Part shown: positions 1-64,000 of the stretch, in pieces
Layout of the letters: the number at the start of each line of letters is the position of its first letter
Position numbering within the stretch: position 1 is the first letter of the stretch
Origin: Anaeromusa acidaminophila DSM 3853
GTDB lineage: Bacteria > Bacillota > Negativicutes > Anaeromusales > Anaeromusaceae
Length of the DNA stretch: 64,000 nt
Direction: 5' to 3'
Assembly (NCBI RefSeq): GCF_000374545.1
Contig: NZ_KB894588.1
Coordinates: 1-64,000 of the forward strand
Notes under the pieces: model-generated
Database searches by the model: none
What the model saw: the letters and a program-made list of their open reading frames with translations, nothing else
What the model was told of the DNA's origin: nothing
Translations under genes and position numbers: made by a program

Positions 1-180
1 GGAGCGATATCCTTGGCGTCCTTCACTACGCTCGGATTTTTCAGCGCCAAGCTTTCCTTCTACTTCGGCTTCCATAAGCCGTTCACAGAGCCATTTGAGC
101 ATAGATAACATGGGTTCTTCGTCCAACACAAATTTCATTAGCATTTTTTCGAAAGGTACGGTAGAATTTTGGTAAGCCAT
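1..180 (-). CDS. IS256-family (Mutator-type) transposase, N-terminal 60 residues
   Basis: Partial gene; the rest lies before base 1. ATG at 180 is preceded by an AAAGGAG ribosome site. The 60 visible residues contain the family hallmark near the end: a WLCERLMEAE segment followed by a GKLGAEKSERSEGRQGYRS-like stretch, which in IS256 transposases marks the start of the DNA-binding region. The catalytic DDE residues would be downstream and are not visible. Family assignment is from remembered sequence pattern. Whether the full copy is intact is unknown. Confidence 0.85.
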   Translation of the reverse strand, partial: MAYQNSTVPFEKMLMKFVLDEEPMLSMLKWLCERLMEAEVEGKLGAEKSERSEGRQGYRS

Positions 181-264
181 CGATTACACACTCCTTTGGG
201 TTTGCTAGCACTTACCTTTTCGGAGTTTTCGATGGCTTTTCCTTTTTCACTTTTGCGAACTTAA
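181..264. other. Noncoding left flank of the IS256-type element
   Basis: Between the transposase start at 180 and the IS3 coding remnant at ~265 there is a short A/T-rich leader with no open frame. It should hold the terminal inverted repeat and transposase promoter of the IS256-type element, but the repeat cannot be defined without the other end. Confidence 0.4.
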
Positions 265-396
265 TTCTACGCTATCAGAACGGAATTGATACATGCAATC
301 CGTAGCTATATTCACTACTACAACTTTGAACGGTTGCAACGAAAGCTGGGCGTTATGACACCTTATGAATACCATGAACACTACAGTGCTGCATAA
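265..396 (+). pseudogene. IS3-family transposase (IS150-like OrfB), C-terminal fragment
   Basis: A plus-strand frame from ~265 to the TAA at 394-396 translates to the closing ~43 residues of an IS3-family integrase-type transposase: ELIHAIRSYIHYYNFERL is followed by a KLGVMTPYEYHEHY tail. IS3/IS150 OrfB proteins typically end in a YIHxYN...RxQxKL...MTPxEYR pattern. There is no start codon and the upstream part, including the DDE core, is missing. The frame is closed by a stop at 262-264, right where the IS256-type flank begins. I read it as the stump left after IS256 insertion. Confidence 0.8.
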
Positions 397-401
397 GAAA
401 A

Positions 402-427
402 ACAGCCCATCCAACTGGATGAGCTGT
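402..427 (-). terminator. Hairpin with T-run, minus strand
   Basis: Eleven-base arms (one mismatch) around a short loop, followed on the minus strand by TTTTTCTT. It lies in the noncoding tail of the IS3-type element, ~120 bases past pyrR, and could end the lspA-rluD-pyrR transcript. The rest of 428-549 shows the presumed IS3 right end and no convincing gene. Confidence 0.5.
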
Positions 428-549
428 ATAGAAAATCTTTATGTTTTTAATTGTCCTATTGACGGGGTGCACACCAAACCGGACAGCTTTTTCCGTTATC
501 TCTCTGTCACACCGTTCTCTTGTTCGTCCTTCGTGCCCAACAAGTTCTC

Positions 550-2050
<1,501 letters not shown>

Positions 2051-2054
<4 letters not shown>

Positions 2055-2500
2055 TCTGACGTTTCCCGTCCTTCCTCCCGCAGCAAGCCCCAAACAATCA
2101 GAGCCGCTCCCAGGCAAATGCCAATATCAGCTAGATTAAAAATAGGCCAAATACGAAAATCTAAATAGTCAATAACAGCCCCAAAACGAACTCGATCTAA
2201 CAGATTTCCTACCGCACCGCCAGCTAGCAAACTCATGCCAAATCGAACCCATATACCTTGCGCCGCCAGCTCTTTATAGGCAAAAGCTAGAAAAGCCAGT
2301 AAAAATGCGGCTATAACAATAAAGAACAAGGTCTGGTTTTCAAAAAGCCCAAAGGCTGCCCCCGGGTTTTGAATATAAGTTAAATGAAAAATGCCAGGCA
2401 GCACAGGAATGGATTCCCCTAACTGCATAGTCCCGGAAAATATTTTTTTTAGCAACTGATCGGCAATAGCCAGCGCCACGCCCCAAACAAACACCTTCAA
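2051..2500 (-). CDS. lspA: Signal peptidase II (prolipoprotein signal peptidase)
   Basis: Integral membrane aspartyl protease that removes signal peptides from lipoproteins after lipidation. Four hydrophobic segments are visible. The conserved blocks are GNLLDRVRFGAVIDYLDF and FNLADIGI; the catalytic pair should be D111 (VIDY) and D125 (NLAD), counting from the chosen start. I chose the TTG at 2500 because AGGAGAG lies six bases upstream and the product (149 aa) then begins at the first membrane helix; a GTG at 2527 would add nine residues without a ribosome site. A weak TTTTGC/TAAAAT promoter is possible near 2545-2575. First gene of lspA-rluD-pyrR. Confidence 0.93.
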
Positions 2501-2576
2501 TACATTCTCTCCTGCCACTAAAACCACTTGGTTCCTTAATTATTTTATTGTACAGGGAAATCAAGCAAAAGGCAAA

Positions 2577-2611
2577 GAAAAAGAGGTCCGGCTGAGCCAG
2601 ACTCTCTTTTT
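2577..2611 (-). terminator. Rho-independent terminator after ileS
   Basis: An imperfect ~15-base stem with loop TCA ends on the minus strand in CTCTTTTTC, 33 bases beyond the ileS stop. Confidence 0.75.
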
Positions 2612-2643
2612 CAAGCCTTTTGCTTTTTCCAGTTACCCTTAGT

Positions 2644-5454
2644 TTATTTGCTTAATACCGCAGCGCAGCGCGCGCACAAAGTCGGATGCTCTTCATTTTC
2701 TCCGACTGACTGGCTGTAAATCCAGCAACGTTCGCATTTTTCACCTTTAGCTGGCTGCACAAGCACCGCCATATCGCCGGCTTCGTTACGCACGGCGTTC
2801 TCCGGAGCTTCTGCCAAAGGCATTACTTCCGCCCCGGAAGTAATGGTCAAGGAAGCCAGTTCACCGGCAGTCAAGCCGGAAAGAAGCGCCAGATTTTCTT
2901 CTGCTGTATACACAACCAGGTTGGCATCCAACGAATGACCAATATCCTTATTGCGTCGAGCCTGTTCCAAAGCCTTCATAATATCGCTGCGCACCGCGAG
3001 AAGCTTAGTCCATTTAGCGTCCAGCGCTTCATCCAGATGCTGCGGGCAGGCTTCCGGCCACTCGCTCAATTGAATACTCTCCAAAGGTTCTTGACCGCTT
3101 TGCTGGGGCAGGTACCGCCAAATTTCTTCGCCAGTAAAGGTCAGGACCGGCGCCACCAGCGACAACAAGGTCATGGTTATCTTATGCATAACCGTTTGCG
3201 CCGCCCGACGACGCTGATCATCCGGCAATTCCGCATAGAGGCGGTCTTTAATGATATCCAGATACACGGAGCTGAGATCAATGGTACAGAAATTATGAAT
3301 AGTGTGATACAGCGTATGGAATTCATACCGATCATACGCCGCTGTCACTTTTTCCCGCACTTGTTCCAAACGCAAAAGCGCCCAGCGATCCAGCTCGCTC
3401 AGTTGCTCATAAGCAACTGCATGCTGATTTGCATCAAAATCATTAAGATTGCTCAACATATAGCGGAAAGTATTGCGGATTTTGCGATAAATTTCCGCCA
3501 GTTGTTTGAGAATGTCATTGGAAATACGCACATCTCCCTGGTAGTCAGCGGAAACCACCCACAGACGCAGAATATCGGCGCCGTATTGTTTGATGACCTG
3601 TTCCGGGAAAATGACGTTACCAACAGACTTGCTCATTTTGCGGCCTTCACCGTCCACAACAAAGCCATGTGTCAATACGGCCTTATAAGGAGCTCGTCCC
3701 CTCGTAGCCACGGAGGTGAGCAAGGAAGACTGGAACCAACCGCGATGCTGATCGCTACCTTCCAAGTACATGTCCGCTGGCCAAGCAAGCTCTTCACGCT
3801 GTTCCAATACCGCTGCATGACTAGAGCCGCTATCGAACCAAACATCCATGATGTCCGATTCCTTGCGGAAGTGGTCATGTCCGCACTTGGGGCAAGTCGT
3901 TCCTGATGGCAAAATATCTTCGGCGTCATACTTCCACCAAGCATCCGAGCCTTCCCGTCCGAAAAGAGACGACACGGCATGAATGGTGTCATCATTAATC
4001 AGCGGTTCATTACACTCGCGGCAATAGAAAATCGGGATTGGCACGCCCCAAACCCGCTGCCGGGAAATGCACCAGTCTTGACGATCCGCCACCATATTGT
4101 GAATGCGTTCTTCGCCCCAGCCTGGATACCATTTGACGTCGCGAATAGCGGCTAACGCTTCTTCCCGATAGCCGGCTACCGAAGAAAACCACTGTTCTGT
4201 AGCTCGATAGATTACCGGATTTTTACAACGCCAGCAATGGGCGTACTGGTGACGAATGGATCCTTTGGCCAAAAGCAAGCCGCGGCCTGCCAATTCCTTG
4301 ATAATGGGCACATTGGCGTCTTCGATCTGCATGCCCGCAAAAGGACCGGCTTCTTCCGTAAATACGCCGCTAGGATTCACCGGATTGATAACAGGCAAAC
4401 CATATTTCTTACCGACTTCAAAGTCTTCCGGACCATGTCCCGGCGCCGTGTGCACGCAGCCGGTGCCTTGCTCCAACGTGACATGCTCGCCCAGCACGAT
4501 GGGAGCTTGGCGTTCCAAGAAGGGATGATGGAAGATCAAGCCTTCCACATCGCTGCCTTTAAAACGTTCCAAAATGGTAAAGTTCTCTTTTTTAGCTGCT
4601 TGAACTACCTGCTCCGCCAATTCTGCAGCTAGCAGATACACTTCTTCATCCACTTTCACCCAGGCATACTCGATATCCGGATGCAGGGCAATCCCCGCAT
4701 TAGCAGGCAGCGTCCAGGTCGTCGTCGTCCAAATGACCGCATACGTTTTCGAGGCATCTACGCCGGCAGGCAGCTTCCCTTTCGCGTCAACCAAAGGAAA
4801 CTTCACGAAAATAGAGTGCGATTTTTTCTCAGCATACTCGATTTCCGCTTCCGCCAGCGCTGTTTCACAAGACACGCACCAGTATACGGTTTTAAGTCCT
4901 TTATAAATATGGCCTTTTTTCGCCATTTCGCCAAACACTTCAATTTGCTTGGCTTCATAAGCTGGCTTCAAGGTCACATAAGGGTTATCCCAGTCGCCGC
5001 AAACGCCCAAACGTTTGAAATCGCTGCGCTGGGCATCAATCCATTTGTGGGCGTATGCATTGCATTCCTGACGCAGTTGCAGCGGGTCTAGTTCATGACG
5101 GTTTAAGCCCAAATTTTTAATGGCTGCATGCTCAATCGGCAGGCCATGGGTATCCCAGCCAGGCACATAGGGAGCCTGAAAACCGCGCAGTGTCTTATAT
5201 TTGATAATGATATCCTTTAAGACTTTATTAATGGTATGACCAATGTGAATATTACCGTTAGCATAGGGAGGTCCATCATGCAAAATGAACTTCTCTTTGC
5301 CGGCGCGACGCGCCACGCGCTTTTTATCAATATCGTTCTTTTGCCAGAAATCAATGATTTCCGGCTCGCGTTGAGGCAGATTGCCTCGCATAGGAAATTG
5401 AGTTTCCGGTAAATTAAGAGTTTTGCTATAATCCACTGTTTCCTGCACCTCCAA
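2644..5454 (-). CDS. ileS: Isoleucyl-tRNA synthetase
   Basis: Charges tRNA-Ile. The 936-residue class I synthetase shows HIGH at 70-73, the connective/editing region with the WTTTTWTLPAN block, KMSKS in GRKMSKSVGNV at about residue 600, the anticodon-binding domain, and a C-terminal zinc site with two CxxC pairs (CERC, CARC). This length and the terminal zinc finger match bacterial type-1 IleS, the usual Bacillota form. ATG at 5454 is preceded by an AGGTGCAGG-type ribosome site inside the leader. It is transcribed alone: isoleucine T-box and promoter upstream, terminator at 2577-2611. Residues expected for sensitivity to mupirocin were not assessed. Confidence 0.97.
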   Translation of the reverse strand: MEVQETVDYSKTLNLPETQFPMRGNLPQREPEIIDFWQKNDIDKKRVARRAGKEKFILHDGPPYANGNIHIGHTINKVLKDIIIKYKTLRGFQAPYVPGWDTHGLPIEHAAIKNLGLNRHELDPLQLRQECNAYAHKWIDAQRSDFKRLGVCGDWDNPYVTLKPAYEAKQIEVFGEMAKKGHIYKGLKTVYWCVSCETALAEAEIEYAEKKSHSIFVKFPLVDAKGKLPAGVDASKTYAVIWTTTTWTLPANAGIALHPDIEYAWVKVDEEVYLLAAELAEQVVQAAKKENFTILERFKGSDVEGLIFHHPFLERQAPIVLGEHVTLEQGTGCVHTAPGHGPEDFEVGKKYGLPVINPVNPSGVFTEEAGPFAGMQIEDANVPIIKELAGRGLLLAKGSIRHQYAHCWRCKNPVIYRATEQWFSSVAGYREEALAAIRDVKWYPGWGEERIHNMVADRQDWCISRQRVWGVPIPIFYCRECNEPLINDDTIHAVSSLFGREGSDAWWKYDAEDILPSGTTCPKCGHDHFRKESDIMDVWFDSGSSHAAVLEQREELAWPADMYLEGSDQHRGWFQSSLLTSVATRGRAPYKAVLTHGFVVDGEGRKMSKSVGNVIFPEQVIKQYGADILRLWVVSADYQGDVRISNDILKQLAEIYRKIRNTFRYMLSNLNDFDANQHAVAYEQLSELDRWALLRLEQVREKVTAAYDRYEFHTLYHTIHNFCTIDLSSVYLDIIKDRLYAELPDDQRRRAAQTVMHKITMTLLSLVAPVLTFTGEEIWRYLPQQSGQEPLESIQLSEWPEACPQHLDEALDAKWTKLLAVRSDIMKALEQARRNKDIGHSLDANLVVYTAEENLALLSGLTAGELASLTITSGAEVMPLAEAPENAVRNEAGDMAVLVQPAKGEKCERCWIYSQSVGENEEHPTLCARCAAVLSK

Positions 5455-5457
5455 AAT

Positions 5458-5704
5458 ACATAAAAGCCCCCCGTCCCGGAAAGGGACGAGAGGCTATTTT
5501 CCCGTGGTACCACCCTTGTGACCGCCATAGCGGCCGCTTGCGGACACAGTAACGCGTGTCATACGGAAAACGACACATTATAGCCGTTTTCAGCTCCAGA
5601 ATGATCTTCCGCACACTGCTTCAGCCGGGCTCCCACCCTTCCCGGTTCGCTGCGTTCCACCTGCATGCGTACTGTTTCCTTCATTGCCGATTCTGCATAT
5701 TTGA
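5458..5704 (-). promoter_or_regulatory. T-box leader, isoleucine specific
   Basis: The ileS leader carries the T-box core AGGGTGGTACCACG at 5503-5516, followed by a terminator (5464-5494) ending in CTTTTA. Stem I closes with GCAGAAT pairing ATTCTG; immediately before the 3' strand lies ATC at 5603-5605, an isoleucine codon in the specifier position, followed by A as expected. Uncharged tRNA-Ile should pair with it and let transcription continue into ileS. Confidence 0.93.
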
Positions 5705-5709
5705 AACAC

Positions 5710-5738
5710 ATTATACACAAGTTTTACCCAAAAAGCAA
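5710..5738 (-). promoter_or_regulatory. Promoter of the ileS T-box transcript
   Basis: TTGCTT (5733-5738), 17-base spacer, TATAAT (5710-5715), placing the start just upstream of T-box stem I. Confidence 0.8.
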
Positions 5739-5759
5739 TGTACCGGTCATTAAGGACCT

Positions 5760-6221
5760 CTATTCAGCCAGTTCTCTTCTTGCTTCCTTTTCCTCCAACA
5801 AATCCAGTTGGGATTGGGCTAACATGCGCATGCGTGAACGAAACAGCTGTCCTTGCGCACGCAGATCATCACATTCGGCCTGAATCCGTTGTAGTTGGGC
5901 ATTAGCCTCATCAATAATTCGCCGGCTTTCCACTTCCGCTTCCTTACGAAGCAAATCCGCTTCTTTCCTAGCGTTAACCTTGACCTCTTCCGCCGCTTCC
6001 TGCGCTACAACCAAGGTATTATGCAATGTATTTTCCAGGTTTTGAAAATACTGTATCTGCGACTTCAACCGCTCTGTTGTTTCACGCAGATCTATATTAG
6101 TTCGATACAGTTCTTCATAGTCATGAAGAACTTGCTCGAGAAACTCATCGACTTCAGCTTCGTTGTAACCTCTAAAAGCTTTGCGAAACTCCTGGTTCTG
6201 AATATCCAACGGCGTAAGCAT
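5760..6221 (-). CDS. divIVA: DivIVA-family pole/septum protein
   Basis: Curvature-sensing coiled-coil scaffold that sits at septa and poles. The 153-residue product begins MLTPLDI and has the membrane-binding N-terminal domain (FRGYNEAEVDEFL at ~19-31), then a long coiled coil rich in E, A, R and Q to the end. ATG at 6221 was chosen because an AGGGGGA site lies upstream and family members start MLTPLDI; an ATG at 6251 overlaps ylmH but adds ten non-family residues. It follows ylmH directly, as in most Bacillota, and is the last gene of the division group before the ileS promoter. Confidence 0.93.
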   Translation of the reverse strand: MLTPLDIQNQEFRKAFRGYNEAEVDEFLEQVLHDYEELYRTNIDLRETTERLKSQIQYFQNLENTLHNTLVVAQEAAEEVKVNARKEADLLRKEAEVESRRIIDEANAQLQRIQAECDDLRAQGQLFRSRMRMLAQSQLDLLEEKEARRELAE

Positions 6222-6247
6222 GATTCCTGTCCCCCTAATTGCTGCAT

Positions 6248-7036
6248 TCATAAATATCGTCGTAACAGCAGACTCAAACGACCCTTTTTCGTCTCCCCTA
6301 GGATTTCAACAATTTCCACGCGGCCTCGACCGCGCAAAGAAAGAACATCTCCCTGTTGCACACTCTGCGAACCGCCTTTGGCCGGTTGCCAATTAACCCG
6401 CAGCTTATCGGCTTTAATCTCTTCAGCCATCCGGCTCCTGGATACGCCATACCCGGAAGCCGCCACCACATCCAGACGCAAAGAAGGAACCGTCGTTTTA
6501 ATTTCTTTGACGGTTTCCTCTTTAGGCTCAAGCTCTGCTAAAGAAATTTCCTTGGTACTCACTTGAGCGCCGCCTAAATAAGACAGCTGCTGCAATAAAT
6601 AATCTCCCAAAGGCGCATCAGTCAACACCTGACAGCCTTCGCCGGTCATCAAGATATCTCCCAAGACCTCACGCTCAATGCCTACTCCCAGCAAGCCTCC
6701 CAAAACATCCCTGTGCGAAAGGCGCTCATAACGCTTGTCCCAAGAAACAGCAATCGCCCTCAAGCCAAAATCGACTGCGCCGTAATATTCCGCAGATACA
6801 AACGCAGCTTTAACACGTTCCGCCCGTTCATAACCGCCTTGCAGCTCAAGTCGTATTTTTCCTTCCCACTGGGCTGCCACGGTTTCCGCTACGGAAATTC
6901 CGGCAGGATCCAGAAAATCACTGACTCGAAACCGACGCGAGCGAAGAGCTTGTTCAGCCAAATCAAGCAATCTAGCGGCTAAAATATCCTGGCCGCTACT
7001 TTTATAATACCGTAAAATTTTTTCCCGATTATTCAC
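6248..7036 (-). CDS. ylmH: YlmH-type S4-domain RNA-binding protein
   Basis: YlmH-type proteins bind stalled 50S subunits or rRNA through an S4 domain. The 262-residue product has the YlmH N-terminal region (SHRDVLGGLLGVGIEREVLGDI at ~107-128) and an S4 motif at ~185-245 (LRLDVVAASGYGVSRSRMAEEI). GTG at 7036 overlaps the proC stop (GTGA); AAAGG lies upstream. Its own stop overlaps an ATG in front of divIVA. The sepF-to-divIVA neighbourhood is typical. Role in ribosome quality control is known for relatives and inferred here. Confidence 0.9.
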   Translation of the reverse strand: MNNREKILRYYKSSGQDILAARLLDLAEQALRSRRFRVSDFLDPAGISVAETVAAQWEGKIRLELQGGYERAERVKAAFVSAEYYGAVDFGLRAIAVSWDKRYERLSHRDVLGGLLGVGIEREVLGDILMTGEGCQVLTDAPLGDYLLQQLSYLGGAQVSTKEISLAELEPKEETVKEIKTTVPSLRLDVVAASGYGVSRSRMAEEIKADKLRVNWQPAKGGSQSVQQGDVLSLRGRGRVEIVEILGETKKGRLSLLLRRYL

Positions 7037-7872
7037 GAATTGCCTTTCCCCATTTCCTTGGAACGCTCCGTTGCCGCTACTACTGCGTCAATTAAAGCGG
7101 CGCGTACATTATGGCTTTCCAGGGCATGTAAACCGGCAATGGAAGTTCCTCCAGGAGAGGCAACCATGTCACGCAAAACAGCCGGATGCTGCCCCGTTTG
7201 CACCACCATTTTCGCTGCGCCCAACAAAGTCTGCGCAGCCATAAGAATAGCGTTTTTCCGAGAAAGGCCGACACGTACGCCAGCATCCGCTAAGGCGTCA
7301 ATCATAAGAAAGGCATACGAAGGGCCGCTGCCAGACAAGCCAGTGATAGCATCCAACAAGTTTTCATCCACTTTTTCCACGCGCCCCACGGCGGAAAATA
7401 CGGCCCTAGCCGCCTGGTCCGCCTCTTGGTCCGCACGGCTGCCCAAGGCAAACGCAGTCATGCCTTCTCCCACCGCTACCGGAGTGTTAGGCATGACCCG
7501 AACAACACGATGCTTGCGAAAATGGCTTTCCAAAAAATCTAACGGAATCCCGGCCGCAACAGACAAAATCAACGTCGTCGATTTTGTAGCCAACGCCAAC
7601 GTAGAAATAATTTGCTTTAGCACTTGCGGTTTGACCGTTAGAAATAAAATATCTGCAGCCCCTGTCAGGGCAGCCGCGCTTTCACTGCCACGTACTCCAT
7701 AGGTTTGTTCTAACACCTGCAAGCGTTCTTCCGAGGTGTCAAATACAAGCAAATCTTCTTGCGCTGCCATTTCCTTATCCAGAAGGCCTCTCAGCAATGC
7801 TTCGGCGATAGCTCCTCCTCCTAAAAAGCCGATCGTCTTGCCTTGCAAAACCTGTTTTAATTGTTCATCCAT
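7033..7872 (-). CDS. proC: Pyrroline-5-carboxylate reductase
   Basis: Final step of proline synthesis: reduces pyrroline-5-carboxylate with NAD(P)H. The 279-residue protein has the Rossmann start IGFLGGGAIAEALLRGL at ~14-30, VMPNTP near 125, and the C-terminal signature DMVASPGGTSIAGLHALE at ~231-248, a normal full-length P5CR. ATG at 7872 lies inside the last 16 bases of sepF, so translation is probably coupled. In many Bacillota this slot between sepF and ylmH is held by ylmG (yggT); here proC occupies it and no yggT-like membrane gene is present. Confidence 0.96.
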   Translation of the reverse strand: MDEQLKQVLQGKTIGFLGGGAIAEALLRGLLDKEMAAQEDLLVFDTSEERLQVLEQTYGVRGSESAAALTGAADILFLTVKPQVLKQIISTLALATKSTTLILSVAAGIPLDFLESHFRKHRVVRVMPNTPVAVGEGMTAFALGSRADQEADQAARAVFSAVGRVEKVDENLLDAITGLSGSGPSYAFLMIDALADAGVRVGLSRKNAILMAAQTLLGAAKMVVQTGQHPAVLRDMVASPGGTSIAGLHALESHNVRAALIDAVVAATERSKEMGKGNS

Positions 7873-8327
7873 GGTACAACCGTCCTATCCTGATCATCAT
7901 AGGTATAAGCAACATCCACATTAGCAGGCGCGCAAAGGAAAATATGATGTCCCACTTTTTGAATACTGCCTCCTAATGCATAGGTGGTGCCACTCATAAA
8001 ATCAATCATGCGCTTAGCTACGTCTTTATCGGTACCTTCAAAATTAACGACTACCGGTTTGCGATTTTTCAAATAATCCGCCACATGCTGTACATCATCA
8101 AAGGCAGCCGGCTCTACAACCATGACCTTCATCTGCTTAGAAGCAGCCGCTGCGCTCCCCATGGAGGTATTCGGCAAATTAACCACATTATTCTGTACCG
8201 CAGAAGGTCTGGCGCTGCGCGGCGCACGTTCTTCAGCAGCAGGTTGCTGCGATTGTTGTTCTTGTTCCTTAGCGTCTCCCGGCTCGATCAATCCCAATGT
8301 GCCGCACACTTTTTCTATAAATTTCAT
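7857..8327 (-). CDS. sepF: Cell-division protein SepF
   Basis: Membrane-attached FtsZ-binding protein that bundles or anchors FtsZ filaments. The 156-residue product has an amphipathic N-terminus (MKFIEKVCGTLGL), a low-complexity Q/A/P-rich linker (~18-60), and the globular SepF domain from ~65 (VMVVEPAAFDD, NRKPVVVNFEG, DFMSGTTYALGGSIQKVG). In the absence of ftsA from this cluster, SepF is the obvious candidate for tethering FtsZ to the membrane; that is inference. It directly follows yggS, with no spacer. Confidence 0.95.
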   Translation of the reverse strand: MKFIEKVCGTLGLIEPGDAKEQEQQSQQPAAEERAPRSARPSAVQNNVVNLPNTSMGSAAAASKQMKVMVVEPAAFDDVQHVADYLKNRKPVVVNFEGTDKDVAKRMIDFMSGTTYALGGSIQKVGHHIFLCAPANVDVAYTYDDQDRTVVPWMNN

Positions 8328-9047
8328 CTAACCTTCCTCCTTTGGAGCATATTGCCTAGCTCCGAATAACGCCGTACCGACACGCACCATATTGGCGCCT
8401 TCTTGAATGGCAACCTCAAAATCATTACTCATGCCCATGGAAAGCCACTGCCACTCACAATGCGGCAGTAACGCCGCCCGTAAAGCTGCAAATAAGCTAT
8501 AACCTTCCTGAAATACAGGCCGCACCGACTCAACATTCTCTGCTAAGGGAGCAATCGTCATTAAGCCTTTTATTTTCACATGCGGCCATTGCGCAGCCTG
8601 CCTAGAAAGTTCCCATACTTTACTCGGTTCCATACCAAATTTACTTTCTTCACCTGAAACATTCACCTGCAACAATACTTCCTGACAAACACCTTGTTTA
8701 GCCGCTTCCTGCTCAATTTGCTGCAACAACCGTTCACTATCTACGGAGTGAATCAGCGCAACTTTTCCAACGATTTGTTTGGCCTTATTAGTCTGCAAAT
8801 GACCAATTAGATGCCATTGCGCCTTAACGCCAATATGTTCTATTTTAGGCAAAGCTTCTTGGACCCGATTTTCACCAAACACCGAATGTCCCGCTTCTAA
8901 AGCTTCTTCAATTGCTTCAACAGCATGGTTTTTACTCACAGCAATTAGGCAAACCGGTCCTGGCTGCTCGATTTCGGATTTGCGAGAGGCCAACGCCTTC
9001 GCGATTCTCCCTTCCACCGCCTGCAGGCGTTCTGAAATCGACGACAT
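8328..9047 (-). CDS. yggS: YggS/YlmE-family PLP-binding protein
   Basis: Pyridoxal-phosphate homeostasis protein, a single-domain alanine-racemase-like barrel without known enzymatic turnover. The 239-residue product has the PLP lysine in LIAVSKN (K39), FGENRVQEALPK at ~76-88, WHLIGHLQTNKAK at ~98-110, and SMGMSNDFEVAI near 204. ATG at 9047 has a GGGGAA-type ribosome site. It lies between ftsZ, from which it is separated by a terminator, and sepF, the standard ylmE position. The promoter for yggS-sepF-proC-ylmH-divIVA was not found; read-through from ftsZ is possible. Confidence 0.95.
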   Translation of the reverse strand: MSSISERLQAVEGRIAKALASRKSEIEQPGPVCLIAVSKNHAVEAIEEALEAGHSVFGENRVQEALPKIEHIGVKAQWHLIGHLQTNKAKQIVGKVALIHSVDSERLLQQIEQEAAKQGVCQEVLLQVNVSGEESKFGMEPSKVWELSRQAAQWPHVKIKGLMTIAPLAENVESVRPVFQEGYSLFAALRAALLPHCEWQWLSMGMSNDFEVAIQEGANMVRVGTALFGARQYAPKEEG

Positions 9048-9101
9048 ATTTTGTTCCCCCTAGCATACTCCCTACCCTTGCAGTGGCTCTCATTTAAGAA
9101 A

Positions 9102-9128
9102 AAAGAGCATGGGAGTCCCATGCTCTTT
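9102..9128 (-). terminator. Hairpin after ftsZ
   Basis: AAAGAGCATGGG pairs with CCCATGCTCTTT around a 3-base loop, just past the ftsZ stop, with a TTTTTTCTT tail on the minus strand. Confidence 0.8.
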
Positions 9129-9133
9129 GCGAA

Positions 9134-10192
9134 TTACCTCTTGTGCATGAAGACCGGCACGTCTAGGCTAAAGTCAGGAACTTGTCCCACTCGTTCCTTT
9201 TTGCCTTCATTACCGCCAACTTGTACAGACCGCGCCGAGCGTTGATCGAAACCGGTCGCAATAACCGTAACCCTGACTTCATCTTGCAAAGTTTCGTCAA
9301 TGACAGCACCAAAAATCAAGTTCACTTCCGGATCTGCGGCCTGTTCAATGATAGCCGCCGCCTCGTTAACCTCGAACAAGCTTAAATTAGTACCACCGGT
9401 AATATTCAGCAGTACTCCTTTGGCTCCATCAATGGAAGTTTCCAACAAAGGACTCTTAATAGCCGCTTCCGCCGCCGCAATGGCTCGTCCTTCTCCCGCA
9501 GCAACGCCTACTCCCATCAACGCCGAGCCGGTATCGCTCATTATCGTCTTCACATCGGCAAAATCCAAGTTAATTAAACCAGGAACAGCGATCAAATCAG
9601 AAATGCCTTGAACACCTTGCCGCAATACATCGTCGGCAATCCGAAAGGCTTCCATAATGGGCGTCCGCTTATCGACTACCTGCATCAAACGATCATTCGG
9701 AATTGTAATTAGCGTATCCACGCGTTCTTTTAAATTAGCAATTCCTTTTTCCGCTTGCTTAAAGCGGCGCTTCCCTTCAAAAGAAAACGGCTTTGTAACT
9801 ACGCCGACCGTAAGAGCTCCTACTTCTCGAGCACATTCGGCAACAACCGGCGCAGCGCCAGTTCCAGTACCGCCGCCCATGCCAGCGGTCACAAACACCA
9901 TATCGGCCCCTCGCAAGGCCTTAATCAACTCTTCGCGGCTTTCCTGAGCGGCTAAATCACCAACTTCCGGATTAGCGCCCGCGCCTAGGCCTTTGGTCAG
10001 CTTTTCCCCAATCTGGATACGATAAGGCGCCTGTGCCTGCAGCAAAGCTTGAGCATCGGTATTTACGGAAATAAACTCCACGCCCTTCAATCCTGCTGCA
10101 ATCATGCGATTGACGGCATTGTTTCCGCCGCCGCCTACCCCTACTACTTTAATGGTTGCTAGATGCTCCAACTCCATGTCAAATTCCAACAT
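9134..10192 (-). CDS. ftsZ: Cell-division GTPase FtsZ
   Basis: Tubulin-like GTPase that forms the Z-ring. The 352-residue protein has the GTP-binding signature GGGTGTG at 106-112, the GNNAVNRM block near 23, and the synergy-loop region [11 protein letters not shown] near 208. The C-terminal variable linker is short (~15-20 residues), and the terminal conserved peptide reads DVPVFMHKR rather than the common DIPxFLRxR. ATG at 10192 follows AAGGAGGA. A TATAAG element near 10250 may be part of a private promoter. ftsA, its usual upstream partner, is not in the cluster; the upstream gene is sbp. Confidence 0.97.
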
Positions 10193-10292
10193 GAACGAAA
10201 ATCCTCCTTACGTCAAGGCTAAACGCCCTGCTGCATGCGAAAAAACTTATAATTACTTCCACACGGTATTTCCATTTTCCTCTTTACGGAAG

Positions 10293-10622
10293 CTACTTTT
10301 TCAGAAAATAGCGGCGTAATATCGCCAAATTTTGAAATATCCGCAAACCAAAGGCCAATAATGCGACATAATACAAGTCAATGCCTAAGCGTTCGCCAAT
10401 ATAAACCAAACCAGCCGCCATTAACGCATTAGTAAAAAAACCAGTTACAAATACGCTATTGTCGAATTTTTCATCCGCTCCGGCGCGCAAGCCTCCAAAA
10501 ACGGTATCTAAACACGCCAACAAGGCAATCGACATATACTTGGCATATTCAACCGGAACCGTCCCTGGTATCAGAGAACCCACAAATAAGCCCAAACATA
10601 AGCCTGCAATCGGGAGGTACAT
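10293..10622 (-). CDS. sbp: Small basic membrane protein (Sbp, DUF1290)
   Basis: A 109-residue membrane protein with three to four hydrophobic segments and a basic C-terminus (LRRYFLKK). It has the family landmarks GTVPVEYAKYMSIALLACLDTVFGGLRA (in pieces at ~20-47) and FDNSVFVTGFFTNAL near 53. In B. subtilis, sbp lies between the ylxW/ylxX genes and ftsA; here ftsZ follows directly. Its function is unresolved, and the location suggests a link to division. ATG at 10622 overlaps the DUF881 stop by one base. Confidence 0.88.
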   Translation of the reverse strand: MYLPIAGLCLGLFVGSLIPGTVPVEYAKYMSIALLACLDTVFGGLRAGADEKFDNSVFVTGFFTNALMAAGLVYIGERLGIDLYYVALLAFGLRIFQNLAILRRYFLKK

Positions 10623-11317
10623 TACTGTGCGCCCCCTTCCTTAGCCGGTTTGGCATATTCAAACCGAAACGCGCCTTTATACGCGGGAACCGCTACGCGT
10701 TCCGTTTGCTTGATAGTTACCTGAATCCCCCAGAACTGCAGCGTTTCAACAACGCCGCCGCGCATGCGCAAAGCATTTTCCAATGTTTTAGGTTCGCCTA
10801 TAGCAACAATTTCATAAGGCGCTGATGAACGGGTATTATTCACCGACAGTGTCGGTCCGGCGCAGCGTATTTCCGAAGAAGCAATCAGCCGCTGCTCATT
10901 GATCGACATGGCTTCCGCTCCGGCCGCCCAAAGTTCATTAATCACTTTAAGGATATCATCATCATGAATAACATATAAGTTCGGATTTTCTCCCGGTTTA
11001 GATGGCCGCTTACTGTCATTGATCGTTACCACAACGCCAGGTCCTGTCAAATCAACAACGCCTGCGCCCATCTGGATCAACTGCATTTCTTTCGAAGTCC
11101 GCCCTCCGAGAGCTTGTTCGCGTAACTCCTTTACCTGGTTGTTCAGTGCATCTCGTTCCTTCTCTGTTTGCAGCAACCTTTGCGATAAATCTTCTACTCG
11201 CTGCACCGACAATACGGACCGCATATCTTCCGTTGTTTTAAACTGCACTGCCAACATAATGCCCAAGATAAAACAAACCAAAGCAATGGCCCATTGCCCT
11301 TGTTTAATTGACAACAC
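10622..11317 (-). CDS. DUF881 (YlxW/YlxX-type) membrane protein
   Basis: A 231-residue protein with one N-terminal membrane helix (~10-26), an extracytoplasmic coiled coil (~38-72), and a DUF881 domain from ~80 (GVVDLTGPGVVVTINDS, LYVIHDDDILKVINELWAAGAEAMSINEQRL, ALRMRGGVVETL). DUF881 proteins are conserved beside ftsQ/divIB and sbp in Bacillota and Actinomycetota; their role is not established. GTG at 11317 is preceded by AGGGAG. Topology like FtsQ and FtsL (short cytoplasmic tail, one helix, large outer part) fits a periplasmic-side divisome-associated protein, by inference. Confidence 0.88.
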   Translation of the reverse strand: MLSIKQGQWAIALVCFILGIMLAVQFKTTEDMRSVLSVQRVEDLSQRLLQTEKERDALNNQVKELREQALGGRTSKEMQLIQMGAGVVDLTGPGVVVTINDSKRPSKPGENPNLYVIHDDDILKVINELWAAGAEAMSINEQRLIASSEIRCAGPTLSVNNTRSSAPYEIVAIGEPKTLENALRMRGGVVETLQFWGIQVTIKQTERVAVPAYKGAFRFEYAKPAKEGGAQ

Positions 11318-11356
11318 CGTTCTTGACTCCCTTCATCTGTTTCCTCTTTTCAAGCG

Positions 11357-12100
11357 CTATGGCTTGAACTTGATTACCGGTGTCGCAAAACTGACATCGA
11401 AATAATCTACTCGTTCCAACTTATCTCCTAATTGTTCTACCAGTTCTTTTACTCGTTGCGCTTTTTCCGCCATTTTCGTCCCATCACCTAAGCGGACCTT
11501 CGCTCCTGAAAGCAAATATAACTGCATTCTCTCGGAAGATAAAAAATGCACTTCCGATACTTTCTCTAATGTTTGCGCATCCAAACGATCTAAAAATTGC
11601 AGCGCCATAATCACCTGAGGTTGACTGAGTTTATCGCCAATATACTCTTGCCCCGCAGAAATGCCTGTAATAAAGGGCCATCGCATATCTTTAAGGTATC
11701 GCTGCACATGAAGCACCGTACCGTCACGATCTATTGCTAAAATACCATACGCCGCCGTTACATACGCCAAAGGCCGCCTTTCCTCCACAGCAATACGCAA
11801 ATTCCAAGGAAGCTTTCTCTCCACTTCCGCCCGGCGAATACGCAAATCTTGCTCTAAACGATGTTGCAGAAGTTCCGGTCTTACTCGCAGCAAATTGACC
11901 GGCTCCCCAATTCCCGCGATTACCAAAAGTTCCTCTTTAGAAAGCTCCTGCAACCCTTCAACTTCTATATGCCCTAGAGCCAGCCAAGAAGAGCCGCTAA
12001 GCCACAAACCGCCAAAGCCAAGAAAGCAAAAAAGCAAGCCCAAAAGCAGCAGCGGCCAAAAGCGAAACCTTCTCTTGGGAGAAACAGCCCCTGCGCCCAT
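11357..12100 (-). CDS. ftsQ: Cell-division protein FtsQ/DivIB
   Basis: Bitopic divisome protein that recruits the FtsL/FtsB complex. The 247-residue product has a basic cytoplasmic start (SPKRRFRFW), one membrane helix (~15-38), a POTRA domain (~42-112: IEVEGLQELSKEELL, VERKLPWNLRIAVEERRPLAYV) and the FtsQ beta domain with ILAIDRDGTVL and LGDGTKMAEKAQRVKEL. ATG at 12100. A well-formed promoter lies ~38-66 bases upstream, so ftsQ may start a transcript ftsQ-DUF881-sbp-ftsZ separate from the ddl transcript, which ends at 12221-12260. Confidence 0.92.
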   Translation of the reverse strand: MGAGAVSPKRRFRFWPLLLLGLLFCFLGFGGLWLSGSSWLALGHIEVEGLQELSKEELLVIAGIGEPVNLLRVRPELLQHRLEQDLRIRRAEVERKLPWNLRIAVEERRPLAYVTAAYGILAIDRDGTVLHVQRYLKDMRWPFITGISAGQEYIGDKLSQPQVIMALQFLDRLDAQTLEKVSEVHFLSSERMQLYLLSGAKVRLGDGTKMAEKAQRVKELVEQLGDKLERVDYFDVSFATPVIKFKP

Positions 12101-12137
12101 AGCATCGACTCCTACTCTAATTTATCATTTTATAACG

Positions 12138-12166
12138 ATTATACCATTAGAAAAGTCATTCGTCAC
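12138..12166 (-). promoter_or_regulatory. Promoter of ftsQ-DUF881-sbp-ftsZ
   Basis: GTGACG (12161-12166), 17-base spacer, TATAAT (12138-12143), located between the ddl terminator and ftsQ. Confidence 0.75.
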
Positions 12167-12220
12167 ACCAGACCTTATGCCCAAAGTTGGGCGCTAAACA
12201 TCACGTATTGGTGCAGTAAA

Positions 12221-12260
12221 AGGACAAGCGCGCCTCTTATAAGGAAGCGCAGCTTGTCCT
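12221..12260 (-). terminator. Terminator after ddl
   Basis: AGGACAAGC and GCTTGTCCT form the outer stem, with a GCGC inner stem; TTTTAC follows on the minus strand. It separates the mur/ddl transcript from ftsQ. Confidence 0.7.
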
Positions 12261-12265
12261 CTTGC

Positions 12266-13204
12266 TTATTTCCGCGTCAACGCTTGCAATAAAATCCGCT
12301 CGCACAGCGCTTCAAAAGAATGGCCTTCAGCCGCTGCCGCTTTAGGCACCAAGCTGGTTTCCGTCATGCCGGGAACAGTATTAACTTCCAATACGTAGGG
12401 GCGCAATTTTTCATCCAGCATAATATCCGCTCTGGCAACGCCAAAGCATCCTAAAACCTGACAAGCCTGCACCGCCGCCTGTTGTACCATCAAAGTTACA
12501 TGCGGCGGCAGTTGGGCGGGAACAATATATTCCGAAGCTCCTTTTGTATATTTAGATTGGTAATCATATACGCCGGACTTCGGGGCAATTTCAATAACCG
12601 GCATGGCCTCGGCTCCTGCCGCATCGCACCACACGGGAACCGTAATTTCTCGACCGACAATGCACTCTTCCAACAGCGCGGTCTTCCCGTACTTAAATAC
12701 TTCTTCCAAGGCAGCCTGCACTTCTTCCGCTTTGTACACCATGCACACGCCAATACTGGATCCTTGAGCAGCCGATTTGATGACCACAGGTAAGCCAAAT
12801 TGTTTGACAACAGCCTGAGCCAAAGCAGCCTTATCCTCTTGGTCTTGTAGCACTGCAAACCGCGGTGTTGGCACATCAGCGCCTTGAAACATCATCTTAG
12901 ACGCTACCTTGTCCATCGCCAGCGCACTGGCCAGTACGCCAGAACCAGTATAAGGCAGCTGTTTTAATTCCAGAAGCCCTTGCAGAGTCCCGTCTTCGCC
13001 ATATTTACCGTGAACGGCAATAAATACTACTTCCGCCCCGCAATCAGCCAATTGTTTTTCAATCCGCGCCGGTTCCAGATCAATTCCCACTGCTTGATAC
13101 CCCAAGCGCTGTAACGCCGTTAAAATAGCGTTGCCGGTCCGCAGGGAAACCTCCCTCTCAGTAGATGGACCTCCCATGACTACAGCAATTTTCTTTTCCT
13201 TCAT
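12266..13204 (-). CDS. ddl: D-alanine-D-alanine ligase
   Basis: Joins two D-Ala with ATP for the pentapeptide terminus. The 312-residue ATP-grasp protein has MGGPSTEREVSLRTG at ~10-24, AVHGKYGEDGTLQGLLE near 63, the omega-loop KSGVYDYQSKY near 209, and EVNTVPGMTETSL near 273. The Tyr in the omega loop is the residue expected for D-Ala-D-Ala rather than D-Ala-D-Lac specificity. ATG at 13204. It follows murC, in the position where murB-ddl often lie; no murB is present here. Confidence 0.96.
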   Translation of the reverse strand: MKEKKIAVVMGGPSTEREVSLRTGNAILTALQRLGYQAVGIDLEPARIEKQLADCGAEVVFIAVHGKYGEDGTLQGLLELKQLPYTGSGVLASALAMDKVASKMMFQGADVPTPRFAVLQDQEDKAALAQAVVKQFGLPVVIKSAAQGSSIGVCMVYKAEEVQAALEEVFKYGKTALLEECIVGREITVPVWCDAAGAEAMPVIEIAPKSGVYDYQSKYTKGASEYIVPAQLPPHVTLMVQQAAVQACQVLGCFGVARADIMLDEKLRPYVLEVNTVPGMTETSLVPKAAAAEGHSFEALCERILLQALTRK

Positions 13205-13252
13205 CCTTCTCGGCCTTCTTTCTTGGGATGCTTAGTTGGTTACACACATTTG

Positions 13253-14629
13253 CTACTTATTTTGTAATAAAGTCGCCAATTCTTCGCCGCTTCGCCAAAT
13301 ATCTCCGGCTCCCATGGTCATAATCAAGTCACCCTGTTGCATTTGCTTCATCGCAAAATCCGCCAAAGCGGCTTTATCCTGCACATAATAAACTTTCTGA
13401 CCTTCTTTGGGCACAACGGCCTTGAACAGCATCTCGCCGTTCACCCCTGGAAGCGGCGCTTCACCTGCCGAATACACGTCTGTCAACACAAGCACATCCG
13501 CCGCGCCAAAAGCCGCACCAAATTCGCGATATAACAACTGCGTCCGCGAATACCGATGCGGCTGAAACAGACAAACAAGCCGTTTAGGCTGGGTTTGCCG
13601 TGCCGCAACGAGAGTGGTCGCCACCTCTGTCGGATGATGTGCATAATCGTCCACAATCCAAACATTTTCATCACGATATTTTGTCTGAAAGCGCCGTTTC
13701 GCACCTCGAAATTCCAGCAAAGCAGCTGCAACACCCGCAAAAGGCAACCCAGCTTCCAAAGCAACGATAATAGAAGCCAAGGCATTAGAAACATTGTGCC
13801 GTCCCGGAACCGTCAAAGTTACTTCTCCTAAGCACTGTTCCTTATGCCATACCTCAAAAGTAGTGCAGCCGGTTTCCATACGAATATGTAAGGCGCGGTA
13901 TTCCGCATCGGAACGTTCCAGACCATACGTAACTACTTCACGGTTCAAACGAGGCAAAATCGCTTGAATATTTTCATTATCCAAGCAGACAACGGCCTTA
14001 CCGGTTTCAGGCAAGCGTCCTACAAAATCAACAAAGGCCTGCAGCACATTTTCCATTGTGCCGTAGTGATCCATATGATCATTTTCTATATTGGTGATGA
14101 CAGCCATCTGCGGCGAAAGTTTGAGGAACGAACCGTCGCTTTCATCCGCTTCCGCCAGCAAATAGCGGCCACGTCCCCATTTGGCATTGCTCGCCAGATA
14201 ATCAACGTCTCCACCAATGATCACTGTTGGATCTGCGCCGCATCGTTCAAAAATCAATCCTAACATGGAAGTGGTAGTCGTCTTGCCGTGAGCCCCGGCT
14301 ACGCCGACCCCATCTTGTTCCAACATAAATGCCGCTAAAACATCGGCGCGATGCAACACAGGCAAACCTTGTTTAAGAGCAGCCGCAAGTTCCGGATTCT
14401 CGGCATGAATCGCCGTAGATACAACTACTGCACCTACACCGGTTATATGTTCTTCCTTATGACCAATATGAACAACAGCCCCGGCTGCGCGCAAGCGAGC
14501 TACGGTAGCGGAATCCTGCGCGTCCGAACCAGATACATGCATTCCTTTTTCCAAAGCAATGGTAGCCAATGCGCTCATGCCTGCGCCGCCAATGCCGATA
14601 AAATGATACTTAGTTGTTGATGAAAGCAA
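13253..14629 (-). CDS. murC: UDP-N-acetylmuramate-L-alanine ligase
   Basis: Adds L-Ala to UDP-MurNAc. The 458-residue Mur ligase has the Rossmann start FIGIGGAGMSALA at ~10-22, the P-loop GAHGKTTTTSML near 113, EADESDGSF near 158, and DDYAHHPTE near 322. A TTG start at 14629 is indicated by AGGAAGAAG upstream and by the normal N-terminal length. It lies between murG and ddl, all co-directional. Confidence 0.96.
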   Translation of the reverse strand: MLSSTTKYHFIGIGGAGMSALATIALEKGMHVSGSDAQDSATVARLRAAGAVVHIGHKEEHITGVGAVVVSTAIHAENPELAAALKQGLPVLHRADVLAAFMLEQDGVGVAGAHGKTTTTSMLGLIFERCGADPTVIIGGDVDYLASNAKWGRGRYLLAEADESDGSFLKLSPQMAVITNIENDHMDHYGTMENVLQAFVDFVGRLPETGKAVVCLDNENIQAILPRLNREVVTYGLERSDAEYRALHIRMETGCTTFEVWHKEQCLGEVTLTVPGRHNVSNALASIIVALEAGLPFAGVAAALLEFRGAKRRFQTKYRDENVWIVDDYAHHPTEVATTLVAARQTQPKRLVCLFQPHRYSRTQLLYREFGAAFGAADVLVLTDVYSAGEAPLPGVNGEMLFKAVVPKEGQKVYYVQDKAALADFAMKQMQQGDLIMTMGAGDIWRSGEELATLLQNK

Positions 14630-14662
14630 CGTTCTTCTTCCTCCTTGCCGCTTTAAGCAGCG

Positions 14663-15766
14663 CTACTTAGCCAATTTAACAGCCCATTCGGCAATATCCC
14701 TAGCCGCTTGGGGACGTCCCAACGCCTTGCTGGCTTCCGCCATGGCGGCCAGCTGCTGTGAATCATCCAATAATGTCAACACGTTTTCTCGCAAAAGTCC
14801 TTGTTCCAATTGCGCATCACCTAACACTTTGGCGGCTCCAGCATTAGCCAGTACACGCGCATTCCATTCTTGATGATTTTCCGCCGCATACGGATACGGC
14901 ACTAAAATTGCCGGAATGCCGCGTACAGTCAATTCCGCAATTCCCAGCGCCCCGGCGCGAAATACCGCTAAATCTGCTGCCGCTAAGGCCGCTGGCATTT
15001 CATGCAAATAGGGACGAACAAAAAGGCGCGGAGCTTCATAAAGCCCACGTCGCCGCAGTTCGTCAACTACGTTATTATACTCGTTCTTCCCTGTAATGTG
15101 CAACACTTGTACATCTTCCCTCACCGCTAAGGAAGCGTGCACTTCCAGCATGGCCTGATTAATGCTGCGGGCGCCTCGACTGCCGCCAGCTACCAGGAGC
15201 GTCTTACACGAACGTTTCAAGCCCAATTTCTGCAAGCTTTCCTCCCGTTGCGCCGTCAGCACCTCGCGTCGTACCGGATTGCCGGTCACCGCTTGGCAGC
15301 AGCGGCTGGAAAAACGGCTTGACGCCTCAGCGTACCCCAATGCCACGCCATCGACAACATGGGAAAGGAGGCGATTCGTAATACCGGCAACAGCGTTCTG
15401 CTCTTGTATTAAGGTCGGAATGCCTAACAGAAATGCCGCTAACAGCACCGGCCCGCAAACATAGCCGCCAGTACCTACAACCACCTGTGGCCGAAATTGA
15501 CGTAATAACCGTATAGACTGCCCTACGCCGCCTAAGGCGGTTGCTGCCGCTTGCATACTAGCAAGCAAATTTTTACGGTTCAAGCCGCGAGAAGAGACAG
15601 TAGCAAAGGGGATTCCCGCCTTAGGAACCAAATCTGCTTCAAGACCGCTTGCTGTACCAATATACAAAAGTTCCGTTCCCGGACGCAAACGACAAAGTTC
15701 CTCGCCAATCGTCAACGCCGGATAAATATGACCGCCGGTTCCACCGCCGGACAATACCACCTTCAT
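14663..15766 (-). CDS. murG: UDP-GlcNAc:lipid I N-acetylglucosaminyltransferase
   Basis: Peripheral inner-face glycosyltransferase that converts lipid I to lipid II. The 367-residue GT28 protein has the first glycine loop SGGGTGGHIYPAL at ~6-18, TGGYVCGPVLLAA near 103, GGSRGARSINQAM near 194, and the donor-site block RAGALGIAELTVRGIPAILVPYP in the C-domain. ATG at 15766 overlaps the murD stop as ATGA. The ftsW/spoVE gene commonly found between murD and murG in Bacillota is absent. Confidence 0.96.
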   Translation of the reverse strand: MKVVLSGGGTGGHIYPALTIGEELCRLRPGTELLYIGTASGLEADLVPKAGIPFATVSSRGLNRKNLLASMQAAATALGGVGQSIRLLRQFRPQVVVGTGGYVCGPVLLAAFLLGIPTLIQEQNAVAGITNRLLSHVVDGVALGYAEASSRFSSRCCQAVTGNPVRREVLTAQREESLQKLGLKRSCKTLLVAGGSRGARSINQAMLEVHASLAVREDVQVLHITGKNEYNNVVDELRRRGLYEAPRLFVRPYLHEMPAALAAADLAVFRAGALGIAELTVRGIPAILVPYPYAAENHQEWNARVLANAGAAKVLGDAQLEQGLLRENVLTLLDDSQQLAAMAEASKALGRPQAARDIAEWAVKLAK

Positions 15767-17139
15767 GCTTGCCCTCCTGTTGCCGCCTCCAGAGCTGCAA
15801 CACAGTCTTTGAAAAAGCGCCCGCGCTCTTCGAAACTAGAAAATTGATCAAAGCTAGCGCAAGCTGGCGACAACAAAATTACTTCCGCAGGTCTCGCCAA
15901 CCCTCGGGCCACTTGTACCGCTTCTTCAACGCCGGAAACAAGGTGAATTTGCTGCACCCCCGCTTGCCGGGCCGCTTCTTCAAAACGTGCTGCCGCCGCA
16001 CCGAATAAAATTAAGTGCCGAGTCTTCTCCTTAACCAACTTCATCATAACCTGCAAATCTGTATTTTTATCTTTGCCTCCCGCCAAAAGAACAATTCCGG
16101 TATCAAATGCTTCTAGCGCCTTAATGGTCGATTCCGGATTTGTGGCCTTGGAGTCGTTATAATATTTTACTTTGTTAACTTCAGCCACGAATTCAATACG
16201 ATGTTCCACGCCTTCAAATGATCGCAGCACTTGGCATATCACCTGCGGAGTAACGCCTGCCACATACGCCATTGCCGCCGCAGCCAATACGTTTTCCACA
16301 TTATGAGCGCCTGGAAGGCCTAGCTCCGTTACATTGAGCAGCGAGACTTCCGCCCCTTGCCAGCGAATCACTATTTCCCCTGAACGAACAAAGGCGCCTT
16401 CCGGCAACGCTTCTAAGCGACTAAAAAAAAGAGCTCTCCCTGGAGCCCGTTTGGCCATTTCACGCGTTATCGGGTCATCATAATTTAGCACGACAACATC
16501 TTCAGCGCCCTGCTTATTAAAGACCCTCTCTTTTACACGGCTATACTGCCCTACAGTGCCATGGCGCTCTAAATGGTCTGGCGTCACATTCAATACGGCT
16601 GCAACACAAGGACGAAACTCCTGTACGCTTTCCAATTGATAACTGGAAATTTCAGCCACTACCATATCATTAGCGCCCAAATCCAACACCTGCTCTGAAA
16701 GACCTGCGCCAATATTGCCTCCCACCGCCGTTTTAAAACCGCCAGCCCTGATCATGTCCCCCAGCAAAGTCGTCGTAGTAGTCTTACCGTTCGTACCTGT
16801 AATAGCCAGCATAGGGGCTTTACACAGCTGATACGCAATCTCTACTTCACTAACTACCGGAATACCCCTTTGCTGCGCCTTGCGAACATACGCCGCCTTT
16901 AATGGAATGCCTGGAGACACGACCAAGAAATCAGCGCCTTCCAAACACTCTTCCGCTTCCGCGCCTAATTGCAAATGAATCCCTTCATTCGCCAAATTCA
17001 AAACCTCTACCGGCAGTTGCTCCGCTTCTTTACCGTCCACCAACGTTACATCCGCCTGTACATGGCGTAACGCTTTGGCTACTGTTACGCCGCTCACGCC
17101 TGCCCCTAATACAACAGCCTTCTTTGCTGCTATTTCCAT
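15763..17139 (-). CDS. murD: UDP-MurNAc-L-Ala-D-Glu ligase
   Basis: Adds D-Glu to UDP-MurNAc-L-Ala. The 458-residue protein shows the N-terminal dinucleotide-like fold (VVLGAGVSGVTVAKAL), the P-loop ITGTNGKTTTTTLLGD near 114, NVTPDHLERHGT near 184, and YNDSKATNPEST near 309. ATG at 17139 has a strong AGGAGGA site. Flanked by mraY and murG. Confidence 0.96.
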   Translation of the reverse strand: MEIAAKKAVVLGAGVSGVTVAKALRHVQADVTLVDGKEAEQLPVEVLNLANEGIHLQLGAEAEECLEGADFLVVSPGIPLKAAYVRKAQQRGIPVVSEVEIAYQLCKAPMLAITGTNGKTTTTTLLGDMIRAGGFKTAVGGNIGAGLSEQVLDLGANDMVVAEISSYQLESVQEFRPCVAAVLNVTPDHLERHGTVGQYSRVKERVFNKQGAEDVVVLNYDDPITREMAKRAPGRALFFSRLEALPEGAFVRSGEIVIRWQGAEVSLLNVTELGLPGAHNVENVLAAAAMAYVAGVTPQVICQVLRSFEGVEHRIEFVAEVNKVKYYNDSKATNPESTIKALEAFDTGIVLLAGGKDKNTDLQVMMKLVKEKTRHLILFGAAAARFEEAARQAGVQQIHLVSGVEEAVQVARGLARPAEVILLSPACASFDQFSSFEERGRFFKDCVAALEAATGGQA

Positions 17140-17167
17140 ACGTCTTCCTCCTACCTGCTCCTGTTGG

Positions 17168-18136
17168 TCAGCGCAAGCCGCTCATCCACAAAACGCCCAA
17201 CGCCGCCAACGCCGCGCCTACGCCGCTTAACCAAAATACCAAAACCACTTTTCGTTCCGACCATCCTCCCAATTCGAAGTGATGATGCAGGGGGCTCATT
17301 CGAAAAATACGCTTGCCTGTCGTTTTAAAAGAAAACACCTGCAAAATAACCGACAAGGCCTCTGCTACAAATACAAGACCTACAATCCCTAACAACAATT
17401 CGGTCTTCGTTAATACAGCCAAAGCCGCTAGTGCACCGCCCAAGGCCAACGATCCTGTATCGCCCATGAAGATCTTCGCAGGATGCGCGTTAAACCGTAA
17501 AAACCCCAAACAGGAACCTGCTAACGCCACAGCAAATGCGCCAAGCCCTTCATGTCCAAAGTAAGCGGCAATAACAGCATAACAAACACTGGCAATCGTC
17601 ATAGTTCCTGCTGCTAAGCCATCTAAGCCATCCGTCAAATTCACAGCATTGCTGGCGCCAACAAGAATAAAGAATAAAAAGGCATAATAGCCCCAGCCCA
17701 AGTCCAGCATCTGTGAAGTTCCCGGAAGCCATACTTCCGTACCTCGCTGCAAATAGGCCTGCGCCACATACGCCAGTATAGCAGCAAGCAACGCCTGTCC
17801 CAAAAGTTTTTGTTTAGCAGTCAGGCCTAGGTTTCGCTTCAAGACTACCTTAATATAATCATCACTAAAACCAATCAAACCATGCCCTACAAAAACCAAA
17901 TACGCTACCAGTACTTCCGGACGCCACCCGCCAAAAAGCAAAGTAACTACCGTCATAGACAAAAGCATCAGCAAACCGCCCATCGTAGGCGTTCCCGCTT
18001 TAGCTAGATGACGCTGGGGTCCTTCTTCACGAATACTCTGTCCAAATTTCAGTTTATGCAAAATTGGTATCAATATTGGCCCTGCCGCCAAGACAATCGC
18101 CAAGCCGGCAAGGCCCGGCAAAATCCATTCCATCAT
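17168..18136 (-). CDS. mraY: Phospho-MurNAc-pentapeptide translocase
   Basis: Integral membrane enzyme making lipid I from UDP-MurNAc-pentapeptide and undecaprenyl phosphate. The 322-residue product has about ten hydrophobic segments and the signature blocks [11 protein letters not shown] near 48, [22 protein letters not shown] near 89 (with the conserved DD), [12 protein letters not shown] near 166, [16 protein letters not shown] near 223, and [13 protein letters not shown] near 281 containing the triple His. ATG at 18136. Confidence 0.97.
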
Positions 18137-18169
18137 TTTTTAATGACTCCCTGTTTTTGTTATTTGATT

Positions 18170-19543
18170 TCAACGCAAGCGCTCTAAAATTGCCTCCATA
18201 TGCATGCCGCGCGAACCTTTTACAAGCACCGTATCCCCCTTACGCAAGATGCTTCGCAAGGCATATTGCGCTTCGCCATGATCATTACAGGCCAAAGCAA
18301 TTTCCGCTCCTGCCAGTCTGGCTGCTTCAGCAATATAACCTGCCAAAGGACCTACTGTCACAACATGACGTATGCCGGAGTTAACCAAATGAGCGCCAAT
18401 AGCTCGATGCGCTTCAATCGCCGCATCTCCCAATTCCAGCATATCTCCTAAAACAGCTACAACCCGTCCCTGCGCAATAGCAACCACAGTGTCAATCGCC
18501 GCTCGCATCGATAAAGGACTTGCATTATAAGCATCGTTAACCAATAAATACCGCGGCGTCTGTTCAAATTCAAACCGCATGCCGCTCGGCTCATAGCGCC
18601 GCAGCGCAGCAGCAATATCCGCTAACGATAAGCCAGCTACTTCCCTTGCTATGGCTATGGCCGCCAAGCTGTTATAGACATTATGAACGCCTACTGCAGG
18701 AATCTCCATTACTTGCCGTTCTTCTTTATAGCAGCAAATATACCGAATCCCTTGCGCGGAATAATGAACCTCCGCCGCCCATACGTCAGCCTTTTCGCTC
18801 AAGCCATACGAAACTACGCGACAAGACGCTTGCGCCGCCATAGACCTCACCAAGGCATCATCCTGATTCAATACGGCTATGCCTTCACTAGGAAGCGCCT
18901 GCACCAATTCCGCCTTCGCTTTAGCAATATTAGCCACCGATCCGAGAAGTTCCAAATGCGTTTCTCCTACATTTGTCACAATTCCTTGCGTCGGCCTGGC
19001 AATATCCGCTAGTTCTGCGATCTGTCCCAAACCTCTCATGCCCATTTCGACTACAGCCGCTTCATGGCAAGCTTCCAACGATAGCAATGTTAAAGGCAAT
19101 CCAATTTCGTTATTAAAATTACCCTTTGTTTTCAATACATTAAACCGCGCTCCTAACGCTGCCGCCACCATATCCTTCGTACTAGTCTTACCATTAGAAC
19201 CAGTTACGGCAATAACAGGAATGGTAAAGCGAAGCCGATGAAAACGCGCTAAATCCTGCAATGCTTTACGCGTATCGGCAACCAAAACCACTGGAATCAA
19301 TGCGTTTTCCAGCACCGCCTCTTCGCGCTGCACCACAAGAGCCGCCGCACCGGCGTCTACTGCATTAGCTAAAAAGTGGTGACCGTCAAAGGAATCCCCA
19401 ACCAACGCCACAAAAAGTTCACCTTGCTGCAATGCGCGCGTATCGGTTGAAACCCCAGCGCAAGACTGTTGCTCACGCCCCCCCTGTATCACCGTGCCTC
19501 CCGTAGCTTCCACTATTTCTGCTAACGTAAATTGAGCGCTCAT
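18170..19543 (-). CDS. murF: UDP-MurNAc-tripeptide-D-Ala-D-Ala ligase
   Basis: Adds the D-Ala-D-Ala dipeptide. The 457-residue ligase has STDTRALQQGELFVAL near 36, the P-loop VTGSNGKTSTKDMVAAAL near 110, EMGMRGLGQIAELA near 164, and NDAYNASPLSMRAAID near 328. ATG at 19543 was chosen because GGAGG lies eight bases upstream; a longer frame to 19570 runs into murE. Only two bases separate it from the murE stop. Confidence 0.96.
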   Translation of the reverse strand: MSAQFTLAEIVEATGGTVIQGGREQQSCAGVSTDTRALQQGELFVALVGDSFDGHHFLANAVDAGAAALVVQREEAVLENALIPVVLVADTRKALQDLARFHRLRFTIPVIAVTGSNGKTSTKDMVAAALGARFNVLKTKGNFNNEIGLPLTLLSLEACHEAAVVEMGMRGLGQIAELADIARPTQGIVTNVGETHLELLGSVANIAKAKAELVQALPSEGIAVLNQDDALVRSMAAQASCRVVSYGLSEKADVWAAEVHYSAQGIRYICCYKEERQVMEIPAVGVHNVYNSLAAIAIAREVAGLSLADIAAALRRYEPSGMRFEFEQTPRYLLVNDAYNASPLSMRAAIDTVVAIAQGRVVAVLGDMLELGDAAIEAHRAIGAHLVNSGIRHVVTVGPLAGYIAEAARLAGAEIALACNDHGEAQYALRSILRKGDTVLVKGSRGMHMEAILERLR

Positions 19544-19545
19544 TT

Positions 19546-21036
19546 TTATGCCTCCTTTTGCCGCAGCCATTCCTGAATTATTTCCTTATCATCAAAATGA
19601 ATGGTCTTATCTTTTAAAATTTGATAATTTTCATGTCCCTTACCAGCCACTAGAATGATATCTCCCGACTGAGCCAACTCCAAAGCGCGCCCAATGCCTT
19701 CGCGGCGATCCACTATTTTTTCGTATTGCACCTCCGAGCGCAATTCCCTTAAAATCCCCACTTCAATTTCACTCAAAATAGCTTCCGGCTCTTCAGAACG
19801 AGGATTATCAGAAGTAGCGATAACCACATCGCTATACTTGGCAGCCAACGCTCCCATCAAAGGACGCTTCGTGCGATCGCGGTCACCGCCGCAGCCAAAT
19901 ACGGTCAACACTCGGGCAGGCTTCATCTCTCTGGCTGTACGTAGAATGTTTTCCAAACCGTCCGGGGTATGAGCATAATCAACAATAACAGCAAATTCCT
20001 TACCGCCATCTACTCGTTCAAAACGCCCTGGCACGCCAGCAAAGGATGTCAATGCTTCTTGTATTACCGTCCAAGCCACGCCTTCACTTAAGGCCGCCCC
20101 AATGGCGCCTAATGCATTGTAAACATTAAAGCGTCCTGTAAGAAGCAATTTGACTGGCTGTTCCTCGCCTTTTCGCCGCAACATAAAACGCGCGCCTTCT
20201 GGCGTCACTTGAACCTCTTTAGCCAACAAATCCGCTTCTTTATTCTCGATTCCATACGTAAGTATGTCACAGTTTGCCGCTTGCCTCATAACATCCGCTG
20301 CTGCATCATCCGCATTAATCACCGCATGTTTCCCTGTTTTGCTTATTCCTTGTGAAACAAGAGAGAACAAACGCGCTTTGGCTGCTGCGTATTCATCAAA
20401 AGTTTTATGAAAATCCAAATGATCCTGCGTCATATTCGTAAACATCGCCGTATCAAATTCACAGCCGGCAACACGGTTCAAGGCCAAAGCATGCGAAGAT
20501 ACTTCCATTACGACATAATCCATCCCGGCTTCCGCCATGCGCCACAACAATTCCTGAAGTTCAATTACATCAGGCGTCGTATTCTTAGCAGGAACCTTTT
20601 CATCGCCTATGAGCGACTGAATGGTCCCAATCAGTCCTACTCGATAGCCTGCCGCCTCCAAAATAGCTTTTAATAAATAGGTCGTAGTAGTTTTGCCGTT
20701 TGTGCCGGTGACCCCTAGCAAGCGCAGTTTTTCTGTCGGTCTGTCATAAAAAAAAGGAACAATGCGTCCCATAGCTTCACGTACATCTGGAACTACAACC
20801 ACAGCCGCCCCAGCAACTGTTAGAGGCCGATCCGCTAACAAAGCCACCGCTCCCGCCGCCACTGCTTTTTCAGCAAAATCATGCCCGTCTACTTTACTAC
20901 CAGGCAAACAAACAAACAGGCTTCCCTTTTTTACCTGCCTGGAGTCCTGGGTAATGCTCGTAATTACAGCCCCGCCATTTCCTTGACATTGGGCTTCCGG
21001 CAATAACGCTATAAGTTCTGACAGCATCTTTCGCAT
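19546..21036 (-). CDS. murE: UDP-MurNAc-tripeptide synthetase (meso-diaminopimelate adding)
   Basis: Adds the third stem-peptide residue. The 496-residue ligase has TSITQDSRQVKKGSLFVCL near 25, the P-loop VTGTNGKTTTTYLLKA near 105, and TSDNPRSEEPEAIL near 400. DNPR is the motif linked to meso-diaminopimelate specificity, so the wall should be of the DAP type. ATG at 21036 was chosen (AGGAG eight bases upstream) over 21060. The gene before it is ftsL; a penicillin-binding protein gene (ftsI/spoVD), usual in this gap, is missing. Confidence 0.95.
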   Translation of the reverse strand: MRKMLSELIALLPEAQCQGNGGAVITSITQDSRQVKKGSLFVCLPGSKVDGHDFAEKAVAAGAVALLADRPLTVAGAAVVVVPDVREAMGRIVPFFYDRPTEKLRLLGVTGTNGKTTTTYLLKAILEAAGYRVGLIGTIQSLIGDEKVPAKNTTPDVIELQELLWRMAEAGMDYVVMEVSSHALALNRVAGCEFDTAMFTNMTQDHLDFHKTFDEYAAAKARLFSLVSQGISKTGKHAVINADDAAADVMRQAANCDILTYGIENKEADLLAKEVQVTPEGARFMLRRKGEEQPVKLLLTGRFNVYNALGAIGAALSEGVAWTVIQEALTSFAGVPGRFERVDGGKEFAVIVDYAHTPDGLENILRTAREMKPARVLTVFGCGGDRDRTKRPLMGALAAKYSDVVIATSDNPRSEEPEAILSEIEVGILRELRSEVQYEKIVDRREGIGRALELAQSGDIILVAGKGHENYQILKDKTIHFDDKEIIQEWLRQKEA

Positions 21037-21126
21037 CAGTACATCTCCTCTGTTCTGCATTTACTTGCTATTAATTGTAACGATTACTATAAAAAAAGTC
21101 CAATCACGAAAGTATGACAAAATACG

Positions 21127-21152
21127 AAAAAGCAACCGTACTGGCTGCTTTT
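21127..21152 (-). terminator. Hairpin between ftsL and murE
   Basis: AAAAGCAGCC/GGTTGCTTTT stem (one G-U pair) with TTTTCGTATTTT on the minus strand. It would end the mraZ-rsmH-ftsL transcript, so murE needs a promoter or read-through. It sits where ftsI is normally found. Confidence 0.65.
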
Positions 21153-21182
21153 CATAACTCTATTAATAAAACATATAATACC

Positions 21183-21638
21183 TTAACGATTAGTGCCTGC
21201 TTGCGCTGTAGCACCTTTTAAGTTGGCTTTTACACGATCCCAAAGATTATCCTGTGTTTCCACCGAGGCATAATTAGGAGCCGTCTGCGGAGAAATACAA
21301 TACAAGTTTTGCGGAGTCACCATCCCCAACTCACGCGTGGCAACAGCCTGAATACGCTGCGGCGCTTTAAGTTGAGCAATTTCCAACTGCAATTGCTCAT
21401 TCTCTTTTTCCAATGCCATAATTTGAGATTTCGTCTTTACAACCGAATAGCCAGTCGTTACAACGAACTCACTGCAAACTGCACCAACAATAGCCAACAA
21501 TGCTATACCGCAAACAAGCAAGCCCACTCTCGCCCTCAAGCGAACATCGCATTGCGGCTGCTTACGAGAGATTTTTGCAGGTGTATGTTGCTGTTCTTCT
21601 ACAGGATATTTCCACTCCTGTCTTTGTTGAGCCAACAT
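21183..21638 (-). CDS. ftsL: FtsL-like septum protein
   Basis: A 151-residue bitopic protein: basic cytoplasmic N-terminus to ~35, one membrane helix (~37-62), then a leucine-zipper-like coiled coil (KSQIMALEKENEQLQLEIAQLK at ~71-92) and a segment APQRIQAVATRELGMVTPQNLYCI typical of FtsL/DivIC ends. Position after rsmH supports FtsL. The N-terminal tail and the ~30-residue extension after the FtsL motif are longer than in many homologues. ATG at 21638 is preceded by AAGGAGGGA. Confidence 0.85.
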   Translation of the reverse strand: MLAQQRQEWKYPVEEQQHTPAKISRKQPQCDVRLRARVGLLVCGIALLAIVGAVCSEFVVTTGYSVVKTKSQIMALEKENEQLQLEIAQLKAPQRIQAVATRELGMVTPQNLYCISPQTAPNYASVETQDNLWDRVKANLKGATAQAGTNR

Positions 21639-21660
21639 GCAAGTCCCTCCTTGGATCTAA

Positions 21661-22602
21661 TTACCTGCCAAGTTTTTCAGCGATACGTAATTTGGCGCTT
21701 CTCGCCCGGGGATTGTTCTCTAACTCTTGGCTGGAAGGCGTAATCGCCTTTCCTACCAACCGCACTTGCGGCTGCTGCCCGCACATGCAGACAGGGAACT
21801 TAGGCGGACAAATACATCCCTTCGCAGCTGCAGCCAACGCTTGTTTCGCTGCACGGTCTTCTAATGAATGAAAAGTAATAATAGCCAATCTCCCGCCTGG
21901 GAGTAAGTGTTCAATGGCTGTACGAAACGCACCTTGCAAAATTTCCAATTCGTGGTTCACTTCAATCCGAATCGCCTGGAAGGTGCGTTTGGCCGGGTGC
22001 GGCCCATCTCGCCGAGCGGCAGCTGGAATCGCTCGTTTGATAATATCCACTAATTGGCCAGTCGTCTCGATAGGAGCTGTCTGCCGAGCACTTGCAACAA
22101 AGGATGCAATGCGCTTAGCCCAACGCTCTTCCCCGAATTCTTTAATGATGTGCGCCAATTTCTCTTCTTCGTATATATTGACCACATCGTAAGCACTAAG
22201 CGCCTGCTGCGGATTCATCCGCATGTCAAGAGGAGCATCCTGCTGATACGAAAACCCACGTTCTGCAACATCCAATTGATGAGAGGAAACACCAAGGTCA
22301 AAAACGATGCCGTTGACCTTTTCCACACCCAATTCCTGCAAAACATCGTCAAGACGAGAAAAATTACTATGAACTAAATCCACTTGGCACGCCACGCCGT
22401 GCAATCTTTCTTTGCCAGCCGCCAACGCCGCAGGATCCTGATCAATACCTATTAAACGACCTTGTGCGCTCAATTGGTCCGCTAACCATTTTGCATGGCC
22501 AGCTCCGCCCAAAGTACAATCCACATAAATCCCCGCAGGATCCTTTAATACCGCCTGCACGGTTTTTTCCATCAGTACGCTGACATGGTGAAACTCTTGC
22601 AA
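21661..22602 (-). CDS. rsmH: 16S rRNA (cytosine-1402-N4) methyltransferase
   Basis: SAM-dependent methylation of C1402 in the ribosomal P site. The 313-residue product has HVSVLMEKTV, the SAM loop VDCTLGGAGHA near 27, FDLGVSSHQLD near 101, RDGPHPAKRTFQAIRI near 199, and IITFHSLEDR near 242. The TTG at 22602 is preferred: GAGGAGG lies six bases upstream and the N-terminus then matches homologues. ATG at 22620 overlapping the mraZ stop is the alternative. Confidence 0.94.
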   Translation of the reverse strand: MQEFHHVSVLMEKTVQAVLKDPAGIYVDCTLGGAGHAKWLADQLSAQGRLIGIDQDPAALAAGKERLHGVACQVDLVHSNFSRLDDVLQELGVEKVNGIVFDLGVSSHQLDVAERGFSYQQDAPLDMRMNPQQALSAYDVVNIYEEEKLAHIIKEFGEERWAKRIASFVASARQTAPIETTGQLVDIIKRAIPAAARRDGPHPAKRTFQAIRIEVNHELEILQGAFRTAIEHLLPGGRLAIITFHSLEDRAAKQALAAAAKGCICPPKFPVCMCGQQPQVRLVGKAITPSSQELENNPRARSAKLRIAEKLGR

Positions 22603-22619
22603 AACAAACCTCCTCGTCA

Positions 22620-23060
22620 TCAAATCCCCAGATCCACTAACTCCTGGGTCAAATCCGACACGCTCGGAGCCAGCGCTTCATTATAAGCAGACCAAGCGCT
22701 TTGACTCCAAATTTCGATACGATTTGATACTCCGATGACGACAACATCTTTTTCTAACCGTGCATGTTCACGCAGCACGGGCGGAAGTAATATTCTTCCT
22801 TGTTTATCATACCCTATTTCTGCTGCTCCTGCAAAGAAAAATCGTGCAAAAGCTCGGGCTTCTGGCTTAGCAAGCGGCAATTTTTTCAATTTTTCCTCTA
22901 AAATACTCCATTCCGATACGGAGTAACCAAACAAGCAAGCATCAAGCCCTTTGGTAAAGATAACACTTTCTCCTAGCTCTTCGCGAAATTTAGCAGGCAA
23001 AATCAGGCGACCTTTGGCGTCTAAAGTATGTTGATACTCTCCCAAAAGCACCTTTATCAC
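22620..23060 (-). CDS. mraZ: MraZ transcriptional regulator
   Basis: AbrB-fold DNA-binding protein, first gene of the division/wall cluster and autoregulator in several bacteria. The 146-residue product contains two MraZ repeats: GEYQHTLDAKGRLILPAKFRE at ~7-27 (in two parts) and the second DKQGRILLPPVLREHA near 85; the DxKGR/DxxGR motifs are the DNA-contact elements. GTG at 23060 follows GGAGGG by six bases. Its operator-like repeats overlap this start. Confidence 0.95.
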   Translation of the reverse strand: MIKVLLGEYQHTLDAKGRLILPAKFREELGESVIFTKGLDACLFGYSVSEWSILEEKLKKLPLAKPEARAFARFFFAGAAEIGYDKQGRILLPPVLREHARLEKDVVVIGVSNRIEIWSQSAWSAYNEALAPSVSDLTQELVDLGI

Positions 23061-23083
23061 CCACTTCCCTCCACTTTAACCCA
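23059..23083 (-). promoter_or_regulatory. Candidate MraZ operator: three TGGGN-like repeats
   Basis: Read on the minus strand: TGGGT, five bases, TGGAG, five bases, TGGGT. The ten-base periodicity matches the triple TGGGN boxes described for MraZ elsewhere. The last repeat overlaps the mraZ GTG start, so binding could also hinder transcription elongation or expose a dual-use ribosome site. Confidence 0.65.
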
Positions 23084-23349
23084 CATTTATGCATATTCGG
23101 ATTCATTAGGAAAAATCCTGCTAAAACTTCCATGTTTTTTACATTTTTTATGAAAAAAGAGCAAACGCCCTAGACATCAAGACTTTTGACCTATTTTTAG
23201 TCTTTTTGCAAAATTAGCGCATTTTTTTCGCCTTTCCTTGTATTGCAACAGAAAAAAATCGCTTTCAAGGTGTGATCTTAGCAGATCGATGATATAATAT
23301 AAATCATAGAATCAGTTCTACAAGAACAGAGAGTACTAGGAGGAACATT
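23084..23349. other. Divergent intergenic region, mraZ / DUF1858 gene
   Basis: 266 A/T-rich bases with no open frame. A plus-strand TATAAT at about 23293-23298 could serve the DUF1858 gene, with no good -35. A mraZ promoter was not identified with confidence. A small GTTCTacaAGAAC inverted repeat lies just before the DUF1858 ribosome site. Confidence 0.4.
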
Positions 23350-23550
23350 ATGAACACCATCACAAAAGACATGAGCATCATCGAAGTAGTCCAACAACAT
23401 CCTGAAACTGTGGACGTATTCCGCAATTTCGGCATGGGCTGCCTAGGCTGCGCCGCCGCTCGCTTTGAAAACATTGAACAAGGCGCCAGCGCTCATGGCA
23501 TTGACATTGAAGCGCTAATCTCCTCGTTAAACCAAGCGATTGCCCAATAA
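23350..23550 (+). CDS. DUF1858-domain protein
   Basis: A 66-residue protein that is essentially one DUF1858 domain: MSIIEVVQQHPETVDVFRNFGMGCLGC. DUF1858 proteins are common in anaerobes and often accompany or are fused to hybrid-cluster or redox proteins; the conserved C-x2-C (CLGC) suggests thiol or metal chemistry. Function is unknown. ATG follows AGGAGG. The neighbour, convergent across a shared palindrome, is a thioredoxin with an unusual active site. Confidence 0.85.
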   Translation: MNTITKDMSIIEVVQQHPETVDVFRNFGMGCLGCAAARFENIEQGASAHGIDIEALISSLNQAIAQ

Positions 23551-23609
23551 AATAAGGCATACGAAAAGGCCGCCTTTTGGCGGCCTTTTCGTATGCCTTA
23601 TTTTATTGG
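23544..23609. terminator. Bidirectional terminator, 31-base perfect palindrome arms
   Basis: Two perfectly complementary 31-base arms (23544-23574 and 23579-23609) enclose a TTTT loop. The left arm includes the TAA stop of the DUF1858 gene; the right arm ends six bases before the trx stop. Each strand has a T-rich 3' side, so it should serve both convergent genes. Confidence 0.9.
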
Positions 23610-23615
23610 CTTATT

Positions 23616-23939
23616 TTAAAGCAGGGGTTCGATCTTTCCTAAAATGGAAGCCTTCGGCAAAAAACCGACGATTTTTTCCGCTGCCTCTCCATCCTTAACC
23701 AGCATCATCGTTGGCAGACCTTTAATGTCATAGCGTTGAGCCAGCGAGCGATTTTCATCGACGTTGATTTTTACGATTTTCAGTTTATCCGCCAGTTCCG
23801 ACGATATCTCTTCTAAAACAGGAGTCAGCTTGTTGCAATAGCTGCACCAGGGCGCCCAAAAATCAACCAACACCGGTTGCTTCGCATCCAACACTTCCTC
23901 CTGGTACATTGCATCATTTACTTCTTTCAAAGTAGCCAT
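23616..23939 (-). CDS. trx: Thioredoxin with CSYC active site
   Basis: A 107-residue single-domain thioredoxin. FWAPWCSYC places the redox pair at C32 and C35, with the cis-proline in IKGLPTMM near 75. Canonical thioredoxin has CGPC; the Ser-Tyr pair here would alter redox potential and partner choice. It follows a CoA-binding protein gene with its ribosome site inside that gene's end (stop TAA directly before ATG). A dedicated partner reductase is not visible nearby. Confidence 0.93.
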   Translation of the reverse strand: MATLKEVNDAMYQEEVLDAKQPVLVDFWAPWCSYCNKLTPVLEEISSELADKLKIVKINVDENRSLAQRYDIKGLPTMMLVKDGEAAEKIVGFLPKASILGKIEPLL

Positions 23940-24338
23940 TTATACTCCTCCTTTGTGCCTTAATTCGATCATGATACACGCGTCATAGACCACCTGCAAT
24001 CCTAGTTCTTTGGCCTTTTCCACCACTTCCGCCGTATCAGCTCCCGGTTGCAGCCAGACTTTGGAGATATTCAGGCGCTGGCATTCCTCTAAAATTCCCA
24101 AAGCAACCTTCGGAGGTACTACGACATTTACCGCTTCAACCGGTTCCGGCAAATCCGCCAAAGAAGCGTAGCAAGGCTGGCCTTCAATTTCTTGCAAGCC
24201 CGGGTTGACAGGCAGGACATGCAAGCCATTGTTCCGCATCACTTGAAAAATTTTATAGCCAAATTTCCCTTTGTTGGAGGTCGCTCCTACTAACGCCCAA
24301 TTTTTACATTGCAGCAAAGCTGCTATTGTTTCTTTCAT
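23940..24338 (-). CDS. CoA-binding (YccU-like) protein
   Basis: A 132-residue single Rossmann CoA-binding domain like that of succinyl-CoA synthetase alpha: LVGATSNKGKFGYKIFQVM at ~17-35, LPVNPG near 42, and VWLQPGADTAEVV near 94. Such stand-alone proteins bind CoA or related nucleotides; their physiological role is unclear. ATG at 24338 with GGAGGGA upstream. The downstream thioredoxin is translationally linked, which hints at CoA/thiol redox metabolism, by inference only. Confidence 0.88.
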   Translation of the reverse strand: MKETIAALLQCKNWALVGATSNKGKFGYKIFQVMRNNGLHVLPVNPGLQEIEGQPCYASLADLPEPVEAVNVVVPPKVALGILEECQRLNISKVWLQPGADTAEVVEKAKELGLQVVYDACIMIELRHKGGV

Positions 24339-24394
24339 GCCAGTCCCTCCTTTAGGAAATATATTCTTTCTAGAATGCCAAACTCCTGCCTTAG

Positions 24395-24988
24395 TCAGCG
24401 CTTACCTGAACGAATCTTTGATTCTTCGCCTCTCAGCAAGCGTTGAATATTGGGTCGATGACGCACGATAACAAAGGCGGCCGCCAACACTCCAAATGCT
24501 AAAACAGCCGGTTCTTCTCCGAAAAACCACATGCATACAGGAACCAATGCCGCCGCCACAATAGAAGCCAGCGATACATAGCGGGTCAGCCAAACAATCA
24601 GCGCCCAAACCGCAAAAACAAGCAACGTCACCTTAGGTACCAAAAAAGCAATAACCCCTAAACCGGTCGCCACACCGCGGCCGCCTTTAAATCCTAGAAA
24701 AACGGACCAATTATGTCCCGCAATAGCTGCAATGCCAGCCGCTACCAACCAAAGAGGAGGCGCCGCCATTTGGCTAGCCAGCCAGACGCCAAAAACCCCC
24801 TTGGCGGCGTCTGTCAAAAACACCCAGAAAGCAGGCCACGGCCCCAGCACCCGAAACGCATTGGTTGCACCAATATTACAGCTGCCTAATTGGCGCAGAT
24901 CTGTATGCCAAAAAGTTTTCCCCAATAATAAACCGTTGGGAACGGACCCCACCAGATAGCTCACAGCGACAATCCAAAGAAACTCCAC
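24395..24988 (-). CDS. plsY: Acyl-phosphate glycerol-3-phosphate acyltransferase PlsY
   Basis: Membrane acyltransferase making lysophosphatidate from acyl phosphate and glycerol-3-phosphate. The 197-residue protein has five hydrophobic segments and the three PlsY loops: SVPNGLLLGK, GSCNIGATNAFRVLG near 36, and FKGGRGVATGLG near 99, plus the RHRPNIQRLLRGEE tail. It follows der at 15 bases and shares its direction. Confidence 0.96.
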   Translation of the reverse strand: MEFLWIVAVSYLVGSVPNGLLLGKTFWHTDLRQLGSCNIGATNAFRVLGPWPAFWVFLTDAAKGVFGVWLASQMAAPPLWLVAAGIAAIAGHNWSVFLGFKGGRGVATGLGVIAFLVPKVTLLVFAVWALIVWLTRYVSLASIVAAALVPVCMWFFGEEPAVLAFGVLAAAFVIVRHRPNIQRLLRGEESKIRSGKR

Positions 24989-25003
24989 AATGCAGCCTCC
25001 TTT

Positions 25004-26335
25004 TTAAGCATCTTCCTTTTCCTTGCGGTTACGCACTACCAATTTTAGCGGCGTACCTTCAAAGCCAAAGCTCTCACGCAAGCGATTTTCCAGAAAACGC
25101 AGATACGAGAAATGCATCAATTCCGCTTCGTTAACAAAAAAGACAAACGTCGGCGGCTGCACATCCGCCTGGGTAGCAAAATAGATACGGAGCCGCTTGC
25201 CATGTCCTGTGGGCGGCGGATTTATCGCTACTGCGTCTTCAACCACTTGATTCAACACGCTGGTCTTCACACGCATATTGTGCTGTTCCGCCACATATTT
25301 AACAAGCTCTGTCACCCTCGGCACCCTCTGTTTGGTCAAAGCTGACAAATAAACGACCGGCGCATACTGCAAAAAGGCCAACTCGTTGCGAATGGCTTCC
25401 GTATAACGCAAAGAGGTTTTGCTGTCTTTTTCTACCAAATCCCATTTATTGACGACAATCACACAAGCGCGGCCTGCTTCGTGAGCATAACCTGCAATTT
25501 TCTTATCTTGTTCAGTTACGCCTTCCTCGGCATCAATCACCATTAGCACAACATCAGCTCGATCCACAGCTCGCAGGGAACGAACAACACTGTAACGCTC
25601 AACCGGCATTTCAATCTTTGCTTTACGACGCATACCCGCCGTATCAATCAACATATATTTTTGCCCGTCTTTAGTGAAATGCGTATCAATGGCATCGCGA
25701 GTTGTACCGGGAATATCACTGACAATAACCCGATCCTCACCAATCATGGCATTAACCAAAGATGATTTGCCAACATTCGGCCGACCAATTACCGCCACTT
25801 TGATTACATCTTCTTCAACCGCTTCCGTCTCTGCATCGGCGGGAAAAGAAGCAACTACCGCGTCTAGCAGATCGCCCAAGCCCATAGCATTGGCGGCGGA
25901 AATACCGATAGGATCGCCCAAACCCAAGTTGTAAAATTCATAAATAACCATTTCTTGATTGATATGATCCACCTTGTTCACGGCTAGCACAACTGGTTTC
26001 CTTGTGCCGCGCAACATGTGAGCTACTTCTTCATCAGCATTGGTCGCTCCTGTTTTGCCATCTACGACAAATACAATAACGTCCGCCTCTTCCATAGCCA
26101 GGCGGGCCTGGTGGCGCATTTGGCTCAAGATTTTATCTTCTGTCTCAATTTCAATCCCGCCAGTATCAATCATGGTGAATTCTTTTCCCAGCCACTCGCC
26201 GTCCATATAAATACGGTCCCGGGTTACCCCTGGCATGTCTTCCACAATGGATACTCTCTTCTTGCCTATCTTGTTAAACAAAGTAGATTTGCCAACATTC
26301 GGCCGGCCAACAATGGCCACTATCGGTTTGCTCAA
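25004..26335 (-). CDS. der: Double-domain ribosome-assembly GTPase Der (EngA)
   Basis: Needed for 50S maturation. The 443-residue protein has two tandem GTPase domains, each with GRPNVGKS (near residues 9 and 185) and DTAG/DTGG, NKVD and NKWD motifs, and a KH-like C-terminal domain ([18 protein letters not shown]). A TTG start at 26335 with AGAAGG seven bases upstream is preferred; an earlier start at 26416 would lie inside cobO and adds an unrelated extension. Confidence 0.96.
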
Positions 26336-26375
26336 TGTCTCGCACCTTCTTTCCGCCGCAACCCTGCAGTCCGGC

Positions 26376-26912
26376 TCAATGGTCAATCCCTTCACGCATT
26401 TCAATGCCTTGCACAAAAGGATGACGCAGTTCCTTCATCTCCGTAATCAAGTCCGCCTCCGCCATTATTCCTGGCGTAGCGTAACGCCCGGTCATCACAA
26501 TCTCTGCGCGCGGCTGCGGCCGCTTCTTATGCTGCCACAACGCGGCGACAACTTCCGCTTCCGCCAGCAAACCGCATGCAACTGCGATATTAATTTCATC
26601 CAAAACAACCATCTCATAATCGCCTTTTTCAAAAAAAGACCTGGCTAATTCCCAGCCCTGCCGCGCTAATCGACGATCGATTTCCTCGGGTTGGTCCAAA
26701 TTGACAAAATCATTTCTCCCCACAGGAAACAAGTCGATCCCATCCAACTCTTGGAGCGCCTTTACCTCGCCATACTCTGGATCATCCTTCATGAATTGCA
26801 CAATCGCAATCCTCCAGCCTTTTCCCCAAGCCCTTAGCGCTAAGCCCAATGCCGCTGTCGTCTTCCCTTTGCCATCGCCGGTATACACCTGGATTAAGCC
26901 CAAGCGTTTCAA
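26376..26912 (-). CDS. cobO: Cob(I)alamin adenosyltransferase, CobA/CobO type
   Basis: Attaches the adenosyl group of ATP to cob(I)alamin or corrinoid precursors. The 178-residue protein has the P-loop [21 protein letters not shown] at ~10-30 (in parts), [10 protein letters not shown] near 40, [14 protein letters not shown] near 103, and [10 protein letters not shown] near 140. TTG at 26912 overlaps the preceding gene's stop. No other cobalamin synthesis genes are in the window; a B12-dependent metabolism is implied. Confidence 0.94.
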
Positions 26913-28216
26913 AGGATTCGCCCCCTCAGCAAGCCAAACAGGTCTTCCGCCCCATGAGCAATGCGCACGTCGCAGCCAGCTTGTTCACTCACCTGCTCCA
27001 GCGTCATATCGTCAAGGAAGATGGCCTCTCCCTTGCGCAAAGCCACTCCCGGCAGAATCAAGCGCTGTGGGCGCGCTCCTTCCCGTTGCAACGCTTTTAT
27101 AATATCGCCGCCTGTCAAAAGGCCTGTCACGGTAATGGCTGGCCCGAAAAACTCATTGGCTACCTCTATCACTCGCACATGCTGCCACAAAGGACCTGCC
27201 AGCAACGGCTCCAGCACCTTGGACGCTGATGCTCCTGCTACAATCCAGATATCTTCTGCCGCAGGCTGAGTGTTTTGCACCTCCTGCAGTTGCCGTTCCC
27301 AGTCCGTTAAAAAATCGCGCACCATGCCTACGCCGTTTTCCAGTTGCGGAAACCCTTCATAAGCCTCTTCTGTCGGCCAAGAACGTTCCGCTGCCAGATA
27401 AAATTCATCTCCCAAAAAGACAAAACGCGTCTGAGCCTCTTTCAAGAAACGTTCTTGGCAAAGAGCGACCTCGTCAATAATCCGCCCCGCCTCTTCCGGC
27501 GTAAGGCCTCTCAGCTCCGCACAGCCCTGGCGATGCTGCGTCAGGCCCACCGGCACAATAGCCAGCGACTGCACAGCCGGACGCAACGCGTATAAATCAG
27601 CAATGGTTTTTTGCAGCACCTCGCCGTCGTTATGCCCAGGGCATAAAACTACCTGCGTATGCATTTCAATGCCTGCCTCTGCCAGCCGTTGCAACTGCGG
27701 CAGAATTTCCGCCGCTTTCGGCTGATTCAGCATAGCGGCACGCACGGCGCCGTCAGTAGCATGCACGGAAATATAAAGAGGAGATAAATGCAGGCGGAAA
27801 ATACGCTCCCAGTCCGCCTGGCGCACATTGGTCAGAGTAATAAAATTCCCATACAAAAAAGACATCCGATAATCATCGTCTTTTACATACAGGCTTTGCC
27901 GCATTCCCGACGGCATTTGGTCGACAAAGCAAAAAATGCAGCGATTGCCGCAACGACGAATGCCGTCAAAAACAGCTTCATCAAACTCAATTCCCAGTTC
28001 TTCATTATATTCTTTTTCAATCTCTACGACTTCATCGCCGTCTTCCGTCCGCACCGTCAGCACAACTTCTTCGTCGGCCACGGCAAAACTCCAATCGATA
28101 ACATCCTCCATCGCCTGGCCGTTCACCAAAAGAATTTCATGGCCTGGCTGTAGGCCAATTTCTTCGGCAATGCTGCCGGGCTGAATCGAGGAAATGATGG
28201 CCCTGCGCTGTCCCAA
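26909..28216 (-). CDS. PDZ-radical SAM protein (DUF512)
   Basis: A 435-residue protein: PDZ-like domain (~5-60, SIQPGSIAEEIGLQPGHEI), then a radical-SAM-like core whose cluster-binding cysteines are C89, C93 and C96 (CGNRCIFC), then DUF512 (VGLTQHRQGCAELRGLTPEEA; GGDIIKAL). The family is widespread in clostridia and Negativicutes and usually adjoins der; its reaction is not known. TTG at 28216 with GGAGAGG upstream. Co-directional with cobO-der-plsY. Confidence 0.9.
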   Translation of the reverse strand: MGQRRAIISSIQPGSIAEEIGLQPGHEILLVNGQAMEDVIDWSFAVADEEVVLTVRTEDGDEVVEIEKEYNEELGIEFDEAVFDGIRRCGNRCIFCFVDQMPSGMRQSLYVKDDDYRMSFLYGNFITLTNVRQADWERIFRLHLSPLYISVHATDGAVRAAMLNQPKAAEILPQLQRLAEAGIEMHTQVVLCPGHNDGEVLQKTIADLYALRPAVQSLAIVPVGLTQHRQGCAELRGLTPEEAGRIIDEVALCQERFLKEAQTRFVFLGDEFYLAAERSWPTEEAYEGFPQLENGVGMVRDFLTDWERQLQEVQNTQPAAEDIWIVAGASASKVLEPLLAGPLWQHVRVIEVANEFFGPAITVTGLLTGGDIIKALQREGARPQRLILPGVALRKGEAIFLDDMTLEQVSEQAGCDVRIAHGAEDLFGLLRGRIL

Positions 28217-28316
28217 AGCCTTTCACCTCTCCTTATTGTTGCGCTTTATCGTGCAACACATATTTATTAATAATACCGTGTTCCAAGCATCCTTTCAAGT
28301 GCCGAAAAGCCATTGA

Positions 28317-28348
28317 AAAGACCATGAACGCAACGCTTCATGGTCTTT
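28317..28348 (-). terminator. Terminator after the M20 amidohydrolase
   Basis: AAAGACCATGAA pairs perfectly with TTCATGGTCTTT around an eight-base loop; TCTTTTC follows on the minus strand. Confidence 0.8.
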
Positions 28349-28351
28349 ATC

Positions 28352-29542
28352 TCAAGCCTTTTCCAACAGCGTCCAGGCGCTGCGCGCCAATACGGCCGCT
28401 CCGATCGGCAAGGCCGCCTCATCAATATCAAACCGCGGATGATGATGCGGAAAAGAAATGCCCTTTCCCTCATTGCCAGCGCCGACGAGTAAGAACGTCC
28501 CCGGAACCTTAGCCAAATAGCAAGAAAAATCTTCCCCTACCATGACCGGAGGAAAATCCCGCTTTACATTTTCGGCTCCCGCCACCGCCGCCGCTTCTTG
28601 AGCAACAATGGCCGTCACAGCCGGCTCATTAACAACAGGATCATGCCCATAAATGCGCTTTAACACATACGCAACGCCTTCAGCTTCGCAAATCCCTCGG
28701 CACACTTGTTCCAAGCGCTGAAACAAAGTCTCCCGTACGGACTGAGAAAAGCTGCGAATGGTTCCTTTCAAAACAGCCTTCCCTGGAATAACATTAAAAG
28801 CGTCCCCCGCCTGAAGCATGCCCAGCGCCAATACTGCCGGTTCCAGCGGATCAATCACCGCGCTAACAGAGCCGCGCAACGCCACAGCAATTTGCGCCCC
28901 TGCCGCAAGAGCGTCTACTGTCTGAAACGGCATGGAAGCATGACCGCCTTTTCCTTGCACGATAATTTCAAAAGCATCCGGACTAGCCATTACCGGCCCT
29001 TGCACAGCGGCAATCATTCCCGCCGGCAATGGCTGCCATAAATGCAATCCCACAATAGCGCTTACGCCTTCCAGCGCCCCTTCGTCAATCAGCGCCTGCG
29101 CGCCGCTAGGAAAATTTTCTTCACAAGGCTGAAACAACAACCGCACGGTTCCCGAAAGCTGTTCTCGCTGCTGCACCAAGGCTGCAGCAGCGCCCAATAA
29201 GCCAGCCATATGCCCATCATGGCCGCAGGCATGACAAATACCAGACATGCACGAGCGGTAGCTTTCCGGTCCCTGGTCTTCTACCGACAGTGCATCCATA
29301 TCCGCCCGCAAAGCCACTATTTTCGACGCAGCACGCCCGCCGACAATATCAGCGACAATACCTGTACCAGCAACTTTGCGCGGTGACAAACCCATTTTGC
29401 CAAGTATATCGAGCATTTTTTTCTGCGTGGCCTTTTCCTGCCCGCTTAGCTCCGGATGTTTTCTAAAGTGCCGACGCCAAGCAATAATCTGATCTGTGTT
29501 AGCCTCAATCGACAACTGCAAATTAAGAAGTGAATTGCTCAT
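28352..29542 (-). CDS. M20D-family amidohydrolase
   Basis: Zinc/manganese metallohydrolase of the aminoacylase/hippurate-hydrolase/IAA-amino-acid hydrolase group, cutting N-acyl amino acids or related amides. The 396-residue protein has RRHFRKHPELSG near 23, CHACGHDGHMA near 102 (metal ligands), CEENFPSGAQ near 139 (metal/catalytic Glu pair), GGHASMP in the dimerisation lid, and GEDFSCY plus HHHPRFDID at the C-terminus. The substrate cannot be read from the sequence. ATG at 29542 overlaps the VOC-protein stop (TGATG), so the two genes are coupled. Confidence 0.92.
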   Translation of the reverse strand: MSNSLLNLQLSIEANTDQIIAWRRHFRKHPELSGQEKATQKKMLDILGKMGLSPRKVAGTGIVADIVGGRAASKIVALRADMDALSVEDQGPESYRSCMSGICHACGHDGHMAGLLGAAAALVQQREQLSGTVRLLFQPCEENFPSGAQALIDEGALEGVSAIVGLHLWQPLPAGMIAAVQGPVMASPDAFEIIVQGKGGHASMPFQTVDALAAGAQIAVALRGSVSAVIDPLEPAVLALGMLQAGDAFNVIPGKAVLKGTIRSFSQSVRETLFQRLEQVCRGICEAEGVAYVLKRIYGHDPVVNEPAVTAIVAQEAAAVAGAENVKRDFPPVMVGEDFSCYLAKVPGTFLLVGAGNEGKGISFPHHHPRFDIDEAALPIGAAVLARSAWTLLEKA

Positions 29543-29964
29543 CAACGAGCCTGCCGAAAGGAATCATAGATTTTTTGATACTCCGGAGTCGCCGGGATCG
29601 CTTCATAAATATAAAGATGAATTCCATTAGGATCATCCACAACAAAGCTGCGCTCTCCCCAAGGCTTATCCTGGAGCGATTGCACAAGCGACAACCCCGC
29701 GTCTTTTAAACGCTGGTACTCGGCCTGCACATCGGGCACTTCAAAAGAAAGAATGGTGCCGGTACCGCAAAAAAATTCCCCTTCATCTCGGCGCGGCAAG
29801 GTAAAGCTCAAACCGCTGGTCGGCATGCCCGGAACCATCATTTCCAAATACCAATCACTCTCATACACTAATTCAAAATCAAAATAATTCATATAAAATT
29901 CTTTAGATTCCTGCAGTTTATCAGTACAAAACGTTGCATCCACCCGCGTAATTTTCATCATATC
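29542..29964 (-). CDS. VOC-superfamily (glyoxalase/bleomycin-resistance fold) protein
   Basis: A 140-residue protein of two beta-alpha-beta3 units: ITRVDATFCTDKLQESKEFYMNYFDFELVYE in the first half (short pieces) and RSFVVDDPNGIHLYIYEAIP in the second. The DPNG turn and the terminal YIYE are typical of VOC proteins. Reaction unknown. ATG at 29964 after AGGGGG; an earlier ATG at 30033 gives a 23-residue extension with no ribosome site. Coupled to the M20 amidohydrolase, perhaps a shared catabolic function. Confidence 0.85.
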   Translation of the reverse strand, partial: DMMKITRVDATFCTDKLQESKEFYMNYFDFELVYESDWYLEMMVPGMPTSGLSFTLPRRDEGEFFCGTGTILSFEVPDVQAEYQRLKDAGLSLVQSLQDKPWGERSFVVDDPNGIHLYIYEAIPATPEYQKIYDSFRQAR

Positions 29965-30041
29965 CGTTCGCCCCCTGGAGTATTGTTTCTTATCGTTTAT
30001 GAATTCCCTATGCATCGCCGTTTTCCCTGCCACGACAAAAA

Positions 30042-30065
30042 AAAGCTCCCGTACACGGGAGCTTT
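30042..30065 (-). terminator. Terminator after tRNA-Val
   Basis: AAAGCTCCCGT and ACGGGAGCTTT form a perfect stem eleven bases past the tRNA; TTTTTTT follows on the minus strand. Confidence 0.85.
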
Positions 30066-30075
30066 ACTTGTTAAT

Positions 30076-30152
30076 TGGTGGGGTTAAACGGGCTCGAACC
30101 GCTGACCTCATGCATGTCAAGCATGCGCTCTAACCAACTGAGCTATAACCCC
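30076..30152 (-). tRNA. tRNA-Val (GAC)
   Basis: Full cloverleaf of 77 bases with encoded CCA. Acceptor GGGGTTA/TAACCCC, D-arm GCTC, anticodon stem CATGC/GCATG with loop TTGACAT (anticodon GAC), T-arm with TTCGAGC. Its own promoter and terminator flank it. Confidence 0.97.
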
Positions 30153-30165
30153 AAGGACAGTGGTA

Positions 30166-30195
30166 ATTATAATACGTTCAGCCCTTAAAAGTCAA
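30166..30195 (-). promoter_or_regulatory. Promoter of tRNA-Val
   Basis: TTGACT (30190-30195), 18-base spacer, TATAAT (30166-30171). The -35 element overlaps the stop of the upstream YibE/F gene. Confidence 0.8.
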
Positions 30196-31331
30196 GGCTT
30201 TTTTGCTGATAATTCACATACCGCCACAGATGAAGGTTCCGCCAACAGTACTCCTGCCAACAAAGCCGTACAGGGCGCCACCAGAACTACTCCGATACTG
30301 CCGGTTAAGGTGTGCAGTATTTCTGCTGCCACATACGTCAAATTCAGAACATTGACTACTGGCGTCCCTTGGGCAATAAAAACCATCATCAGCGCCATAA
30401 AGGAACCGCTGTAAGCTAAAAGAAGCGTAGTCGTCATCGTGCCCACTACCGCCCGCCCAATATGCATTCCGGAAGCAATAGCCTCGCTTCTCGCTAGGTC
30501 TGGCCTCTTACATTTCAGCTCGCCGACAGCCACCGCAATATCAACAGCTACATCCATCATCGCCCCGGAAGACGCCAGCATAATTCCAGCAAAAAACATT
30601 CTCGTCAGGTCTAGCTGAGCATACCCCATATGCAACAAAGTCTCCGCATATGGCAAAACCGCACCGTGAACCCGAAATAGCTGTCCGAATAAAAACGCCA
30701 GCAATACAGCCCCTAAAGCGCCTCCTATAGTACCGCAAAAAGCCGCTAATGCAATGCGGTTAAAGCCGATAACCAACAGCGTAACCGTACCGACAATAGC
30801 CGCTACAACTAAGACGGACACAAGCACTGGATCCCACCCAAGTAAAACCAGCGGCCACAACACCTTCCACAAAACCAAAACGGTAAATACAAAAGAAAGA
30901 AGCGCTTTCAGTCCCGTCCAGCGGGCATACCAGCACAAAAGCGTTGCAAAGAGAAAAAAGAGCAACCCCTCTGCGTACAAGCGATAATGATCCACTACAT
31001 TGGCGGCCTGAATCTCGCCTGCCGTCCCCTTGATAGTCACCAGCGCCATATCGCCAGAGGCGAACATCTTATCCATCTCCAGTTTCCCTAAAAGCGTATT
31101 GCTGCAAACAATGGTCTTTCCTTCATACGGACCGTCCATAATCTGCAGCACAACCTCCTGTACGCCGGTGCGAACTACCCCTCGGGCGTAAACATGTTCA
31201 TTATCAACTGAAAGCACCCTGCCTTGGGCCCGCACATAGCCGTCTTCCTCCGGTTCAAACTGGCTTGGCAGCCAGTATAAACCGAAGGACAATAATAAAA
31301 TGACAATGACAACGATTCGATCTCGTTTCAT
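30192..31331 (-). CDS. YibE/F-like membrane protein
   Basis: A 379-residue integral membrane protein. One N-terminal helix is followed by an extracytoplasmic beta-rich segment (~35-115: GRVLSVDNEHVYARG, GPYEGKTIVCSNTLLG), then about seven helices with the conserved GAMMDVAVDIAVAVGEL and SGMHIGRAVVGTMTTTLLLAYSG blocks of the YibE/F family. Function unknown. ATG at 31331 shares one base with the phosphatase stop (TAATG), so the two are translationally coupled. Confidence 0.88.
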   Translation of the reverse strand: MKRDRIVVIVILLLSFGLYWLPSQFEPEEDGYVRAQGRVLSVDNEHVYARGVVRTGVQEVVLQIMDGPYEGKTIVCSNTLLGKLEMDKMFASGDMALVTIKGTAGEIQAANVVDHYRLYAEGLLFFLFATLLCWYARWTGLKALLSFVFTVLVLWKVLWPLVLLGWDPVLVSVLVVAAIVGTVTLLVIGFNRIALAAFCGTIGGALGAVLLAFLFGQLFRVHGAVLPYAETLLHMGYAQLDLTRMFFAGIMLASSGAMMDVAVDIAVAVGELKCKRPDLARSEAIASGMHIGRAVVGTMTTTLLLAYSGSFMALMMVFIAQGTPVVNVLNLTYVAAEILHTLTGSIGVVLVAPCTALLAGVLLAEPSSVAVCELSAKKP

Positions 31332-32809
31332 TATTTGGCAACACCCATGATATTCATTATTTTCTTGGCCACATCCGTATTATCATAATATCCCTCAAAC
31401 ACACCGCTGCCGGTTCCTTGGGCATACACAGGCACGGCCACGCCGGTATGAGCGTAGGTGGTCCAGCCAATTCCTGCACGCTGGTTCAACAGGTGCGTCA
31501 CCGTTACAGAAAAGGGTTCATAGGGTCCGTATGCCAAGGTAGTTTCTTCGTCAGTTGGACGTTTTTTCGGATCGATCATGCTGGCGGCCAACGCTTGATT
31601 CAAGCGACTTTTCTCGTAGGCAGTCAATTCGTTCATACCAAATTGATTAGCCAAAGCAGGCAGCCAGTCATCCAAATTGGCATTAGAAGCGCCCACTTGA
31701 TCGCGGTAGGTTTTGATCTGCTTGTCAAATTCTTCATAAGACAAGGTCTGTCCACCCAATTTACTAAAAAACGTCTTGTACCCAGTCCCGGCAAAGCCAA
31801 TGGTCATGCCGCCAGTCTCATGGTCGCCAGTAACGACAATCAAAGTTTCATCCGGATGTTTGGCATAAAACTTCAGCGCTTCTGCGATAGCTTCTTCAAA
31901 AGCCACGACATCTTTTACCGTTGTTGCTGCATCATTCGCATGACAGGCCCAGTCGACTTTGCCGCCTTCCACCATCATGAAGAAACCGTTTGGATTATCA
32001 AGCATTTCAATCCCTTTGCGAGTAAAGTCTGCCAAAGACACTTTTTCTCCTCGATCAATTTCATACGACATAGCTTCTTCCGCCGCCAGATCCGGAGCTA
32101 TAGCGATCGTTTTCCCAGCACCCTTGCCGAGTTTTTGAATTTCTTCCGTTGAAACAGCTACTTGATAGCCTTTCTGTTTAGCAAGCTCCAATAAGTTAGG
32201 CTGATCTTTTTTCTTACCCGTAGGCGCCAACAGACCGCCGCCGGCAAAATAATCAAAATTGCTGTTGATTAGTTCCTGACCAATTTCATAATAGTTTTTG
32301 CGAGTCGGCTGATGCGCGTAAAAAGCGCCTGGAGTCGCATGATCCAAAGATACGCTGGAGACAATGCCTACTTTCATGCCTTTTTCCTTGGCCATTTCCG
32401 CCATGGTTTTAAACTTAACGCTCTTTGTAGGATCCATGCCCAAAATGTCATTATTGGTTTTGTTGCCAGTCGCCAAAGCGGTTCCTGCGGCAGCTGACTC
32501 CGTAATGAATGTATCTGCCGACTGTGTTCTCTGCACGCCCTGATGAGAAAAGGCGGTAAAATTCATAGGCTGCCTGCCCATAGGTCCGTTGCCATTCTGA
32601 GTCCCTTTAAAAATCTCTGTGGAATTAATCTGACTTAACGCCATACCGTCTCCAATAAAGTAAAATACGTATTTCGCTTTTTTCCCGTAGTAAGCCTGAT
32701 CGTTAGCCGCATCAGCCACTGCATTTGTCTGAGGCATAGCCAGAGCCGCCAAAATCGCCACCATCACCGCTAGCGCAGCACAGGGCATGAGCCATTTTTT
32801 CTTGTTCAC
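31331..32809 (-). CDS. phoA: Alkaline phosphatase
   Basis: Exported metallo-phosphomonoesterase. The 492-residue protein has a signal peptide (~1-30, basic KKK then hydrophobic core), the first metal Asp in FIGDGMALSQ near 52, the phosphoserine S105 in TESAAAGTALATG, MMVEGGKVDWACHAND near 280, GDHETGGM near 331, and the late His in YAHTGVAVPV near 454. The residue before the nucleophile is Glu, where E. coli PhoA has Asp. ATG at 32809 with GGAGGAG upstream. A possible phosphate box lies upstream. Confidence 0.95.
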   Translation of the reverse strand: MNKKKWLMPCAALAVMVAILAALAMPQTNAVADAANDQAYYGKKAKYVFYFIGDGMALSQINSTEIFKGTQNGNGPMGRQPMNFTAFSHQGVQRTQSADTFITESAAAGTALATGNKTNNDILGMDPTKSVKFKTMAEMAKEKGMKVGIVSSVSLDHATPGAFYAHQPTRKNYYEIGQELINSNFDYFAGGGLLAPTGKKKDQPNLLELAKQKGYQVAVSTEEIQKLGKGAGKTIAIAPDLAAEEAMSYEIDRGEKVSLADFTRKGIEMLDNPNGFFMMVEGGKVDWACHANDAATTVKDVVAFEEAIAEALKFYAKHPDETLIVVTGDHETGGMTIGFAGTGYKTFFSKLGGQTLSYEEFDKQIKTYRDQVGASNANLDDWLPALANQFGMNELTAYEKSRLNQALAASMIDPKKRPTDEETTLAYGPYEPFSVTVTHLLNQRAGIGWTTYAHTGVAVPVYAQGTGSGVFEGYYDNTDVAKKIMNIMGVAK

Positions 32810-32861
32810 ACAATCTCCTCCTACTATGTATTTTTCTACCTCTTCCAGTATAAAAATTCTA

Positions 32862-32889
32862 TGTAAAGTTCACGCTATGGAATTGTTAA
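32862..32889 (-). promoter_or_regulatory. Possible phosphate-response (PhoP-type) boxes before phoA
   Basis: On the minus strand TTAACA and TTTACA stand 22 bases apart, i.e. at twice the 11-base period of Bacillus-type PhoP repeats. The intermediate repeat is poor. A TATACT -10 follows. Weak evidence on its own, though the gene is a phosphatase. Confidence 0.35.
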
Positions 32890-32903
32890 AATTCAGTAAA
32901 TAA

Positions 32904-32931
32904 AAAAGCCTCCGTCAAAACGGAAGCTTTT
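32904..32931 (-). terminator. Terminator after acyl-CoA dehydrogenase
   Basis: AAAAGCTTCCGT/ACGGAGGCTTTT stem with a TTTG loop; TTTTTTA on the minus strand, 15 bases past the stop. Confidence 0.8.
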
Positions 32932-32945
32932 CTGCAGCCTATTCT

Positions 32946-34079
32946 TCAATACAACACAGCATTGGCAATTACCAAACGCTGAATTTGGTTCGTTCCCTCA
33001 TAAATCTGCATAATCTTAGCATCACGCATATATTTTTCCGCCGGATACTCTTTCGAATAGCCATAGCCTCCCATTACCTGTACGGCATCTACGGTCACTT
33101 TCATAGCTACATCAGAAGCAAAGCATTTGGCCATCGCCGCTTCCTTGGAATAGGACATTCCTTGATCTTTTAGCCAGCAAGCCTTATGCACTAATAACCG
33201 AGCCGCCTCGATTTGCATAGCCATATCGGCCACCATCGCCTGCACCAATTGGAAAGACGCCACAGGCTTACTAAACTGCTGTCGTTCCTTTGCATATTTC
33301 ACTGCACAATCTAAAGCCGCCTGAGATATCCCCACAGATACGGCTCCTACCAAAGGTCGGGCCGCATCCAGCGTTTTCATAGCCAGTTTAAAACCTTCGC
33401 CTTCTCGGCCAATGCGGTGTTCTTCCGGTACTCGCACACCGTCGAGAATCAATTCGCAAGTATCAGAGGCGCAAATCCCCATTTTTTCTTCTTTTTTTCC
33501 TACAGAGAAACCAGGAGTTCCTTTAGTCAAAAGGAACGCTGTCAACCCGCGAATGCCCGCCGCTTTACGCGTATTGGCAAAAACAACAAATATTTCCGCA
33601 CTGGAAGCATTGGTAATAAAGCATTTATTGCCAGTTAAAATATATTCATTGCCATCCTTTACAGCAGACGTAACAACGCCTCCAGCATCTGAACCTGCAT
33701 TCGGCTCTGTCAGCGCAAACGCGGCCAATTTTCCTTCATTTAATTTGTCAAAAAAGAACTTCTTTTGCTCTTCCGTCCCTAACAACAATATTGGATACGC
33801 CGCCAACGCATTGGCGGCAATACTGGTAGCCACCCCGGCACAGCCTTTTCCTATTTCCTCGTACAGCAGCGCTACGGTCAGCGCATCAAGTCCAGGACCG
33901 CCATATTCTTCAGGAACAATCAAGTTCAACAGGCCCATTTCATGAAACTTTTCCTGCAAGCCCGGCCTCAGTCCGCCTGCAGCGTCCATCTCTCCCGCAT
34001 ATGGCGCAACTTCTTTTGCAATGAATTCTTGGGTCATGTTTTTCAAGTCCACTTGATCTTGGGTCCATTGAAAATCCAT
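32946..34079 (-). CDS. Acyl-CoA dehydrogenase
   Basis: FAD enzyme oxidising short-chain acyl-CoA to enoyl-CoA. The 377-residue protein is normal length: FTLTEPNAGSDAGG-like block (FALTEPNAGSDAGG near 117), ITNASSAEIFVVFA, RQQFSKPVASFQ near 264, QVMGGYGYSKEYPAEKYMRDAKI near 335 (parts), and QIYEGTNQIQRL with the catalytic Glu near 363. It resembles butyryl-CoA dehydrogenases, but no etfAB is nearby. ATG at 34079, GGAGGG upstream. Confidence 0.94.
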   Translation of the reverse strand: MDFQWTQDQVDLKNMTQEFIAKEVAPYAGEMDAAGGLRPGLQEKFHEMGLLNLIVPEEYGGPGLDALTVALLYEEIGKGCAGVATSIAANALAAYPILLLGTEEQKKFFFDKLNEGKLAAFALTEPNAGSDAGGVVTSAVKDGNEYILTGNKCFITNASSAEIFVVFANTRKAAGIRGLTAFLLTKGTPGFSVGKKEEKMGICASDTCELILDGVRVPEEHRIGREGEGFKLAMKTLDAARPLVGAVSVGISQAALDCAVKYAKERQQFSKPVASFQLVQAMVADMAMQIEAARLLVHKACWLKDQGMSYSKEAAMAKCFASDVAMKVTVDAVQVMGGYGYSKEYPAEKYMRDAKIMQIYEGTNQIQRLVIANAVLY

Positions 34080-34183
34080 ACATACCCTCCTTGCCTGCCC
34101 GGCACGACGCCTGCCTCACGCTCCCTTGCCATCCCGGCTGCAACACTTAGGAAGCAGCAATTGCCGCAATAGTATCTTTTTTC

Positions 34184-34966
34184 TTACAGTATACATGAAC
34201 TGGATATTTTTGTATACCACGACTCCACCCAGGCCACTACCGCTGCTGCGCTTTCCTGAAAATGCTCGCTGAATTGATGGTCCGCTCCTTTTAAAACAAC
34301 CAGTTCACAAGGACCTTTGGCAGCCTCTGCATAAGCCAGCGCCTGTTCCACTGGCGCCAATTCGTCTTCTGAGCCATGCAAAATCAGCACAGGAAACGCT
34401 GCTCCCAATGCCGCCAACTTTCCCGGCAGATTCACTGTCGCGAAGCCCTTAACGAAATCCGCTTCCAACCGGAGATACCCCCATTCATCCTGCAATTCCA
34501 ATCGATTTCCTTGCTGTAATTGCCTATATGCAGCCAACCCTAAGGCGTTTTGAAAGGTCACCTGCAAATCGCTAGGAGTCGCCCACAAGCAAAGTCCCTT
34601 CACCCTCTTGCCCAATTGACCGGCAGCCAGCAACGACGCGCAACCTCCCATACTGCGCCCCAAAAGAACTACTGACCCCCATCCTTGGCGCTGCATCCAC
34701 CCGGTCACGCAAAGTAGTTCTTCAACTTGCCTGTCCAAAGACTCACAGGGTGTAAAATCAAATCGAAGCACTCCCATACCTTTAGCGCACACCTGTTCCG
34801 CCAGATCCACCGCTCTGCCATTTCCGTCCTTAGAGCCGCGAAAGCCATGACTCATTACCAGCCAATAAGCATCTTGCTCGGCTACGCCTCTGGGATAATG
34901 CACCACCGCCTGAAGTTCACTACGCGGCCCAGGAATATTAAACTCTTCTTTTACTCCATTTTCCAT
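34184..34966 (-). CDS. Alpha/beta hydrolase
   Basis: A 260-residue serine hydrolase. The nucleophile elbow is GRSMGG near 103-108; the acid is likely the Asp in HGSEDELAP near 203 and the base the His in GADHQFSEHF near 232. The SHGFRGSKDGNG segment supplies the oxyanion region. This type (peptidase S9/BD-FAE-like small esterases) cannot be given a substrate. ATG at 34966. Monocistronic by appearance. Confidence 0.88.
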   Translation of the reverse strand: MENGVKEEFNIPGPRSELQAVVHYPRGVAEQDAYWLVMSHGFRGSKDGNGRAVDLAEQVCAKGMGVLRFDFTPCESLDRQVEELLCVTGWMQRQGWGSVVLLGRSMGGCASLLAAGQLGKRVKGLCLWATPSDLQVTFQNALGLAAYRQLQQGNRLELQDEWGYLRLEADFVKGFATVNLPGKLAALGAAFPVLILHGSEDELAPVEQALAYAEAAKGPCELVVLKGADHQFSEHFQESAAAVVAWVESWYTKISSSCIL

Positions 34967-34981
34967 CTATACCACCCCATG

Positions 34982-35006
34982 AAAAAAGGCAGGCTCAAGC
35001 CTGCCT
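34982..35006 (-). terminator. Terminator after the 3D-domain gene
   Basis: AGGCAGGC/GCCTGCCT stem, loop TTGA, then TTTTTT on the minus strand. Confidence 0.88.
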
Positions 35007-35030
35007 GAATCATTTAATATACGTATTTTT

Positions 35031-35633
35031 TTATAAAATGTACACCGTAATGTGTCTGACGCCAAAATTGATAGCTTCTTGATGGCTGTCAAAAGCCAAG
35101 TCAATAACGTGACCCTTAATGGCGCCTCCGGTATCGTCGGCTATAGCAAAGCCGTATCCTGGGATATACAACCTAGTCCCCAAAGGAATTACATTGGGAT
35201 CCACCGCCACTAACCCTTTGTGCAGCAAATTCCCGCGAGCCGTATAGCTGCCGCATCCAGGGTCGAATCGAGAATACGCCGTAGCCTTCATATTTATGGA
35301 TCGCCCAAAACGGCTCGGCTGTTCTTGCGCCCGCTCTAGCGCGCTCAGCGTACCTGCATCGACTACTCCAGTTACTCCTAGACCACTCATGCTTTGAAAA
35401 TCAGCAACCGCCTGCCAAGTTTGCGGACCAAATACGCCATCTACGGACCCGGCGTAAAAGCCTTGACTGGCTAACAGATGCTGTACTCGCATGACATTCT
35501 CCCCGCGCATCCCCTGTTGCACAACCGAGTGTTCTTGGCGCGTCACAGGTGGTACGCTTGTTGCCGCAAATACCGCTGGCAGCGCAAAAAACAAGCCACA
35601 GAATGCGAAAACCATGATTTTCTTTAAACACAT
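35031..35633 (-). CDS. Exported peptidoglycan-binding 3D-domain protein
   Basis: A 200-residue secreted protein: signal peptide (~1-24, cleavage near AFA), PG_binding_1 domain (~35-95: GMRGENVMRVQHLLASQGFY, DGVFGPQTWQAVADFQ), then a 3D domain (~112-200) with TAYSRFDPGCGSYTARG, VIPLGTRLYIPGYGFAIADDTGG, and KGHVIDLAFDS. The three conserved Asp of the 3D fold are present; these proteins resemble MltA-like lytic transglycosylases and Sps/YocH-type wall hydrolases. ATG at 35633. Controlled by a c-di-AMP riboswitch, as for other wall-hydrolase genes. Confidence 0.93.
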   Translation of the reverse strand: MCLKKIMVFAFCGLFFALPAVFAATSVPPVTRQEHSVVQQGMRGENVMRVQHLLASQGFYAGSVDGVFGPQTWQAVADFQSMSGLGVTGVVDAGTLSALERAQEQPSRFGRSINMKATAYSRFDPGCGSYTARGNLLHKGLVAVDPNVIPLGTRLYIPGYGFAIADDTGGAIKGHVIDLAFDSHQEAINFGVRHITVYIL

Positions 35634-35657
35634 CAAATTAAATCACCTCTCTTTAAA

Positions 35658-35778
35658 CTCCTGCCTCCGAGGTTAGCTGTCGGGTTCGGGTTGAAAAAGA
35701 GAGAGAAAATACCCTTCCGCCTAGGCGGATTCACCCCATAAGTTGGTTCCCCCGTACCATAAATGGATTCGGCAGTAT
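35658..35778 (-). promoter_or_regulatory. Cyclic di-AMP riboswitch (ydaO/yuaA class)
   Basis: The leader holds the family landmarks in order: CTGCCGAATCC, GGTACGGGGGAACCAA, TGGGGTGAATCC, an AGGGT segment, AACCCGAACCCGACAGCTAACC, and the closing GGAGGCAG, with CTGCC and GGCAG forming P1. This motif lies before cell-wall and osmotic genes and usually turns them off at high c-di-AMP. The gene begins 25 bases downstream. Confidence 0.94.
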
Positions 35779-35784
35779 ATTTTC

Positions 35785-35814
35785 ATCTTACTCCATTTTT
35801 TACTGCGCCGTCAA
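35785..35814 (-). promoter_or_regulatory. Promoter of the riboswitch-3D transcript
   Basis: TTGACG (35809-35814), 18-base spacer, TAAGAT (35785-35790), directly before the riboswitch. Confidence 0.75.
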
Positions 35815-35853
35815 GGTTTGCTACTAGACACCCTCATTGCGCCCCCCTTCGCT

Positions 35854-37080
35854 TTAGGCAAGTAAGCGTCGCAGCATAGCTGTAAGAACCTGCACTCCAG
35901 CCTCAATATCTTCAGGAGCTGCATATTCATCAGGATGATGACTAACACCATCGCGGGAGCGCACAAAAAGCATCCCTGCCGCTGTAATCTTGGCCATATT
36001 CATGGCGTCATGGCCTGCGCCGCTTACTGCGCGCATCCATTCGACGCCTACTTCGTCCGCCGCTTTTTCCGCCAAAGCAACCAAATCGTCATCCATCGCT
36101 ACCGGTTTGTCAGCTGAGAGCATTTCGATGGTCACTGGCGTTTCATACTCTTCCGCAATCGAAAGTGCAGCATCTTTTATTTCCTGAAGGCTTTCTACAA
36201 TATATTCGTAATCAGTTCCGCGCAGATCCACCCACAATTCAACCTTGCCCGGCACTACGTTCATAGCCCCAGGATAGACTTTGAGATTTCCGACAGTCGC
36301 CACTATATCATCTTCCGCGTGATCATTAGCAATATTTCGAATAGCCAGCACCAGTTCCGACGCACTGACCAACGCATCATAGCGGTCATGCATGGGCGTA
36401 GTCCCTGAATGACCTGCTATGCCGCTCACCGTCATCTTAAAGCGCGTAGGCGCAGCAATGGCTTCCACAATGCCTACAGCAGCACCACGTTCCTCAAGCT
36501 GCTTACTTTGGTCAATATGCAATTCCAAGTAAGCTTGATATGTTCGCTCAGCTATAACACATTGTTTCAAATTTTCAAAAGAAAGCCCTTCTGCGGCTAA
36601 CGCCGCAGGAAAGGTAACCCCCTGACTGTCGACAGCTCGCTCCCAAGCATTTAAATTAGCGCTGCCTGTCATCGCTTTGCTGCCCATTGTGGAATGTGAA
36701 AACCGACTAGACTCTTCCGCGACAAAAACAATCACTTCCACGGTACGCCGCAGCGGCCCTGCCGCCTTCAGGCGCCCTACCGCGGCAAGCGCGCCCACAA
36801 CGCCGACAACGCCGTCATAGTGCCCGCCATGCGGCACTGTGTCCAAATGCGACCCCATAGCCACAGGCGGCAATTGCGGCTCCAATCCTTCTAAACGGCC
36901 AATTACGTTACCGATAGCATCACTGCGCACCGACATTCCTAAAGACTCCATAATAGAAGCGACATAACTTCGCGCTTCCTTATCGGCAACCGTAAAAGCC
37001 AAACGATTAGCCGCCCCCGCTTCATCCGCGCCCATGGAGGCGATAGTGTTAATGGTTTTCACAATCCACTGTTGGTCCAT
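35854..37080 (-). CDS. M20C-family N-carbamoyl/allantoate amidohydrolase
   Basis: Zinc-dependent hydrolase of the allantoate amidohydrolase, N-carbamoyl-L-amino-acid hydrolase and beta-ureidopropionase group. The 408-residue protein has GSHLDTVPHGGHYDG near 76 (first metal ligands), VAEESSRF near 120, GIAGHSGTTPM in the lid, and SGAGHDAMNMA plus GVSHHPDEYA near the end. Substrate uncertain: allantoate, N-carbamoyl amino acid or ureidopropionate. ATG at 37080 after GGAGG. It follows the siroheme-type gene by 24 bases. Confidence 0.92.
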   Translation of the reverse strand: MDQQWIVKTINTIASMGADEAGAANRLAFTVADKEARSYVASIMESLGMSVRSDAIGNVIGRLEGLEPQLPPVAMGSHLDTVPHGGHYDGVVGVVGALAAVGRLKAAGPLRRTVEVIVFVAEESSRFSHSTMGSKAMTGSANLNAWERAVDSQGVTFPAALAAEGLSFENLKQCVIAERTYQAYLELHIDQSKQLEERGAAVGIVEAIAAPTRFKMTVSGIAGHSGTTPMHDRYDALVSASELVLAIRNIANDHAEDDIVATVGNLKVYPGAMNVVPGKVELWVDLRGTDYEYIVESLQEIKDAALSIAEEYETPVTIEMLSADKPVAMDDDLVALAEKAADEVGVEWMRAVSGAGHDAMNMAKITAAGMLFVRSRDGVSHHPDEYAAPEDIEAGVQVLTAMLRRLLA

Positions 37081-37104
37081 TGAAAAGCCTCCTTCTCTCA
37101 AAAA

Positions 37105-37776
37105 CTACAAGACTGCCGCTTGCACTGTTTCCAACCCTAAACGGTCAATCATACGTCCTAAACGTTCGTTTTTATTAGCATTTGCTTTATAATAGGTCAC
37201 AATTCGATCAACCAAAGCGATGACTTCTTCTTGATTCAAGCCTTGAGCCACTTCATTGCCCAACCGAGGCTTCACGCCTCCATTTCCTCCCATCAGTACC
37301 GTAAATCCCTTCGGCAAGCCGATAATGCCGATATCTTTCAGCACAGGCTCCGTACAAGCATTCACACAACCAGACACCGCAATTTTAAATTTAGAAGGCA
37401 ATTCCATACCGTGATAACGTTCATCCAAAGCCAGCCCCAACGTAACGCCGTCTTGCTGCGCCCGTTTACAAAAATGCGTAGCCGGGCAAATTTTTATGCT
37501 GCGCACGCAAAGACCAATGGCATGCCCTTTGTCCATGCCCAGTTCCTCCCAGACCTTGTCAATATCTTCTTCTTTGATGCCAACAATAGCAATACGCTGC
37601 GCCATAGTTAGCTTCAGCGCCTGGGCCTGGTATTTCTTCGCTACGTCCGCAATTTTGTGCAATACATCAGGATCTAGAATAATGCCTCCGGGAATGTGCG
37701 GCGCAACCGCATACGTATTGCGATCCCGTTGTACAATAGCGCCTTTTTCCAGCATGTCCATTTTCTGTGTTGTCAT
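37105..37776 (-). CDS. Small siroheme/Fe4S4 nitrite-sulfite reductase-like protein
   Basis: A 223-residue protein with one ferredoxin-like half (~20-80, YAVAPHIPGGII, LKLTMAQRIAIVGI) and the cofactor half with C-x5-C (CPATHFC at ~97-103) and C-x3-C (CVNAC near 137), the pattern that binds the coupled siroheme-[4Fe-4S] centre. It is about a third the size of assimilatory reductases, resembling the low-molecular-weight reductases of anaerobes such as Desulfovibrio. Electron donor and true substrate unknown. ATG at 37776. Confidence 0.88.
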   Translation of the reverse strand: MTTQKMDMLEKGAIVQRDRNTYAVAPHIPGGIILDPDVLHKIADVAKKYQAQALKLTMAQRIAIVGIKEEDIDKVWEELGMDKGHAIGLCVRSIKICPATHFCKRAQQDGVTLGLALDERYHGMELPSKFKIAVSGCVNACTEPVLKDIGIIGLPKGFTVLMGGNGGVKPRLGNEVAQGLNQEEVIALVDRIVTYYKANANKNERLGRMIDRLGLETVQAAVL

Positions 37777-37858
37777 AGCACCCTCCGCGAATTAGTATTA
37801 TTTAAGAAAAACTTCTTTTAAATTATACCTTATTTGTCACAATTTGACCAGTATCTTC

Positions 37859-37993
37859 TTAAAACAAAGCCGATCCAATCATGAGCAATAAGAGAATCAC
37901 AGCTACCGCACCACCAATATACATAGCTGCACGTCCCATCTTACGGCTTTCTTCGCGGTGCATCACTTTTCGACTAACCCCTTTTGTGCGCAT
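37859..37993 (-). CDS. Small membrane protein, 44 residues
   Basis: A short reading frame with a perfect AGGAGG seven bases before ATG. The product starts MRTKGVSRKVMHREESRKMG, a strongly basic tail with KxxRxxR spacing, then a single hydrophobic segment of ~22 residues (YIGGAVAVILLLLMIGSALF) reaching the C-terminus. The tail-anchor-like layout, strong ribosome site and co-direction with the siroheme gene (82 bases on) argue that it is real. No family recognised. Confidence 0.7.
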   Translation of the reverse strand: MRTKGVSRKVMHREESRKMGRAAMYIGGAVAVILLLLMIGSALF

Positions 37994-38142
37994 AATTGCC
38001 CCTCCTGTATGCCTTACTTCACCTAGTAGTCATTTTCGCTATTTAATTTTAAAACCCCTGCTCTTTCCTTGTTTTCTTCTCTCTTTAACAACAAAATGAT
38101 TTTTCTAACTCAATTTCTCTTTTGAAAATATCTAGTTACATA

Positions 38143-38162
38143 ATCAATAATAATTATTGTTG
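38143..38162. promoter_or_regulatory. Candidate operator before tpx (near-palindrome)
   Basis: A 20-base near-perfect palindrome, TCAAtAATAA/TTATTgTTGA, with one mismatched pair. It overlaps the -35 of the tpx promoter by four bases and resembles A/T-rich PerR/Fur-type operators. The repressor is unknown. Confidence 0.5.
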
Positions 38163-38186
38163 ACATTTCCAGTCAGTTTGATAGAA
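38159..38186 (+). promoter_or_regulatory. Promoter of tpx
   Basis: TTGACA (38159-38164), 16-base spacer, TAGAAT (38181-38186). Confidence 0.75.
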
Positions 38187-38264
38187 TATAACTGTAGTTG
38201 AAAAATATTATTATTTAGCTTCGATTATCGTTTATAAAACCTAAAAATAAAAGGAGGCTTTTAC

Positions 38265-38777
38265 ATGGAAAAGAGAAGCGGTTACTTAAAAATGAAAGGT
38301 ACTCCCTTGACCCTTTTGGGGCGGGAATTGAAAGTTGGTGAAAAAGCGCCTGATTTCCAAGCGCTTACACAAGATTTACAACCTTTCTCACTGTCTGATA
38401 CAGCTGGTAAGCTCCGCGTCATCAGCGTAGTGCCATCGATTGATACTCCTGTTTGCGATGCGCAGACTCGGTTTTTCAATCAAGATGCATCCAAGTTTCC
38501 GGATGTCGCCATTCTCTCCATCAGCGTGGATTTGCCCTTTGCCATCAAGCGTTATTGCGCAGCCCAGGGCATCGAAAATCTCACCACCCTCTCAGACCAC
38601 AAAGCGCTGGATTTCGGTTCTAAATACGGCTTTGTTATCGAAGAACTGCGCCTGCTCTCGCGCGGCGTCATCGTCGTAGACAAGGACGATATCATCCGTT
38701 ACATCCAATATGTTCCTAACGTAGAAGATGCGCCTGATTTCGACAGCGCTTTAGCTGCCGTAAAGACTCTTGCTTAG
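38265..38777 (+). CDS. tpx: Thiol peroxidase (Tpx-type peroxiredoxin)
   Basis: Reduces hydrogen and alkyl peroxides using thioredoxin. The 170-residue protein has the peroxidatic Cys C64 in PSIDTPVCDAQT and the resolving C98 in FAIKRYC, the atypical two-Cys arrangement of Tpx. The N-terminus keeps the TLLGRELKVGEKAPDF pattern. ATG follows GGAGG. Monocistronic: own promoter and a terminator shared with convergent polC. Its reductant might be the CSYC thioredoxin at 23616 or another one. Confidence 0.96.
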   Translation: MEKRSGYLKMKGTPLTLLGRELKVGEKAPDFQALTQDLQPFSLSDTAGKLRVISVVPSIDTPVCDAQTRFFNQDASKFPDVAILSISVDLPFAIKRYCAAQGIENLTTLSDHKALDFGSKYGFVIEELRLLSRGVIVVDKDDIIRYIQYVPNVEDAPDFDSALAAVKTLA

Positions 38778-38783
38778 AAAAAG

Positions 38784-38820
38784 AAAAAACTCCCGAAACC
38801 ATTGGTTTCGGGAGTTTTTT
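38784..38820. terminator. Bidirectional terminator between tpx and polC
   Basis: Perfect 17-base arms (AAAAAACTCCCGAAACC and complement) around loop ATT; T6 on either strand, serving both convergent genes. Confidence 0.92.
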
Positions 38821-38829
38821 TGTCTAAAA

Positions 38830-41800
38830 TCAACCAAACAACATCAGCTGATTGCTTTCCGGCAACCCTTCCAAGCAGCCATGATTACGCAGCGCTTCGA
38901 TAACGGCGCTAGAAACACGGGAACGAGACTTTAAATCCTCTTGCGAAGTAAACGGTCTATCTGGACAACGGCTGGCAACCAAGTTCAACGCAGCCGAGCC
39001 GCCAACGCCTTGCAACGCACCCAAAGGAGGAAGCAACGCTCCGTCGACAATGCGAAACTTAGACGCATCAGATTCATACAAATCAATTCGCTTAAAACTA
39101 AAGCCTCGCAAATACATTTCCATTGCCATTTCCATGATCGTAAAGAGGGCTTTATCCTTAGCCGAGGCCTCTTTTCCCTGCGCTTCAATGACATCCATTT
39201 CTTTTTTCAGGCTCCCCTTATCGCCAACAATACGGGCAGCGTCAAATTCCGTGGCGCGCACAGTAAAGTAGGCGGCATAAAAGGCCAAAGGATGGTGCAC
39301 TTTGAACCAAGCTATACGGAAAGCCATCATCACATAGGCTACTGCATGGGCCTTCGGAAACATATATTTAATCTTTTGACAGGATTCCACATACCAGTCC
39401 GGAACGTCTTTTTCTTTCATTTTCGCGACATTTTCCGGAGTAATGCCCTTCCCTTTACGCACGCCCTCCATAATCTTAAAGGCTACCGAAGGTTCCACTC
39501 CCTTGTGAATTAAATAAATCATAATATCGTCGCGCGCGGAAATGGCTTCTGATAATTTGGCCGTTCCATCCTTAATTAAGTCTTGTGCATTATTCAACCA
39601 AACATCGGTACCATGGGAAAAACCGGAGATGCGCACTAATTCACTGAAGGTTGTCGGCAGCGTGTCTTCCAGCATCTGGCGCACAAATTTCGTGCCGAAT
39701 TCCGGAATACCAAAGGTTGCTACGGGACTTCCCATCAACTCTTTAGGAGTCAGACCGACTGCATCGGTGCTAGAAAAAAGACTCATCGTTACCGGATCGT
39801 CAAAGGGTATGGTTTTTGCGTCAATGCCAGTCAAATCCTCCAGCATGCGAATCACTGTCGGATCGTCGTGTCCCAGAATATCGAGCTTAACCAAACAAGA
39901 GTCAATTGAGTGATAATCAAAATGCGTTGTAATGGTTCCGGAATTTTTATCATCCGCTGGACGTTGGATGGGTGTAAACTGATGTACGTCCATATCTCGC
40001 GGCACAACCGTAATGCCCCCCGGATGCTGCCCTGTCGTACGCCGCACGCCGGTGCAGCCGCTGACGAGACAATTAATATGGGCATTACGAGGATTTTGAC
40101 CCCGATCGTTAAAATAGTTCTTCACAAAACCGTAGGCCGTCTTATCCGCCACCGTGGCGATAGTACCGGCGCGAAACACATTGTCCTTGCCAAAAAGTTC
40201 TTCCGTATACTTATGAGCTACCGGCTGATAATCTCCTGAAAAATTCAAATCAATATCTGGCACCTTGTCGCCGTTAAAACCCATAAAAACAGCAAACGGA
40301 ATATCCTGTCCGTCTTTGCGCAGGTGCTTGCCGCACTGCGGACAGTCCTTATCCGGCAAGTCAAAACCGCCTCCATAGCTGCCGTCAGTAACAAATTCAC
40401 TATGCAAGCAATGCTCGCAACGCCAATGCGGCGGCAACGGATTTACCTCTGTAATCCCGCTCATGGTCGCCACAAAGGAAGAACCTACCGACCCTCGAGA
40501 GCCAACCAAATATCCATCATCCAGCGATTTTTTCACCAGCTTATGCGCAATCAGATACAGCACGGCAAAGCCATTGCCAATAATGGATTTCAGTTCAAAC
40601 TCCAAGCGCTCTTCTACCAGTTTCGGCAATTCTTCGCCATACCATTCCCGTGCTTTGGCGTAGGACATGGAGCGAATGCTCTCTTCAGCTCCTGGAATTT
40701 CCGGCGCAAACAGCCGATTAGGAATAGGTTTAAAATCTTCAATCCACGAAGACACCTGTTGCGGCGCTTCAATAACCACTTCTCTGGCCTTGGCCTTCCC
40801 TAGATAAGAAAATTCCGCCAACATTTCGTCGGTAGTATGCATATAAAGAGGCGGCTGATGATCCGCATCGGAAAAGCCTTTGCCAGCCATCAAAATACGC
40901 CGGTATACTTCATCCTCCGGATTTAAGAAGTGCACGTCTCCTGTAGCCACCACAGGCTTGCCCGCTTTTTTAGCCAATTCGCATACCTTGCGGTTAATAT
41001 TACGCAGCCCTTCTTCGTCCGGAACCATGCCTTCCCGCACTAAAAACGCATTATTGCCGATAGGCTGTATCTCCAGATAATCGTAAAATTCAGCAATCCT
41101 AAGCAATTCACTTTCTGGCGACTGATGTACGATGGCCTGAATCAATTCTCCAGCCTCACAAGCCGAGCCCAAAATCAGCCCTTCCCTGTGCTCCACTAAT
41201 ACGGAACGCGGAATACGCGGCGTACGATGCAAGTACTTTAAATGGGAAATGGAAACCAAACGATATAAGTTACGCAGCCCAACTTGATTCTTCGCTAAAA
41301 TTACAATATGCCGAGCCTGGTTGATATCATGTTCAAAAAGATATCCTTCCATCCCGTAAATCACTTTAATACCGCAGTCTCCCGCCACCTTCTGCGCTTC
41401 AGGAAACGACTGCACAACTCCATGGTCGGTAATCGCAATAGCCGGGTGTCCCCAGCGCGCAGCCGTTTTAATCAGTTCTTTCGCCGAGACCATCCCGTCC
41501 ATATTGCTCATCCGCGTATGCGCATGAAGCTCAATCCGTTTTTCTTCGTTTGTATCTTGGCGCAATTCCTTATCTGCACGATTCATGCTGTCGGCGAACA
41601 AAACTAGGTCGTTGCTGAACTTATCATACTGCACCTTGCCACGCAAACGTACGCGCAAGCCGTCTTTCACATCGCCCACTGCTTTACGACAGCTTTCCCC
41701 ATCATCAAAAAACACCTTGCCGGCAATGCCGCCCGAGGGATCTCCGACGTCAAAGGTCATCAAAAATCGACCGGTCCGCAATTCGCGAATATCAACTTGA

Positions 41801-42516
41801 CTCAATTCCCCTTCGACAATAACGGATTTCTCTTCGTCTTGAATCAGCGACAACGGCTGCACTTTCTCTTTTGACAAAGATCTGCCGAAAAAGATACTGC
41901 TCTTTTTCCCAGCCCCTTCGCCGCCGTTTTTTTGCTGATCCTGTATCATTTCCAAGGCGGCCAGGTATTCCGGAGTCAACGCTTCCTCCGGTTGCGCCGC
42001 AACCGGTTCCGCTTGTGTAATGTTGCAAATGACCCGGCATTGCCGTTGAAAGCTTTCTGCAATCCAATGCTGCAGTTTAGCGGCCACATTTTGGCTTTCT
42101 GCCAATTCCGCCGCCAAAGAACCCTGTAGGTTCAAAGTAAGACATTCGTTTTTCCATTCCCAGCAAGAGGAAGTCAATAGCCTTTTTAAAGCTGGCTGCG
42201 CTCCCGAAACCAATTCGCAAACATCCGGCCAGTGCAATTGCAGATAGTCCTCAAGCCGTCCGGGACGCTGCACAAAACGTACCGTTTTTAAGCCGCAGCC
42301 CTGACAAAGGCTTCGGGCTAGCTGTTGCAGCGTTTGCTCCGCCAATAAGCATTCTACTTCTAAATGAACTACCCAGGACAAGGCTTGCGTATCCACATCT
42401 ACCTTGGCAATCTGAGCAGAACAAAGTCTGGCTTTTTCTTCTTGCGGTAAAACCAAGGGCTGCAGAAACTGCAAAAACGAATCTTGGCTCTCCGGTATAA
42501 TACAATACTGATGCAT
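38830..42516 (-). CDS. polC: DNA polymerase III PolC-type alpha subunit lacking the exonuclease domain
   Basis: Replicative polymerase of Bacillota. Family proteins are ~1430-1450 residues; this one is 1228. Domains: N-terminal region (~1-190), OB fold (~225-310), PHP (~329-540), the PolC zinc site (C700, C703, C725, C728), palm with PDIDLNFSGD (D754, D756) and KLDILG (D879), fingers and C-terminal helix-hairpin-helix. In other PolC proteins the 3'-5' exonuclease (VVFDVETTG) interrupts PHP after GLEANxVDD; here GMEGYLFEHD runs straight on into RHIVILAKN with no DxE exonuclease motif anywhere. The nine PHP metal ligands expected from active PHP polymerases are all present: H331, H333, D340, H365, E390, H403, C453, D527, H529. 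ATG at 42516 has AAGGAAGGG upstream. Only 29 bases separate it from nrdG. Confidence 0.95.
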   Translation of the reverse strand: MHQYCIIPESQDSFLQFLQPLVLPQEEKARLCSAQIAKVDVDTQALSWVVHLEVECLLAEQTLQQLARSLCQGCGLKTVRFVQRPGRLEDYLQLHWPDVCELVSGAQPALKRLLTSSCWEWKNECLTLNLQGSLAAELAESQNVAAKLQHWIAESFQRQCRVICNITQAEPVAAQPEEALTPEYLAALEMIQDQQKNGGEGAGKKSSIFFGRSLSKEKVQPLSLIQDEEKSVIVEGELSQVDIRELRTGRFLMTFDVGDPSGGIAGKVFFDDGESCRKAVGDVKDGLRVRLRGKVQYDKFSNDLVLFADSMNRADKELRQDTNEEKRIELHAHTRMSNMDGMVSAKELIKTAARWGHPAIAITDHGVVQSFPEAQKVAGDCGIKVIYGMEGYLFEHDINQARHIVILAKNQVGLRNLYRLVSISHLKYLHRTPRIPRSVLVEHREGLILGSACEAGELIQAIVHQSPESELLRIAEFYDYLEIQPIGNNAFLVREGMVPDEEGLRNINRKVCELAKKAGKPVVATGDVHFLNPEDEVYRRILMAGKGFSDADHQPPLYMHTTDEMLAEFSYLGKAKAREVVIEAPQQVSSWIEDFKPIPNRLFAPEIPGAEESIRSMSYAKAREWYGEELPKLVEERLEFELKSIIGNGFAVLYLIAHKLVKKSLDDGYLVGSRGSVGSSFVATMSGITEVNPLPPHWRCEHCLHSEFVTDGSYGGGFDLPDKDCPQCGKHLRKDGQDIPFAVFMGFNGDKVPDIDLNFSGDYQPVAHKYTEELFGKDNVFRAGTIATVADKTAYGFVKNYFNDRGQNPRNAHINCLVSGCTGVRRTTGQHPGGITVVPRDMDVHQFTPIQRPADDKNSGTITTHFDYHSIDSCLVKLDILGHDDPTVIRMLEDLTGIDAKTIPFDDPVTMSLFSSTDAVGLTPKELMGSPVATFGIPEFGTKFVRQMLEDTLPTTFSELVRISGFSHGTDVWLNNAQDLIKDGTAKLSEAISARDDIMIYLIHKGVEPSVAFKIMEGVRKGKGITPENVAKMKEKDVPDWYVESCQKIKYMFPKAHAVAYVMMAFRIAWFKVHHPLAFYAAYFTVRATEFDAARIVGDKGSLKKEMDVIEAQGKEASAKDKALFTIMEMAMEMYLRGFSFKRIDLYESDASKFRIVDGALLPPLGALQGVGGSAALNLVASRCPDRPFTSQEDLKSRSRVSSAVIEALRNHGCLEGLPESNQLMLFG

Positions 42517-42545
42517 GAAAATCCCTTCCTTAGGAAAGTGATTGC

Positions 42546-43049
42546 TTAGCTCGCCGCCAATCCATATAATACGGCGCAGCCAGCCTCACGGCTTTTTCGC
42601 ACATCCAAAATTCGTTGATTGCGCGAACCGCGATATGGCAATGTCAAATCCCTTTCACCTTGCACAAAAGGGCCGTCAACAAGCACATCCACCCAGCGTA
42701 AAGCAGGCAAATGACTAATTTCCTCGTATAGATACCCCGTATAAAGCCAGATATCCACATTAGAAAGTCGCATGCGCAGCTCAGCCAGTACAATTTCCAA
42801 CGCTTCCGCCTGAAGCAGAGGATCGCCGCCACTGAAAGTAATCCCCTTATGCAACGGAGTCAATCGCTTCAAAATCTCTTGCACCAATTGACTTTCTTCC
42901 CATTCCGTACCGCCGTCAACCGAAAGGAGCGCCGGGTTATGACAACCCTCACAGCGTCTTGGGCAACCTTGCAGAAATACCGTAAGTCGGATTCCTTCAC
43001 CGTCTACAATGGATTCATCTAGAATATCCGCACACCGAATCATAGTCAC
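42546..43049 (-). CDS. nrdG: Anaerobic ribonucleotide reductase activating enzyme
   Basis: Radical SAM enzyme that makes the glycyl radical on NrdD. The 167-residue protein has C29-x3-C33-x2-C36 (CPRRCEGC), TFSGGDPLLQAEAL near 70 for SAM binding, and DVLVDGPFVQ near 121. GTG at 43049 with GGGAAG upstream; an ATG two codons on is possible. Follows nrdD by 23 bases. Confidence 0.95.
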   Translation of the reverse strand: MTMIRCADILDESIVDGEGIRLTVFLQGCPRRCEGCHNPALLSVDGGTEWEESQLVQEILKRLTPLHKGITFSGGDPLLQAEALEIVLAELRMRLSNVDIWLYTGYLYEEISHLPALRWVDVLVDGPFVQGERDLTLPYRGSRNQRILDVRKSREAGCAVLYGLAAS

Positions 43050-43072
43050 TTACACTTCCCTTGTTTAGACAA

Positions 43073-45091
43073 TCATTTTCGAAAATGACTGACACGTTCA
43101 TTCAATTCCTGCTGTTTAGAATCATTGAACCGCTCGGTAGTACTCAAATAACCGGTAATTCGACGCACGCGCCGTACCGAGGTAGCACTGCAAGAGGGGC
43201 AGGACTCCGTCTCAATAACCCCTAGATAACCGCATTTTTGGCAAAAATCAACAGGGAAATTGATACCTGCATAGCCGAAATCATTCTCTTTCATATGCCG
43301 CAATACCGCTTCCACTGCAGCTAAATTATTAACAGGCGGGGAACTAAATTCCACATAGCTAATGTGGCCTGCATTGGTCATTTTGTGATAGGGCCCTTCA
43401 ATGCGCACCTTCTCAAAGGCATTAATGGGATAATATACAGGTACATGGAACGAATTTGTATAATAATCGCGATCCGTCACACCAGGAATAATGCCGTATT
43501 CCTTACGATCCATACGCAAGAAACGACCAGACAGGCCTTCGGCAGGCGTAGCCAGCAAGGAATAATTCAAGCCATATTTATCAATCGCCTTATCAACTTT
43601 ATCACGCATAAAGGAGACGATTTCTTCCCCCAATGCCCTTGCTTCTTCGTCCTCGCCATGGTGAGCGCCAGTAAGAGCAATCAAAGTCTCCGCCAATCCA
43701 ATAAACCCTACTGACAACGTGCCATGTTTGATCACCGGCTCAATCGGATCGTTCGGCTTGAGCGCTTCCGATTCTAAATACAAGTGCTGCCCCATCAAAA
43801 AAGGCATATCTTTGACTTTCAAACTCGCCTGCACTTGATAACGATGATACAACTGCTCGCAAGCCAAGTCGATCAAATCAGACAAACTTTGATAAAACTT
43901 CATCAAATCTCGTTCTGCCTTGATTCCCAGCCGCGGCAGGTTAATGGTCGTAAAGCTGAGATTTCCCCTGCCGTCGGTAACCTCCGGTCCGCAACAGTTA
44001 GCCATCGTACGGGTCCGACACCCCATATAGCCAACCTGATCCCCGTAAGGCGCATTAAAAGAAGAATCCATAAAGCTAAAAGTAGGATTTAATCTCTGGG
44101 ACGCTACGCGCATGGCTAATTGAAACAAATCATAGTTGGGATCGCCAGGATTAAAGTTAACGCCCTCTTGAATTCGGAAAATGATGTTCGGGAAAATCGG
44201 ATTTTCACCTCGTCCCAAACCTTTTTCATAAGCCAAGAGAATATTTTTGATTACACTGCGACCAGCTGGCGACGTATCAGTTCCGATATTCAAACTGGAA
44301 AAAGGAACCTGCGCTCCAGCTCGGCTATGCATGGAATTGAGGTTGTAAATCAAGGCCTCCATGGCTTGATAGACTTCTTCTTCACTAGCCTGCTCCATAA
44401 ACGGCGCCATATCGCGATCAAAAAAAGCAAAGCTTTGTCCTCCATGCATGTCATTCTGACTGCTTTGCAAGATAATGGCAGCTAACGCAGTCGCACTAGC
44501 CGGACGTTTCGGAGAGCGGATAAAACCATGACCGTTATTAAAACCGGAATGCAGTAATTTCCCCAACGGAATTTGCACGCAAGTCAGGGTTTTGCCGTAA
44601 AAATCCAGATCGTGAATATGGATATCTCCGCGTCGGTGCGCCTGAGCCATTTCTTCTGGAATTAAACGGTTCAAATAGTAAGCTTTACTCGCCGCCGATG
44701 CAATTTGCAGCATTTTAGCTGATGGGGAATTAGAAACATTAGCGTTTTCACGGCTCGTTTCTACCAAAATATCAGCTACAGCATCCATTAATTCCGACTG
44801 GGATTCACGCATTCGAGTCCGTTGGTAACGATATAAAATATAAGCTTTTGCTGTTTTGGCATGGCCCTTTTCAATTAGGATTTTTTCAACCGTATCTTGA
44901 ACATCTTCTACAGTAAAACTGCCGCCATTGTATTTTTGCTTTAAAAAGCGTAACACATCCAAAGTCAATTCCATTGCCATTTGCCGGTCCGCACCGCCTA
45001 CAGCTTTCGCCGCCTTAAAAATAGCATCGGTAATTTTTGTTTCATCAAAAGAAACTTCTCGGCCATCTCTTTTCCGAATCATTGTGAACAT
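43073..45091 (-). CDS. nrdD: Anaerobic (class III) ribonucleoside-triphosphate reductase
   Basis: Reduces ribonucleoside triphosphates without oxygen. The 672-residue protein has an N-terminal ATP-cone (~3-95), the (beta/alpha)10 catalytic barrel with SQNDMHGGQSFAFFD and VGYMGCRTRTMAN, a zinc site C617, C620, C631, C634, and the glycyl radical site G647 in RRITGYLST. ATG at 45091. Part of nrdR-nrdD-nrdG and implies an obligate or facultative anaerobe. A ~45-base gap to nrdR shows no terminator. Confidence 0.97.
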   Translation of the reverse strand: MFTMIRKRDGREVSFDETKITDAIFKAAKAVGGADRQMAMELTLDVLRFLKQKYNGGSFTVEDVQDTVEKILIEKGHAKTAKAYILYRYQRTRMRESQSELMDAVADILVETSRENANVSNSPSAKMLQIASAASKAYYLNRLIPEEMAQAHRRGDIHIHDLDFYGKTLTCVQIPLGKLLHSGFNNGHGFIRSPKRPASATALAAIILQSSQNDMHGGQSFAFFDRDMAPFMEQASEEEVYQAMEALIYNLNSMHSRAGAQVPFSSLNIGTDTSPAGRSVIKNILLAYEKGLGRGENPIFPNIIFRIQEGVNFNPGDPNYDLFQLAMRVASQRLNPTFSFMDSSFNAPYGDQVGYMGCRTRTMANCCGPEVTDGRGNLSFTTINLPRLGIKAERDLMKFYQSLSDLIDLACEQLYHRYQVQASLKVKDMPFLMGQHLYLESEALKPNDPIEPVIKHGTLSVGFIGLAETLIALTGAHHGEDEEARALGEEIVSFMRDKVDKAIDKYGLNYSLLATPAEGLSGRFLRMDRKEYGIIPGVTDRDYYTNSFHVPVYYPINAFEKVRIEGPYHKMTNAGHISYVEFSSPPVNNLAAVEAVLRHMKENDFGYAGINFPVDFCQKCGYLGVIETESCPSCSATSVRRVRRITGYLSTTERFNDSKQQELNERVSHFRK

Positions 45092-45136
45092 ATAACAACC
45101 GCCTCGCTTATTCTAAAAATAGGAGCAAGAGTGTGA

Positions 45137-45631
45137 TTATCCTTTTTTTCTCCCTTTGCTCTTAAGCGGCCCTTGCTGCCGCCTCAAAAGCAAAGATTCC
45201 AGTTCATCTTTAAAATTATGCAAATCCGTAAACTGTCGATACACAGAGGCAAAACGAACATAAGCCACCGGATCTACATCCTGCAGCAAAACCATAACTC
45301 TTTCGCCAATTTCCCGCGAAGAAATCTCTCTCTCCATCGTGTTATAGATATCTCGTTCCACCTGGTTGGCCAATTCTTCAATTTCCTGCAAAGATACAGG
45401 CCTTTTTTCACAAGCTCGCATAAGTCCCGCTTGCAGCTTTGCCTTGTCAAACATCTCCCGTCGACCGTCTTTCTTCACGACCATCACAGGTACTTTTTCA
45501 ACTACTTCATATGTAGTAAAGCGTCGTTGACAATGCAGGCATTCACGGCGTCTGCGAATAGACACCCCTTCTTCAGCCGCCCGGGAATCAATAACCTTGC
45601 TTTCCGGAAATGCACAAAACGGACAGCGCAC
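45137..45631 (-). CDS. nrdR: Transcriptional repressor NrdR
   Basis: ATP/dATP-sensing repressor of ribonucleotide reductase genes. The 164-residue protein has the zinc ribbon C3-x2-C6, C31-x2-C34, and an ATP-cone at ~49-139 (VVKKDGRREMFDKAKL). The C-terminal KSKGRKKG tail is basic. GTG at 45631 with AGGAGGAG upstream. Located directly before its expected target nrdD; likely autoregulated. Confidence 0.96.
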   Translation of the reverse strand: MRCPFCAFPESKVIDSRAAEEGVSIRRRRECLHCQRRFTTYEVVEKVPVMVVKKDGRREMFDKAKLQAGLMRACEKRPVSLQEIEELANQVERDIYNTMEREISSREIGERVMVLLQDVDPVAYVRFASVYRQFTDLHNFKDELESLLLRRQQGPLKSKGRKKG

Positions 45632-45643
45632 TAGCGTCTCCTC

Positions 45644-45688
45644 CTACTATATATGGTATTTCCTTTTATATTATAAGCCATATCTTGT
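45644..45688 (-). promoter_or_regulatory. Candidate NrdR boxes and -10 before nrdR
   Basis: On the minus strand ATACCATATATAGTAG (45644-45659) matches 12 of 16 positions of ACACwATATnkwGTGT as I remember it; a weaker second site lies at 45675-45688, about three helical turns away. A TATAAT lies between them. The spacing is about 29 rather than ~31. Confidence 0.45.
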
Positions 45689-45747
45689 AATACTACCAGA
45701 CGACGAAAGGCCTACAAAAAAATTTATACTTCCTTAAGCCATAAAAA

Positions 45748-45768
45748 AAACTCCGCAATGCGGAGTTT
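45748..45768 (-). terminator. Terminator of the tRNA operon
   Basis: AAACTCCGC/GCGGAGTTT stem, loop ATT, then a T-run on the minus strand just after tRNA-Leu. Confidence 0.85.
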
Positions 45769-45775
45769 AAATTTT

Positions 45776-45861
45776 TGGTGCGGGTGGTCGGACTCGAACC
45801 GACACGGAGTTGCCTCCGAGGGATTTTAAGTCCCTTGTGTCTGCCATTCCACCACACCCGC
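45776..45861 (-). tRNA. tRNA-Leu (UAA)
   Basis: 86 bases with encoded CCA and a long variable arm. Anticodon loop CTTAAAA inside GGGA/TCCC gives anticodon UAA. Last gene of the five-tRNA group. Confidence 0.97.
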
Positions 45862-45922
45862 CTAGATTTGGAAAAAGCCCGCATCCTTTGAGATACAGGG
45901 CTCTCTATACATAATAAAAAAT

Positions 45923-45996
<74 letters not shown>

Positions 45997-46004
45997 TTAA
46001 AAAA

Positions 46005-46079
46005 TGGAGCGGAAGACGAGATTCGAACTCGCGACCCTCGCCTTGGCAAGGCGATGCTCTACCACTGAGCCACTTCCGC
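46005..46079 (-). tRNA. tRNA-Gly (GCC), copy 1
   Basis: 75 bases with CCA; anticodon loop TTGCCAA (GCC). Identical over the whole gene to the copy at 50375-50449. Confidence 0.97.
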
Positions 46080-46086
46080 ATAATGA

Positions 46087-46162
<76 letters not shown>

Positions 46163-46165
46163 AAA

Positions 46166-46241
46166 TGGCGACCCCGATCGGATTCGAACCGACGATCTCC
46201 GCCGTGACAGGGCGGCATGTTCACCGCTACACCACGGGGCC
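46166..46241 (-). tRNA. tRNA-Asp (GUC)
   Basis: 76 bases with CCA; anticodon stem CCGCC/GGCGG with loop CTGTCAC gives GUC. First gene of the tRNA operon after the promoters. Confidence 0.97.
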
Positions 46242-46260
46242 ATTACCTACTGCAGTAACG

Positions 46261-46289
46261 ATTGTACCGAATGCCGAAAGCTTTGTCAA
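46261..46289 (-). promoter_or_regulatory. Proximal promoter of the tRNA operon
   Basis: TTGACA (46284-46289), 17-base spacer, TACAAT (46261-46266), 20 bases before tRNA-Asp. Confidence 0.88.
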
Positions 46290-46339
46290 CCCGAGAGTTA
46301 AACAAGCACCCAATCAGCTCTTCGCCAGCCACGTGTTGT

Positions 46340-46367
46340 ATTATAACATAACACCACGGATTGTCAA
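46340..46367 (-). promoter_or_regulatory. Distal promoter of the tRNA operon
   Basis: TTGACA (46362-46367), 16-base spacer, TATAAT (46340-46345). Its -35 overlaps the stop of the CheY gene. The TATGTTATAATAC region recurs at the tRNA-Trp promoter. Confidence 0.75.
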
Positions 46368-46738
46368 GCAGGCTTTTTAGGGTTTAAAACTCGATCCAGC
46401 ACCGCCGCTATTTGTTCCGGTACAAAAGGTTTAATGATAAAGTCCTTTGCGCCAGCTTCAAGCGCCTCATTTATAATGGCCTGCTGCCCCAATGCAGAAA
46501 CCATAACAATACACGCATCTTTGTCTTTCTCGCGAATTCGCGCGACCGCTTCAATGCCGCTTACATTGGGCATGGTAATATCCATAGTAACCAAGTCCGG
46601 CAATAACTCTTCATATTTTTCTACTGCTTGCTCGCCATCGCCCGCCTCACCGACAATACGATGACCAAGTCCCACCAATGTGGTTTTCAGCATCATCCGC
46701 ATAAATGCAGAATCATCGCACAATAGCACTCTTGCCAT
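46364..46738 (-). CDS. CheY-like single-domain response regulator
   Basis: A 124-residue receiver with no output domain. Acidic pair D8/D9 (LCDDSAFMR), phospho-acceptor D53 (TMDITMPNVSG), S81 and K103 (FIIKPF). The DSAFMR and MPxxxG features are those of CheY. ATG at 46738 after GGGAGGA; an earlier start at 46783 is deep in thiD. It overlaps the thiD end by 26 bases. No histidine kinase or chemotaxis gene is near, so its partner is elsewhere. Confidence 0.9.
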   Translation of the reverse strand: MARVLLCDDSAFMRMMLKTTLVGLGHRIVGEAGDGEQAVEKYEELLPDLVTMDITMPNVSGIEAVARIREKDKDACIVMVSALGQQAIINEALEAGAKDFIIKPFVPEQIAAVLDRVLNPKKPA

Positions 46739-47564
46739 ATTTTCCTCCCCATTCAGCGCCAAAGGCCGCTTGGTACAATTCATAAAAATGATGTGTAGGA
46801 CCTACCCCTTGTCCTAATGAAAAGCCATGCTCTATCGCCATGGTAATATAGCGTTTAGCCTCTCCTACCGCTTCGGAAATTTCCCAGCCGCGAGCCAAAA
46901 AAGCGGCGATTGCGGAAGAAAAAGTACATCCGGTACCATGGGTGTGAACGCGCGGCAAACGAGGGTTATGAAAGGCTCTATACTCGTTCCCATCGTACAA
47001 AATATCGCAAGGATTCCCCTCTAAGTGCCCGCCTTTTACAACTACATACCTAGGGCCCATAGCGTGAATCCGCTTCGCCGCCTCCCGCATAGCCGTTTCA
47101 TCCTCAACTTGCATAGACGCCAGCACAGATGCTTCATGCAAGTTTGGAGTTACAATGGTGGCCAGAGGCAGCAATTTGCTTTTCAGCGCCCCCACGGCTT
47201 CCGCTTGTAACAGGGGAGCGCCATGCTTAGAAATCATAACCGTATCCAAAACAATCGGCGCCACCTGATAGCGTTTTAACTGTTCCTCCACCACTTCAAT
47301 AATGGCAGCGGAAGAAAGCATGCCAATTTTCACCGCCCCTACCGGTATATCATCAAATACCGCCTGCATTTGCGCTGCAATAATTTCCGCATCCAAGTCA
47401 CGCACCGCCGTTACACCGCAAGTATTTTGCGCCGTAATAGCCGTTAGCACACTCATTCCATATACGCCGCAAGCGGCAAAGGCTTTCAAATCCGCCTGAA
47501 TCCCAGCTCCGCCGCCAGAATCTGAGCCTGCAATCGTCAAAGCTGTAGGAATTACCGTATTCAT
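46713..47564 (-). CDS. thiD: Hydroxymethylpyrimidine (phosphomethylpyrimidine) kinase
   Basis: Two successive phosphorylations of HMP for thiamine synthesis. The 283-residue ribokinase-fold protein has ALTIAGSDSGGGAGIQADLK at ~7-26, KIGML near 79, and the catalytic HGTGCTFSSAIAAFLARG near 222. It could act as a pyridoxal kinase of the same fold; the GSDSGGGAGIQAD block favours ThiD. ATG at 47564 overlaps the previous gene's stop (ATGA). No other thi genes here. Confidence 0.93.
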   Translation of the reverse strand: MNTVIPTALTIAGSDSGGGAGIQADLKAFAACGVYGMSVLTAITAQNTCGVTAVRDLDAEIIAAQMQAVFDDIPVGAVKIGMLSSAAIIEVVEEQLKRYQVAPIVLDTVMISKHGAPLLQAEAVGALKSKLLPLATIVTPNLHEASVLASMQVEDETAMREAAKRIHAMGPRYVVVKGGHLEGNPCDILYDGNEYRAFHNPRLPRVHTHGTGCTFSSAIAAFLARGWEISEAVGEAKRYITMAIEHGFSLGQGVGPTHHFYELYQAAFGAEWGGKYGKSAIVR

Positions 47565-48238
47565 GGATTCTGCTCCTTTTCCAGGCGCTGACGCAGCGTT
47601 TCCAGCACTGGCGTCAACCGTTTCTCCAGTTTTTGCTCCAACTCTGTCAGTGTCTTCGAATCAAAGTCGCTTACCAATTCCGGCAACCCTTGGACGCGAA
47701 GCTCCCCAAAGAATTCATCTCTATATACATTATAATACAAAACCAAGGACGTTTGTGCGACTAAATCGCTGTAATCAAGAATAAGATAGGACCCATTTAT
47801 CACTTTCACAGGCTCTTTAGGCGACAAAAGCAACTTAAAGCCAGACGCTTCTTCAGGTAATTGCTCCGCATACGTCCATTGTAAGAGCTTTTTTTCTTGT
47901 ATGGCTACCCCTACCTGATCTGGTACAAATGTCATAAATTCTTCTAAAGTTTTATCTAAACGGTTACGCAATAAGCCTTCAAACTCGCCTAACGATTGTG
48001 AAAAATAGGAGATATCGTTAAATTCCAGCAAACCAAGACCAATGCGCATAAAATAACTTTTCTTAGCAATATCATAATATGCTTTTACCCAGCGAGCGCC
48101 ATCCCGACGATGATAAGAAAAAAAATAATACTTTTCATTTTCCAATTTTTCATCGCGCTCACATCGACACCCTTGCGTTTCCTCCGGCAATTCGCGCAAA
48201 AAAGCCCATGCCTTAAATTGTTCCAGCAACTCTTCCAT
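47561..48238 (-). CDS. Uncharacterised protein, 225 residues
   Basis: Not recognised. ATG at 48238 is preceded by GGAGG; a frame up to 48421 would overlap tRNA-Trp and is rejected. The product is soluble and acidic/mixed, with aromatic-rich stretches (KYYFFSYHRRDGARWVKAYYD), a central beta-rich part, and a C-terminal helical segment with heptad-like Leu/Glu (KTLTELEQKLEKRLTPVLETLRQRL in parts). One CRC pair near 33. It overlaps thiD by four bases, so they should be co-translated. Confidence 0.75.
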   Translation of the reverse strand: MEELLEQFKAWAFLRELPEETQGCRCERDEKLENEKYYFFSYHRRDGARWVKAYYDIAKKSYFMRIGLGLLEFNDISYFSQSLGEFEGLLRNRLDKTLEEFMTFVPDQVGVAIQEKKLLQWTYAEQLPEEASGFKLLLSPKEPVKVINGSYLILDYSDLVAQTSLVLYYNVYRDEFFGELRVQGLPELVSDFDSKTLTELEQKLEKRLTPVLETLRQRLEKEQNP

Positions 48239-48349
48239 AAAAAACCTCCGCTCTAAAGAGTAACGCCTCCCCGCCAACTGTAGGACATGATCCTTGAAAA
48301 GGTCCTCTAAACAACATTTCCCATCGTTAAATGCACTCGAAAAACAAAA

Positions 48350-48376
48350 AATGACCCGGTCAAAAACCGCGTCATT
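48350..48376 (-). terminator. Terminator after tRNA-Trp
   Basis: AATGACGCGGT/ACCGGGTCATT stem (one mismatch), loop TTTTG, then TTTTGTTTTT on the minus strand. Confidence 0.75.
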
Positions 48377-48387
48377 ACTAGATTGAG

Positions 48388-48463
48388 TGGCAGGGGCAGA
48401 AGGACTTGAACCCTCAACCAACGGTTTTGGAGACCGCTACTCTACCAATTGAGCTATACCCCT
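48388..48463 (-). tRNA. tRNA-Trp (CCA)
   Basis: 76 bases with encoded CCA; acceptor AGGGGTA/TGCCCCT; anticodon stem GCGGT/ACCGT with loop CTCCAAA (anticodon CCA). Own promoter and terminator. Confidence 0.97.
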
Positions 48464-48509
48464 ATATTATAAATCACGCACCGCAGGCATTCCCCTTGGC
48501 ACGTTTTGT

Positions 48510-48539
48510 ATTATAACATAGGTCGCCCGCCTTGTCCAA
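48510..48539 (-). promoter_or_regulatory. Promoter of tRNA-Trp
   Basis: TTGGAC (48534-48539), 18-base spacer, TATAAT (48510-48515). The sequence around the -10 equals that of the distal tRNA-operon promoter. Confidence 0.72.
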
Positions 48540-48682
48540 GGTAAAATTATAAAACCCATAAACATTTCCAGCAGGTTTCACTTCCCTATTTATCTTTCCT
48601 TCCAATGGCATCATTTGTCCGTTTGGAAAAGATAGTATTCGGATGTAAAAAGTAAATTTGTTATATTTTTTCTTTAATTCCA

Positions 48683-48711
48683 TTGACAATGTCTTCATTG
48701 GTTGCGATAAT
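48683..48711 (+). promoter_or_regulatory. Promoter of the T-box/YkvI transcript
   Basis: TTGACA (48683-48688), 17-base spacer, GATAAT (48706-48711). The stretch 48540-48682 before it shows nothing convincing. Confidence 0.85.
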
Positions 48712-48717
48712 GTATAC

Positions 48718-49036
48718 ATTCAACGAATGATGTTGCAGCTGCTTTTACATCTTTGTTAACTAAAATTTTATGATTTTCAAAAGCGATGATCGGAACAAAG
48801 CAAAATCTACGTTCTTGCAGAGAGCCGGTGGTTGGTGAAAACCGGCAGAAACGATTCTTGCGAAACTCATCCGGGAGCTCTAAAGCTGAATACGCATTGG
48901 CGTTTAGGCTTCAGCGATTGTCCACGTTACGGGCATCAGCCATTTTACGGCTGAGTAATGAGCCACAAACATAGGGTGGTACCGCGATCTTCTCGCCCCT
49001 ATTGACACAACCGTGTCAATAGGGGCTTATTTTATT
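48718..49036 (+). promoter_or_regulatory. T-box leader, probably leucine specific
   Basis: T-box core AGGGTGGTACCGCG at 48973-48986, followed by a strong terminator (48995-49026, 14-base perfect arms) with TTATTTTATT. A GCCGG apical stem with GTTGGTG loop and an AG bulge mark stem I. The 3' side reads GCGAAACTCATCCGGGAGCT, which aligns with the ileS leader GCGGAAGATCATTCTGGAGCT; the codon in the specifier position is CTC (48866-48868), followed by A. UCGGA near the 5' end pairs with UCCGG just after. CTC is leucine; the alignment, not a full fold, supports this. Confidence 0.85.
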
Positions 49037-49064
49037 CTGCGTACTTTTAAGGAGGACTTTTAAC

Positions 49065-50219
49065 ATGAACAATCAAAAAACCGGCTCCATTGGCGCAGCT
49101 GCAGCCATGGCGGCCGTCTGGTTTGCAACCCATTGCGGAGGCGGCTTCGCCACAGGCAACCAAGAAGTAAATTTCTTTGTAAAATACGGCTGGTACTCGG
49201 TATTTCTTCCCGTCATCGCTATGCTCATCTTAGGCTGGGGCCACCGAAACGCCCTCGTCTTAGCCAAAGATTATCAAACTTATGATTACAAAAGCTTTGG
49301 CGACGCCCTATTTCATCCTTATGAAAAATATTTCTCTCTCGTTTTTGAAATCGGCTATATTTTACTCTTCATCTGCGGCGTCAGCACCTCTATTGCAGGC
49401 TCCGGCTCCCTGTTGCAAAGCTCTTTGGGAATTCCTTATGGCATTGGCATTGTCGCCATCGGCGCCATCATCTTGTTATTGACCATTTTCGGCACCGACC
49501 TCGTCATCAAAGCCTTGAGCTTCAAAACTTACTTCTTAATCGCAACACTGCTGACCCTCTGCATCCTTGGCCTGCAAATGGGCGCCCTCAACTTTGAACG
49601 CATCATCACAACCCAAGAAACCTTCGGCCATAGTTTCGGCGATGCAGTCTGGTTCACCATGATCTACATAGGCTTTCAGGCTTTCACCGTCTTGCCGATT
49701 ATTTCAGTCTCTCAGCACATTAAAACCACTAGAGACTGTAACTGGTTTATGCTCTTTGGCACGCTGTTAAACGGCTTGTTCCTGGTCGCTGTGTGCATCA
49801 TGCTGCTGGGCTTCAGCCCGGAAGTACTCAATCAAACATTACCCGTGTATTTCGTTTGCACACAGCTAGACTTACCTTGGCTGAAGATCCTTTATACCAC
49901 CATTCTCTTCGTCGCCCTGCTGGGAACGGCTATCTCTCTGATTTTTTCAGCAGTAGCTCGTTTCGAACCGGAATTAAACCGCCGCAACATTTTTCAGTCG
50001 GTGCGGTTGCGTCGTGTTGCCATTTCGGTAGTTTCTATTATTCTCTGCACAAGCATCTCCGTTTTTGGATTGACAAATATCGTTGTAAAAGGCTACGGTT
50101 CTGTGGGCTACATCGGTCTGCTCTTCGTCTTGCTTCCTGAAATCGTAGTGGGCACCATTAAAATCCGCAATAACGAACGTCGCCGCAAAGAGCAAGAACA
50201 GCAACGCCTGGGCGCTTAA
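49065..50219 (+). CDS. YkvI-type membrane transporter
   Basis: A 384-residue integral membrane protein with about ten hydrophobic segments, of the YkvI family within the APC/amino-acid-transporter-like fold. The start GAAAAMAAVWFATHCGGGFATGNQ carries the unwound-helix glycines (GGGFATG) seen in this fold. The C-terminus is a basic/Gln-rich cytoplasmic tail. Substrate is not known; control by an apparent leucine T-box suggests leucine or branched-chain amino acid transport. ATG follows AAGGAGGA. Confidence 0.88.
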   Translation: MNNQKTGSIGAAAAMAAVWFATHCGGGFATGNQEVNFFVKYGWYSVFLPVIAMLILGWGHRNALVLAKDYQTYDYKSFGDALFHPYEKYFSLVFEIGYILLFICGVSTSIAGSGSLLQSSLGIPYGIGIVAIGAIILLLTIFGTDLVIKALSFKTYFLIATLLTLCILGLQMGALNFERIITTQETFGHSFGDAVWFTMIYIGFQAFTVLPIISVSQHIKTTRDCNWFMLFGTLLNGLFLVAVCIMLLGFSPEVLNQTLPVYFVCTQLDLPWLKILYTTILFVALLGTAISLIFSAVARFEPELNRRNIFQSVRLRRVAISVVSIILCTSISVFGLTNIVVKGYGSVGYIGLLFVLLPEIVVGTIKIRNNERRRKEQEQQRLGA

Positions 50220-50269
50220 AAACGCTCCCCCATAACGAACGCGAGAACCAAAATAATCAGATATAACAA

Positions 50270-50309
50270 AAATAGCGACTGCTTGTCGAAAGACAAACAG
50301 CCGCTATTT
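50270..50309. terminator. Hairpin between ykvI-like gene and tRNA-Gly
   Basis: Eighteen-base imperfect arms (AAATAGCG...CGCTATTT) around GAAA. T-run only on the minus strand (TTTTTGTT); it may still stop plus-strand transcripts. Confidence 0.6.
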
Positions 50310-50334
50310 GCACACGACTCTTTGATACCAAAAG

Positions 50335-50363
50335 AAAAGCTCAGTCTTTTAGACTGAGCTTTT
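50335..50363. terminator. Bidirectional terminator after tRNA-Gly
   Basis: AAAAGCTCAGTC/GACTGAGCTTTT perfect stem; TTTTCTTTT on the minus side, TTTTAA on the plus side. Confidence 0.85.
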
Positions 50364-50374
50364 AATTATACATA

Positions 50375-50449
50375 TGGAGCGGAAGACGAGATTCGAACTC
50401 GCGACCCTCGCCTTGGCAAGGCGATGCTCTACCACTGAGCCACTTCCGC
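50375..50449 (-). tRNA. tRNA-Gly (GCC), copy 2
   Basis: Identical in all 75 bases to 46005-46079. Preceded by its own promoter and followed by a terminator. Confidence 0.97.
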
Positions 50450-50484
50450 AGATATCGATGCCGGAGCACCTCTTACGGATATGA

Positions 50485-50513
50485 ATTATATCAACTTTAA
50501 CCTCTTCTGGCAA
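50485..50513 (-). promoter_or_regulatory. Promoter of tRNA-Gly copy 2
   Basis: TTGCCA (50508-50513), 17-base spacer, TATAAT (50485-50490). No terminator is seen after pyrE, so the pyr transcript may run through this tRNA. Confidence 0.75.
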
Positions 50514-50549
50514 GAGCTTTTTGTATTTTATGCAGAATTTTTATCTATT

Positions 50550-51131
50550 TTATGCTTTGAGATGTCGGCTACCGCGTTTCGTCATAGGCTTGCCCTCTTG
50601 GCAAAGAGGGCATTCTGCCGCTGCATAGGTTGGCACCGTTAAGTTAAGCAACGCTTCTACCCGCAAACCGCCAAAATCCGCTTTACCGCCGCTGCGGTTT
50701 ACCAGCAGGCCAACTCCTACAATATCGCCGCCTTGCGCGCGCACCACATCAACAACTTCTTTTACAGAGCCGCCGGTAGTTACAATATCTTCAACAATGA
50801 GTACTTTTTCACCAGGACGAATGAAAAAGCCCCGACGCAAGGCCATGGCGCCATTTTCCCGCTCTGTGAAAATAGCCCTAGTTTCTAAAGCCTTGCCTAC
50901 TTCATGAGCCAGCAGAATACCGCCGGTCATGGGGCCGATAACCACTTCTACGCCAGCATCAGCAAAGCGCTCCGCCAACTCCTTACAAAGGCGTTCCGTC
51001 TGTTTTGGCCACTGCAGCAGATTAAATTTTTCCACATATAACGGACTATGCAGGCCAGACGTGAGCAAAAAATGCCCCTCCAAAATGGCCTCCGTCTCTT
51101 GCAGCAATTGTTTTACTTCCTCTTCACGCAT
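50550..51131 (-). CDS. pyrE: Orotate phosphoribosyltransferase
   Basis: Converts orotate and PRPP to OMP. The 193-residue protein has the PRPP loop VLIVEDIVTTGGSVKEVV near 109-126, FTERENGAMALRRGF near 87, and a C-terminal segment with C-x2-C (CPLC) and basic tail. ATG at 51131, three bases after the pyrF stop. Last gene of the pyrimidine operon. Confidence 0.96.
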   Translation of the reverse strand: MREEEVKQLLQETEAILEGHFLLTSGLHSPLYVEKFNLLQWPKQTERLCKELAERFADAGVEVVIGPMTGGILLAHEVGKALETRAIFTERENGAMALRRGFFIRPGEKVLIVEDIVTTGGSVKEVVDVVRAQGGDIVGVGLLVNRSGGKADFGGLRVEALLNLTVPTYAAAECPLCQEGKPMTKRGSRHLKA

Positions 51132-51133
51132 GC

Positions 51134-51850
51134 TTATGCTCCTTCCATTTCCGCCGCCAAGCGCCGCAGCGCCGCCAGCGGATTTTCCGCTTTCGTTACA
51201 GGACGTCCAATTACCAAGTGGCTCGCGCCGGCGGATAAAGCACTGGCGGGAGTCGCCACCCGCTGCTGATCGTCCACCGAGACGCCTGCAGGCCGAATAC
51301 CTGGCGTCACAATCGCAAAGTCCTTACCGCAGGCTTGGCGAATGGCAGCCGCTTCCTGCGGGGAAGCAACCACTCCCTGTAAGCCTGCTTCCTGCGTCAG
51401 CTGCGCCAAACGCAGCACCGCCTTATTTACGGGCTCTCCGTGCCCTAAGCGCTCCCATTCGTCACCGCCAATGCTGGTAAGAACCGTAACCGCCAAGACA
51501 ACAGGAGCCTGCATTCCGCAGCGCAGCGCCTCCTCAGCAACCACTTCACCAGCGCGACGCATCATCTCCAGACCTCCCGAAGCATGCACATTCAGCATGT
51601 CCGCTCCCAAACGAGTTAAGGCCCCCAGGCCTTTTGCCGCCGTATTCGGAATGTCATGCAGTTTGAGATCCAAGAAGACCTTTTTGCCCGCAGCTTTCAA
51701 ATGTCGCACAATGTCGCCGCCGCTGCTATAAAAAAGCTCCATACCCACTTTATAATAGGTAGCTTCTTCTCCTAAAATACCAACCAGCGCCAAAGCTTCT
51801 TCCTGTGAGGAATAGTCCAACGCAATAATCCGCTTCTCTTTTCCGCTCAT
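51134..51850 (-). CDS. pyrF: Orotidine 5'-phosphate decarboxylase
   Basis: Decarboxylates OMP to UMP. The 238-residue TIM barrel has IALDYSS near 8, the catalytic Lys/Asp block FLDLKLHDIPNT near 59, and GIRPAGVSVDDQQRVATP near 185 for phosphate binding. ATG at 51850, 26 bases after pyrD. Confidence 0.96.
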   Translation of the reverse strand: MSGKEKRIIALDYSSQEEALALVGILGEEATYYKVGMELFYSSGGDIVRHLKAAGKKVFLDLKLHDIPNTAAKGLGALTRLGADMLNVHASGGLEMMRRAGEVVAEEALRCGMQAPVVLAVTVLTSIGGDEWERLGHGEPVNKAVLRLAQLTQEAGLQGVVASPQEAAAIRQACGKDFAIVTPGIRPAGVSVDDQQRVATPASALSAGASHLVIGRPVTKAENPLAALRRLAAEMEGA

Positions 51851-51875
51851 CCTTTACACTCCATCGCTCGCAGCC

Positions 51876-52790
51876 TTAAAACCGAACTTGGCCGATCATT
51901 TGCTGCACATTTTCAAGTCCCCGTTGCTGTACATAGGCCTCTAAGCCCTCTGCCACATCCAATGCCGCTCTAGGATTGACAAATTGGGCTGTACCAACCG
52001 CTACTGCCGTTGCACCGGCTAAAAGAAATTCCGCCGCGTCGTCCGCTGTCATAATGCCGCCCATACCGATGATCGGTACTTGTACCGCTTTAGCCACTTG
52101 ATAGACCATACGAACGGCCACAGGTTTTACTGCCGGCCCGGAAAGACCTCCCACGCCGTTGCCCAGCTTTGGTTTCCATGTATGAACATCAATCGCCATG
52201 CCGGTTAAGGTGTTAATTAAGGAAATGGCATCAGCCCCCGCCGCTTCTACGGCCTGCGCCATTTGCGCAATATCCGTCACATTCGGAGACAGCTTTACGA
52301 TAACCGGTTTCTTCGTACGCCCTTTTACCGCTTTTACGACTCCGGAAGCCATGGCACAGTCCGTACCAAAAGCCAGGCCACCTTGCTTAACGTTCGGGCA
52401 GGAAATATTAACCTCCAGCGCCGCCACGCCGTCTACGTCCAATTTTTCCGCCAGTAACGCATATTCTTCTTCGGTGCGCCCGGAAATATTGACAATAATG
52501 TTCGTATCTAAGGCTTTGATTTTCCCCAAAGTCTGCGCCAAAAATACGTCCACTCCCGGATTCTCAAGACCGATGGAATTGAGCATGCCCGCGGGGGTTT
52601 CCACAATGCGCTGGCCGCTATTCCCGGGCCATGGCGTCAGGGTAGTACCTTTAACCACAATGGCCCCCAGTTTGGATACGTCAAAGAAATCGCCATATTC
52701 CAGGCCAAAGCCAAAGGTTCCCGAAGCGGTCATAACCGGGTTTTTTAGTGTGAGACCGGCCACCATAACTGACATCGAAGGATTAGGCAT
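51876..52790 (-). CDS. pyrD: Dihydroorotate dehydrogenase, class 1B catalytic subunit
   Basis: Oxidises dihydroorotate; in class 1B the electrons go through PyrK to NAD+. The 304-residue FMN barrel has [12 protein letters not shown] near 21, [11 protein letters not shown] near 129 with the Cys expected as catalytic base of class 1 enzymes, and [18 protein letters not shown] near 215. ATG at 52790 overlaps pyrK by eight bases; pairing with PyrK confirms class 1B. Confidence 0.96.
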
Positions 52791-53550
52791 CGTAAAACAC
52801 CTCCTCCGCCTGGAAAACAGGCCCGTCGGTACACACCTTGCGCCGTTTGCCCTCTTTATCTGCGCACGTACAGGATAAACAAGCGCCTACGCCGCAAGCC
52901 ATGTGCTTCTCTAAAGAAACCTGGCAAGACAATTTTTCTTGAGCCGCCCACGAGGCTACTGCCTGCATCATAGGCTCCGGACCGCAGGTAAACACGCTAT
53001 CAACGCCTTGTTTCAACGCCTCCGGCAAACCAGCTACAACGGTTCCCTGCAACCCGCAGGAACCGTCATCCGTAGTGGCTATAAGCTGCGAGCACACGCC
53101 GCAAAACAAATCCAGCCAGAATAAATCTTCCTGGCAGCGTCCGCCCAATACAATTTTGACCGGCAGCGGACAAAGACGCTGCGCCAAAAAGAGTAACGGC
53201 GCCAAACCAACTCCGCCGCCAACCAACAACGGCTGCTTTCCCTCTAATTTAAAGCCATTCCCCAACGGCCCCATTAGATCCAGCACGGCTCCTGCGGTCA
53301 TGGCGGACAGCAATTTTGTGCCTTCTCCCACAACGCGGTAAATCAAAATCAGCGTCCCATCCTCTTGAGCCCCCGCAATGCTGATCGGACGGCGCAAAAG
53401 AGGCGCCGCCGTTGCGGCGACTCGTACATGTACAAACTGCCCCGGCTGCGCCTGTCTTGCGATTTGAGGCGCTTTTAGCGCCAGGCGGTATACGCCGGGC
53501 GCTAAAAGTTCCTGCTGCAGCACGGTGGCTTCTTCCACCAGCTTAGGCAA
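52783..53550 (-). CDS. pyrK: Dihydroorotate dehydrogenase electron-transfer subunit
   Basis: FAD and [2Fe-2S] subunit linking PyrD to NAD+. The 255-residue protein has a [11 protein letters not shown] block, [14 protein letters not shown] (NAD site), and the C-terminal cluster ligands in CGVGACLSC and a later Cys in [13 protein letters not shown] at 53550 was chosen: GGAGGAGG lies eight bases upstream and the carB stop overlaps by eight bases. A frame beginning at 53592 or 53571 would extend into carB. Confidence 0.93.
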
Positions 53551-56500
53551 GAGCGTCTCCTCCTCCCACATAATCCTGCAGTGCCAACACATACACCAAG
53601 CGGCGATCGCGCATAAAACGCATCACTTCCAGCACTTCTCTAACCGTATCCATCGAAGTCAGGCAGGGAATGCCGTGTTCTACCGTAGCACGACGGATGC
53701 GATACCCGTCGCGCTCCATTTCGCGCCCTTGGGTTAGCGTGTTAACCACCAAATGAATCCCGCCGGTTTTCACCAGGCGAATAATATCGTCTTTACGCTG
53801 ATGCACTTTTTGCACCAGTTCTACTTCCAGCCCCAGCGAGCGAAGATGGTTAGCAGTTCCTTCCGTAGCCAGCAGCTTATAGCCCAACGCTGCAAATTTC
53901 AAAGCCATTTGTCCGGCTTCTTCTTTGTCCTTGTCAGCAACCGTAAAGAGCACCGAACCATGGGCGGGAATATTCATACCTGCCGCCACCAAGGCTTTGT
54001 AGAGCGCTCTGGCGTAGTGATAGTCAATCCCCATAACTTCGCCGGTCGATTTCATTTCAGGTCCTAATGAAATGTCTACCTGCTGCATTTTTCCAAAGGA
54101 GAACACCGGCGCCTTGACGGCGATATACGGTTTAAAGGGAATCAACCCCGGCGTATATCCCATCTCCTTGAGAGTATGCCCCAAAGCGCAGCGCGTGGCC
54201 ACGTTAACCATCGGCACGGATGTCACCTTGCTGAGAAAAGGCACCGTACGACTGGAACGAGGATTAACCTCGATCACATATACTTCGCCTTCAAATACAA
54301 CATACTGGATGTTCAAAAGACCTTTGACTTTGAGGCTTTTTGCCATGCGCTGCGTATAGTCCACGATGGTGTCCATAGTACGCTGCTCCAGCGTCTGCGG
54401 CGGATAAACAGCAATGCTGTCTCCAGAATGCACGCCAGCGCGCTCCACATGCTCCATGATGCCAGGAATGACTACATCCACGCCGTCGCAAATAGCGTCC
54501 ACTTCCACTTCCTTACCCTGCATGTAGCGGTCCACCAGCACAGGATGCTCCGGCGAAGCTTTTACAGCACGCCCCATATAATCCCGCAACTCCGCTTCGT
54601 TGTAGACAATTTCCATCGCCCGACCGCCCAATACGTAGGAAGGACGTACCACAACAGGATAGCCCAAAGAGTTAGCGGCAACAACCGCATCTTCACCGTT
54701 GGTGACGGTTTCACCTTTCGGCCGGGGAATATTCAGTTCTTCCAGCAAGGCTTCAAAACGCTCCCGATCCTCGGCGCGGTCGATGTCGTCTACCGATGTT
54801 CCCAGCACCTTGACGCCAGCCTTAGCCAACGGGCCAGCCAAATTGATCGCCGTCTGCCCGCCAAACTGAACAATGATTCCTTCTGGTTTTTCCTTATCAA
54901 TAATGTTGAGCACATCTTCCGGCGTCAGCGGTTCGAAATACAGGCGGTCCGATGTGTCAAAATCGGTACTTACCGTTTCCGGATTGTTGTTAACAATTAA
55001 GCTTTCAAGGCCCATTTCCCGCAAGGCCCACGCAGAATGCACCGAGCAATAGTCAAACTCCACCCCTTGGCCGATGCGAATCGGGCCGGAGCCTAATACC
55101 ATCACCTTGCGGCGATCGCTCGGCACCACTTCGTCCTCTTGAGCGTACGCTGAATAGTAGTAAGGCGTGGCCGCTTCAAACTCAGCGGCGCAAGTGTCTA
55201 CCATTTTATGCGTAGGCAGAATCCCCAAGGTTTTGCGTTCTTCTCGGATCGCAAATTCTTCTTTCCCGGTCAAGCGACCAATGGTGCGATCCGTAAAGCC
55301 CCATTTTTTGGCCTGCAGCAAATTAGCTTCCGTTAAGCCGTCCGTACGCAGCCGAGCTTCCATGGAAACAATATTGCGCATTTTTTCCAAGAAGAAAATA
55401 TCAATCTTGGTAATATCGTGAATTTCATCCACTGTTACGCCGCGGCGTAGGGCCTCGGCAATCACAAAGAGCCGCTCGTCGTCAATGGCATGCAGCTTCT
55501 TGCGCAATACCGCATCATCCAGTTTCGCCAAGTCCGGCAGTTCCAAATGATTCAACCCGATTTCCAGAGAGCGAACAGCCTTTAAAAGAGCGCCTTCTAA
55601 AGTCCGGTCAATGGACATGACCTCCCCGGTCGCTTTCATCTGTGTCCCCAGCGTCCGATCAGCCAAAACAAATTTGTCGAAAGGCCAGCGCGGAAACTTA
55701 ACTACCACATAATCTAAGGAAGGTTCAAAACAAGCTTTGGTTTTACCGGTAACCGCATTGGTAATTTCGTCCAGCGTGTAGCCAATAGCAATTTTACTGG
55801 CTACCTTGGCAATCGGATAACCGGTTGCCTTGGAGGCCAAGGCGCTGGAGCGGCTGACGCGGGGGTTTACCTCGATCACATAGTAACGGCGGCTCTTCGG
55901 GTCTAAGGCGTACTGAGCGTTACAACCGCCCTCAATACCCAGCTCGCGAATAATATCCAAGGAAGCCGTACGCAGCATCTGGTATTCGGCGTCTGTCAGC
56001 GTTTGCGACGGCGCTACAACAATGCTATCGCCAGTATGCACGCCAACAGGATCAATATTTTCCATATTACACACGGTGATGCAGTTGTCATTGGCATCCC
56101 GCATAACTTCGTATTCGATTTCCTTCCAACCGGCCACGCTGCGTTCAATAAGTACCTGGCCAATCAGGCTATATTTAAGACCTTTAACGACCGTTTCATC
56201 CAACTCGTCATCATTGTGCACAATGCCGCCACCGGTGCCGCCCAGAGTATACGCGGGACGTACAATCAACGGATAGCCAATTTCAGCGGCAAATTCTCGA
56301 GCCGCCTCCAAGTCTTCTACAATGGTACTCTCTGGAATCGGCTGGTTAAGAAACTGCATGGTTTCCTTAAATAGTTCCCGGTCCTCCGCCTTTTTAATGG
56401 CTTTTAAGGATGTCCCCAGCAATTCTACGTTGAATTTTTCCAGCACCCCGGATTCCGCCAGTTTAACCGCCAAATTCAGACCAACTTGACCGCCAAGAGT

Positions 56501-56764
56501 AGGCAAAAGACCGTCTGGACGTTCTTTTTCAATGACTTCCGCCAAAAACTCGGCTGTCAACGGTTCGATATATACGCGGTCCGCTACATTGGCATCCGTC
56601 ATAATCGTCGCCGGATTGGAGTTAACCAGCACCACTTCCAGACCTTCCTCTTTTAACGCCCGGCAAGCCTGGGTTCCGGCATAGTCAAATTCGGCAGCCT
56701 GACCGATAACAATAGGGCCCGAGCCAATGACCATGACCCTCTTGAGATATTCCTTTTTCGGCAT
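53543..56764 (-). CDS. carB: Carbamoyl-phosphate synthase large subunit
   Basis: Makes carbamoyl phosphate from bicarbonate, ammonia and two ATP. The 1073-residue protein has two homologous ATP-grasp halves, each beginning GSGPI(V/R)IGQ (near 13 and 556), and a C-terminal MGS-like allosteric domain (~935-1060). [19 protein letters not shown] and [17 protein letters not shown] mark the halves. Placement inside the pyr operon implies pyrimidine control. ATG at 56764, two bases after carA. Confidence 0.97.
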
Positions 56765-56766
56765 GG

Positions 56767-57831
56767 TTACGCCCTCCTCATCAACTGCATAAATTCTTCG
56801 AATAAGTAGGTGTTGTCATCCGGTCCCGGCGCAGCTTCCGGATGGTACTGCACGGAAAAGAGCGGCAGCGTGTTATGACGAATACCCTCGACCGTATCGT
56901 CATTGACAGCCCGGTGGCTAATGGTAACGTCCAGACCTTTTAAGGACTCTTCCTTTACGGAATAGCCATGGTTCTGCGACGTAATGTGCACCTTGCCTGT
57001 CAGCAGGTTTTTAACAGGCTGATTCGAGCCGCGATGGCCAAATTTCAGCTTATACGTATCCGCCCCTAAGGCCAGCGCCAGAATCTGGTGACCCAGGCAG
57101 ATGCCAAAGAGCGGTTTTTTGCCCAACAACTGCCGGACCATCTGAATGATATCCTGCAAATCTTTTGGGTCTCCAGGTCCGTTCGATAAAAAGACGCCAT
57201 CCGGGTTGCTTGCCAGCACTTCTTCAGCGCTCGCCGTCGCCGGATAAACCGTAATATCGCAGCCGCGCTGATGCAAGGAGTTAAGAATGTTTTGTTTAAT
57301 GCCGAAGTCCAGCACCGCCACTTTCGGCCCCCCCGGATTGCTCATATGATAAGTTTCCTTGGTGGTTACGTCCATGACCTGGCAGCAGCTGAGCTCGCTC
57401 GCCAGCAATGCATCTATATCGGACTGCGCCGCTTCTTCGGCTACAATAATCCCTTTCATCGTACCATGGTTACGTATTTTCTTCGTAATAGCCCGTGTAT
57501 CCACACCATACAAGCAGGGAATGTTGAAACGCTGCAAATACGAACCGAAGCTGCCCTCCATCTCCCAATTGCTTGGAGTCTGACACAATTCGCCAATAAT
57601 GAAGCCTTTAACAAAGGGCTGCCGCGACTGGGCAAAGGCTTCAGCCACGCCGTAATTGCCAATCAGCGGATAGGTCATCGTAACAATCTGACCGCAATAG
57701 GACGGATCCGTCAAAACCTCCTGATAACCAGTCATGCCGGTATTAAAAACGACTTCCCCTACCGTTGCGCCTGCCGCCAGCAGTTGCCCGTGAAATACAG
57801 TTCCATCGCTTAAAATGAGTTTTCCTTTCAT
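56767..57831 (-). CDS. carA: Carbamoyl-phosphate synthase small subunit
   Basis: Glutamine amidotransferase subunit. The 354-residue protein has [20 protein letters not shown] near 32, the nucleophile in [15 protein letters not shown] near 243, and [12 protein letters not shown] near 328. ATG at 57831 overlaps the pyrC stop by four bases. Confidence 0.97.
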
Positions 57832-59123
57832 ACAAGCACCTCTCCGTCTTGATACACCAAATTTCCGTCTACCAGGGTTTCCGTCACACGGCCTTTCAAG
57901 AGTTTCCCTTCAAAGGGAGTATGTTTACCCCGGCTGTAGAACCGACGGCTGTCAACCGTCCATTCGGCCTCCGGATCAAAGATCACAATGTCCGCCGCAC
58001 AACCTACTCGCAGCGTGCCGCAATCAAGGCCCAGCACCTGAGCCGGACGCGAAGTCATGGCTGCGATAATCTCAGGCAGCTTCATATTTCCTTCGTGATA
58101 CAACGTAGTTAGCACAACGCCAAGCGCCGTCTCAAAACCGGTAAAACCGCTGGGAGCATATTTAAATTCTCGATCTTTTTCTTCAAACGCATGGGGTGAA
58201 TGATCGGTCGCAATAGCGTCGATAACCCCTTCTTGCAGCGCCTGCCGCAACACGGCAACATGATCCATGGAGCGCAGCGGCGGGTTAACCTTGGTAGCCG
58301 AGTCAAAACCCATAACCGCTTCGTCGGTCAGCGCCAAATGATGCGGCGTCACTTCCGCCGTCACCTTGACGCCTTTGGCTTTCGCTTGGCGAATGATTTC
58401 CACCGCGCCTTTCGTGCTGACATGAGAAATGTGCACATGGCCGTCAGTATATTCCGCCAGCAGCACATCACGAGCTACCGCAATATCCTCCGCCACCGAG
58501 GGACGTCCGTGCATGCCCAGCATGGTGGAGACTTTTCCTTCGTGCATATAGCCATCCTCTACTAAGGCTTGCTCTTCCGCATGGCTCATAATCGGCTTAT
58601 GATACATCGCCGTGTAATCAAGAGCATTCTGCATAACCTTGGCATTATGGACAAAATGTCCGTCATCGGATAAGGCTACTGCGCCATTGAGCAACATGTC
58701 GCCGATTTCCGCCAATTCCTTGCCGTCCTGCCCTTTACTGACAGCGCCGACGATCAGCATATTGACAATCGCCACTTGGCGAGCCCGCTCTTTCAAGCCG
58801 TTCACAGCAATACTGCTATCAACAGGCGGGCGGGTATTCGGCATGCAAGCCACACTGGTAAAGCCGCCAGCTGCAGCGGCGCGGCTGCCGGTTTCAAAGT
58901 CTTCTTTTGCTTCCTGCCCCGGTTCACGTAAGTGGGCGTGAAGATCGACAAAACCAGGCGCTACCGTTTTTCCCTGGGCATCTATAATTTGTGCACCTGC
59001 CGGCGCTGCCAAATTTTTACCGATAGCCGCAATGCGGCTGTCTTCTACAAGAATATCCATAACCCCGTCCAAGCCTTGGCTGGGGCAAATAACATGTCCG
59101 TTTTTAATGATTGTCTTCAACAT
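57828..59123 (-). CDS. pyrC: Dihydroorotase
   Basis: Closes carbamoyl aspartate to dihydroorotate. The 431-residue class I enzyme has the metal motif [10 protein letters not shown] near 60, [12 protein letters not shown] near 91, [11 protein letters not shown] near 185, [10 protein letters not shown], and [12 protein letters not shown] near 308. ATG at 59123 lies within the last 20 bases of pyrB. Confidence 0.96.
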
Positions 59124-60057
59124 GCTTCCCTCCCGTCAGTACCAAAAAGAGCAGAGCCATCCGTACAGCCAAACCATTCTTAACCTGTTCCTGAATAGCG
59201 GACTGCGCATCATACGCCACTTCCGGCGAAATTTCCAAGCCCCGGTTCATCGGCCCCGGATGAAGAAGAACTGCGTCCTCCTTAGCCAAAGACAGGCGAG
59301 CCCGGTTGATGCCGAAAATACGAGCATACTCCCGCGGAGAAGGGAATAATCCTTTTTTCTGGCGCTCCAATTGTATGCGCAGCACGTTGACGACATCGGC
59401 CTCATCCAAAGCGTCTTCAATGCGTTCGTGAACTACAGCCCCCATCTCTTCGATTCCTGGGGGGATTAAGGTTTTCGGGCCAGCCACATGGACGGTTGCG
59501 CCCATTTTTGTTAGGCCCCAAATATCAGAGCGAGCCACGCGGCTATGCAGAATGTCGCCAATGATGGCCACTTTCAAACCTGCCAAGCTGCCTTTGCGTT
59601 CCTCAATGGTAAACATGTCCAACAAACCTTGGCTAGGATGCTCATGGGCTCCATCGCCGGCATTAATAATCACCGGTTTGGCAATTTTCGAAGCGTACAC
59701 CGCCGCCCCTTCCGCTGCATGACGCATAACAATGACGTCTACGCCCATAGCTTCCACGGTTAGCAAAGTATCCCGCAAGCTTTCCCCTTTAACAACGCTG
59801 CTGGAGCTGGTAGTAATATTCACAACGTCGGCGCCTAAGTATTTCCCTGCCAATTCAAAGGAAGTCCGCGTACGTGTGCTGGGCTCAAAAAAAAGGTTAA
59901 CTACCGATTTACCTCGCAATGTTGGAACCTTTTTAATATCCCTCCCTACAATCGCCTTCATTTCCTTTGCCGTATCCAAAACTCGGCGGATCTCCTCGGT
60001 CGAGAAGGTACGCAAGCCCAGGATGTCTTTTCCTCGGAGTGAAACCTGACCTTTCAT
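59104..60057 (-). CDS. pyrB: Aspartate carbamoyltransferase catalytic subunit
   Basis: Condenses carbamoyl phosphate and aspartate. The 317-residue protein has [12 protein letters not shown] at 57-68, [15 protein letters not shown] near 133, and HPGPMNRG near 263. ATG at 60057 was chosen (AGGAG ten bases upstream); ATG at 60066 sits on the ribosome site. First gene of the operon behind the PyrR leader; no pyrI. Confidence 0.96.
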
Positions 60058-60090
60058 AAGCAGCATTCTCCTTCCCCATTCTGTCAACCG

Positions 60091-60245
60091 AAAAAACAAA
60101 AGCTCCCTGCCGTTAACGACAAGGAGCTAAACATGCGCAGAAAGAGCCAGGAACGGCTGGCCGTCCCTCTTGTCCTTCCGTTAGTTCTCCTTGCCGACCT
60201 CGCTGGATCTTCTTAAAGGATGACGGAATGGATACACATTTACAT
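60091..60245 (-). promoter_or_regulatory. PyrR-dependent attenuator leader of the pyr operon
   Basis: Minus-strand RNA order: anti-antiterminator with AGATCCAGCGAGGTC (60196-60210), matching the PyrR-binding consensus ARUCCNGNGAGGYU, closed by CCTT/AAGG; antiterminator strands GGCAAGGAG-AACTAAC and GTTTAGCTCCTTG (about 60114-60195); terminator AGCTCC...GGAGCT (60101-60128) with TTTTGTTTTTT. The GTTTAG... strand is shared by terminator and antiterminator. PyrR is encoded at 550-1101. Confidence 0.93.
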
Positions 60246-60252
60246 TGAAGAT

Positions 60253-60282
60253 AGTGTAACAAATCTTCCTCACCCTTGTCAA
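60253..60282 (-). promoter_or_regulatory. Promoter of the pyr operon
   Basis: TTGACA (60277-60282), 18-base spacer, TACACT (60253-60258), leading into the attenuator. Confidence 0.8.
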
Positions 60283-60559
60283 GGCGCTACTGTAGAGCTT
60301 TCTCCCTCAAAGCCTTATCTTTTAATGTGCATTGTACACAAAAAGCATCGATATTTAAATAATAGCATATTTATTCGTTATTTGCCACTTTTTATGCATA
60401 AAATTTCATCGTTATTCTTACAGGATTCTTAAGAAAAATGAGGAATATCATTAAGAGTATTATTATGCAATGATTTGAGGAATATTCTCCTCTTTGTGCA
60501 TACTTCCGTGTCCAATACATATTCTTTTTTTGTTTTTTGACACGAAAGGAGCGTCTATC
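60283..60559. other. A/T-rich intergenic region before the CAP-domain gene
   Basis: 277 bases between the pyr promoter and the CAP-domain start. It holds a GAGGAATATTCTCCTC near-palindrome near 60478-60493, short A/T runs, but no confident promoter or gene. An ATG at 60494 would lead into the CAP frame but has no ribosome site. Confidence 0.4.
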
Positions 60560-61096
60560 ATGCGTATTATTCCTGTATTGCTTTTAACTCTCTTATTGGC
60601 ATATTCTTCTTCCGTCTATGCGACTGAAGCCCCCTGCGCTACCGGCGCTTCCCTTGAGCCGCCGACGACTCAGGAGCAAGAATTGGCCGCTTTAGTCAAT
60701 CAAGAGCGAACCAAAGCCGGCCGGCAGCCGTTGCGTTTGGACGCGCGGCTTTCCTGTTTAGCTCGTCAATATGCGCAAGACATGGCCACAAGAAACTTTT
60801 TTTCTCATTACGACCCGGAAGGAAATTCTCCTTTTGACCGTCTTCACAAAAAGAACATCGCCTACCGCGCAGCCGCAGAAAATCTTTTTAAAGGATGGCG
60901 CGATCCAGAAGAAGAATCCATGAAAATAGCTCATTCTTTCTTAATGCAAAGCCCCGGACACCGTCGTAATATTTTAGATTCCGATTTTACTTTTATTGGC
61001 ATAGGAGTTGTACGTACGCCTGAAGAATGGACCTATGTCGTAGAGCTTTTCTTACTTCCTTCTCTGGCCGATGCACGCAAAGGTGTGATACAATAA
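60560..61096 (+). CDS. Secreted CAP/SCP-domain protein
   Basis: A 178-residue exported protein: signal peptide (~1-22, MRIIPVLLLTLLLAYSS), short spacer, then a CAP domain (~38-170) with AALVNQERTKAGRQPL, SCLARQYAQDMATRNFFSHYDPEGNSPFDRL, AAENL, and SPGHRRNILD. The His/Glu cluster (FFSHYD, AEN, GHR) is conserved. Bacterial CAP proteins of this kind have no agreed function. ATG at 60560 after AAAGGAG. Confidence 0.9.
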   Translation: MRIIPVLLLTLLLAYSSSVYATEAPCATGASLEPPTTQEQELAALVNQERTKAGRQPLRLDARLSCLARQYAQDMATRNFFSHYDPEGNSPFDRLHKKNIAYRAAAENLFKGWRDPEEESMKIAHSFLMQSPGHRRNILDSDFTFIGIGVVRTPEEWTYVVELFLLPSLADARKGVIQ

Positions 61097-61163
61097 GCAG
61101 TGGCCTGTATTCCACATAATACGGCCTAGCTTTTTATCATTATGGACATGAGGTTTTTCATTC

Positions 61164-61736
61164 ATGCGTATCATTACAGGTTCAGCCAAAGGAAAGCGCC
61201 TCAAAGCGCCGTCAGGCTTAAAAACCCGTCCTACTACAGACCGGGTTAAAGAATCCTTATTTTCCATTATCCAAGAGTTCCTTTCCGGCGCACGCATTCT
61301 AGACTTATTTGCCGGAACCGGTAATTTGGGACTGGAAGCTCTCAGTCGCGGCGCAGTCCATGCTATTTTCGTAGACCAAGCGCAAGAATGCAGTCGCTTG
61401 ATTCGAGAAAATGCCACTTACACCAATTTATTTAATCGTTGTGATGTCTGGCGCATACAAGCTTTAGAAGCTTTAGCGCGTTGCAAAAGAGAGCAACTCG
61501 CTTTCGATATTATTTTTTGCGACCCTCCCTATAACCAAGGACATCCGCTACAAATTCTTCATTTTATTGATGAAAACCCAGCATTATTACCAAACGGACT
61601 TTTAATCCTCGAACATTCAAGGCATGAATCGCTCCCTGAAAATTTAGACCGTTTGGAATTGCGCCGTCAAGAACAATATGGCGAAACCATGATTAGCTTT
61701 TTTAAAATGCCAGCACATAAGGAGGACCTTTCGTGA
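61164..61736 (+). CDS. rsmD: 16S rRNA (guanine-966-N2) methyltransferase
   Basis: Methylates G966 of 16S rRNA with SAM. The 190-residue protein has [28 protein letters not shown] near 21, the SAM loop [15 protein letters not shown] near 46-60, and the catalytic DPPY at 120-123. Stop overlaps coaD by four bases (GTGA). Confidence 0.95.
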
Positions 61737-62233
61737 AGATTGCAGTTTGTCCGGGCAGTTTCGATCCGGTTACCAACGGACATGTTGATATTTTCGAACG
61801 CGCCAGCAGTATGTACGACCGCTTGATTATCGCTGTATTTCGCAATCCCGGGAAAAATCCGTTATTCAACATGGACGAACGGGTTCGTCTATTAAAAGAA
61901 GCTACTCAACATATTCCCAACGTCGAAGTCGACTCTTTCTCCGGCTTGCTCACCGATTTTGTTTTACAAAAAGACAGCCGCATCATTGTACGCGGGTTGC
62001 GCGCTCTCAGTGATTTCGAATATGAGTTTCAGCGCGCACTTCTCATCAAGTGTGTTCGTCCTGAAATTGAAACTGTTTTTATGATGACATCTAGTGAATA
62101 TTCCTTTGTCAGTTCTAGCGGCATCAAGGAATTAGCTCAATTTGGCGGAGATATTTCCAAACTAGTCCCCCCTATGCTATACGACGAAATCACCCAACGT
62201 TGCCGGGAACTGGCTGCCCGGAAAACATCGTAA
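61733..62233 (+). CDS. coaD: Phosphopantetheine adenylyltransferase
   Basis: Penultimate step of CoA synthesis. The 166-residue nucleotidyltransferase has [17 protein letters not shown] at ~8-24 (TNGH motif), [18 protein letters not shown] near 88, and [19 protein letters not shown] near 120. GTG at 61733 is translationally coupled to rsmD. Confidence 0.97.
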
Positions 62234-62246
62234 GGAGGCATCTTTT

Positions 62247-62741
62247 ATGACGATTGAAGAAATCTTTGATGAATTGGAAACATTGCTAATGGAATCATCC
62301 CATGTTCCTTTTACTAACAAGCGCATTGTTGAAGAAGATGAATTAGTACGTCTTTTGGATTATTTGCGGGAACTTATCCCCCAAGAAGTAATGGAAGCGC
62401 GCAAAGTATTAGCCGAGCGAACCCAAATTGTAGAGAACGCGCAGCGCGAGGCGCAGCGGGTAGTCGAACAGGCTAAAGTCTATGGCGCCAAAATGACGGA
62501 CGATAACGTCATTGCCAAGCAAGCCCAAGAACAAGCACAGCAAATTATGCAACAAGCGCAAGAACAAGCTCGGGACCTTACTCGCCAATCCCAGGAACAA
62601 GCCCGTCAACTCCAGCAGGATTCCACTACCTATGCGGACGAAGTATTTCGTCATCTTTCGGGAAATCTGGAAAAAGCGCTGGAAGTTGTCCGCCAAGGTC
62701 ATGCCGAACTGCACCGCAGCCTGCGCGACAAGCAGGAATAA
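62247..62741 (+). CDS. Coiled-coil protein (ATP-synthase-B/VatH-like)
   Basis: A 164-residue hydrophilic protein. After an N-terminal ~55-residue head (FDELETLLMESSHVPFTNKRIV, RLLDYLRELIP) it is one long helical rod with Gln/Ala/Arg-rich heptads (QEQAQQIMQQAQEQARDLTRQSQEQARQL region, ~92-120). Annotation as ATPase subunit in databases reflects the coiled coil only. It follows coaD by 13 bases and may act with division or wall proteins, but nothing proves that. Confidence 0.82.
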   Translation: MTIEEIFDELETLLMESSHVPFTNKRIVEEDELVRLLDYLRELIPQEVMEARKVLAERTQIVENAQREAQRVVEQAKVYGAKMTDDNVIAKQAQEQAQQIMQQAQEQARDLTRQSQEQARQLQQDSTTYADEVFRHLSGNLEKALEVVRQGHAELHRSLRDKQE

Positions 62742-62768
62742 GTACATCTTCTTCCTATCGTCTGAATC

Positions 62769-62790
62769 ACCCGGGAGCCATCTCCCGGGT
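62769..62790 (+). terminator. Terminator after the coiled-coil gene
   Basis: ACCCGGGAG/CTCCCGGGT stem with loop CCAT, then TTTTCTTT; ends the CAP/rsmD/coaD string. Confidence 0.88.
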
Positions 62791-62843
62791 TTTCTTTGTA
62801 CACAATTATCTATTTCCAAAAAGAACAGGAGTCATTGTCATCC

Positions 62844-64000
62844 ATGAATAGACAGGTTTTTCGTTGGCTTCCTTTTACCGTCGCCTTGCTTGTTTTTCTC
62901 TTAGTTATTCCTGCAACAGGAATAACTCCGCCGCCGATATCCCATCCCGCTCCGGCCAACAAATCATCCCTTCGCATTCTGCTGCTCCCCCTCGACAGCC
63001 GGCCTCCTTGTACGGATTTTGTTGTCGAATTAGCGCAACTAGCAGGCATGCAAGTCATCTTGCCTCCCATGGAGCTGCTTGATCATTATCGTCGTCCGGC
63101 AGACCCGGGGAAATTGGCAGCCTGGGTAGCCGCTATATTGAAGGAAGAAAAGCCGGATGCGGTTATTCTTTCTACCGATATGCTGGTTCATGGCAGCCTT
63201 CTGGCCTCCCGGCAGCGCATCGGCAAAAAAGAGCAAGAACAGCAACTGCTTCACTGGCTGACGCAATGGCACAAAGAATATCCAGACATACCGCTATACG
63301 CCTTCAGCATCATTCCCAGACTGCTATTAGCTGATGACAGTCCGTTTCAGATCTACCAATATCACCTGAAAAAATATTCCGTTTGGGCTGATGAAGTCGG
63401 CTGGTTTGACAATCCCGACGACGTACAGACGCTTCTGGCTATGGAAAAGAGACTGCCAGAGGAATTAAAATCAGAATACGCCGCTCTCTACGAACAGAAT
63501 TTAGCCTTCAATCGCTCGCTCATTGATTTGGCCGCTTCCGGAACCTTACAAATGCTAATTTTGGGCCAAGATGACGGCTTCCCTTTTGGTCTTCCCAACC
63601 AAGAAAAAGAACAATTAGCGCAGTACGCCGCACAGAAGAAAACTCATTCCGTCGAAGTTACACGCGGCACCGACGAAGTGGCTCTCTCTCTTTTGGGCAA
63701 AATCATTTCCCAGCAGCGTCCGCAAGCCGCCACGGCAGAAATCCGTTATTCTCGTCCAGACGTACCAGGCATGATCATGCCGTATATGCCTCATTCGATT
63801 GCCTCAACCGCTAAAGAAAAACTGGTTCTTAGCGGCGTCCTCCCCGCTACGGAGGGCCAAGCGGATTTCATTCTCTATATTCATGCCGGACGCAAAGGCG
63901 ACTCTCCTTGGAAACAACTAACACCAGCCAGGGAAATAGCCAAGCTACTGCAAGAAGGCAAGTCTGTCGCGCTAGTCGACCTTAGTGAAGATTTTTCCTC
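62844..64000 (+). CDS. DUF4127 family protein (3' end beyond window)
   Basis: An open plus-strand frame from ATG at 62844 (AGGAG upstream) runs off the end with no stop; 385 codons are visible. It starts with a signal-anchor-like hydrophobic segment (~7-25), then PLDSRPPC near 53, ILSTDMLVHGSLLASR near 106, LILGQDDGFPFGLPNQ near 240, TRGTDEVALSLLGK near 273, and LVDLSEDFS at the edge. These are the landmarks of DUF4127, exported proteins of unknown function in Bacillota. Confidence 0.9.
   Translation, partial: MNRQVFRWLPFTVALLVFLLVIPATGITPPPISHPAPANKSSLRILLLPLDSRPPCTDFVVELAQLAGMQVILPPMELLDHYRRPADPGKLAAWVAAILKEEKPDAVILSTDMLVHGSLLASRQRIGKKEQEQQLLHWLTQWHKEYPDIPLYAFSIIPRLLLADDSPFQIYQYHLKKYSVWADEVGWFDNPDDVQTLLAMEKRLPEELKSEYAALYEQNLAFNRSLIDLAASGTLQMLILGQDDGFPFGLPNQEKEQLAQYAAQKKTHSVEVTRGTDEVALSLLGKIISQQRPQAATAEIRYSRPDVPGMIMPYMPHSIASTAKEKLVLSGVLPATEGQADFILYIHAGRKGDSPWKQLTPAREIAKLLQEGKSVALVDLSEDFS

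Follow-up and report, generated by a model that had tools for sequence, protein, structure and literature searches.

The Locus and Its Leader RNA

The window, a stretch of 64,000 nucleotides from Anaeromusa acidaminophila DSM 3853, carries on its forward strand an open reading frame (49065-50219, with its ATG at 49065) for a 384-amino-acid multi-helix membrane protein, a remote YkvI-type transporter, preceded on the same strand by the ribosome-binding site AAGGAGG, read directly at 49049-49055. The gene stands single, being flanked by a tRNA-Trp gene (48388-48463) and a convergent tRNA-Gly gene (50375-50449), both on the reverse strand. Upstream of it, on the forward strand as are all elements described below, a T-box leader RNA of the transcription-attenuating type was matched by the Rfam covariance model RF00230 at 48777-49003, scoring 110.8 bits where the gathering score is 93, with an E-value of 1.2e-23 and model positions 1-219 of 219 covered. 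Regarding the promoter, a sigma-70-like site (TTGACA, 17 bases, GATAAT, with the extended -10 TG) was found at 48683-48711 by a consensus scan, agreeing at 11 of 12 positions, and transcription would then be expected to start near 48718. Such sites are pattern matches, four being found in the region versus 2.6 in shuffled sequence, and the remaining three agree with the consensus at 9 of 12 positions.

The leader comprises a stem I with the specifier loop (48782-48879), seen in the fold and with flanking helices covarying in 14 orthologous leaders, followed by an antiterminator (48971-49002) formed by AUAGGG/CCCUAU and GCGA/UCGC, which is supported by the model alignment, covariation and fold. 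The antiterminator holds a UGGU bulge (48977-48980), complementary to the ACCA end of tRNA-Leu, A73 being present in the tRNA-Leu genes surveyed. An intrinsic terminator, with a stem of 14 bp and then a T-rich stretch, lies at 48995-49026, as detected by a terminator scan and by folding (-27.0 kcal/mol, z -8.96); the scan gave seven terminator-like sites versus 2.2 in shuffles. As CCCUAU is common to both, antiterminator and terminator are mutually exclusive. With a full-length match above the gathering score and the exclusive hairpins found, the original prediction of a complete T-box and terminator in the leader was borne out. Other copies of the terminator dyad were found at three places in the genome versus one for a reversed control, which argues against its being a repeat element. 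Elsewhere in the window, a c-di-AMP riboswitch was also matched (35647-35784, reverse strand, 94.8 bits).

Covariation was assessed in 14 distinct leaders of close relatives (clade A, described below), with G002, whose leader is separated from that of G001 by two differences in 290 places, left out. Among 27 assumed pairs, 97.6% of the cells were paired and eight pairs had changes on both sides (17 cells), values that 0 of 500 shuffles reached for paired cells, double-change pairs or cells, although the assumed pairs were those of the window sequence itself and relatedness among the rows inflates shuffle comparisons of this kind. Slid versions of the structure were only 38-48% paired, the double changes occur in both helices flanking the specifier loop, and the number of further pair types was not in excess, 397 of 500 shuffles being as high. 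Little covariation is visible in the terminator taken by itself, as 11 of the 13 pairs counted there are invariant in the 14 orthologous leaders. When the whole leader is folded unconstrained, the terminator appears and the expected stem I does not (z -3.76); only the excised stem I takes its expected form, with an energy no better than that of shuffles (115 of 200 at least as good), so that its case rests on the model match and the covariation.

As a separate observation on the terminator, eleven of its base pairs, CCCCUAUUGAC/GUCAAUAGGGG, show no difference among all 14 clade A leaders compared, which come from several families, and the antiterminator constrains only about half of these invariant pairs.

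Specifier Codon and tRNA Partner

Alignment to the covariance model gives GAA-A-CUC-A-UCCGG as the 3' side of the specifier loop. Folding of 48780-48880 gives UCGGA/UCCGG below the loop and GCAA/UUGC above it, with GAAACUCA unpaired between, which places CUC 2-4 bases from the end of the bulge, the position that corresponds to frame +0 in the TBDB description (PMC7778990), where CUC is also given as the specifier of 74% of leucine T-boxes. The leucine codon CUC is thus assigned to 48866-48868, followed by A48869, by model alignment, fold and frame calibration. It had first been called by comparison with an ileS T-box in the same window, as a CTC followed by A and a UCCGG stem; that T-box is real (5479-5693, reverse strand, 90.9 bits, just below the gathering score, specifier ATC), alignment and stem-I fold agree with the call, and the covariance-model fold with specifier call proposed as a check gave CUC at +0, and neither ACU nor UCA.

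The frame was calibrated within the genome, where 24 T-boxes were found at an E-value of 0.001 or better, their codons being taken from printed model alignments in 21 and, for the T-box at 1501 of L014 and those of L023 and L024, by the same stem rule. Considering the leaders of aminoacyl-tRNA synthetase genes, as named by NCBIfam, the frame +0 reads CUC for leuS, UAC for tyrS, GUC for valS, AUC for ileS, UUC for pheS, ACC for thrS, GGC for glyQ and UGC for cysS (second in its operon), so that 8 of 8 are correct at +0 and 0 of 8 at -1 or +1.

In a survey of tRNA genes, ARAGORN was applied to the best 30 of 55 tRNA-match loci, to 11 further stretches and to the window. It revealed tRNA-Leu(GAG), with at least two genes, and, in the tRNAs surveyed, A73 in six distinct tRNA-Leu, U73 in three tRNA-Thr, G73 in four tRNA-Ser and C73 in tRNA-His; no tRNA so named was found for isoleucine among these best 30 of 55 matches, 11 stretches and window. 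The UGGU bulge pairs with the A73 of tRNA-Leu, and it cannot pair with the U73 of tRNA-Thr and meets the G73 of tRNA-Ser by wobble only. The same rule is followed within the genome by the thrS, glyQ and cys leaders, with UGGA for U73, and by serA, with UGGC for G73, the exceptions being four Trp leaders with UGGU against G73, a G-U wobble of the kind also reported in TBDB (PMC7778990). Judged by these bases, the bulge would exclude threonine, and histidine subject to the caution of TBDB on tRNA-His, and would weakly exclude serine. The proposed assignment to leucine is consequently in agreement with the discriminators, with the presence of tRNA-Leu(GAG), and with the synonymous CUC/CUG change and recurrence in relatives described next.

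Homologs and T-Boxes Within Negativicutes

Relatives of the window protein are common, with a match at an E-value of 0.001 in 96 of 380 genomes of the class. A more restricted search with a 22-row profile (A1) at 1e-50 gave 44 rows in 37 of 379 genomes, corresponding to 43 genes after two pieces in G004 were joined. A T-box was found just upstream of 30 of these and at the operon head for one (G330), and for 12 none was found; the 31 specifiers are 29 for leucine and two for isoleucine. Clade A, with 15 genomes and 73-99% identity, has CUC in 15 of 15 leaders, of which 14 were detected by the covariance model and one (L040) by the core motif only. Clade B, with 11 genomes at about 28-31% identity, has CUC in eight and CUG in three of 11 leaders, five detected by the model and the others by the motif. 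Clade C, at about 23% identity, has four leaders (two of them found by the model) with CUC in two and AUC in two. Two genomes, G324 and G326, each possess two paralogs, one behind an AUC T-box and one behind a CUC T-box, and the specifier of G330 was read by eye as CUC. Across the Leu leaders, only CUC/CUG combines an unchanged amino acid with a frame that is also backed by the synthetase leaders.

The homologs for which no T-box was found are those of G310, G067 (two), G288, G303 (three), G214, G213, G045, G038 and the second copy of G334, within an upstream span of about 1 to 1.5 kb, which operons headed farther off would escape; 11 of the 12 were checked by covariance model and core motif, and G213 by motif in a short upstream stretch. 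Seven of the 12 are at 57-65% identity. At L136 (G337), the sequence scanned is without the core motif, and a model match there reaches 70.1 bits, below the gathering score.

Three other leaders (L104:908-1255, L057 and L219) have a single stem I followed by two tandem antiterminator cores before the transporter or operon, with the codon AUC in L104 and L057 and CUC in L219.

Protein Tree and Homologs Outside the Class

A tree of 63 proteins was built, from which duplicates, fragments and most low-scoring rows had been dropped. All its Leu and Ile rows belong to Negativicutes, and the Leu label changes at least three times across starred branches, which could reflect several gains or one gain and two losses. 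The deep joins are unsure, because long branches meet there.

Outside the class, 398 genomes of the phylum were drawn, and 26 had a match at 1e-20, which gave 26 loci. No T-box was found by core motif near the homolog in 25 of the 26 loci, nor by the model in the 17 of the 26 that were also scanned with it; L148 and L151 have one-mismatch matches to the core motif, without model support. The remaining locus, L162 (G674), has on its reverse strand a T-box core at position 221 that heads a class-I/II aminotransferase gene, and a remote YkvI relative (E 6e-22) begins 32 bases after this gene, in an apparent operon. Its codon, read by eye with the frame uncertain, looks like UUC (Phe) and apparently not Leu. 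The T-box link is therefore not family-wide, since 25 of the 26 outside loci show no T-box near the homolog and L162 is apparently not of the leucine type. As read from this sequence, L162 hints against a strictly branched-chain reading of the superfamily and for a general role as amino acid carriers, and other amino acids may be the substrates in the wider family. On a plasmid of Paraclostridium bifermentans (L139:2932-5848), a homolog with 36% identity adjoins a Glu/Leu/Phe/Val dehydrogenase gene, with no T-box core found by motif.

Relation of the Protein to YkvI

The window protein has no match in NCBIfam and none among sequences of solved structures (PDB), as protein or as profile. In Pfam nothing lies above the cut-off, the sodium:solute symporters being the only family listed at E up to 1 (0.38); for this family (PF00474) the window protein scores 10 bits against a cut-off of 22.8, and four of 22 family members match at an E-value of 0.1 or better, the best at 7.1e-6. 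PF05525 (LIVCS) is not matched by the window protein. With regard to the 5+5 inverted repeat of LeuT-fold transporters, structure models are of low confidence, with a mean pLDDT of 48.0 for the window protein alone and 39.6 with three relatives.

The protein encoded in Bacillus velezensis between motB-motA-clpE and queCDEF, a slot that we take to be the ykvI position, is related to the window protein with an E-value of 5e-7 and 22% identity over 286 positions, and hhalign gives a probability of 98.3%. Both share a glycine-rich GxGFATG region; they differ in that a scan of the Bacillus velezensis locus found no T-box reaching the gathering score. In the tree, Bacillus YkvI and the window protein are divided by a branch supported at 100/100, the deep joins having long branches. 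On sequence grounds, the window protein would belong to the same broad family as Bacillus YkvI without being its ortholog, so the YkvI-family label of the original prediction stands at the superfamily level and fails as a statement of orthology. Because the branches are separate and the similarity is remote, the substrate hypothesis covers the Negativicutes clades and not Bacillus YkvI. YkvI-type membrane proteins presumably correspond to COG3949; no substrate of YkvI was found in the literature, with no paper on YkvI transport by title and none for COG3949. No paper linking YkvI to a T-box was found either, within a partial coverage of the literature, and databases such as TBDB may list the leader.

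Comparison with Known Systems

The switch itself is an ordinary, known kind of T-box. Within the same genome, the leuS T-box (L001) bears the same CUC and UGGU bulge, its gene being a leucyl-tRNA synthetase instead of a transporter. Another T-box (L018) shares with the window leader CUC, the UGGU bulge and the stretch CUCAUCCGGGAGC, and differs in the genes downstream, which by eye are ACT-domain-like and ilvC-like, of branched-chain biosynthesis, the first gene having no NCBIfam match. The T-box of the Bacillus subtilis ilv-leu operon, for which Marta et al. (1996) reportedly described a CUC specifier and leucine-dependent control, is similar in its codon but controls biosynthesis, not transport.

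Regarding transporters, substrate prediction from T-boxes is an established method, as seen in the survey of Wels et al. (PMC2494555), in which the T-box genes of experimentally verified function all agree with their specifier, methionine T-boxes on precursor and cofactor transport are also described, and YkvI is not among the seven carrier families named. The same survey includes yvbW of Bacillus subtilis, where a Leu T-box precedes a gene predicted solely by the specifier to encode a leucine carrier (PMC2494555); YvbW, however, is of the APC family, whereas the window protein is a remote YkvI relative with no Pfam match above the cut-off. BrnQ proteins of the LIVCS family are likewise branched-chain amino acid carriers and, according to that source, sometimes T-box-controlled (PMC2494555), but the window protein is without a match to their model and BrnQ was not found in its genus.

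In detail, BrnQ (PF05525) is present in 10 of 19 genomes tested and was not found in the four of four genomes of the genus of the window. Among clade A genomes, it is present in six of 15 and was not found in nine, one of which is only 83% complete. At the BrnQ loci of relatives, no T-box was found in 15 of 18, those scanned at the gathering score. For this genus, in which no BrnQ was found, the window protein is a candidate leucine uptake carrier.

Proposed Mechanism and Substrate

When leucine is short, the anticodon of uncharged tRNA-Leu(GAG) would bind CUC in the specifier loop of stem I and its ACCA end would bind UGGU in the antiterminator bulge, stabilizing the antiterminator; the terminator at 48995-49026 would then not be formed and the transporter gene would be transcribed, and with charged tRNA-Leu the terminator would form. 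We propose that the product, belonging to a remote YkvI-type clade, is a secondary transporter which takes up leucine and probably other branched-chain amino acids as well. The reading as a whole, a transcription-type leucine T-box controlling a leucine importer of this clade, is assigned a probability of roughly 0.75. As far as sequence can establish them, the leader, codon, exclusive hairpins, tRNA partner and conservation are established, and the regulation is as secure as sequence evidence allows. Induction on leucine starvation would be expected from established T-box biology, and we infer the substrate and the direction of transport from the regulation only. As the pairing of T-box and transporter recurs in related bacteria, leucine or a close relative is probably imported.

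The most likely substrates are leucine or branched-chain amino acids, and a leucine precursor (isovalerate or 2-oxoisocaproate), imported under the control of a real leucine T-box, is possible but unlikely. Consistent with a precursor, another CUC T-box in the genome precedes an 877-amino-acid AMP-binding, acyl-CoA-ligase-like protein; AUC and GUC T-boxes of the same genome precede SBF-type transporters, a family known for carboxylate transport; and aminotransferase genes precede YkvI relatives, of class III in the T-box operon of G330 and of class I/II before the remote relative in G674 (L162). However, the split of paralog leaders between Leu and Ile fits amino acids more simply, and the verified T-box genes in the survey of Wels et al. 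all match their specifier, bar the caveat of methionine precursor and cofactor transport (PMC2494555).

Slightly more doubtful is a carrier of different or broad substrate that, behind a real leucine T-box, is merely part of a leucine starvation response. Homologs for which no T-box was found and the remote relative behind a Phe-like T-box agree with it, as does the precedent of brnQ6 of Bacillus anthracis, which has a leucine T-box upstream although leucine uptake is unaffected in the mutant (PMC8787487). By this analogy, T-box specificity can mislead on substrate, and the brnQ6 case is a real warning; yet the changes of label on the tree within Negativicutes, at least three (maybe one gain and two losses), are each Leu or Ile.

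Other readings of the specifier were set aside by the frame calibration with synthetase leaders, the discriminator bases and the codons of relatives. A switch answering serine through UCA, in the +1 frame, is highly improbable: the +1 codon is UCA in clade A, changed to UCG in two of 15 leaders, so that all 15 would read serine, and tRNA-Ser(UGA) exists, with a G73-U wobble possible as in the four Trp leaders, but the +1 frame misreads 8 of 8 synthetase leaders (that of leuS with the same CUC included), the sole serine leader of the genome, that of serA, has UGGC, and the +1 codon is UGA or UGC in three of 11 clade B leaders. Threonine through ACU, in the -1 frame, is more improbable still, as ACU is retained by 11 of 11 leaders in clade B and by 13 of 15 in clade A, but the other two of the latter have GCU, the -1 frame fails for 8 of 8 synthetase leaders, U73 in all three tRNA-Thr surveyed does not pair with UGGU (the thrS leader has UGGA), and tRNA-Thr(AGU) was not found among the best 30 of 55 tRNA matches, the 11 stretches and the window.

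Returning to the leucine reading, the recurrence of a leucine switch with synonymous codon change, together with an isoleucine switch before a paralog, provides a short list of substrates for a protein without a family model, so that a simple uptake assay becomes worth doing. In a wider sense, the odds appear about even that the Negativicutes relatives of YkvI form a new family of branched-chain carriers, with leucine and isoleucine paralogs and possibly several recruitments of T-boxes, which replaces BrnQ in the genus of the window, within a superfamily hinted by the Phe-like relative to be amino-acid-carrying as a whole.

Other T-Box Loci

The CUC T-box at G000:C2:37794-38045 (reverse strand) precedes L173:7196-9829 (reverse strand), whose 877-amino-acid product combines a xylose-isomerase-like TIM barrel with an AMP-binding domain in one polypeptide; as an idea only, its role might be to activate isovalerate, from which leucine would be made by reductive carboxylation. 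The T-boxes before SBF-type sodium symporter genes in the genome of the window are of Ile (AUC) and Val (GUC) type at L016 and L019. A T-box at L039:3174-3430 (forward strand), read by eye as GUC, is followed by another SBF gene. At L003:1501-1708 (reverse strand), a T-box of UUC (Phe) type that has an additional antiterminator core lies before a sodium:solute symporter gene.
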